Notes: generated from the sequence alone by a model not told the origin. A stretch of 35,736 nucleotides of DNA from an uncultured Campylobacterales bacterium (GCA_902727925.1 CACVAW010000024.1:1-35736), one strand, 5' to 3'; shown: positions 1 through 35,736, numbered from the stretch's first letter. Numbers and translations are program-made.

Positions 1-73
1 ACGCTCGATAGGAGTCGAACCTACAACCTACGGAGCCGAAATCCGTTGCTCTATCCAGTTGAGCTACAAGCGC
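1..73 (-). tRNA. tRNA-Arg (anticodon TCG), cut at its 3' end by the window edge
   Basis: Reverse complement GCGCTTGTAGCTCAACTGGATAGAGCAACGGATTTCGGCTCCGTAGGTTGTAGGTTCGACTCCTATCGAGCGT folds as a cloverleaf; anticodon stem ACGGA/TCCGT with loop TTTCGGC; T-loop GGTTCGACTCC. Confidence 0.93.
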
Positions 74-137
74 ACAAAGGAATACAAAATAGTAAAACTA
101 AATTAATAATAATTAACTTAATTTTATCATTTAAAAA

Positions 138-215
138 TGGGGTGAGATACGGGATTCGAACCCGCGACCCCCGGCACCACAAACCAGTGCTCTAACCAGC
201 TGAGCTAATCTCACC
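138..215 (-). tRNA. tRNA-His (anticodon GTG), encoded CCA
   Basis: Reverse complement GGTGAGATTAGCTCAGCTGGTTAGAGCACTGGTTTGTGGTGCCGGGGGTCGCGGGTTCGAATCCCGTATCTCACCCCA; extra G-1:C73 pair typical of tRNA-His. Confidence 0.95.
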
Positions 216-238
216 ATATATCATTATTTATATCAAAA

Positions 239-316
239 TGGTCGGGGCGAAAGGATTCGAACCTTCGACCCCCTGGTCCCAAACCAGGTGCGCTAACCAG
301 ACTGCGCTACGCCCCG
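239..316 (-). tRNA. tRNA-Pro (anticodon TGG), encoded CCA
   Basis: Reverse complement CGGGGCGTAGCGCAGTCTGGTTAGCGCACCTGGTTTGGGACCAGGGGGTCGAAGGTTCGAATCCTTTCGCCCCGACCA. Confidence 0.95.
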
Positions 317-370
317 ATAATCATTTTTTATTTTAAGGTTGCAATTATACAACTATTCCTATTCAAAGTC

Positions 371-401
371 AATAGGAAATGATTAAAAACCATTTCCTAT
401 T
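371..401 (-). terminator. hairpin downstream of the OmpA-like gene
   Basis: AATAGGAAATG / CATTTCCTATT 11-bp inverted repeat just after the stop codon at 414. Confidence 0.6.
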
Positions 402-413
402 TATAAGTAAAAA

Positions 414-1523
414 TTATTTAATAATAGTAATTTCTACTCTTCTATTTTGTAATCTATGTTCTGGTGTATCATTACTTACTACAGGTGATGTTTCACCTAG
501 ACCTAATGTAACAATTCTTGAATTACTTATTCCACGGTTAACAAGAAGAGTTCTTATTTTCTCTGCTCTTCTTTCAGATAATGCTTGATTAACTGCATAA
601 TTATCTACATTATCAGTATGTCCTACTAATTCAACTCTATACTGAGTGTTAGCTTTTAAGTAACTAATTAATCTTTCTACATTAGCATCACCTCTAGCTA
701 TGTTTGGAGTATTAAAGAAAAAGTTAATTGGTTTAAAGTCATTTTGACAACCAATACTATTTACATTTAATCCAACTGGAGTTTCTGGACATCTATCAAA
801 TGAATCAACTACACCATCACCATCAGTATCTAACTGATATAATGAACAACCATCACTATTTACTGAAAGACCTACTTTAGTATTTGGACAAAGATCAGCA
901 CTATTTGCTACACCATCATTATCACTATCAATACTAACTGGAACTACTATTACAGGTGCTACAGCAACAGGTGCTACTACTACTTCTTTCTTTTCAGAAA
1001 CTCTCACATTACCAAGAGCAAGATTAAGTCCACCTAGTAACATATATTCTCTACCTACTCTGTCTGTGCCATCAAATCTTTGAAGTATTTTACCTTCTAG
1101 TTGAACTTGAAGTGCTTTGTATATTGGATACTTTAGACCTGCACCTACATTTGCAAATACTCCGCTTTCTAAGTTAGTACCATCTGTTTCATTTTCAAGA
1201 TCTTCATATCCTAAACCAGCTAATACATAACCTTTAAGGTCTTGACCTTTTTCATATACACCATTAAGTGCTAATTTCCAGATATCACCAGTACCTATAT
1301 TTCTTGGACCATTTTCAACATATTCTAATGCTAGTTGTGGTTGAATTGTAAAATTATTAAACTTAAATCCTAAATGTGCTGTTCTGTCACTTCTTCTATC
1401 AGCTCCATTAAGAGTTTCTGAGTTAAAGTCATTTGACCCAACCATTGCACTTATTTCGTAATCAGATTCAACTGAAAATAGCGTAGACGATATTAAAGCT
1501 GCTGCTAAAATTATTTTTTTCAT
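414..1523 (-). CDS. OmpA family outer membrane protein with thrombospondin type-3-like Ca-binding repeats
   Basis: Signal peptide, beta-barrel-like N-terminus, DSDNDGVANSADLCPNT / DTDGDGVVDSFDRCPETP repeats, C-terminal OmpA domain (VELVGHTDNVD...ALSERRAEKIR...NRRVEI). Confidence 0.9.
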   Translation of the reverse strand: MKKIILAAALISSTLFSVESDYEISAMVGSNDFNSETLNGADRRSDRTAHLGFKFNNFTIQPQLALEYVENGPRNIGTGDIWKLALNGVYEKGQDLKGYVLAGLGYEDLENETDGTNLESGVFANVGAGLKYPIYKALQVQLEGKILQRFDGTDRVGREYMLLGGLNLALGNVRVSEKKEVVVAPVAVAPVIVVPVSIDSDNDGVANSADLCPNTKVGLSVNSDGCSLYQLDTDGDGVVDSFDRCPETPVGLNVNSIGCQNDFKPINFFFNTPNIARGDANVERLISYLKANTQYRVELVGHTDNVDNYAVNQALSERRAEKIRTLLVNRGISNSRIVTLGLGETSPVVSNDTPEHRLQNRRVEITIIK

Positions 1524-1537
1524 TTATTTTTCCTTTT

Positions 1538-1804
1538 TTATTTAATTAAATCAAACGGAGAAGATACAACATTGTTTCTATCCACTACATAAGGGATAAA
1601 TGCTGCTTGTCTTGATCTTTTGATTGCTTTTTCAAGAATTTCTTGGTGTCTTTTACAAGTACCAGTTAATCTTCTTGGCATGATTTTAAATCTTTCTGAT
1701 AAAGCGAACTTTATACTTGAAAGATCTTTATAATCTACTGTTTCTACTTTATTTGCACAATATTTGCAAAATTTTTTACCGTATTTTTTTCTTATTTTTG
1801 ACAT
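1538..1804 (-). CDS. rpsR: 30S ribosomal protein S18
   Basis: Characteristic S18 sequence ([10 protein letters not shown]...[14 protein letters not shown]-type); located after ssb and rpsF. Confidence 0.95.
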
Positions 1805-1816
1805 TGTAATCCTTGA

Positions 1817-2272
1817 CTAAAATGGTATTTCATCATCTATATCTATTTGAGGTATTTCTTGCTTTACTTCTTGTTGTATAGATGCTGTATTGTTTGATTG
1901 ATTTTGTTGATTTGGAGTATAAGGTGACCCTGATGATGTATTATCACCTTTAGAGTCTAGCATTTGCATAGTTTCAACTTGGATAGTATGTTTGCTTCTT
2001 TTTTCTCCGTTTTGATTATTCCACTGTTCAAACTTAAGTCTACCTTCAATTAGTATTTTACTACCGCGTTTTAGGTATTGGTTTGCGATTTCAGCAGTTC
2101 TACCAAAGATAGTAACATCTACAAAACAAACCTCTTCAGCTTGTTCGCCCATCTTTGTTTTATATTTTCTATTTGATGCTAATGCTGTATTTGCAACAGC
2201 TGTTCCATTTGGTATGTATCTAAGCTCGATATCACGAGTGAGATTACCTACCATAATGATTTTGTTATACAT
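1817..2272 (-). CDS. ssb: single-stranded DNA-binding protein
   Basis: MYNKIIMVGNLTRDIELRY OB-fold start and acidic tail DIDDEIPF. Confidence 0.96.
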   Translation of the reverse strand: MYNKIIMVGNLTRDIELRYIPNGTAVANTALASNRKYKTKMGEQAEEVCFVDVTIFGRTAEIANQYLKRGSKILIEGRLKFEQWNNQNGEKRSKHTIQVETMQMLDSKGDNTSSGSPYTPNQQNQSNNTASIQQEVKQEIPQIDIDDEIPF

Positions 2273-2684
2273 TTTCTTCTACTTTTGCCTCAACTGGTGT
2301 TTCAGTAGCAGATTTAGCTACAGGCTCTACTTTTGCTTCGCCTTTAACTATCTCTTTTTTAGGAGTTGATAACTTGTCCCAAAATGAAATATCTTTTTTG
2401 CTTTCATATTTAATTGTCAAGAATCTTAATACTTGTTCATCAATACCTAATATTCTTTCTATTTCTTTAATAGAAGCTCCAGGTGCTTGAAAATAAACTA
2501 CTACATAATAACCACGGTTATTTTTGTCTATCTCATATGCTAGGTTTTTTATACCTATTTCGTTTGTATGTTTAATTTCAGCTTCATTTTTTTGAAGTAA
2601 CTCTTTGATAAACTCTACTTTTGAAGCTAGTTCTTCTGCCTCTAATGTAGGCTTTAGAATAGTTAAAAGTTCATAATGTTTCAT
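2265..2684 (-). CDS. rpsF: 30S ribosomal protein S6
   Basis: MKHYELLTILKPTL... S6 fold; overlaps the ssb start. Confidence 0.95.
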   Translation of the reverse strand: MKHYELLTILKPTLEAEELASKVEFIKELLQKNEAEIKHTNEIGIKNLAYEIDKNNRGYYVVVYFQAPGASIKEIERILGIDEQVLRFLTIKYESKKDISFWDKLSTPKKEIVKGEAKVEPVAKSATETPVEAKVEENV

Positions 2685-2745
2685 TATTTCTCCTCTTAGA
2701 TTTCGGCCAATTTAGTATGACCAAGGTTTTTAACCCGTTATTGTA

Positions 2746-3726
2746 TTATAAAAAACTTTGAAGTTTTATTAAACTTGATATTAGAATAGAAGTTTTATTC
2801 TCAGCAGTTGATTTAAGTCCTAGTTCACATTCACATAAGATGCTCAATATTTTATTGATATTAGAGTTTTTGATTTTAAGACTATGAACAGAAATTTTAT
2901 TCGATATATCAGGAGGAAGATTATATCCAAGGATATCTTTGACATCTACTTTTCCATTTATTTTTATATATAGATGAAACAAAAACACACTATGAAAGTA
3001 CTTATTTATAGCTCTTAATATATCAAGATTGTCATGTGTTTGATTTGATATTATTTTTTCTAGGTATTTAAGTATATCTTGTTTGTCAAATAGTTTTTGT
3101 ACAAGTAGTTCTAAATCTATCGTAGAAGTTCCGTATATATATTTATCTATCTCTTTTTTTGTTATCTGTTTTTCAGATACTGACTTTAGTTTTTTGAGAC
3201 TATTGATTGACTTTGCTAAAGACCCATTTTCTACTTCATATAGGTATTCTAATGTATACTTGTCTACTACAATTTCAATTTCTTTGCTGATAGCACTTAA
3301 TATAGTTATAGCTTCATATAGGTTTGGTTTAAATACTCTTAAAAAGTTTGCTTTGTTTTTCACACCAAAAGGTGTTTGAAATTTTTTAGCTTTTGTATCA
3401 TCACCGAAGTACTCTACTATGAGCTTACTATTATCTGTTTTTGCACAAACTTGGATTAATGACTTTATCTCTTTTGCTGGTATATTTTTATCTGTTTTGA
3501 TAAGTAATATATTCATACCACCAAAGAGTGATTCTTGAGAAAGATGTCTTTTAGATAAGGCAAAGTCATATTCATCAAAATATAACTTCACGATATTCTC
3601 ATCTTTATAAGTCCCAAGAATTTTATTTGTATATGTGTCTCTTAGATATTCGCTTTGCCCATATATAAGAAATGAGTTAGGAAGCTTGTTTTGAGTGATT
3701 AACCTGTCTAAATCTCTTGAGTACAT
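2746..3726 (-). CDS. holA: DNA polymerase III subunit delta
   Basis: HolA-like N-terminus (PNSFLIYGQSEYLRDTY...) and location upstream of rpsF. Confidence 0.75.
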   Translation of the reverse strand: MYSRDLDRLITQNKLPNSFLIYGQSEYLRDTYTNKILGTYKDENIVKLYFDEYDFALSKRHLSQESLFGGMNILLIKTDKNIPAKEIKSLIQVCAKTDNSKLIVEYFGDDTKAKKFQTPFGVKNKANFLRVFKPNLYEAITILSAISKEIEIVVDKYTLEYLYEVENGSLAKSINSLKKLKSVSEKQITKKEIDKYIYGTSTIDLELLVQKLFDKQDILKYLEKIISNQTHDNLDILRAINKYFHSVFLFHLYIKINGKVDVKDILGYNLPPDISNKISVHSLKIKNSNINKILSILCECELGLKSTAENKTSILISSLIKLQSFL

Positions 3727-3962
3727 TCGTTTTGTTTTACTTTGATAATTAATTCTTCACTGTTTTCTTCTAACCCAAACTTATGAAACTTACAAAAATT
3801 ACTATTCATATAAGATATCATATCATTCACCTCTTCATAAAGCTTTGCATCTGAATCTGCTACAAATGCTTTCATCCCACTTTTTCTAAGACATCCACAA
3901 GCACCGTCTATTATTACTTTTTTCAATTGTCCACTCCTAGTAAATTTGTCTAATTGTACCAA
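3708..3962 (-). CDS. small conserved hypothetical protein
   Basis: 84-aa ORF overlapping the holA start by 19 bp, same strand; product not recognised. Confidence 0.55.
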   Translation of the reverse strand: MVQLDKFTRSGQLKKVIIDGACGCLRKSGMKAFVADSDAKLYEEVNDMISYMNSNFCKFHKFGLEENSEELIIKVKQNECTQEI

Positions 3963-4043
3963 ATAAGCTCTTTTAAATGATCAGACTTAAGATGTAATTC
4001 TTGACTTAATTAAGTCCATTTTGTCCACTTTTTAGAACTTTTT

Positions 4044-4381
4044 TATCAATATACCATACTTTACTCAGAATTTTAAACCCCCATTTCTTTAGTTAAGTTT
4101 AAAAATAGGGGCTATACTAGTTTAGAGGATTAATTCTAAAGATTTTCAACAATAATTTGTACAAATTTTCACCTCTATTATTAAATCTAAACTCACATTC
4201 TTTTAAGTGTAAATAATATCTTCTAATCTCTCTTCTCTTACCTTTTGAAATCGTATTTCTTGATGAACATTTTGGACATATTTTGCTACTTTTTTACAGC
4301 CATTTATAAATAAACCTTTGTTTACTACCAATACACCATATCTCACTCAACTTTTTAAGCACCCATTTTTTTAATTAAGTC
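4044..4381 (-). pseudogene. decayed IS1595/ISXO2-like transposase fragment flanked by diverged direct repeats
   Basis: Minus-strand reading of 4117-4260 gives RNTISKGKRREIRRYYLHLKECEFRFNNRGENLYKLLLKIFRINPLN*, like the C-terminus of ISXO2-type transposases; no full ORF. 4044-4099 and 4325-4381 are similar to each other in the same orientation. Confidence 0.5.
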
Positions 4382-4435
4382 TTTATTGTTAACTTTCGCA
4401 CAGAATATACCTTTATGTTAATAGATTAGAAGAAC

Positions 4436-5746
4436 TCATCTAATGGTATTTATTATCTCTTTTTCATCTATCTCTTTTTCATATTTAATTACAAGAATCT
4501 TCTGTGTTATATTTGTGTAATACTCTATGATACCTGTTTTATTGTCCAATAAATTTAGCTTGCTTTCATTATATTCGTCAAAATTCAAATACAAGTTCTT
4601 ACTACTTGCTGGTCTTTTTAATGTAAGTATCCAAAAGAACCAAAGCACACATATACCAAGTACGAAAAATCCAAGACTTTCTTTCCCAAACTCTTGTAAT
4701 ATATAACCACCTGAGATACCACCCACAAATGCTCCTAGATATGAAAATGTATTTGCTACACTTAAAGATAAGCCTTTTTGGTGAATTTTGGCATACTTAC
4801 TTACAAATGACTGTAACAGTGGTTCAAACATATTAAACCCAAGGAAAAAACTCATCACACCACAAATAAACAGTACCAAAGAGCTTGTTTGAGTCATAAT
4901 AACAAAACCAATAGCAATAAGAGCAATAGATATTAAAAATACTTCTTTACCGCGTCCTCTTATCTCACCAAATATCACGGCCAAAGGCATAGATAATATA
5001 CCCATACCAATAGCAAACATATATATTTTCCATAATTCACTTCTATCCCACAAAAAGTCATTATTCATAATTATAGGAATAATCAAAAATGCCATAGTCA
5101 CAACACTGCTATGAAAGAAGAATGTCAAAAACATACGACCTAGTTTATGATCTTTAAAAAGTGATTTTATATTTATTTTTTTTGTATCATAGCTATGTGA
5201 TATAGTTGGTGGGTTTTCTACTTTTGCTATCATCAAAATAAGAGCGATAAAAGACAAAACAGCAGTAACAATAAAAAGCTTATCAAGTCCGTACTTAGCT
5301 CCTATGATGGGTCCAAGAATCATAGATACAGCAAAACTAGCACCTATACTCATTCCCATAATAGCCATTGCTTTACCTCTTTTTTCTTCGATGGTAAAGT
5401 CACTTATCATAGCTATAATAACAGCACTTATCGCTCCACTTCCTTGAATAAGTCTACCAATAATAAGAGTATATATATCATCAGCCATAGCACATACGAT
5501 AGACCCTATGATAAAAATCACAAGCCCAATATATACAGCTTGTTTTCTTCCTACTTTGTCACTTAGCCTACCAAAAGGTATTTGGAAAACTATCTGAGTA
5601 AGTGCATACCCACCCATAACAAACCCAACCAAAAAAGTAGTAGAGTATTCTAACTCAAGTGCGTACAAAGAAAGGACTGGCAAGACTATAAAAAGCCCTA
5701 AGAACCTAAGAGCTATTATAAAGCTCAGTGTAAATACATTTTTCAT
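4436..5746 (-). CDS. MFS transporter
   Basis: 12-TM-type protein with GRLSDKVGRKQAVYIG and a second-half GEIRGRGKEV loop. Confidence 0.88.
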   Translation of the reverse strand: MKNVFTLSFIIALRFLGLFIVLPVLSLYALELEYSTTFLVGFVMGGYALTQIVFQIPFGRLSDKVGRKQAVYIGLVIFIIGSIVCAMADDIYTLIIGRLIQGSGAISAVIIAMISDFTIEEKRGKAMAIMGMSIGASFAVSMILGPIIGAKYGLDKLFIVTAVLSFIALILMIAKVENPPTISHSYDTKKINIKSLFKDHKLGRMFLTFFFHSSVVTMAFLIIPIIMNNDFLWDRSELWKIYMFAIGMGILSMPLAVIFGEIRGRGKEVFLISIALIAIGFVIMTQTSSLVLFICGVMSFFLGFNMFEPLLQSFVSKYAKIHQKGLSLSVANTFSYLGAFVGGISGGYILQEFGKESLGFFVLGICVLWFFWILTLKRPASSKNLYLNFDEYNESKLNLLDNKTGIIEYYTNITQKILVIKYEKEIDEKEIINTIR

Positions 5747-7557
5747 TAATTAATTCCTAAATATTTTTTTATTTTGTGTTTATCAAAAATTATATTATCT
5801 TCTTTTATCTCAAATAATTTTTTATTTTGTGATGAAGAAAATAAAGCACAAAAATTTTTCTTATTATTTATAGTGGCATTATATATCTCTTCTTCTATTT
5901 CTTTACACTTATATACCAATAAATACTGTTTTAATTGCTTTGCTTGTGATATTAAACCATCTTTTTTAGTATTTAAGAGAAAAAACTCAAACTTTGGACT
6001 TATATTGAGTTCATCATCAAGCTCTAACAAAATAGGTGAAACAAACTCTTTTTTACCATCTATGGTTAATTTGTCTTTTGATATTAATATAGATTGTTTG
6101 ATTTTTTCAAATTCCCAAAAGGCTAAAAAATCTTTTTTCCATCCAGCTAAACTAGTATGAATTTTAAGTGTCAAGTTTTTATCACGGAAGGGCTTAATCA
6201 GGTTTTGACCAAGACCTCCACTTATATCAAATCCAAGAAAAGGCATAATAGTATTTGCAACATCAAGATGCGACCCTAGAGTATCAATCTCATATGATTC
6301 AAAACCACTATTTAATACCACAAACCTATTTCTTCTTTGCATTTTTTTAAGATACAAATAATCAGCTACATTTCTTTGAGCAAGATGATCAGAGAGAAGT
6401 ACCACTATAGTATTATTATCCTCTTTTAAAACCTTATCAACAAACTTACCTACTAAGTAGTCTGAACAATATATACTATTTAAATACTTATTTGAACTAT
6501 TTTTATATACAGGACAGCTTTTAGAGACTGAGCCTTTAGGTACATGAGTATCAAGAGTGAGTAATGTCAATGCAAAGTTTGTCTTTTGTTCTTTACTTAT
6601 TTTTGAAGCTTTTAAAAACCTCCCGTATGCAAAATCAAACATAGTATCATCATATAAACCCCAATAGTTTTGATATGTTTGATTCTTTAGTCCACTTTTA
6701 ATATGATTATAGCCATATACATTATCATAGCCATGAGTAGTATAAAACTTACCTTTCCCAGCAAACTTAAGCCTAGCTCCACCGATATACTCTTGATAAT
6801 AACCACGAGAACCAAGCATATCACCAAGACAATTTGCCTTAGGCAAAAACTCATCAATCCCAAAAAGCGAACTTGCATCACCATGAGTAAAAAGAGAAAT
6901 ACCACATTGACTAGAAACCATACCAGCTATTGTCCAACCTGTACCAGTTACACTATTCATATTACTAAAAGATATTCCCTCTTTTTTAAATCTATCTAAA
7001 TTAGGTGTTAATTCTGGGAAAATATTGTTATTAGAAAATGTATCTTCAAGACTTTCAAGATATATTAACACTAAATTTTTCGTTTGATTTTTTTTATTTG
7101 TCACCATCAGAGGAGTATAAACCTCATCAAAAACAAGTGGATTTGGATCTAAAGCAAGCTCTATTTTAGGTTTTAAAAACACATCATACAAATTTTTACT
7201 AACTGGATGAATAACAAAGGCTATAAAGATTAATAGATACACAAGTTTTGTTTTGTTTTTTCTTGTTTTTTTATACAGTTTATTAGCAAAAAAATAAAAA
7301 ACAACACTAAATAAAGCAACACCAGTATAAAGACCAAATTGATTTGTAGCACTTCCTTTTACACCAAAAAGAATATGAAAAAGAACTGCCTCATCAAATC
7401 CAGCACCTGTGAAATAATCTGATACTATATACAAAATACTAAGTAATATAAATCCCAATATACTTATAGTAATAAGCGCTTGGGAGATAAACCAACTCCT
7501 TTTAGGAATAAATAAATATATCCCTAAAAGAAATAGAACTAAACTTAGATATAACAA
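5746..7557 (-). CDS. LTA synthase family / sulfatase-fold membrane phospho-transferase
   Basis: N-terminal TM helices then periplasmic sulfatase domain (NLVLIYLESLEDTF, SVTGTGWTIAGMVSSQCG, LLTLDTHVPKG, VVLLSDHL); stop overlaps MFS start (TAATG). Confidence 0.85.
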   Translation of the reverse strand: MLYLSLVLFLLGIYLFIPKRSWFISQALITISILGFILLSILYIVSDYFTGAGFDEAVLFHILFGVKGSATNQFGLYTGVALFSVVFYFFANKLYKKTRKNKTKLVYLLIFIAFVIHPVSKNLYDVFLKPKIELALDPNPLVFDEVYTPLMVTNKKNQTKNLVLIYLESLEDTFSNNNIFPELTPNLDRFKKEGISFSNMNSVTGTGWTIAGMVSSQCGISLFTHGDASSLFGIDEFLPKANCLGDMLGSRGYYQEYIGGARLKFAGKGKFYTTHGYDNVYGYNHIKSGLKNQTYQNYWGLYDDTMFDFAYGRFLKASKISKEQKTNFALTLLTLDTHVPKGSVSKSCPVYKNSSNKYLNSIYCSDYLVGKFVDKVLKEDNNTIVVLLSDHLAQRNVADYLYLKKMQRRNRFVVLNSGFESYEIDTLGSHLDVANTIMPFLGFDISGGLGQNLIKPFRDKNLTLKIHTSLAGWKKDFLAFWEFEKIKQSILISKDKLTIDGKKEFVSPILLELDDELNISPKFEFFLLNTKKDGLISQAKQLKQYLLVYKCKEIEEEIYNATINNKKNFCALFSSSQNKKLFEIKEDNIIFDKHKIKKYLGIN

Positions 7558-7566
7558 TAATCTAGC

Positions 7567-9258
7567 TTAGAGTTCAGTCTTAAGTATTGCACCATTACTA
7601 GCATTTGTTACAAGTAATCTGTATTGTTTTAGCCATGAACTTGTTAATTTTTTAGGTTCAAAAGTAAATTCTTTTTTTCTTTTTGCTATTTCAGCGTCAT
7701 CAAGTTTTGCTTTGATTTCATAAGTATCTACATTGATATATATTTCATCACCATCTTTAAGCAAACCTATAAGACCACCCTCAGCAGCTTCAGGACTTAC
7801 ATGACCTATACTTAGCCCCCTTGTCGCACCACTAAATCTTCCATCAGTTATAAGAGCTACACTGTCACCCATACCCATTCCCATGATAAGACTTGTAGGT
7901 GCTAACATCTCTTGCATACCAGGTCCACCAAGTGGTCCTTCATATCTAATTACTACAACATCACCAGGTTTTACCTTACCTTTTGTGATACCTAAGATAC
8001 AAGCATCTTGAGAATCAAAACACACAGCCTTACCTGTAAAATGACGCTCTCCTGTAATTCCAGCTGTTTTTATTACACATCCCTGCTCTGCTAAGTTACC
8101 ATAAAGAATTGCTAGACCTCCTACATCACTATATGGATTGTCTATAGTATGAATGATACTAGTATCTTTTATTTTGGCGTCTTTTATTTTTTCGTATAGT
8201 GTTTCACCTGTGATACTGATATTATCAATTAATATATTATCTTCTCTTTTTGTCATCTCTTTCATTACAGCGTTTACACCACCTGCACGGTTGATATCTT
8301 CCATATGTACAGTACTTAGACTTGGAGAAATTTTGGCTATATGAGATACTCTCTTACTTATCTTGTTTATATCACCGATATTAAAGTCTACTTTTGCTTC
8401 TTTTGCGATTGCTAACATATGAAGTACTGTGTTTGAGCTTCCACCCATCGCCATATCTACAGCAAATGCGTTTCTTACAGCGTTTTCATTAAGTATATTT
8501 TTGAGTTTGAATTTTTCTATTTTAGCTTCATCAAGAGCTATTTCACATATTCTTTTTGCTGCTTGTCTATATAGAACTTCTCGCTCAGGTGTAAGAGCAA
8601 GTATAGTTCCATTTCCAGGAAGTGCTATACCCATAGCTTCCATAAGAGTATTCATAGAATTTGCAGTAAACATACCAGAACACGAACCTCCACTTGGACA
8701 TGCTTTACATTCAAGTTCTATTAATTTTTCTTCACTGATTTCTCCAGCTTCAAACTTCCCAACTCCCTCAAATACGGAAGCTAAATCTACAGGAGTACCA
8801 TCATGCATACGCCCTTTACTCATAGGTCCACCACTCACAAATACAGTAGGTACATCCACTCTTAAAGCTCCCATTATCATACCAGGAACTATCTTATCGC
8901 AGTTTGGTATAGCAATCATTGCGTCAAGCTTGTGTGCATTCATCACTGTTTCTATAGAATTTGCTATGATTTCACGAGAAGGCAAAGAAAAGAGCATACC
9001 ATCATGACCCATAGCGATACCATCATCAACACCAATAGTATTAAATTCAAACGGCACACAACCATTCTTCTTAATCTCATCTTTGATTATAGCTCCCACT
9101 TTATTTAAGAAGAAATGCCCAGGAATAAGCTCAATAAAAGAGTTTGCTATACCAATAAATGGCTTTGCAAAATCTTCATCTTTAAGTCCAGTTGCACGGA
9201 ACAAACTTCTATGTGGCGCTCTATTGTGCCCCTTTTTTACTATATCACTTCTCATCAA
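7567..9258 (-). CDS. ilvD: dihydroxy-acid dehydratase
   Basis: [18 protein letters not shown]..., [21 protein letters not shown]..., [25 protein letters not shown]. Confidence 0.97.
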
Positions 9259-9267
9259 ATATCCTAA

Positions 9268-9678
9268 TTATTTATTTTTATATATTAATCCTAAAATAAC
9301 GCCACCAAGCATACATTCAAACAAAACCACACCAAACCAACTAAGAGCAAGACTAAAAGGTATAGGCATATAAGCAAACGATCCAAAGCCCATAGATACA
9401 CCTGACACGGCACCAAATATAAATGAGTACTGAATTGCTTTTCCCATTGATTTATTAGCTATTAGTTCTGAGTAAATAAGAACAAACCCAAATACTGTAA
9501 ATAATGTAACTGAATGAATTAGTATAACATTCATATCTTCTTGCGCTCTCCATAACTGGGCTGTACTATCATATAAAGATACCAGTGCCACACCATGAAC
9601 TAAAAAGTCTATAACAAACCAACTCACAAAGATTAAACCTATCGCTAAAAGTGTTTTTTTCATAAAAAAATCCTTCAA
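9268..9678 (-). CDS. hypothetical integral membrane protein (~4 TM)
   Basis: Hydrophobic 136-aa ORF directly upstream of ilvD on the same strand; start may be the internal MKK. Confidence 0.6.
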   Translation of the reverse strand: MKDFFMKKTLLAIGLIFVSWFVIDFLVHGVALVSLYDSTAQLWRAQEDMNVILIHSVTLFTVFGFVLIYSELIANKSMGKAIQYSFIFGAVSGVSMGFGSFAYMPIPFSLALSWFGVVLFECMLGGVILGLIYKNK

Positions 9679-9749
9679 TTATAATAGCCATAATAATAAC
9701 ATAATTTGATAGAATCCCAACTTCCCAAAATCAAATCAAAAGGAGTTTT

Positions 9750-11624
9750 ATGAAAATACTAAATGGCTTTCATAAAAAAAATTATTTTGCTCTTTGTACT
9801 ATCTTAGCTTTTGCAGTGGCTTCATCTTTGCATGCAGCAAGCTCAAGTACAAAAGAAAATAATTTAAAATTAGTAGATGAAAAGGAATATATACCTACAT
9901 TTACTATTGTCAAACGGATCAAAGTTGAAAGTGCCTTCAAAGAAGATATAAATGCAAGTTCTATCACAAGTGAACTTTCCATAATATCTAAAAAGCAAAT
10001 AAACAATCAAAACCACCTCAGTACCTCAGACATCCTCACAAATAACTCTACTATCTCAGTATCAAGTAACGGTCTTGCTGGACAATCTAAGAACTTATAC
10101 TTAAGAGGATTAGATAGCTCAAAAATACTGTTTCTTGTAGATGGTGTTAAATATAGTGACCCAACATCAATCTCAAATAGTGCCGATATATCAAACCTAT
10201 ATCTAGGTAATATTGACAAAATCGAGATAATAAAAGGTGCACAACCAATTATATGGGGAAATGCAAGTGGTGGAGTTATCAATATTATAACTGATAGCAA
10301 CAATACTACCAACTCTATAGATATTATGCAAGGTTCATTTAATACAAGAAAATTAAATTCAAACCTAAACTATTCAAATTACTTAGTAGATGTAAGCCTA
10401 AGCTCTTCACATCTAAAATCTGACTCCTTGTCTGCTCAAAGTCCGAAAAATACTGACCCCAAAGACTACGAAGATGATGAATATACAAATCATACAAATA
10501 CAGCGTCTATTAATTTCAAGCTTGACGCGTACACAAAAATAAACTTACTTCATAATAATATATACTCTTATGGAAATTATGATCGTTCTAATCCAAATGG
10601 AGATGATCCCTTTGTTAGTAAAAACCATATATACAGAGCCTCATTCACTCACAAAAAAGATAAATTTTCATTTAACTCTTATGTAAGTAAAAACAAATTT
10701 CAAAGATACTATCCTACTGGATTTACTAAAGCTTTTGATGGAAGTATCAGCGAAATAGGAGTTGATGGCTCATACAAATATATACCAAGTTCACTTATAA
10801 AGTTCGGTATCACAAGTGAAAAATCTAAAGACAAAGAATACAATGTAAGCCAACTAAATAATGCAATCTTTTTACATAATATTACAGATATTAAGGGAAC
10901 TACAATATCTACAGGTATAAGATATGATGAGTTTAACACATTCAAAGATAAAGTAACTTACCAAGTAGGTCTAAAAAAAGATATAAAAGACTTTACCATA
11001 GGTTCAAACTACTCAAGTGCATACAAAACTCCTTCTTTATATCAGCTATACGAAACAGAGTTTGGAATTGGTAATCCTAACTTAAAGCCTGAAGATGTAA
11101 AATCATTTGATATATACGCAGGATACAAAGATATTCAAATATCATATTTTCGGACACGAATTAAAAACTTAATTGGGTTTAAAAATAATAGATATCAAAA
11201 TCTTGATAGCACTTCACATATCAATGGACTAGAACTGACCTACTTTACTAAATACAAAGACATTTTAGATTTTAATATGAATTTTACTCACTTACTCAAG
11301 CTTGAGGGTGAAGATTTACTGTATAGAAGAGCTAAAAATGTTTTAAATAGTACTCTTAATTTTTATATGAATAAATTTACACTAGGTATTAGCTCAAAAT
11401 ATATAGGTACAAGAGACGATGTTATTTTTGATTCTAACTTTAACTCTGTACCAGTACAAACAGGTAGATACACTCTATTTAATCTAAACCTAAACTATCA
11501 GATAAATAAATCTCTTAAAACTTATATCAAAATAGATAATATAACAGATAAATATTATCAAAATGTAGCAGGATTTAGTTCAAGTCCGAGAGCTTTTTAT
11601 TTAGGGCTTAAAGCTACTTTTTAA
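9750..11624 (+). CDS. TonB-dependent outer membrane receptor
   Basis: Plug domain (LYLRGLDSSKILFLVDGVKYSD...IEIIKGAQPIIWGNASGGVINIIT), beta-barrel, terminal aromatic residue (LGLKATF). Confidence 0.92.
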   Translation: MKILNGFHKKNYFALCTILAFAVASSLHAASSSTKENNLKLVDEKEYIPTFTIVKRIKVESAFKEDINASSITSELSIISKKQINNQNHLSTSDILTNNSTISVSSNGLAGQSKNLYLRGLDSSKILFLVDGVKYSDPTSISNSADISNLYLGNIDKIEIIKGAQPIIWGNASGGVINIITDSNNTTNSIDIMQGSFNTRKLNSNLNYSNYLVDVSLSSSHLKSDSLSAQSPKNTDPKDYEDDEYTNHTNTASINFKLDAYTKINLLHNNIYSYGNYDRSNPNGDDPFVSKNHIYRASFTHKKDKFSFNSYVSKNKFQRYYPTGFTKAFDGSISEIGVDGSYKYIPSSLIKFGITSEKSKDKEYNVSQLNNAIFLHNITDIKGTTISTGIRYDEFNTFKDKVTYQVGLKKDIKDFTIGSNYSSAYKTPSLYQLYETEFGIGNPNLKPEDVKSFDIYAGYKDIQISYFRTRIKNLIGFKNNRYQNLDSTSHINGLELTYFTKYKDILDFNMNFTHLLKLEGEDLLYRRAKNVLNSTLNFYMNKFTLGISSKYIGTRDDVIFDSNFNSVPVQTGRYTLFNLNLNYQINKSLKTYIKIDNITDKYYQNVAGFSSSPRAFYLGLKATF

Positions 11625-11634
11625 AAGGAATTAT

Positions 11635-12219
11635 TTGAAAATAGACTTTAATAACTACCTTGTATACAAATTCCTAAACTCCCTTTTTGCTGGAGTTAGT
11701 ATAGGTGCTATATTTACTATATATGCACCTATCAAGGACCCTTATATATATTCTATTGGAGGTATTGCTCTTGGATTTGGGCTACTTGCCGTAGCTTTCT
11801 TTTATGAAAAGATACTTAATATAAAAGCTTATCTTTTCATATCTCTTTTAGTCGAAGTTCTCATATTCCTTACTATAGTAGTGATTTTGGTATTCAAATA
11901 CTCCTATATAAACGCTCTTTTTGTATATATAGGATATCAAGTAAGCTTCATCTTTGGTTCATACCTCACAAGAGCAGAAACCATAATACTAAATAATGCA
12001 AAAAAACTCAGCCTAATAGACATATATAAACAAATGGGCTACTTAATAGGTATGTTTTGTTCTTTTGTTTTTTACAAATTAGCCCAAACTCTGTATAATA
12101 TCAACTCAAGTGAAAATCAAGTTTATTATATACACTTTGTTTTCCTCACTTTACAAATACTAATAATTATATTTTTGCTAAGAGCATTTAAAGGTAGACA
12201 TATTGATAATAACAGTTAA
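11635..12219 (+). CDS. hypothetical multi-pass membrane protein
   Basis: Several hydrophobic segments; TTG start with AAGGA upstream, 10 nt after the receptor gene. Confidence 0.6.
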   Translation: MKIDFNNYLVYKFLNSLFAGVSIGAIFTIYAPIKDPYIYSIGGIALGFGLLAVAFFYEKILNIKAYLFISLLVEVLIFLTIVVILVFKYSYINALFVYIGYQVSFIFGSYLTRAETIILNNAKKLSLIDIYKQMGYLIGMFCSFVFYKLAQTLYNINSSENQVYYIHFVFLTLQILIIIFLLRAFKGRHIDNNS

Positions 12220-12607
12220 AAGCTTACTTAAAGACAAATACTCTGTAGAACTAGTACTATCTATTCTTGCATTTATCGTTGCTATATATCTTGACAAAGT
12301 CATAGAAGTAGTCATTTATGCACTTTATTTTCTTATATTTTTAGAACTTACTAGAGCGATACTGACATTTATTAGAGAGCAAAGAGTTATTGTGAGATAT
12401 CTTGTGGATGCACTTATTATTTTTGTATTAAGAGAGTTTATTATCAATGTTGTTAAGATAAACACCCAAGACCTCCAACACATATCAGACATACTAAAAA
12501 ACAGCGTAGGTATCAATACAATCTTACTAGGTGGAGTTTTGCTTTTTATGTTTTTTGTTCGCTACTTAAGTAATAATACCATGATGAAAAAAAGTGTGTT
12601 AGAATAA
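12203..12607 (+). CDS. PsiE-like small membrane protein
   Basis: 4-TM layout, VIYALYFLIFLELTRAI...VRYLVDALIIFVLRE resembles the phosphate-starvation-inducible PsiE family; TTG start overlapping the previous gene. Confidence 0.55.
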   Translation: MIITVKSLLKDKYSVELVLSILAFIVAIYLDKVIEVVIYALYFLIFLELTRAILTFIREQRVIVRYLVDALIIFVLREFIINVVKINTQDLQHISDILKNSVGINTILLGGVLLFMFFVRYLSNNTMMKKSVLE

Positions 12608-14067
12608 TGTTAGTCAAAGATCAAAACAAAACTCCATTAATAGACGCATTAAAAGAGTATCAAGAAGATAATATCACACCCTTTGATGTACCAGGACACA
12701 AGCACGGAGCTGGTGCAAAATCTTATGCAAACTTCATAGGTAAAAAAGCTCTAAGCTTAGATGTGAACTCCATGAGATCACTTGATAATCTATCAAACCC
12801 TATCTCAGTAATAAAAGAGGCCGAAGACCTAGCAAGTGACTTGTTTTGGTCTGATCATGCATTTTTCTTAGTCAATGGTACTACTGTTGGAATTGAAGCT
12901 ATGATAATGAGTGTGTGCCGTCCAGGAGATAAGATAATACTACCAAGAAATGTACATAAATCCACTATAAACGGTCTTATACTAAGTGACGCTATCCCAG
13001 CATATATAGAGCCAGAAATCGACCAAGAACTTGGATGTAGCCTAGGCGTGAGTATCGAAAATGTAGAAAAAACTATAGCAAGACACCCCAATGCAAAAGC
13101 AATCCTAATCACAAATCCCACCTACTATGGGTTTGCGAGTGATATCAAATCCATCATCAACCTAGCACATAAACACGGAATGGCAGTTCTTGTTGATGAA
13201 GCACATGGCTCACATATAGGCTTTAGTGATGAACTGCCAATATCTGCTATGGAGGCTGGAGCTGATATGAGTGCTATTAGTATGCATAAAACTGGTGGGT
13301 CTCTTACGCAAAGCTCAATACTGCTTATGAATGAAGGGTTTGTGACAGCAAATCATGTAAAAACTGTACTAAACCTCCTCCAAACTACAAGTGCTTCATA
13401 CCTACTTATGGGAAGCTTAGATAGTGCTAGACACAACCTTGCAGTAAACGGAGCGAAGGCTCTAAAAAAAGTTATCAAGCTCTCAAAAAAATATAGAAAA
13501 AAGATCAATGAAATACCAGGGCTATATGCCTTCGGAAAAGAACTTGTTGGCAAAAATGCAATATTTTCTTTTGATGAAACAAAACTAAGTATTCAAGTAA
13601 AAGAACTAGGTCTTAGTGGATTTGAAGTGTATGATATATTAAGAGATGAGTACAAAATACAAGTAGAATTCGGAGATACCTATAACATTCTAGCAATCAT
13701 TAGTCTAGGTGATACAGAAGATTCTCTTAATACACTTTATAATGCACTCCTAGATATATCAAAAAAATACAAAAAAAATCATGTGTTTTCAAAAAACATT
13801 CAAGCAGTTAGACATAGTCCAGATGTAATAGTATCTCCAAGACACGCGTTTTATAGTAGTAAAAAGATAGTACCTCTAGAAGAAAGCATAGGGCATATAA
13901 GCGCAGAATTCATAATGGCCTATCCCCCAGGAATACCTATACTAGTTCCAGGTGAACGTATATCAAAAGAGATTGTTCAATATATTAAATTCTTAAAAGA
14001 TGAAGAAACAACTATAACTGGTATGGAAGATGCCTACGCAAATAAAATAAATGTATTAGGAATGTGA
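12607..14067 (+). CDS. Orn/Lys/Arg decarboxylase (PLP-dependent, short form)
   Basis: FDVPGHKHGAGA, FLVNGTTVGIEAMIM, PTYYGFASDI, VDEAHGSH, SMHKTGGSLTQSS (PLP lysine), YPPGIPILVPGE. Confidence 0.93.
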   Translation: MLVKDQNKTPLIDALKEYQEDNITPFDVPGHKHGAGAKSYANFIGKKALSLDVNSMRSLDNLSNPISVIKEAEDLASDLFWSDHAFFLVNGTTVGIEAMIMSVCRPGDKIILPRNVHKSTINGLILSDAIPAYIEPEIDQELGCSLGVSIENVEKTIARHPNAKAILITNPTYYGFASDIKSIINLAHKHGMAVLVDEAHGSHIGFSDELPISAMEAGADMSAISMHKTGGSLTQSSILLMNEGFVTANHVKTVLNLLQTTSASYLLMGSLDSARHNLAVNGAKALKKVIKLSKKYRKKINEIPGLYAFGKELVGKNAIFSFDETKLSIQVKELGLSGFEVYDILRDEYKIQVEFGDTYNILAIISLGDTEDSLNTLYNALLDISKKYKKNHVFSKNIQAVRHSPDVIVSPRHAFYSSKKIVPLEESIGHISAEFIMAYPPGIPILVPGERISKEIVQYIKFLKDEETTITGMEDAYANKINVLGM

Positions 14068-14108
14068 GAGGCGTAAAAAAACGCAAACTGCTTTGCGTTT
14101 TTAGCCTC
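14068..14108 (+). terminator. strong hairpin after the decarboxylase gene
   Basis: GAGGC(g)TAAAAAAACGCAAA-ctgc-TTTGCGTTTTTAGCCTC. Confidence 0.7.
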
Positions 14109-14111
14109 GAA

Positions 14112-14153
14112 CCGAACTAGTGATATTTTAGCTCTGCTAAAATCACTAGTCGG
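14112..14153. repeat. second intergenic inverted repeat
   Basis: CCGaACTAGTGATatTTTAGC-tct-GCTAAAATCACTAGTCGG, long stem with small bulges. Confidence 0.6.
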
Positions 14154-14168
14154 AACACTTTAACCCTA

Positions 14169-14186
14169 GCAAAAACTCGTTTTTGC
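14169..14186. terminator. short hairpin between convergent genes
   Basis: GCAAAAA-ctcg-TTTTTGC. Confidence 0.4.
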
Positions 14187-14201
14187 AATAAAATCTCAAG
14201 A

Positions 14202-14408
14202 TCAACCTCTACAACATTTATGCCACCACTTCTCTGATGGGACAGCACAAAATAAAGATTTTGGACACCATGCAATACTTATTGTATAAATCGGAAGTAA
14301 GCCAATTACCCCCCCCCACCAAGATTCAGAATAAATACCAAAAGATATACAAATAATACCTAAACAAATACGAATAAATTTATCTACTTTACCAACATTA
14401 CACTTCAT
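14202..14408 (-). CDS. DUF2892/YgaP-like small inner-membrane protein
   Basis: MKCNVGKVDKFIRICLGIICISFGIY...GLLPIYTISIAWCPKSLF; contains an in-frame G9 tract. Confidence 0.75.
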   Translation of the reverse strand: MKCNVGKVDKFIRICLGIICISFGIYSESWWGGVIGLLPIYTISIAWCPKSLFCAVPSEKWWHKCCRG

Positions 14409-14514
14409 AACTAAATCCTAAATATTAAGCATTATAATATTATATCTATAATGACTATTAATGTAAATAAAAACTTGGAAAATATAAAAAGGGGATTATT
14501 GAAAAGTAAAAATC

Positions 14515-14539
14515 ATGAGTAGGGGATTTCCCCACTCAT
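14515..14539 (-). terminator. terminator of the RRM gene
   Basis: Minus strand ATGAGTGGGGAAATCCCCTACTCATGATTTTT hairpin plus T-run. Confidence 0.7.
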
Positions 14540-14556
14540 AGTTAGTCAAAGAAATA

Positions 14557-14808
14557 CTATCTTTGTTCTCTTGGTCTAGCTTCGTTTACTCTAAGCGCTC
14601 TACCATCAAATTCTTGTCCGTTAAGCTCATCAATAGCTTTTTGTCCTGAAGCATCGTCAGCCATTGCTACAAAACCAAAACCTTTTGCTCTACCTGTATC
14701 TCTATCAGTTATTATTTTTACAGATTCAACTGTTCCATATTTACTAAATAAGCTTTCTAAACTTTCTTCACCTGTATTGTAAGATATATTACCTACATAA
14801 ATTTGCAT
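14557..14808 (-). CDS. RRM-domain RNA-binding protein
   Basis: MQIYVGNISYNTGEESLESLFSKYGTVESVKIITDRDTGRAKGFGFVAM: RNP2 and RNP1 motifs. Confidence 0.93.
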   Translation of the reverse strand: MQIYVGNISYNTGEESLESLFSKYGTVESVKIITDRDTGRAKGFGFVAMADDASGQKAIDELNGQEFDGRALRVNEARPREQR

Positions 14809-14893
14809 TTCTGTCCTTCAAAATTTGTTTGCATCTTGTCAATAATCAATAATTATCAATAAGTATCGTAACTATACAATAATTTTATATATA

Positions 14894-16018
14894 TTATATA
14901 CTGATATCTGATTTATTTGCTATTTTTTTTATATATGTATGTATAGCTTTACTTATAGTATCATTTATATTATCAAGTTGAGTTATAAGAATATTTTCCA
15001 CGCTTGGATATAAAGACTTTTGGTTAAATATATATTTTCCACTTATTATTTTATTGTTAAAAGTAGCTGGTTCAAGCGGATTGTGACCACCTATACCATC
15101 TACAAATGAGCCACAGAGTATAGTGATATCTGTAATGGCATAGATATTAACAAGTTCACCAAGAACATCAACCAAAACAACATCACTATCAAAATTCTCA
15201 GTTTCACTAAATTTACTAAAAGACAAATTTCTATTTTTACTAAACTTAGCCAAATATTCACTTACCTCAATAAATCTCTCAGGATGTCTTGGCACTACAA
15301 TGATTTTTCTATTGCCAATATCAAGACTATCCAATATTAATTTCTCTTCATCTTTATGTGAACTAGCTATTGTGATTACTTCTTGATTAGACTTTGTATA
15401 TGTTTTGGTTGTTTTTATCTTAGCAATAGTTTTTATATTTCCTACTACTTGAATATCTTTTGCACCAAGTGATTTTAATCTAGTTTTATCTTCTTTACTC
15501 TGTGCATATATGATATCCACATATTTGAAAAATATCTTATAAAAAAACGCAAACCTTAAATACTTAGGATAAGATTTTTCAGAGATTCTAGTATTAAGAA
15601 GTACTACTTTCATACCTTTGAGTTTAGCAACAACTACCATCATAAGCCAAAATTCAGCTTCAAGTATAACTAATGTATTCGCTCTTTTGACCCAAAAAGG
15701 TAATAACATTTCATAAGGTAAATACCCAGTCTTTGCAGATAACTTCTTTGCAGCATCCTGACCAGTCTTTGTAATAGTAGTTATAAAAACATCTTTACCC
15801 TCTATAAAAGGCTTTATAGCAGTAACCTCACCAAGAGAACAAGCATGAACCCATAAGTCACAAGATTTAAACTTATTATTACATAGGAAAAATCTTGCAG
15901 GCAAAGACTGACGGAATTTTGATTTAACAAAAGGTAATATTAAAAGAAAAGGGAGGGAAAAAACATATATAAAAGAAACAAAAAAATAATAAAATATGAA
16001 GAAAAGTCTATTTAACAT
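14894..16018 (-). CDS. waaA: 3-deoxy-D-manno-octulosonic acid transferase
   Basis: KdtA-like layout: N-terminal TM anchor, WVHACSLGEV, VPRHPER, GGHNPLEPA. Confidence 0.88.
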   Translation of the reverse strand: MLNRLFFIFYYFFVSFIYVFSLPFLLILPFVKSKFRQSLPARFFLCNNKFKSCDLWVHACSLGEVTAIKPFIEGKDVFITTITKTGQDAAKKLSAKTGYLPYEMLLPFWVKRANTLVILEAEFWLMMVVVAKLKGMKVVLLNTRISEKSYPKYLRFAFFYKIFFKYVDIIYAQSKEDKTRLKSLGAKDIQVVGNIKTIAKIKTTKTYTKSNQEVITIASSHKDEEKLILDSLDIGNRKIIVVPRHPERFIEVSEYLAKFSKNRNLSFSKFSETENFDSDVVLVDVLGELVNIYAITDITILCGSFVDGIGGHNPLEPATFNNKIISGKYIFNQKSLYPSVENILITQLDNINDTISKAIHTYIKKIANKSDISI

Positions 16019-16031
16019 AGTATAAAGAGAA

Positions 16032-16054
16032 AGAGATACTTAAATAGTATCTCT
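16032..16054 (-). terminator. weak hairpin between the zinc-ribbon gene and waaA
   Basis: AGAGATACT-taaat-AGTATCTCT. Confidence 0.4.
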
Positions 16055-16067
16055 TTTAAAGTAATGT

Positions 16068-16775
16068 TTATTCTTCTGGTAAATAGATAATTCTACCACA
16101 ACTCTGACAAGTAATAAGTTCATCACTTAAAAGTACTGCTGAATAAGTTTGTTCATTAATAACTAAATGACATCCGTAACAAGCTTTTCTTTTAACTGGT
16201 ACAATAGCGCTGTCTCCAGCCCATTTTCTTATACTTTCATAAAAAGAAAATACTTTTACATTAACATCACTCTTGATTTTATCTCTTTTTGTTTGAATCT
16301 GTGCTTTTGACTTTTCGATATCTTCAAGTATTCTTGCAGTCTCTTTTTCTTTGTTTTTAAATTCGTCTTCAATACCCTGAACTTGCTCTTTAAGTGTTTC
16401 AACTTCTTTAGCATTTGATTCTATATAGTTTTCAAATCTAGCTATCTCTTCATTTGCAAAGTTTATTTGTTCTTTTGCAATATCAATTTCTATATTGATA
16501 GATTGAATCTCTTTTTCTGTTTTTAAAGATGCTGATTGAACTTTTTTCTTTTCTAGTTTTTCACCAAGCTCATCAATATAAGACTCATTTTTACTGATTT
16601 TTACTAAAAGATCTTTATTAGAATCTTCAAGTTTTTGTATTTGATTACTTATTTCATCAAAATTCTTTGCTGAAATTTCTAATTCTTTATTCGCTTCTTC
16701 AATCTTTGGATTATACGAACTCATTTCTTTATCTATTGAAGATAGCTCTACTAATTTTTGTAGATGTTGATTCAT
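16068..16775 (-). CDS. coiled-coil protein with C-terminal C4 zinc ribbon
   Basis: Long coiled coil then ACYGCHLVIN...ITCQSCGRIIY. Confidence 0.85.
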   Translation of the reverse strand: MNQHLQKLVELSSIDKEMSSYNPKIEEANKELEISAKNFDEISNQIQKLEDSNKDLLVKISKNESYIDELGEKLEKKKVQSASLKTEKEIQSINIEIDIAKEQINFANEEIARFENYIESNAKEVETLKEQVQGIEDEFKNKEKETARILEDIEKSKAQIQTKRDKIKSDVNVKVFSFYESIRKWAGDSAIVPVKRKACYGCHLVINEQTYSAVLLSDELITCQSCGRIIYLPEE

Positions 16776-17506
16776 TTTACACCCTTATACTCAAATGGAT
16801 TTTTACAATCTGATATTATAGCTTTTAAACCAAAATTTTTAAGCTCATCATATAAAATACCAGCAAAGAACTTCTCACTCTCATAATGTCTGATATCAAT
16901 CAAACTAAGAGTATTACTTCTAGCTTCCATACCTTGATGATACTTGATATCACCTGTTAGATAACAATCAGCATCACTTATACCTGATACAAACTCGCCA
17001 CCACTACCGTTAAGGATAACAGCCGTTTTAATATACTCACTACTCTTAGTATACTTAACATATTTCAGCCCAAAAACTCGACTAACATCATCCAAAAACT
17101 CATCAAACTCTTGATCCACTTCAAAATAATGTAAATAATCCTGCTCAACTTTGATAAGCTTTTTCTTTAAAACATTCTTAACAATATACTTAGTAAAATG
17201 AGTCTTATCAAAATTCGTATGCATAGCTATAACACTAATATTCTTCTTAATAAGCTCTCTTAACAGATTATTAGGATACCTATCATCAATACTCTTGATA
17301 CCTTTAAAAATAAGAGGATGATGTACTATTACAAGAGAATTATTTTTAAACTCTTTTATATTAAAACTATCAATTTCAAGACTAAGATATATATCATCAA
17401 CCTCATCACTCAAACTTCCTACTATAAGACCGCTATTATCCCAACTGTCTTGCAATTCAAATGGAGATATTTCATTAAGTATTTTATATATTTGTGCTAA
17501 TTTCAA
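16772..17506 (-). CDS. Nif3-like dinuclear metal-binding protein
   Basis: QDSWDNSGLIVG, VIVHHPLIFKG, IAMHTNFD, YLTGDIKYHQG. Confidence 0.9.
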   Translation of the reverse strand: MKLAQIYKILNEISPFELQDSWDNSGLIVGSLSDEVDDIYLSLEIDSFNIKEFKNNSLVIVHHPLIFKGIKSIDDRYPNNLLRELIKKNISVIAMHTNFDKTHFTKYIVKNVLKKKLIKVEQDYLHYFEVDQEFDEFLDDVSRVFGLKYVKYTKSSEYIKTAVILNGSGGEFVSGISDADCYLTGDIKYHQGMEARSNTLSLIDIRHYESEKFFAGILYDELKNFGLKAIISDCKNPFEYKGVK

Positions 17507-17526
17507 GAATACTCCTTATAAAGGAT

Positions 17527-17733
17527 TTAGATAATATCTTTTAATTTTCTGATTAAAATCATAGGATTTGAAGAATGGTCTATAAGTTTATAGATAACAT
17601 CACATTCTTCTGTATTTACAAGACTACATAAAGATTTTGCTTTATTATAGTTCTTGTTGGCTATTTCTAGCTTAAGCTCATTAAAAGAGATAAGAACAAA
17701 AGAGTTTATATCACTCTTTAAGTCCCTATCCAA
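17527..17733 (-). CDS. hypothetical protein
   Basis: 68-aa ORF in line with its neighbours; no recognised family. Confidence 0.4.
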   Translation of the reverse strand: MDRDLKSDINSFVLISFNELKLEIANKNYNKAKSLCSLVNTEECDVIYKLIDHSSNPMILIRKLKDII

Positions 17734-17751
17734 AAACTTATTATTATAAGT

Positions 17752-18111
17752 TCAGTCGTTAGATTTTTTAAGTTCTACATAATAGCTACCTGGCTTATAT
17801 TCCCAAGCTGCACCATTTATTAAATCTGTTGTTGTGAAGTATCCGCTCAAAAGTGTAATAAAATTAAAACTAGTATCTAACCCTAATACTCTTGAATTAT
17901 ATCCACTCTTAGATATTTTTAAATTTTTATGCTTATTTTTGTCTAGTGTTACACTTAAAGGTGTTTTTCCTTTAGATTCACCATCAATATATACATCTGC
18001 GCCCTGTGGATCACTATCAATAGTAATAACTTGAGTTGTACCTGTAAAAATTGTAGCACTTGCAAACATTAATGATGCACTCACCATTAAACCTAATAAA
18101 ATCTTTTTCAT
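17752..18111 (-). CDS. PEGA-domain exported protein
   Basis: Signal peptide and ITIDSDPQGADVYIDGESKGKTPLSVTL. Confidence 0.85.
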   Translation of the reverse strand: MKKILLGLMVSASLMFASATIFTGTTQVITIDSDPQGADVYIDGESKGKTPLSVTLDKNKHKNLKISKSGYNSRVLGLDTSFNFITLLSGYFTTTDLINGAAWEYKPGSYYVELKKSND

Positions 18112-18173
18112 ATATATCCTTTTGAAATTTTTTAGGCTAATATTCTACTATTATTCTTAAGGGAAGTCAAACT

Positions 18174-19787
18174 TTGAAATATCTTATTTTCTTACTATCT
18201 TCATCCATATTACTGGCAAATAGTTGGAATAAATTATTTTACTTTAAAGACAATAAAAACATATACCAAGATCAGTTTTTCCTGTCTTCATCACATACAC
18301 CCAAAGATGAGCTAAATACAACTATAAATCTACTCAAAAGCACCCAAGCAAAAGATATAGCTTGTAACTTCCCAGCTAGATATACATATATCAAGAATCA
18401 TTATAAAATACCCAAGCAAGACCTTAGCTTATGCCAAGAACTAAATAAATTTTTAAAAACATTTAAAAAAGATATTATCTCTCTTGCCTTTAGCTCAGAA
18501 TATATAAATTCTCCAGGTTCAGCATTTGGTCATATCATGGTACTTCTAAGAAACCAAAACGAGCCTATAGAATTAGCAAGTGCAGTGCATTTTGCAGCCA
18601 AGACAGATACCGATAGAGGATTCACCTATCTCAAAAATGGACTTAACGGTAAGTATGACTCATATTTCATCCATGAACCGTTTTTTAAAAAGATCTATCA
18701 CTACAACACAATACAACAAAGATCTATTCATATATATGACCTCAACTACTCAAAACAGCAAATCAAATTGCTCCTTTATCATCTATTTGAACTACGAAAA
18801 GCCAAATTCAAATATTACTTTTTAAATAAAAACTGCGCATCAAGGACTTCTGAATTTCTTAGTATCGCATCAAAACAAAAGACTAAAAATCATTTTTACT
18901 ATCTACCAATAGACACATTAAAAGCTAACAAACAATCTATCTCATCACACCAAAAACTAATACCACTTATTAATAAACTAGACTACTTATTAAATGATAT
19001 GAACAAAACTTCAAAAAAAGACTTCAAAAAAATCATCAAAAACAATTTAACTCCAGATAACAATATCTCAAGAGATACAAAACAAGCATTACAGTATTAC
19101 ACCACCCTTAATTTCAAAAAATGGGGTAGAAGCTTCAAAAACTACGATGACATAATAAACCTCACATATAAGCCAAAACCAATCATAGATAACACTCCAC
19201 ATCCCCTAGAAAAATCAAAACCAAGCAATCTAACAATAGGCTACTCTGATAAGTCTTTGTATCTTGAATATAGACCATTATTCACAGATCTAGAAGACGT
19301 GCATTATCAAAACGAATCAAGTCTAGTCCTACTAACTCCAAAAATACTAATAAAAGACAAAAACATAAAACTAAAAGAACTAAAAATACTAGAACTAATA
19401 TCAATGCCCACAGAAAAAATCTACTACAAAACACCCAGCTTCAAAGTAAGTTCAATCCTAAACAGAGAAAACAACAAAAATCAATTAAAACTAGAAAATG
19501 AATTAGGGGTAGGAAGAACATTTGGTAACAATAAAATAAAACTTAATTACTTATTAGGATTAGGGCTCAGCAACATAGACCCCTACTTAAAAGCAAGTAC
19601 AAATATCAATATCTACCCTAAAAGAAACTTCAAAATAGGACTACAAAGCTATATAAAAAGAAGCTATAAAGAAGAGTATATACAAAATAAATTGTTCATG
19701 TCATATCAAAACAAATTACTTTACACTCTAGGAGTAGAAAAAAGTCAGAATACAAACTTGTTTTTGAAGCTTAAATATAACTTTTAA
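18174..19787 (+). CDS. DUF4105 (Lnb N-terminal-like) periplasmic/outer membrane protein
   Basis: SSEYINSPGSAFGHIMVLLR..., YYFLNKNCASRTSEFL resembles DUF4105; C-terminal strands ending in LKYNF. Confidence 0.75.
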   Translation: MKYLIFLLSSSILLANSWNKLFYFKDNKNIYQDQFFLSSSHTPKDELNTTINLLKSTQAKDIACNFPARYTYIKNHYKIPKQDLSLCQELNKFLKTFKKDIISLAFSSEYINSPGSAFGHIMVLLRNQNEPIELASAVHFAAKTDTDRGFTYLKNGLNGKYDSYFIHEPFFKKIYHYNTIQQRSIHIYDLNYSKQQIKLLLYHLFELRKAKFKYYFLNKNCASRTSEFLSIASKQKTKNHFYYLPIDTLKANKQSISSHQKLIPLINKLDYLLNDMNKTSKKDFKKIIKNNLTPDNNISRDTKQALQYYTTLNFKKWGRSFKNYDDIINLTYKPKPIIDNTPHPLEKSKPSNLTIGYSDKSLYLEYRPLFTDLEDVHYQNESSLVLLTPKILIKDKNIKLKELKILELISMPTEKIYYKTPSFKVSSILNRENNKNQLKLENELGVGRTFGNNKIKLNYLLGLGLSNIDPYLKASTNINIYPKRNFKIGLQSYIKRSYKEEYIQNKLFMSYQNKLLYTLGVEKSQNTNLFLKLKYNF

Positions 19788-19852
19788 TTGAACTTCAAAT
19801 ATTGAATATAATCTAGCAATATAAAATATATCCAATACACAAGGAAATACTC

Positions 19853-20353
19853 ATGAATGAAAGTCTACAATCACAACTAACACAAGAACTAAACAAAATA
19901 AAAATGATTTGGGGAGCACTACTTTTTAGTGTATTTATCTATCTTACTATCTCATTCGTATTAACAAAAATAGATTCAGGTCTTAACTTCGATCCAAGCA
20001 TACTTCAAATAAATTTTTTGGGTATCAGTGTATTACTATGGGCATATATATTAGGTTTGGCCTTATTTTTATTAGGCTACTATATGATTAATTACCTCCA
20101 AAAAAGAAGCTTCAAAACAATAGAGGAACAGTCACAAACACTAGATGAAAAAAAACTTGCTTTCATACTAAAAGAAAATACCAAAAACACATTTATACTT
20201 TTTGCTATATTCGAATTAATTACAATTATAGGATTGATACTATTTATGAAATCAGGTTATCTAAATATAGTTATACATCTATCTATCTTGACTATCATTG
20301 GAGCACTTCTAATATGGCCAAGTGAGAATAAAATTCTTAAAAATATTATTTAA
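19853..20353 (+). CDS. hypothetical membrane protein (~4 TM)
   Basis: Hydrophobic 166-aa ORF with AAGGAAA upstream of the ATG. Confidence 0.65.
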   Translation: MNESLQSQLTQELNKIKMIWGALLFSVFIYLTISFVLTKIDSGLNFDPSILQINFLGISVLLWAYILGLALFLLGYYMINYLQKRSFKTIEEQSQTLDEKKLAFILKENTKNTFILFAIFELITIIGLILFMKSGYLNIVIHLSILTIIGALLIWPSENKILKNII

Positions 20354-20360
20354 AACAAAA

Positions 20361-20384
20361 AGAGAAGAGTCTAAACTCTTCTCT
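20361..20384 (-). terminator. terminator of tpx, probably bidirectional
   Basis: AGAGAAGAGT-ctaa-ACTCTTCTCT; on the minus strand followed by TTTTTGTTTT. Confidence 0.8.
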
Positions 20385-20409
20385 TTGATCTAATTTAGGT
20401 TTTTATAAC

Positions 20410-20910
20410 CTACTTTATCACCTTAAGTACAGCTTCATAATCAGGTTCAGCTGTAATCTCTTCACAAAGCTCTTTGTATATAACAACTCCTTTTGTATCT
20501 ATTACAAATACAGCTCTTGCACTTAGACCTGCAAGTACTCCATCAGCAATAGTAAGTCCATAAGCATTTGAAAACTCTTTTGATCTAAAATCAGAACCTA
20601 CATTAAGGTTTTCAATTCCCTCAGTAGTACAAAATCTACCCATAGCAAACGGTAAATCCTGAGAAACAATAGTAACTTCCGTATTTGATACTTTAGAAGC
20701 TTCTTCATTAAATCTTCTAGCCTCACTTGCACACACAGCAGTATCCAAAGAAGGAACAACAACTATTACTTGAACCTTATCTTTTTTACCACCTACTTGA
20801 ATATTTTCAAGCTTTTGATTTACCACATTGATTGCACTCGTAGTATCACCTACATTTACATCCGTACCACTTAATCCTACTACATTACCTTTTAACTTTG
20901 TTGAAGCCAT
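20410..20910 (-). CDS. tpx: thiol peroxidase
   Basis: VVVPSLDTAVCASEARRFNEEA, DLPFAMGRFCTTEGIEN. Confidence 0.95.
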   Translation of the reverse strand: MASTKLKGNVVGLSGTDVNVGDTTSAINVVNQKLENIQVGGKKDKVQVIVVVPSLDTAVCASEARRFNEEASKVSNTEVTIVSQDLPFAMGRFCTTEGIENLNVGSDFRSKEFSNAYGLTIADGVLAGLSARAVFVIDTKGVVIYKELCEEITAEPDYEAVLKVIK

Positions 20911-21025
20911 TTCTTACCTTATTTATTATTTTTGGAATTATACCTAATCTAATGCGAAAATGTCTTTTGAAATATTTGATTATTTAACACATGAAAATTT
21001 GAGTATAACCAAGATTTTATGACTA

Positions 21026-21049
21026 TTATTTGGGTTATAACCCAAATAA
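21026..21049. promoter_or_regulatory. 24-bp perfect palindrome with GGTTATAACC core
   Basis: TTATTTGGGTTATAACCCAAATAA between tpx and the ATPase gene. Confidence 0.7.
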
Positions 21050-21073
21050 CTAAGAAATATAAATTGTTTGATA

Positions 21074-22264
21074 TTAATACATAAATCCAAAAAGATATAA
21101 AGGTATTTTATTCCCAATACCAACTTCTATATTGTCACAAGCTAAAAAAGAATTAGGCAAGTCTCTTATTTGTTCATAAGACTTGTTCTTACCACCTACT
21201 TCTACAATATACTTATCATCAATTAAAAAATCCCCTTTATTAGGTATCTTTACACTATACTTATCTTGTAACTGATTTGCAAAAAATGTTTCTCTTATCG
21301 TTCCTATCTCTATCTTTTTCGAATAAGTATAATTCAAATTAGAATTATTAAGATATATTTTCTCAGGCTTTAAAAATATATTATCACCTTTATGTTTGCT
21401 TCTTAATATGTTAAATATCTTTGCCTTATTTAAATAATCCATATACAAATATAAAGTTTCTCTATCAATCCCAATTTTTGAACTTAACTCTTTCATATTT
21501 AACTTATATGGCTTTGACTCACAAATAAGCTTCGTTAACTTTTTTAAGTTCACTATATTCTCATATTTGATTTTAAATATTGATGGAATATCTACTTCAA
21601 TAACCGTACTAATAGTCTCTTGTAGTTTCAAACCATATGTTCTCTTATTTTCAAAATAAAATGGATAAAACCCAGATTTTAGATACTCTTGCCAATGCTC
21701 AAGTGGCTTAATCTCTTTTAATATCTCATAGCTAATATCCAAATGATTTTCTAATATATCCTCAAGACTATAAGTCCTAAGCGAAATCCCTAGTTTTATC
21801 TCTAAAAACTCCTTATATGAAAGACCATTTACACGGTACAAAAAAGCCCTACGACTAAGGTCGACTTTAGAATGTTCTAACTGCAAAGCAGATGAACCAG
21901 AGAATATCACCTTCAAATCAAACATATCATAAATCTGTTTTAACTCAATCTCAAAGTTTTTATACTTGTGTATCTCATCAATAACCAGAACCTTTCCCCC
22001 AAAACCTGAAAACTCTCTAGCAACTTCAACCAAAGAAAAGTTGGTAAAATCAAGACTATCTGCACTGATATATAGTTTTTGTTTTAAAGGCCAGTCTAAA
22101 TTCTCTAAATACTGTAATAAATATGTAGTTTTTCCCACTCCTCTAGCTCCAATAATCCCTATTAGCTTATCATCATGATCTATTAAGTCCCATAAATAAC
22201 GTTTATATGTAGACTTTTGATTACTAAGATACTGAATAAAATTACTATGAGCTATATCAAACAT
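21074..22264 (-). CDS. AAA-family ATPase with DUF4143-like C-terminal domain
   Basis: IGARGVGKTTYLLQYL (Walker A), VLVIDEIHKYKNFE (Walker B), C-terminal restriction-like region DYLIDDKYIVEVGGKNKSYEQI. Confidence 0.85.
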   Translation of the reverse strand: MFDIAHSNFIQYLSNQKSTYKRYLWDLIDHDDKLIGIIGARGVGKTTYLLQYLENLDWPLKQKLYISADSLDFTNFSLVEVAREFSGFGGKVLVIDEIHKYKNFEIELKQIYDMFDLKVIFSGSSALQLEHSKVDLSRRAFLYRVNGLSYKEFLEIKLGISLRTYSLEDILENHLDISYEILKEIKPLEHWQEYLKSGFYPFYFENKRTYGLKLQETISTVIEVDIPSIFKIKYENIVNLKKLTKLICESKPYKLNMKELSSKIGIDRETLYLYMDYLNKAKIFNILRSKHKGDNIFLKPEKIYLNNSNLNYTYSKKIEIGTIRETFFANQLQDKYSVKIPNKGDFLIDDKYIVEVGGKNKSYEQIRDLPNSFLACDNIEVGIGNKIPLYLFGFMY

Positions 22265-22302
22265 AAATCTTCCTTAAATATTACTTCAAGGAGCATAATA
22301 TC

Positions 22303-22332
22303 ATATAAGTTAGGTTATAACCAAACTTATAT
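22303..22332. promoter_or_regulatory. 30-bp palindrome (one mismatched pair) with GGTTATAACC core, upstream of the ATPase gene
   Basis: ATATAAGTTAGGTTATAACCAAACTTATAT. Confidence 0.7.
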
Positions 22333-22339
22333 AAAAATA

Positions 22340-22359
22340 ATCTAGGTTATAACCAGATT
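22340..22359. promoter_or_regulatory. third GGTTATAACC palindrome
   Basis: ATCTAGGTTATAACCAGATT, centred 32 bp from the previous palindrome. Confidence 0.65.
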
Positions 22360-22651
22360 TATTAAGTAATTTGATGGAAAAATAATTTTATATAAATATT
22401 TTTCTCCAGTCCACGAAGGAACTTCAATTAAGTTCAAAGATAAAAAAAGAAAACTAAACTAAACTCTTTTATTTCTTTATTTTGAAAAAATACGCCATAA
22501 ATATCCCAATAGAATTTCCATCATATTTATTACCACTCCAAAGTCTCTTTTAAAGAAATTCAAGGTCTAACTCCTTTGGTACAATACCTAAATAAATACC
22601 TTATAAGTCTCTCTCGATATAATCAATTTATATTAAAAGAAGGAAGCTAGA

Positions 22652-25600
22652 GTGGCTATACCAGAAAATATTATACAAGATGTCAAAAAAATTGCTTATG
22701 AATGGCAACAAGAAATACAAGCATCAAGGAAGGGAAAAGAACAAGACTTTCATGAAATGATGCTAAAAATGCTAAAAAACCCTGTAAATAAAATTTTTCT
22801 TATTGAATTACTAGACCAAAGCTTTCGTTCGAATAATAAAGACAGAGTGGCAGACCAATTAAAACATATACTCAATAAATACAAAAGTACAAACTTCTTC
22901 TCTCAGTTTGAGCAAATTCTTATATGGTTATTCCGTGATGTTGGTATTTATGTAAGTTCTATTTCTATACCCTTATTTGTGAAATACCTTAGAAATGATA
23001 TCAGCTCTATTGTTATTAAAGGCGAGGATCCAATCCTATCAAAACATATGCAAAAAAGAAAAAAAGAAGGTACCCGAGTAAATATCAATGTAATTGGTGA
23101 GATTGTACTAAGCAAACAAGAAGCAGACCAAAGAGTATCCAAGTATATAAAACTATTAGAAAATCCTGATGTTGACTATCTTTCAATCAAAATATCAAAT
23201 TTATTCTCTCAGATAATCCCACATGCACATGATAATAATATAAAACATATTTCACATCAATTAAAAAAAGTCTACGATGCAGCAATAACAAATAAGTATA
23301 AAGACAAAGAGCAAAATGAGCATTACAAATTTGTAAATCTTGACATGGAAGAATATAAAGATCTAGAAACTACAATGGATGCTTTCAAATATGTACTAGA
23401 CCAAAAAAAATATAAAAACCTTCAAGCTGGAATAGTTATACAAACTTATCTTCCAGATGCTATGATTTATATAAAAGATCTTTATAACTGGTCGAAAAAC
23501 AGAGTTGATAATGGTGGAGCTCCTATTAAAATTCGTATAGTCAAAGGTGCAAATCAAGAGATGGAACTAACTGAATCATCTTTAAGAGGTTGGCCAAATG
23601 TTACATATTCATCTAAAGCAGAGTCTGATGCAAACTTTAAAATAGCGATGGACTTCCTACTTGACAAAAAAGTTACTCCATATATACATACAGGCATAGC
23701 TTCACATAATCTTTTTGACCATGCACTAGCTATGCTTTTGGCCAAAGAAAGAAATGTTGAGCAATATGTAAGTGCAGAGATGTTAGAAGGTATGAGTGAA
23801 GCAGCTTATGAAGTACTAAAGAAACAAGGATTAAATGTGATTCTTTATGCTCCAACTGCCACAAAAGAAACTTTTACTAATGCTATTGCATACTTAGTAA
23901 GAAGGTTTGATGAAAATACAGCTGAACAAAACTTCTTAAGACATAGCTTTGGTCTTGAAGTTAATACTCCAGCATGGGAAACACTCATAAAAAGTTATGA
24001 TGATGCTATCTCTATCATCCCTACACTAAAGCCAACACCTAATAGAAAACAAGATAGAAATATAAAAATAATAAAACAAAAAATTGATTTAAAAAACTAC
24101 CATTTTGAAAATGAAAGCGATACTGACTTTGTTCTAAAAGCTAATAGAGAATGGGCAGAAAACATTCGTAAAAAGTGGCAAAATATAAGTGAAGTTGGTG
24201 GATTTAATGCTTACCCTGTTGTTGGTGGTAAAATCATTCAAAGAGATGAATATACTGAAGTTATAGACAAAAGCCAATACCATGATAAAAAAATAGCTGG
24301 TAACTATATACAAGCAACACATCAAGATATGGACATAGCAATAAAAACTGCAAAAGAAGATTCTGATGGATGGAGAAAACTAACAAGCACTCAAAGGCAA
24401 AAAATTTTAATGGATGCAGCTCATGAGTTTAAAATAGCTCGGGCTGATCTTATTGGAGTAGCTGCAGCAGAAGTTGGTAAAGTTTTTACAGAAACTGATG
24501 TTGAAATAAGTGAAGCGATTGATTTCTTGAACTTCTATCCTTACAGTGTTGCAAAAATCTCTGCTCTTACAGGAGTTGAAACAAGTGGCAAAGGTGTTGG
24601 ATTAGTTATTAGCCCATGGAACTTCCCTATTGCTATCCCTGCTGGTGGTATTGCAGCAGCTCTAGCAGCTGGAAATACAGTAATACTTAAACCTGCTAAA
24701 GACGCTATTCTTTGTGGATATAGACTTTGTCAATGTTTTTGGGACGCTGGTATTAGTAAAAACACTTTACAGTTTGTTCCTGCCAAGGGTTCAGATGTAG
24801 GTAAATATATGATCCCAAATAAAGATATAGATTTCACTATATTTACAGGTGGAGAAAAAACTGCATATAATATTATAAAATCTCGTCCAGATATATCTCT
24901 GAGTGCCGAAACTGGTGGGAAGGATGCTACTATTGTAACATCTTTAGCTGACCGTGATCAAGCTATTAAAAATGTTTTAGTATCTGCATTTAACAACTCT
25001 GGTCAAAAATGTTCAGCAACTTCACTTCTTGTTTTAGAAAAAGAACTTTTTTATGATGAAACTTTTAAACAAACTCTTAAAGAAGCTGTAGAATCACTCA
25101 CAACTGGTTCTGTTTGGGATTTTTCAAATCGTATAGGAACTCTTTGTAATCTTCCCTCAGGTAAGCTTGAAAAAGCACTTGGATTTCTTAACGAAGATGA
25201 ACAATGGTTGGTTAAACCCTCATATATAGACAACAACCCTTATATGCTAACTCCTTCAGTAAGATGGGGAACTAAAAAGAATGATTTTTGTCATAAAAAT
25301 GAACTCTTTGGTCCAGTACTTAGTGTAATGTGTGCCCAAGATTTAGATGATGCTATAGATATAGTTAATTCTACTGGATATGGACTAACCTCTGGGATTG
25401 AGACCTTAGACAAAAGAGAACAAGATTACTGGAAAGACAAAATAATCGCTGGAAATCTTTATATAAACCGTGGAACAACAGGAGCTATAGTGATTAGACA
25501 ACCATTTGGTGGTATGAGAAAATCAGCTATAGGAAGTGGTAAAAAAGCAGGTGGATTTAATTATGTAAGTCAATTTATGAACTTAAAATATAAAGAAACA

Positions 25601-26233
25601 AACTTATATGAATCATGTTCAAGTCAATTTGTAGATCAAATGAGAATTTTACTCACAAGAGATACTGTATTTAATGATGAATGTGAATCAGCATTAAGAT
25701 ATATTTGTCATTTTACACATTGGTATGAAGTTGAATTCTTGAAAGAACATGACTATGCGCATATAAGAGGTGAAAGCAATATTATCCGTTATCTTCCTGT
25801 CAAAAGTGTACTTCTTAGAATAGAAGACAACGATAACCTTGATGAAATTCTAACAACTATTATGGCAATAAAAATGATTGGAGCAAAACTTCATATATCA
25901 ATACCCAAAAAATCTCGTAAAGCAGAACTTATCTGGCTAGAATCAAAACAAACCTCTTTTATAGCCCAAGAAGATAGCTTCAGTAGGGATAATGAAGATG
26001 AACTCATCACCAAAATCCCCAACTCTCAAAGAGTCAGATTCCTAGACCCAAAAAATATAACACAAAATATTTATGAAGCTATATCTGACAAAGCAATATA
26101 TATAGCAAGTCAAAAGTTTGTATCTCATGCAAGACTTGAACTTATGCACTATTTCACAGAACAAAGTATTTCAAACTCATACCATAGATATGGAAACCTA
26201 GGTATTCAGAATATAAAACTAAAGAAAATTTAA
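22652..26233 (+). CDS. putA: bifunctional proline dehydrogenase / delta-1-pyrroline-5-carboxylate dehydrogenase
   Basis: PRODH domain (IRIVKGANQEMEL...YIHTGIASHNL) fused to ALDH domain (VISPWNFPIAIPAGGIAAALAAGNTVILKPA, GQKCSATSLL); GTG start with GAAGGAAG upstream. Confidence 0.95.
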   Translation: MAIPENIIQDVKKIAYEWQQEIQASRKGKEQDFHEMMLKMLKNPVNKIFLIELLDQSFRSNNKDRVADQLKHILNKYKSTNFFSQFEQILIWLFRDVGIYVSSISIPLFVKYLRNDISSIVIKGEDPILSKHMQKRKKEGTRVNINVIGEIVLSKQEADQRVSKYIKLLENPDVDYLSIKISNLFSQIIPHAHDNNIKHISHQLKKVYDAAITNKYKDKEQNEHYKFVNLDMEEYKDLETTMDAFKYVLDQKKYKNLQAGIVIQTYLPDAMIYIKDLYNWSKNRVDNGGAPIKIRIVKGANQEMELTESSLRGWPNVTYSSKAESDANFKIAMDFLLDKKVTPYIHTGIASHNLFDHALAMLLAKERNVEQYVSAEMLEGMSEAAYEVLKKQGLNVILYAPTATKETFTNAIAYLVRRFDENTAEQNFLRHSFGLEVNTPAWETLIKSYDDAISIIPTLKPTPNRKQDRNIKIIKQKIDLKNYHFENESDTDFVLKANREWAENIRKKWQNISEVGGFNAYPVVGGKIIQRDEYTEVIDKSQYHDKKIAGNYIQATHQDMDIAIKTAKEDSDGWRKLTSTQRQKILMDAAHEFKIARADLIGVAAAEVGKVFTETDVEISEAIDFLNFYPYSVAKISALTGVETSGKGVGLVISPWNFPIAIPAGGIAAALAAGNTVILKPAKDAILCGYRLCQCFWDAGISKNTLQFVPAKGSDVGKYMIPNKDIDFTIFTGGEKTAYNIIKSRPDISLSAETGGKDATIVTSLADRDQAIKNVLVSAFNNSGQKCSATSLLVLEKELFYDETFKQTLKEAVESLTTGSVWDFSNRIGTLCNLPSGKLEKALGFLNEDEQWLVKPSYIDNNPYMLTPSVRWGTKKNDFCHKNELFGPVLSVMCAQDLDDAIDIVNSTGYGLTSGIETLDKREQDYWKDKIIAGNLYINRGTTGAIVIRQPFGGMRKSAIGSGKKAGGFNYVSQFMNLKYKETNLYESCSSQFVDQMRILLTRDTVFNDECESALRYICHFTHWYEVEFLKEHDYAHIRGESNIIRYLPVKSVLLRIEDNDNLDEILTTIMAIKMIGAKLHISIPKKSRKAELIWLESKQTSFIAQEDSFSRDNEDELITKIPNSQRVRFLDPKNITQNIYEAISDKAIYIASQKFVSHARLELMHYFTEQSISNSYHRYGNLGIQNIKLKKI

Positions 26234-26234
26234 A

Positions 26235-26259
26235 GGGGGGGGGTATCATTCCCCTCCCC
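26235..26259 (+). terminator. putA terminator-like hairpin made from a G9 tract
   Basis: GGGGGGGGG-tatcatt-CCCCTCCCC directly after the putA stop. Confidence 0.5.
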
Positions 26260-26261
26260 AT

Positions 26262-26399
26262 TCAAATCATAAGTGCATAATTTTCAATAAATTGAATAAG
26301 CAGGGGTGATTCCATCTCTTGATAATACTTTATAAAAACTTCATTTCTATTTAATTCTTATTTTAATTTATTTAAAGTATCTTGGTTTTTTTCAGTCAT
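26262..26399 (-). pseudogene. short decayed ORF with one in-frame stop
   Basis: Minus-strand reading MTEKNQDTLNKLK*ELNRNEVFIKYYQEMESPLLIQFIENYALMI*. Confidence 0.4.
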
Positions 26400-26422
26400 A
26401 CTTTTGGGGATATTTACAATAC

Positions 26423-26509
26423 TGTAGGCATCCCATTAAGTAGGACAACTTAAAACAGAATAATTGCTTACTTGAATTTTTCAATATTAGAATATATCTG
26501 TCCAGTTTT
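26423..26509. mobile_element. IS3-like terminus remnant, left boundary of the island
   Basis: TGTAGGCATCCCATTAAGTAGGACA resembles IS3/IS150-type ends (TG...CCCAATAAGTTGGACA); followed by a ~45 bp segment repeated at 35199-35243. Confidence 0.5.
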
Positions 26510-26531
26510 TTTTTTGGGGGGGGGGATTTCA

Positions 26532-29024
26532 TTATCTTGTAATCACACCATAATCTTTAAACTCAAATGTATGTACATTATCTTTACCAAATTTATTCAA
26601 CATAAAATTATAAATTCTATCATCATGAGTTGAAATAAAAAACTGTTTATCTGTTTGTTCCTGAATTGAACGAATTAAATCTACAAAAGAATGTATGTTT
26701 ATATCATCCATATTTTGAATTGGGTCATCTAAAAATATAGAATCTAGTTCACTCCATTGTTGTTTAATTGCAAAACTTAAAAATATACTTAGTGCCAGTA
26801 CATTATTTTGTGCCGAACTAAATATATATGAAGGACTATGTTTTTTCTGCATATCTGACATCACTTCAAAAATCAATCTATTACCTAAAGTTGGATTATT
26901 TTGTATTCTTATACTTAACTCTTTCATATATACACTAGGATTTAAATAATAGTAAAACTTTTTGATAGTTTCTTCGTAATTAGATAATAGTGTTTTTGTT
27001 TTATCATCAATTGTAGTTTTAATTGCACTTTTTAAGTTGTCATAATCATTATTAATATTTGATAGCAACACAACTTCTTCTTCTAGCTTTTTAACTTTTT
27101 CAGTTAATTCATCAATTAATTCAAGTTGTTTATTATTTTTAAAATATTCAATTAATGAAGTTGTTAACTCAATAATTCTTTTACTTCTAAGAAGTCCACT
27201 GTTATTCTTTTCTAAGATAGAATTTTCATTTCTGAATTTCTCTTCTAACTCATTTATGGTTTCAAATTTAAGTTTTTCTTTTTCTTGACTATAATATTCA
27301 AAATTTTTATAATTTAAATTCAGTATTCTTGACTTTTTTTCAAATAAATCTTGATAATATTTTAAAGATAAACTACTCTTATATTCTTTATGTTTTTCAA
27401 CTTCTTGAATAAAGGTAATATATTTTTTATCAAAACCATCTATACTGACTTTAAGTATCTCTAAATTATCCACTACAATGTTATTAGATTCTTTTAAAAT
27501 ATCAAAATCAATACTTTCTTTCAACAAAGCACTATATTCTTCATCTAAATCTGTACTTATTTTTTTAATAGTTTTTATAATATCAAGTGACTGATTTCTA
27601 AATAACTCTTGTAGTTCATCTTCTTTTTTTTCAAGTTCATCAATTGAATTATTAATAGAATTAAAGCCTTCGTTTACAAGGTCACTTTCAAGTTTTTCTT
27701 TTAAAAATATTTTAGTCTTATTGATATCAAATTTATTTTCACAAATAGGACAACTATCTAAATTATTATTTTCATCTTGAAGTAAAAACTCTTCAGCTGA
27801 TTTATACATCATTTGTTTCATTGTTAAAAGATTAGCTAAACTATCTCTTAAAAGCTCAATTGATTCTTGAATAGCTATTATTTCTTTCTTTGTTCTAAGA
27901 TAACTTACTTTTTTCTCTAAATATTCTTTTTTATATTCAATTAATGCACTGATTGTATTTTCAAAACCTGCATTTTCTTGGAATAAAATACTTGTCTTTT
28001 TAAAATAACTAATTTCATTAAGTCTTTTATCTAATTTAACTATATTATCTTTTTTTTCTAAATATAAAAAATAATTCTTTAGATTACTTTTTACCTGTTC
28101 ATAAATTTCTTTTTTTGAAAACATAATAATAAAATTTTTTAAAGATTTAAATTCAGCATACTCTTTCGTGTAATTTTTAATCTCCTTTTCTTTATCATTA
28201 TAGTTTTCTAGTAGGTAAGTCATTAGCTTAATTTTATTTTTGATACTTAACTCATTATTTTCAAGGTTTTTTCTATCAATAAAAGCTTTATTTCTTATTT
28301 TATCAAGTTTATTAAAATCTACTTTATTTTTATACAATCTTTCAAGCTCTTCATGCTCTAATTTAGGATTGTTTTGTAAATTTTGTAGTTTAGCTTCTTC
28401 AATATTTAAGATATTTTTTTCCTTGACCAACTCATCAGATAATCTAATAGTTTCATCATTCAAAATTTTCTTAGTATTTTTTATATGTTCATCATATGCT
28501 TTATGCGTTTTAAGTCCAAACAAACTTACTATTGCTTTATACCTATCAGGATCTTTTGTTTGTCTGATAAAATTACTAATAAGTTCTTGTGAAAGAAGTT
28601 GTGTAAAATTAAAGCTTTTTTCAAAACTAATCTCATTAGAAAAGCCATCTTTAACTAAAATATTATTTAAAGAGCTCTCTCTATTTCCATTTAGTGTGAG
28701 GATTCCATTTCCATAATCATTCTTTTTTTTTTGAGGAATAGATCGTTTGACTGTTTGACCATTATCAAATTTAATTTGTACGCCATCATTGACATTTATC
28801 TTACAAAATGAATTTCTTAACAAAGGATAATCATTTCTCTCTTTTGCAGAATCATGGTATCTTTCTAGCTTACCTGTTAATCCCCATTCAATTCCATCAA
28901 AAAATGAAGTTTTTCCAAAACCATTTCGTCCATAAAATAAAATAATATTTTTGTCACTTGGAATATCAAATCTTTCTTGTTTATATGCTCTAAAACTATT
29001 AAACTGAATCTGCTCTATTTTCAC
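26532..29024 (-). CDS. Rad50/SMC-like ABC ATPase with zinc hook; candidate ATPase of an ABC-3C-type system
   Basis: Walker A FYGRNGFGKTSFFDGIEWGLTG, coiled coils around SCPICENKF, signature-like SSAQNNVLALSIFLSFAI, Walker B/D-loop SIFLDDPIQNMDDIN, H-loop STHDD. Confidence 0.88.
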   Translation of the reverse strand: MKIEQIQFNSFRAYKQERFDIPSDKNIILFYGRNGFGKTSFFDGIEWGLTGKLERYHDSAKERNDYPLLRNSFCKINVNDGVQIKFDNGQTVKRSIPQKKKNDYGNGILTLNGNRESSLNNILVKDGFSNEISFEKSFNFTQLLSQELISNFIRQTKDPDRYKAIVSLFGLKTHKAYDEHIKNTKKILNDETIRLSDELVKEKNILNIEEAKLQNLQNNPKLEHEELERLYKNKVDFNKLDKIRNKAFIDRKNLENNELSIKNKIKLMTYLLENYNDKEKEIKNYTKEYAEFKSLKNFIIMFSKKEIYEQVKSNLKNYFLYLEKKDNIVKLDKRLNEISYFKKTSILFQENAGFENTISALIEYKKEYLEKKVSYLRTKKEIIAIQESIELLRDSLANLLTMKQMMYKSAEEFLLQDENNNLDSCPICENKFDINKTKIFLKEKLESDLVNEGFNSINNSIDELEKKEDELQELFRNQSLDIIKTIKKISTDLDEEYSALLKESIDFDILKESNNIVVDNLEILKVSIDGFDKKYITFIQEVEKHKEYKSSLSLKYYQDLFEKKSRILNLNYKNFEYYSQEKEKLKFETINELEEKFRNENSILEKNNSGLLRSKRIIELTTSLIEYFKNNKQLELIDELTEKVKKLEEEVVLLSNINNDYDNLKSAIKTTIDDKTKTLLSNYEETIKKFYYYLNPSVYMKELSIRIQNNPTLGNRLIFEVMSDMQKKHSPSYIFSSAQNNVLALSIFLSFAIKQQWSELDSIFLDDPIQNMDDINIHSFVDLIRSIQEQTDKQFFISTHDDRIYNFMLNKFGKDNVHTFEFKDYGVITR

Positions 29025-29604
29025 TTTGATACTCCTCTTTCAATGTATTTATAAAGCTTTTTATTTCATGTTCTTCAATTTTATTTTTAATATCAATAGA
29101 TGTTAAAAATTTATTTGCGAGTTGTCGTTTATTTGTTTTTTCATATATACTATGCTTAATAATATTTTCATCAGAACTAATAGCTTCAGAAATTGAAAAA
29201 TCAAAATGAGAGAATAATGGTATTTGTTTTACGATCACATCTTTTACATTTTCATTATTATTTATATCATCTACTTTTAATACATATTTTTTACAGCAAA
29301 ATTTATTAGATTCAATTTGATTTATAAAATCTTCCTTTATCTCTATATTCTTAGGAATAATAAATAAAAGATATATATTCCAAATTAGTTTATTAGGCAA
29401 TTCAAACTGTTCTAAGTCTGATTGGATATGTCCAGCAATGAATTTTTGAACATCTTTCCATTCTTTTTCTAGTTCTACTATTGTTTCAATTGACTTTAAA
29501 GCTATAATATTGTTTTCTGAGTTAAAAACAATAGGCTTAAGCTTTTGTTCATTTTTTGATAGTTTGAGTAGACTTAAATCTAACTCCTCATAATTATCTA
29601 ACAT
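28999..29604 (-). CDS. hypothetical protein, possible ABC-three-component middle component
   Basis: Overlaps the ATPase start by 26 bp; KLIWNIYLLFIIPKN...QIESNKFCCKKYVLKV resembles ABC-3C middle component 1 as remembered, not searched. Confidence 0.55.
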   Translation of the reverse strand: MLDNYEELDLSLLKLSKNEQKLKPIVFNSENNIIALKSIETIVELEKEWKDVQKFIAGHIQSDLEQFELPNKLIWNIYLLFIIPKNIEIKEDFINQIESNKFCCKKYVLKVDDINNNENVKDVIVKQIPLFSHFDFSISEAISSDENIIKHSIYEKTNKRQLANKFLTSIDIKNKIEEHEIKSFINTLKEEYQSENRADSV

Positions 29605-29616
29605 TTTTCATTTTCC

Positions 29617-30354
29617 TTAAAATATTTTTTTTGCATTATTTAAATTATTAAAATTTGTAACACAATTACCACATTTAAAATTTAAATTATTACTTTTTTT
29701 TAGATTCATAAAATCATTTGCTTGTGATTCTTCATCAAAAATTATTCCCGTATTTTTACTAAAAAAGCTTGAGAGTATTTTTGATAATTTATTTTGTATA
29801 TTTAGCTCTCCTGTTTGACATGAGTTACAGGTTAGTCCACCATTATTCATCAATTGACAAATAAATACTGTACCATTAGAAATATTATATATTTGATTAG
29901 TTGTAATAAAGTCGGCTATTGAACCAATTTGCATTCCCAAACTCACTTCAGAAGTTTTTGCAGAATTAAAAAGCCAATTATCAATTTTTTTAATAGTTAC
30001 CTTATTATTATTTTTATGGGGTAAAGAAGTAATGTTATCTACTATTTTACCAATTATGTAAAAATGTATAATTTTATTAATACTAATACCATTTGATACT
30101 TCATTTTTATCTATATCACAGTTTATTTGTTGCAATAAGTTATTTACATCTATATCATCAAGAATATGTTCTTGAATCTCATTCAATGAATTAAGCATGT
30201 TTCTTCTTAGAGTAGTATCAGAAGTAAAATTACTTTGTAAATCAGTACGAATATCAACTATTTGCTCATCCCAAATTTCTTTCAAAGTTCTTCTAGTTGA
30301 TACATTTATTGTACTATGATCTAAATCATTGTCACTTATAATAACTTCTGTCAT
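29617..30354 (-). CDS. hypothetical protein with two CxxC motifs (putative zinc-binding)
   Basis: GGLTCNSCQTGE ... NFKCGNCVTNF; ATG overlaps the previous stop (TAATG). Confidence 0.65.
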   Translation of the reverse strand: MTEVIISDNDLDHSTINVSTRRTLKEIWDEQIVDIRTDLQSNFTSDTTLRRNMLNSLNEIQEHILDDIDVNNLLQQINCDIDKNEVSNGISINKIIHFYIIGKIVDNITSLPHKNNNKVTIKKIDNWLFNSAKTSEVSLGMQIGSIADFITTNQIYNISNGTVFICQLMNNGGLTCNSCQTGELNIQNKLSKILSSFFSKNTGIIFDEESQANDFMNLKKSNNLNFKCGNCVTNFNNLNNAKKIF

Positions 30355-30650
30355 TAGCTAACCTTAATTGTTGAACTTGTTAACCTATTTTCTTCAACTT
30401 GGGTACCTTTAACTACATCAATTTCACTATCTTTAAGAACATTTTTCCTAATTTGAGTTACTTCTTTTTCTACTTTTTGTAATTCAACTTTTGTTTTATT
30501 CTCAACTTCTGAAACTCTCTCATCAATTCTCTTATTTTCATAATTTATATATTTTTTAAATATAGCATATATTATAAAAATGGCAACAAGTGTAATTATT
30601 GCACCTTCTCCTAATCTATCCCATGGAATACTCTCAATTAATTTACCCAT
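30354..30650 (-). CDS. small single-TM / coiled-coil protein
   Basis: EGAIITLVAIFIIYAIFKKY TM helix then charged coiled coil; 12 nt after sbcC, coupled to the next gene. Confidence 0.65.
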   Translation of the reverse strand: MGKLIESIPWDRLGEGAIITLVAIFIIYAIFKKYINYENKRIDERVSEVENKTKVELQKVEKEVTQIRKNVLKDSEIDVVKGTQVEENRLTSSTIKVS

Positions 30651-30662
30651 CCTTAACTCCTT

Positions 30663-33600
30663 CTAATTTAAATTTAATTCACTCGTCCCATCACCCTTAG
30701 GAACAACTTTTATTTGCAATGGTATTCTTTCTTTCAGAGCCTCTACATGAGAAATCACACCGACCATTTTTCCGCTACTTTGAAGTAAGTTTAGAGCATT
30801 TAGTGCTGTTTCTAAGCTATCCTCATCTAGTGTTCCAAATCCTTCATCTAAGAAGAGTGAATCTATAGCAATTTTCTGGCTAGCAAGCTCTGAGAGTCCG
30901 AGAGCAAGGGCTAGACTTACTATGAAGCTTTCTCCACCAGAAAGTGTGCTTACAGGTCTTATAGTATTTCCTTGGAAGCTGTCTATTACTTCTATTTCTA
31001 GTAGCTGTTCAGTACTTCTTTGTAGCTCATACCTACTTGATAGTACACTCAAGTGATTGTTTGCTAGGCTTATTAATTGGTCTAGTGTGATACCTTGAGC
31101 AAATTTGGCAAATTTATCACCTTGGCTTGAACCTATCATTTCGTTTAGTTTTATCCATACGCTAAAGGTTTCTTTTTTCTTTTCAAGTTTGTTTATCTTA
31201 TCTTCGTGTTTTTTGATATTTGAAGCATTTATTTCTAGTTCTTTTTCTAAACTTCCTATTGATTTTTGTAGTTCATCTATATTTAATTGAAGCTCTTTTA
31301 GTTCAGTATTTATATCTTCTAGTTCTCTATCTGTTAGATTTAATTCTTTTTGTTCTTTTAGCTTTTTTGTTGTATCTGTTTTAAGTGTTTGGATTCTTGT
31401 ATATTTTTCTTCAATAGCTTTGCAAGTTCTAGTTAGCTCTTCTCTTTTAGTACTAGATACTAAAGCTTTTTCAAATTCTTCACATGAGCTAAAGCTATTG
31501 TCTTTTAGTGCTTTTTCAAATGATATATTTAGCTCTTCTAGTTCTGTACTGTTTTGAGTTTGTATTTGTTTTAGTTCTTTTACTTGAATATTTAATGAGT
31601 CATTTTCTGAGTTTTTTTGAGCTAATTCTTTTTCACAACTGTTATAACTATCTTGTATGCTCTTAAAGTTATGGTTTATAGTTTTTTCATACTCTTTTAT
31701 ATCATCAATATCTAATATAGTTTTACTTTTTTGCTCTAACTTCTCTATTTCTTTGTTTAAACCTTTTAGCTCTATTTTATACTCTTCTTGAAGTTTTAGA
31801 GTGTTTTTTACTTTTATATCGATTTGAAGTATATCTGCATACTCTTTTTGGATTTTCTCTTTTTCTAAAGATAATTTTTCTTTTTGATCTCTCAAGCTTA
31901 TTATCTCTTGTAGTTTTCTTTGAGCTTCTTGTTTATCCTTAGCTAAGATAAGTTTTGAGTTATCTTCTAAAGTGAGTTTATTGTTTAAGAAAAACTCATC
32001 TAGGGATAAAATCTTTTGTTCTTGTTTTTCTAGTGCTAAAGTACTAGATTCTAGTTCTGAGTTTAGTTTAGCTAGGTTTATCTGAGCTGTTTTTTGTTCT
32101 GTTGTTTCATATGATAGTAGTTCTTCTTGCTCTTGAATTTGTTTTGTTGTTTCATCTATATTTATCTCTAAAGTATGAGTGATATAAGGATGTGAAATCG
32201 AACCACATAGATAACACTCTTCACCCTCTTTTAGTTTAGCTCTGTCACTTTCATAGTTTTTAAGTAGTAGTTCTCTTTCTCTTATGGCTTTTTTCGCTTG
32301 TAGGGTTTCTTCTATTTGTTTTAGAAGTTTTGTTTTCTCTTCATTTATTTTGTTTTGTGTACTTATATCTTTATTTATATCTTCTAGGAGTTTTTTCTCT
32401 TTGTTTATATCTTCTAAAATTTTTTCATACTCTACTATAGACCTAGTAAGCTCTTGTATATCGTTTATTTGGCTTCTTATGTTTTCTTCATTTAGGTTTA
32501 TATTTGAGCTTTTTTCTTTTAAGAGTTTATATTCCTCTTCTTTTGTCTCACTTTGTTCTTTTAAGTTTTTTATTTCTAGATTTTGTTTTTTTATTTCTTT
32601 ACTTATGAGACTTTCATCTTCTAAAATAGATTCAATATCTAAAGATAAAAAAATTGAAAGATTATGCTTTTGTTTTAGTAATTTTGAGTCTAGTTCCCTT
32701 GTTTGTACTTGTTTTGCTCTTTTTTGACTTTGTATTTCTCTTAAGTCTTTTAATTTTATACTATTTTGCTCATATGATATTTTTTCTCTACTGTATTTAT
32801 CTTGTAGTAGCTTTGATTGATTTTGTTTTGATTCTAAAAGCTCTTGTAGTTCAATACTTTGTTTTCCAAAAAGTTCTAGTTTTTGTTTATCTTTACTAAT
32901 TCTTTGATTTAGTAGGTTTTTTTCTTGATATATTGCTTGTACATTTAAAGCTTTATTTGAAAGTTCAAGACTCATAAACTCTTCTTTTTTATCTTCTTTT
33001 TCTTTTGATATTAGCTCAAACTCTTCATGGTACTTGACACTATCTATCTCTAATTTTTGTAAGTTTTCGAGCCATAGTGATGTCTTTTTTGAAAATTCTT
33101 CTTTTTTATCTAGTCCTTTTTTTTGAACTTTGAAAGTCTCTAAATTTTGGTTTTTCTTTTCTACTACTGCTTTTTCAAGTAAGTCTATATTTCCTAAAGA
33201 TAGTTCTTCATCTTCTATAGCTCTTTTTTTAAGTATATAGGTGTCATATATCTCTTTTGATATTTGTTTATAAATCCCCGTACCCGTGATTTTTTCAAGT
33301 AAAGTGGACCTATCTGATTCTTTTGCTTTTAAAAATGCATCAAAACTTCCTTGGGCTAACATCATCGACTGAATAAATCTATCGAAGTCTAAACCTGATA
33401 ATTCTTCTACATACTTAGGTACATCTGTTACTGTAGATTTTATCACTTTAGATGATTCTACATCAGCTAGTTCCATTTTGGCACTTTGGAATTTGCCATC
33501 AGCTGACTTTCTAGCTCTTTTTTGAGTCCATGAAGATCTATATATGATACCCTTTATTTCAAACTCTACTTCACAATAACACTCACCAGTATGCCTAGAC

Positions 33601-33803
33601 ATAATCTCACTTGGTGGTTTTTTAAGTCTTGGAGTTCTTCCATATAATGCACAGGTGATAATGTCTAGTATAGTACTTTTACCAGAACCAGTAGGCCCTG
33701 TAATCGCAAATAGGGCATTATCATTTAGAAATGTACGAAAATCTATCTCGAATTCACCCTTTAATGAGTTGATATTCAATGATTTTACTTTTAATATTTT
33801 CAT
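30663..33803 (-). CDS. sbcC: exonuclease SbcCD subunit C (Rad50-like)
   Basis: ITGPTGSGKSTILDII, zinc hook ECYLCGSISHPY, STLSGGESFIVSLALALGLS, DSLFLDEGFGTLD. Confidence 0.95.
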   Translation of the reverse strand: MKILKVKSLNINSLKGEFEIDFRTFLNDNALFAITGPTGSGKSTILDIITCALYGRTPRLKKPPSEIMSRHTGECYCEVEFEIKGIIYRSSWTQKRARKSADGKFQSAKMELADVESSKVIKSTVTDVPKYVEELSGLDFDRFIQSMMLAQGSFDAFLKAKESDRSTLLEKITGTGIYKQISKEIYDTYILKKRAIEDEELSLGNIDLLEKAVVEKKNQNLETFKVQKKGLDKKEEFSKKTSLWLENLQKLEIDSVKYHEEFELISKEKEDKKEEFMSLELSNKALNVQAIYQEKNLLNQRISKDKQKLELFGKQSIELQELLESKQNQSKLLQDKYSREKISYEQNSIKLKDLREIQSQKRAKQVQTRELDSKLLKQKHNLSIFLSLDIESILEDESLISKEIKKQNLEIKNLKEQSETKEEEYKLLKEKSSNINLNEENIRSQINDIQELTRSIVEYEKILEDINKEKKLLEDINKDISTQNKINEEKTKLLKQIEETLQAKKAIRERELLLKNYESDRAKLKEGEECYLCGSISHPYITHTLEINIDETTKQIQEQEELLSYETTEQKTAQINLAKLNSELESSTLALEKQEQKILSLDEFFLNNKLTLEDNSKLILAKDKQEAQRKLQEIISLRDQKEKLSLEKEKIQKEYADILQIDIKVKNTLKLQEEYKIELKGLNKEIEKLEQKSKTILDIDDIKEYEKTINHNFKSIQDSYNSCEKELAQKNSENDSLNIQVKELKQIQTQNSTELEELNISFEKALKDNSFSSCEEFEKALVSSTKREELTRTCKAIEEKYTRIQTLKTDTTKKLKEQKELNLTDRELEDINTELKELQLNIDELQKSIGSLEKELEINASNIKKHEDKINKLEKKKETFSVWIKLNEMIGSSQGDKFAKFAQGITLDQLISLANNHLSVLSSRYELQRSTEQLLEIEVIDSFQGNTIRPVSTLSGGESFIVSLALALGLSELASQKIAIDSLFLDEGFGTLDEDSLETALNALNLLQSSGKMVGVISHVEALKERIPLQIKVVPKGDGTSELNLN

Positions 33804-34987
33804 TGAGTAGACACCTTCTCATAAATTTTTTTAAAACTTAGTGTTAGCTCTTCGACAAATTCTTTATCTTCTAGCTCCTCTATATCTAATCTTCTTGTAA
33901 ATACATCTGTAGGTGTAAGTTCATCTAGGCTAGTTACTTTTAACTCTTTTGCTTCTAGTTTCTTTTGGGTTTTATCTATCTTTATAGCTAAGATAATAAA
34001 TTCATTTTTGTCAGCATATTCTCTTATCTCCTGATTTGCAGACATTGGATTGTCATCATTAAGATGTATTTCAATCCATGTTGTTTTATCTTCAATTTTT
34101 TCTAGTTCTTTTAGTACTGATTCTAAATTACCTCTTAGGACTTGTAGTTTTCTTTTATTTGGTATTTCTATCTCTTTTACATTTACTTTTTCATTTTTGA
34201 ACTCAACAATATTAATTTTCTTTTTTTGATTTGCTTCTGAAAAACTAAGAGGAATGGGAGAACCACTATATCTCACATGGTTACATCCTACTATTTGATT
34301 TATATGAAGATGACCTAAAGCTACATAATCAAAATACTTGCCTAAAAAATCACTCCCAATATCAAGAGTACCACCTATATAGATATCTTTTTCACTTTCA
34401 CTTGTACGAGATCCTAGCGTTGTTAGATGTCCTGTAGCGATTATTGGGAGATTGTCTTTGGCAGTTAATTTAATAGCTTCTTTATATATGTCAATATAAT
34501 GTTGCTTTATTCCAGTATTTAAAGAAGATTCTTTTTCATTTGTAGTTTGGCCACTTACAGACTCTCGCACAATACTATCTCTTAAGAATGGAACAGCACA
34601 AACAACACCTTGAAGTTTATCTTTTTTATAAATAGGTATTAACTCATTTTCATCAACATCACCCGAAGTGATAACATATACATTCATAAACTCTAATAGT
34701 TGTTTTGGAGCTTTAAGAGTAGAAATTGAGTCATGATTTCCAGCAGTAATAATGACATATAAATTTTCTATTGCAAACAATTGTTTTAAAAAATTATAAT
34801 AAAGTTCTAAAGCATAATTGGGAGGATTACCTGTATCAAAAATATCCCCTGCAACTATAAGAACATCAATATTTTCTTTTTTGATTATCTCAGTAAGCCA
34901 AGACAAAAAAGCTTTATGTTCTTCAGCTCTACTTTTCCCCATAAACTTTTGACCGATATGCCAGTCAGATGTGTGTAATATTCTCAA
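33800..34987 (-). CDS. sbcD: exonuclease SbcCD subunit D (Mre11-like nuclease)
   Basis: HTSDWHIGQ, VAGDIFDTGNPP, TAGNHDS, ATGHLT, ALGHLHINQ; TTG start; 4-bp overlap with sbcC. Confidence 0.95.
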   Translation of the reverse strand: MRILHTSDWHIGQKFMGKSRAEEHKAFLSWLTEIIKKENIDVLIVAGDIFDTGNPPNYALELYYNFLKQLFAIENLYVIITAGNHDSISTLKAPKQLLEFMNVYVITSGDVDENELIPIYKKDKLQGVVCAVPFLRDSIVRESVSGQTTNEKESSLNTGIKQHYIDIYKEAIKLTAKDNLPIIATGHLTTLGSRTSESEKDIYIGGTLDIGSDFLGKYFDYVALGHLHINQIVGCNHVRYSGSPIPLSFSEANQKKKINIVEFKNEKVNVKEIEIPNKRKLQVLRGNLESVLKELEKIEDKTTWIEIHLNDDNPMSANQEIREYADKNEFIILAIKIDKTQKKLEAKELKVTSLDELTPTDVFTRRLDIEELEDKEFVEELTLSFKKIYEKVSTQ

Positions 34988-35018
34988 AATAATCCTATTT
35001 TTATTATTAGGATTATTA
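34988..35018 (-). promoter_or_regulatory. inverted repeat enclosing the sbcD SD, next to the start codon
   Basis: Minus strand AATAATCCTA-ATAATAAAAA-TAGGATTATT immediately before TTG; the 3' arm contains AGGA. Confidence 0.6.
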
Positions 35019-35198
35019 TATCAATAGTTTAATCAATAAAAAGATGAAGATTGGGGTAAGATAACAAAGCTTTTTTTGATAATCATTTCAAATAGTACTT
35101 TGTATATCTTGTATAGTTATGATGAACTAGCAATTAAGTTAAATATAAGGGTCAGAACACAATTCACTACTTATCAATCACCAAATGATTTTAAAAAG

Positions 35199-35243
35199 TT
35201 GCTTAGTTGAATTTTTAATGTTAGAATATATCTGTCCAGTTTT
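35199..35243. repeat. right copy of the ~45 bp direct repeat bracketing the island
   Basis: TTGCTTAGTTGAATTTTTAATGTTAGAATATATCTGTCCAGTTTT vs TTGCTTACTTGAATTTTTCAATATTAGAATATATCTGTCCAGTTTT near 26464. Confidence 0.8.
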
Positions 35244-35260
35244 ACAACAGGATTTAGTTC

Positions 35261-35610
35261 GCCAATTCGATAAATAAGTGCAATTTTTTTAAGAAGGAGA
35301 AAAGGGGAGGGTTAACCAAGAGTTAGCTATTCTTTTTTTCTACTACAAAGAAAGGAATTGGCATGAGATACAATCAGTTAACCTTGGGAGAAAGGTATCA
35401 TATAGAAGCTTTGATGAGACTTGGATACAAACAAATAGATATTGCCAAAGAGTTGGGCGTACATCCAAGTACAATAAGCAGAGAATTACAACGGAATAAA
35501 TTTAGAGGTAAATATAAACCTGTTCAAGCACAAGCAGAATATATTTTGAGGCAAAAGAAGAAACGAAAACGTTCATCTATAAGTACATCAATAGAGAGGT
35601 ATATAAGAGC
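35261..35610 (+). mobile_element. truncated IS30-family element (left end plus 5' part of the transposase)
   Basis: Transposase ORF at 35363 starts MRYNQLTLGERYHIEALMRLGYKQIDIAKELGVHPSTISRELQRN (IS30 HTH); cut at 35610 by the start of a second copy. Confidence 0.85.
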
Positions 35611-35736
35611 GCCAATTCGATAAATAAGTGCAATTTTTTTTAAGAAGGAGAAAAGGGGAGGGTTAACCAAGAGTTAGCTATTCTTTTTTTCTACTACAAA
35701 GAAAGGAATTGGCATGAGATACAATCAGTTAACCTT
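35611..35736 (+). mobile_element. start of a second IS30-family copy (runs off the window)
   Basis: GCCAATTCGATAAATAAGTGCAATTTTTTT... repeats 35261 onward with one extra T; transposase ATG at 35714. Confidence 0.85.

What the first reader, a model, noticed from the sequence alone, without database searches (positions are those of the whole stretch)
26532..34987. Six-gene SbcCD plus second Rad50-like ATPase operon: candidate undescribed defence/genome-surveillance system
Six minus-strand genes are packed with overlaps or very short gaps: sbcD/sbcC overlap 4 bp; sbcC to TM gene 12 nt; TM/CxxC genes share TAATG; 12 nt to the putative middle component; 26-bp overlap with the ATPase. Two different Rad50/SMC-like ATPases, each with its own zinc hook, sit in one unit with an Mre11-type nuclease and three small proteins of unknown function. 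ABC-3C and Lamassu systems combine a Rad50-like ATPase, a middle component and an effector. Here no obvious effector nuclease is fused, so SbcCD (nuclease) or the TM protein (membrane) could be the effector. That is inference. SbcCD alone is ordinary; the four-gene extension is the unusual part.
Basis: partly seen in the sequence, partly recalled or inferred. Interest (0 to 1): 0.85.

Follow-up and report, generated by a model that had tools for sequence, protein, structure and literature searches.

The report
Membrane-type Lamassu operon behind sbcCD
Six linked genes join an ordinary DNA-end nuclease (SbcCD) to a Lamassu-type self-destruct defence cassette with a small membrane protein where the toxic part should be; relatives show that the site behind sbcCD is a slot where very different anti-phage systems are swapped in and out, a link between a DNA-repair nuclease and bacterial immunity that I found described nowhere.

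Summary
The six genes are as described. The last four are not an unknown system: the ATPase is LmuB-like (PADLOC 2e-74) and its partner is ABC-3C middle component 1 (above Pfam cut-off), so the cassette is ABC-3C / type II Lamassu. The 245-aa CxxC protein is the adaptor part of the usual effector protein: its only close relative carries it fused to an Mrr/SMEK nuclease domain. Here that domain is missing, and a 98-aa single-helix membrane protein, translationally coupled to the adaptor, sits in the effector position. The sbcCD link is no accident. Eight of nine assessable MComp1 systems in Campylobacterales lie directly behind sbcCD, with two deeply different sbcCD types and several cassette lineages. 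In Arcobacteraceae, ~90% DNA identity runs to the sbcC stop, is lost through the cargo, and resumes at a DUF2779 start; the cargo is Lamassu, OLD, PDC-S06, Qat, SIR2-HerA or NACHT. Two loci keep the 3' tail of a displaced sbcC. SbcCD is therefore unlikely to be this cassette's effector; it is the constant head of a modular defence locus. Whether it also acts in defence is open. No experiment was done; the one structure prediction was unusable.

The parts
33800..34987 (-). sbcD, Mre11-type nuclease subunit (395 aa, TTG start); 5' constant gene of the module
   Evidence: TIGR00619 2.8e-67 over cut-off; motifs DWH, GDIFD, GNHD, GHLH
30663..33803 (-). sbcC, Rad50-type ATPase (1046 aa) with CYLC zinc hook and intact Walker B LDEGFG
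   Evidence: NF007600 1.3e-156 (below the curated cut-off), PF13558 over cut-off; motifs
30651..30662 (-). 12-nt junction sbcC/cargo holding the AAGGAG ribosome-binding site of the membrane-protein gene
   Evidence: sequence
30354..30650 (-). 98-aa membrane protein: one hydrophobic helix (residues 13-31) then a charged coiled-coil-like segment; occupies the effector position
   Evidence: hydropathy maximum 2.29 over 19 residues; TAATG coupling to the next gene; no homologue found
29617..30354 (-). 245-aa CxxC...CxxC adaptor, homologous to the C-terminal part of the L036 effector protein
   Evidence: 30% over 229 aa, 2.3e-23; all four cysteines conserved
28999..29604 (-). ABC-3C middle component 1 (LmuC-like), 201 aa
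   Evidence: PF20289 3.5e-12, 46.4 bits against cut-off 27.3; LmuC 9.6e-7
26532..29024 (-). LmuB-like Rad50-type ATPase (830 aa, GTG start), short coiled coil, CPIC hook, Walker B LDDPIQ
   Evidence: PADLOC LmuB 2e-74; PF13476 over cut-off; motifs
26464..26509 (+). 46-bp direct repeat, copy 1, just beyond the ATPase gene
   Evidence: 93% identical to copy 2, 1.5e-13
35199..35243 (+). 46-bp direct repeat, copy 2, upstream of sbcD; the two copies bracket the six-gene unit

Best explanation
An ABC-3C / type II Lamassu abortive-defence cassette with a split effector sits in a modular defence locus headed by sbcCD. Working model: LmuB (Rad50-like, short coiled coil, zinc hook) with middle component 1 senses abnormal DNA, such as ends or hairpins from plasmids or replicating phage. 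Activation frees the CxxC adaptor. In place of the fused nuclease or protease of its relatives, this adaptor assembles the co-translated 98-aa membrane protein, which damages the inner membrane and stops growth before phage or plasmid spreads. SbcCD is a working end/hairpin nuclease encoded in the same apparent operon; it is the constant part of the locus and the cassette is the replaceable part. Shown here by sequence: gene identities, adaptor homology, recurrence of the sbcCD link, cargo exchange at fixed borders, and a scar best read as sbcCD displacement with cargo kept. From the literature on related systems: effector release in Lamassu, activation by DNA structures. Inferred: membrane toxicity, co-transcription, and any functional help from SbcCD (most likely clearing the host's own hairpins and ends so that the alarm is not set off, or degrading invader DNA in its own right).
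For: LmuB and MComp1 matches. Adaptor homology to an Mrr/SMEK-fused effector. TM gene in the effector position with TAATG coupling; split effector also in Priestia. 8 of 9 assessable MComp1 loci behind sbcCD, with crossed pairings of cassette lineage and sbcCD type. Unrelated defence cargo at the same junction, sharp borders at the sbcC stop and DUF2779 start, scar of displaced sbcC. Lamassu effector release and DNA-structure triggers: PMC10586767, PMC12409362.
Against: No experiment. The membrane protein has no detectable homologue and the adaptor only one, so the pair cannot be tested by conservation. The adaptor matches no Pfam CTD model and its structure prediction failed (mean pLDDT 43.8). 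DUF2779, the other border, is missing in the window. Cargo that does not obviously sense DNA ends (Qat, SIR2-HerA, Thoeris-like) argues against one specific sensing partnership with SbcCD.
Confidence: 0.62

Rival explanations
1. Landing site only: sbcCD and DUF2779 are just conserved flanks for recombination and a convenient promoter; the Lamassu cassette works alone and SbcCD has no part in defence.
For: Cargo is very diverse; identity ends and resumes at the flanks as expected for homologous recombination; OLD-type genes sit there too, in 3 of 8 loci.
Against: sbcCD moves with the unit between plasmids and chromosomes and occurs as extra copies with other cargo; a second sbcCD type seems to have replaced the first with cargo kept. 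A mere flank need not be replaced by a functional counterpart.
Confidence: 0.45
2. SbcCD is the nuclease effector of the cassette: the LmuB-like complex recruits or unleashes SbcCD on DNA.
For: No nuclease domain in the four cassette genes; tight linkage.
Against: Related cassettes at the same site have their own effectors and still keep sbcCD; the same sbcCD precedes unrelated systems; closely related ABC-3C cassettes on plasmids work without adjacent sbcCD genes.
Confidence: 0.07
3. The 98-aa protein is a membrane anchor or regulator, not a toxin: it holds the complex at the inner membrane, where incoming DNA enters, and the effector is the adaptor itself or a host protein.
For: Only one hydrophobic helix and a long charged segment, which would suit an anchor as well as a pore; no toxin family match.
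Against: Its position is that of the effector gene in relatives; the adaptor has lost the enzymatic domain present in L036.
Confidence: 0.3
4. A decaying cassette that has lost its effector domain, with a chance small ORF in between.
For: The fused nuclease domain of L036 is absent; insertion-sequence remnants near sbcD and a broken DUF2779 elsewhere in the genome.
Against: All six frames are intact, with a strong ribosome-binding site, TAATG coupling and conserved ATPase motifs.
Confidence: 0.1

Closest known systems
Lamassu type II / ABC-three component (ABC-3C) systems, including DdmABC of Vibrio cholerae
   Same: Rad50/SMC-like ATPase (LmuB) and middle component in the same order, effector-side gene upstream, overlapping ATPase and middle-component genes, zinc hook, altered Walker B glutamate
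   Different: Effector protein is split; adaptor matches no Pfam CTD model; a single-helix membrane protein replaces the N-terminal enzyme; sbcCD directly upstream
L036 (G335) SMEK/Mrr-type ABC-3C cassette, the closest relative found
   Same: ATPase 42.5%, middle component 42%, adaptor 30% identity; also directly behind sbcCD
   Different: Adaptor fused to a SMEK/Mrr nuclease domain; no membrane protein; type-B sbcCD with a scar of type-A sbcC; DUF2779 fragment downstream
SbcCD (bacterial Mre11-Rad50)
   Same: sbcD and sbcC are intact, with all motifs checked
   Different: Encoded at the head of an apparent operon that continues into defence genes
Defence hotspots between conserved genes (e.g. 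core defence hotspots of Pseudomonas aeruginosa, E. coli defence islands, P2/P4 phage hotspots)
   Same: Constant flanks with interchangeable defence systems between them
   Different: One flank is sbcCD itself and the cargo starts within a few nucleotides of the sbcC stop; the whole unit occurs on plasmids and chromosomes; the sbcCD flank itself appears to have been exchanged for another type

Membership tests
ABC-3C / Lamassu type II | Rad50/SMC-like ATPase LmuB | tested here: met
   PADLOC LmuB 2e-74
ABC-3C / Lamassu type II | Middle component of a known class | tested here: met
   PF20289 MComp1 over the curated cut-off
ABC-3C / Lamassu type II | Third component with a recognised ABC-3C C-terminal domain | tested here: inconclusive
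   No Pfam CTD match; homologous to the C-terminal part of the third component of L036, which itself matches no CTD model
ABC-3C / Lamassu type II | Effector domain fused to the N-terminus of the third component | tested here: not met
   Adaptor stands alone. Not absolute for the family: the Priestia system named ABC-three component by NCBI is split as well
ABC-3C / Lamassu type II | Altered catalytic glutamate in Walker B | tested here: met
   LDDPIQ instead of LDE; the review reports Glu to Gln, here it is Asp (PMC10586767)
ABC-3C / Lamassu type II | Anti-phage or anti-plasmid activity | not testable with these tools
   needs an experiment
SbcCD | Mre11-type nuclease and Rad50-type ATPase in one operon with intact motifs | tested here: met
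sbcCD - cargo - DUF2779 defence slot | Defence cargo starting directly behind sbcC, same strand | tested here: met
   12-nt gap
sbcCD - cargo - DUF2779 defence slot | DUF2779 as downstream border in the window itself | tested here: not met
   No DUF2779 trace in the window; the genome's only copy is on another contig and broken by an IS30 element

The most novel reading that the evidence does not exclude
SbcCD (with DUF2779) is a working, constant component of a modular immune platform: a DNA-end and hairpin processing nuclease that gates or assists interchangeable downstream defence systems, of which a membrane-targeting Lamassu is one.
Probability: 0.3. Interest if true: 0.85.

Novelty: new variant of a known kind. 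Interest (0 to 1): 0.66.

Why it matters
Lamassu is thought to sense the kind of DNA ends and hairpins that SbcCD processes. Finding the two joined repeatedly, apparently with sbcCD replaced by another type while the cassette was kept, gives a natural system in which to ask whether a repair nuclease sets the threshold of immunity. It also gives a place to look: cargo behind sbcCD in Campylobacterota, where several open frames have no named function, is a source of candidate defence genes. The membrane protein would extend the list of Lamassu effectors beyond the enzymatic ones named in the review read here (PMC10586767).

Tried and rejected
(1) tblastn of the adaptor, TM protein and ATPase in plasmids and/or phages, and pattern scans of viral contigs: no homologue of adaptor or TM protein. 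(2) Two genome-contig scans: poor patterns; four distant loci, no sbcCD beside them by blastp. (3) CTD5 membership of the adaptor, suggested by the similar size and cysteines of the Priestia protein: not supported. (4) Adaptor profile in 400 genomes: the other hits match only the SMEK nuclease part. (5) AlphaFold of the adaptor from a single sequence: mean pLDDT 43.8, unusable, so no fold search was run. (6) Sequence search of solved structures: nothing for ATPase or middle component. (7) SbcCD as the cassette's effector: rejected (see rivals). (8) Promoter scan: hits about as frequent as in shuffles, no evidence either way. (9) Controls outside Campylobacterota stayed limited to plasmids and a few contigs, because the genome search accepts only genomes of this order as centre.

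Full report
WHAT IS THERE. The six minus-strand genes exist at the stated coordinates with the stated overlaps. sbcD and sbcC are intact and ordinary. The 830-aa ATPase is LmuB-like (PADLOC 2e-74); the 201-aa protein is ABC-3C middle component 1 (PF20289, 46.4 bits against a cut-off of 27.3). The cassette core is therefore ABC-3C, known experimentally as Lamassu type II or DdmABC (PMC10586767, PMC12409362). Walker B of the ATPase reads LDDPIQ, with Asp where SbcC has Glu. The review reports a Glu-to-Gln change in Lamassu and proposes slow ATP turnover; here the change is to Asp.

THE EFFECTOR PART. The 245-aa CxxC protein matches no Pfam CTD. Its one clear relative is the C-terminal part of a 431-aa protein in L036 (30% over 229 aa, 2.3e-23; all four cysteines kept). 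In L036 the N-terminal part is a SMEK domain (PF21941, 1.5e-24) related to the Mrr nuclease domain of a prokaryotic Argonaute (PDB 26bh, 1.4e-10). ATPase and middle component of L036 are also the closest relatives found (42.5% and 42%). So the window protein is the adaptor without the nuclease. Directly upstream, joined by TAATG, is a 98-aa protein with one strongly hydrophobic helix (residues 13-31, mean hydropathy 2.29) and a charged segment. Priestia shows that split effectors occur: an alpha/beta hydrolase gene, then a 246-aa CTD5 protein, then MC1 and ATPase. That the membrane protein is the effector is inference from position.

THE LINK TO SBCCD. Among 300 genomes of the order, six have MComp1; two family samples added four more loci above the cut-off. 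Of these ten loci, eight lie directly downstream of sbcCD on the same strand; L038 is cut by a contig end just upstream; L025 is elsewhere. Gaps from the sbcC stop to the next gene are 12, 11, 9, 119, 21, 16, 114 and -4 nt. In L024 the slot also holds a transposase inside the metallo-beta-lactamase gene. Two deeply different SbcCD types are involved. The ATPase tree pairs the window (type A) with L036 (type B), and L035 (A) with L023 (B), each 100/100, so the pairing arose more than once or the parts were exchanged; branches are long, and only these tight pairs are relied on. A naive binomial test gives about 1e-22, but the loci are related and the number should not be taken literally.

A DEFENCE SLOT. 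In a sample of 100 genomes not chosen for MComp1, 25 had an SbcD hit. Behind sbcC lie OLD (L042, L056), Gabija (L058), PDC-S06 (L040), a ThsB-like gene with a cyclase-like gene (L052) and a dGTPase (L057); most other loci have no recognised defence gene there. Second sbcCD copies carry Gabija (L059 in G119) and a reverse-transcriptase (DRT-type) system (L060 in G241). Named Arcobacteraceae plasmids carry sbcCD - cargo - DUF2779 with Qat (L075), SIR2-HerA (L076), a NACHT protein (L077) or PDC-S06 (L078, L079). Alignment to L078 shows 91-95% identical sbcCD up to within about 15 bases of the sbcC stop, no similarity through unlike cargo, and about 90% identity again from within about 15 bases of the DUF2779 start. 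The chromosomal Lamassu locus L021 and OLD locus L042 follow the same rule and share 4.9 kb with the plasmids, starting about 90 bp before sbcD; their matches end near the DUF2779 stop. L021 and L042 also share the genes beyond DUF2779, so there the cargo differs at one chromosomal site. Cargo is thus exchanged within the unit, and the unit itself is found on plasmids and chromosomes.

A SCAR. In L022 and L036 the 114 and 119 bp between type-B sbcC and the Lamassu cassette are the 3' end of a type-A sbcC (93% over 86 bp, 4e-35, and 87.5% over 80 bp). No other type-B locus examined has it. The simplest account is that a type-B sbcCD displaced a type-A sbcCD while the cargo stayed. This is the best evidence that an sbcCD is kept there for a reason, though recombination between modules without selection could do the same.

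THE WINDOW AS AN INSTANCE. The window has no DUF2779 downstream, but a 46-bp direct repeat (93%) brackets the whole six-gene unit (26464-26509 and 35199-35243), which suggests that it also moved as a block. The genome's only DUF2779 match lies on another contig, its N-terminal part replaced by IS30 sequence.

LIMITS. Relatives come from one order, so nothing is claimed for other phyla; plasmid ABC-3C systems outside the order lack adjacent sbcCD, as plasmids usually would. OLD-type genes are at sbcCD in 3 of 8 loci against 8 of 9 for MComp1 (Fisher p = 0.05), so a Lamassu preference is only suggested. Contig ends affect some loci. The library of papers holds no account of a link between sbcCD and Lamassu or of this slot that my searches could find, but subscription papers and preprints are missing, among them the 2020 ABC-ATPase survey that defined ABC-3C (known to me from memory) and the 2025 Lamassu structure papers; the plasmid paper PMC6690266 lists SbcCD, DUF2779 and dGTPase without a defence reading in the passage read. 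No experiment and no usable structure model support the mechanism.

Noticed in passing
window 26507-26526: A run of T followed by a run of about ten G just beyond the ATPase stop; could be a phase-variable tract or an assembly fault. It lies outside the frame.
   Followed up: no
window 35260-35736: Start of an IS30-type transposase, and a 104-bp stretch repeated at 35260-35362 and 35610-35713 at the contig end: an insertion-sequence end or an assembly artefact.
   Followed up: partly
window 34988-35017: Perfect 10-bp inverted repeat with a 10-base spacer directly before the sbcD start (4 of 200 shuffles reach its score); possible operator. Not seen upstream of other sbcD genes, though several Arcobacteraceae ones share a repeated AATGTGACA motif.
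   Followed up: partly
L068:8951-10558 (own genome, contig C26): IS30 transposase sequence joined in frame to the C-terminal 286 residues of a DUF2779 protein: the genome's only DUF2779 gene is broken.
   Followed up: partly
L025:9761-12106: The one MComp1 system not at sbcCD has its ATPase split into two frames (162 and 550 aa), so it may be a pseudogene.
   Followed up: no
L024:5705-8417: Metallo-beta-lactamase gene split by a 450-aa transposase-like gene inside the sbcCD-Lamassu unit.
   Followed up: no
L023:3403-4002: Cap15, a CBASS membrane effector (PF18153 5e-36), a few genes beyond the Lamassu cassette and DUF2779.
   Followed up: no
L059:16790-17866, L042:10907-11983, L053:7554-8258: Cargo genes in the sbcCD slot with no or only weak family matches; candidates for undescribed defence genes.
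   Followed up: no
window 21074-22264 and L068:7260-8465: Two similar-looking P-loop ATPases (396 and 401 aa) in the same genome, one in the window and one beside the broken DUF2779.
   Followed up: no
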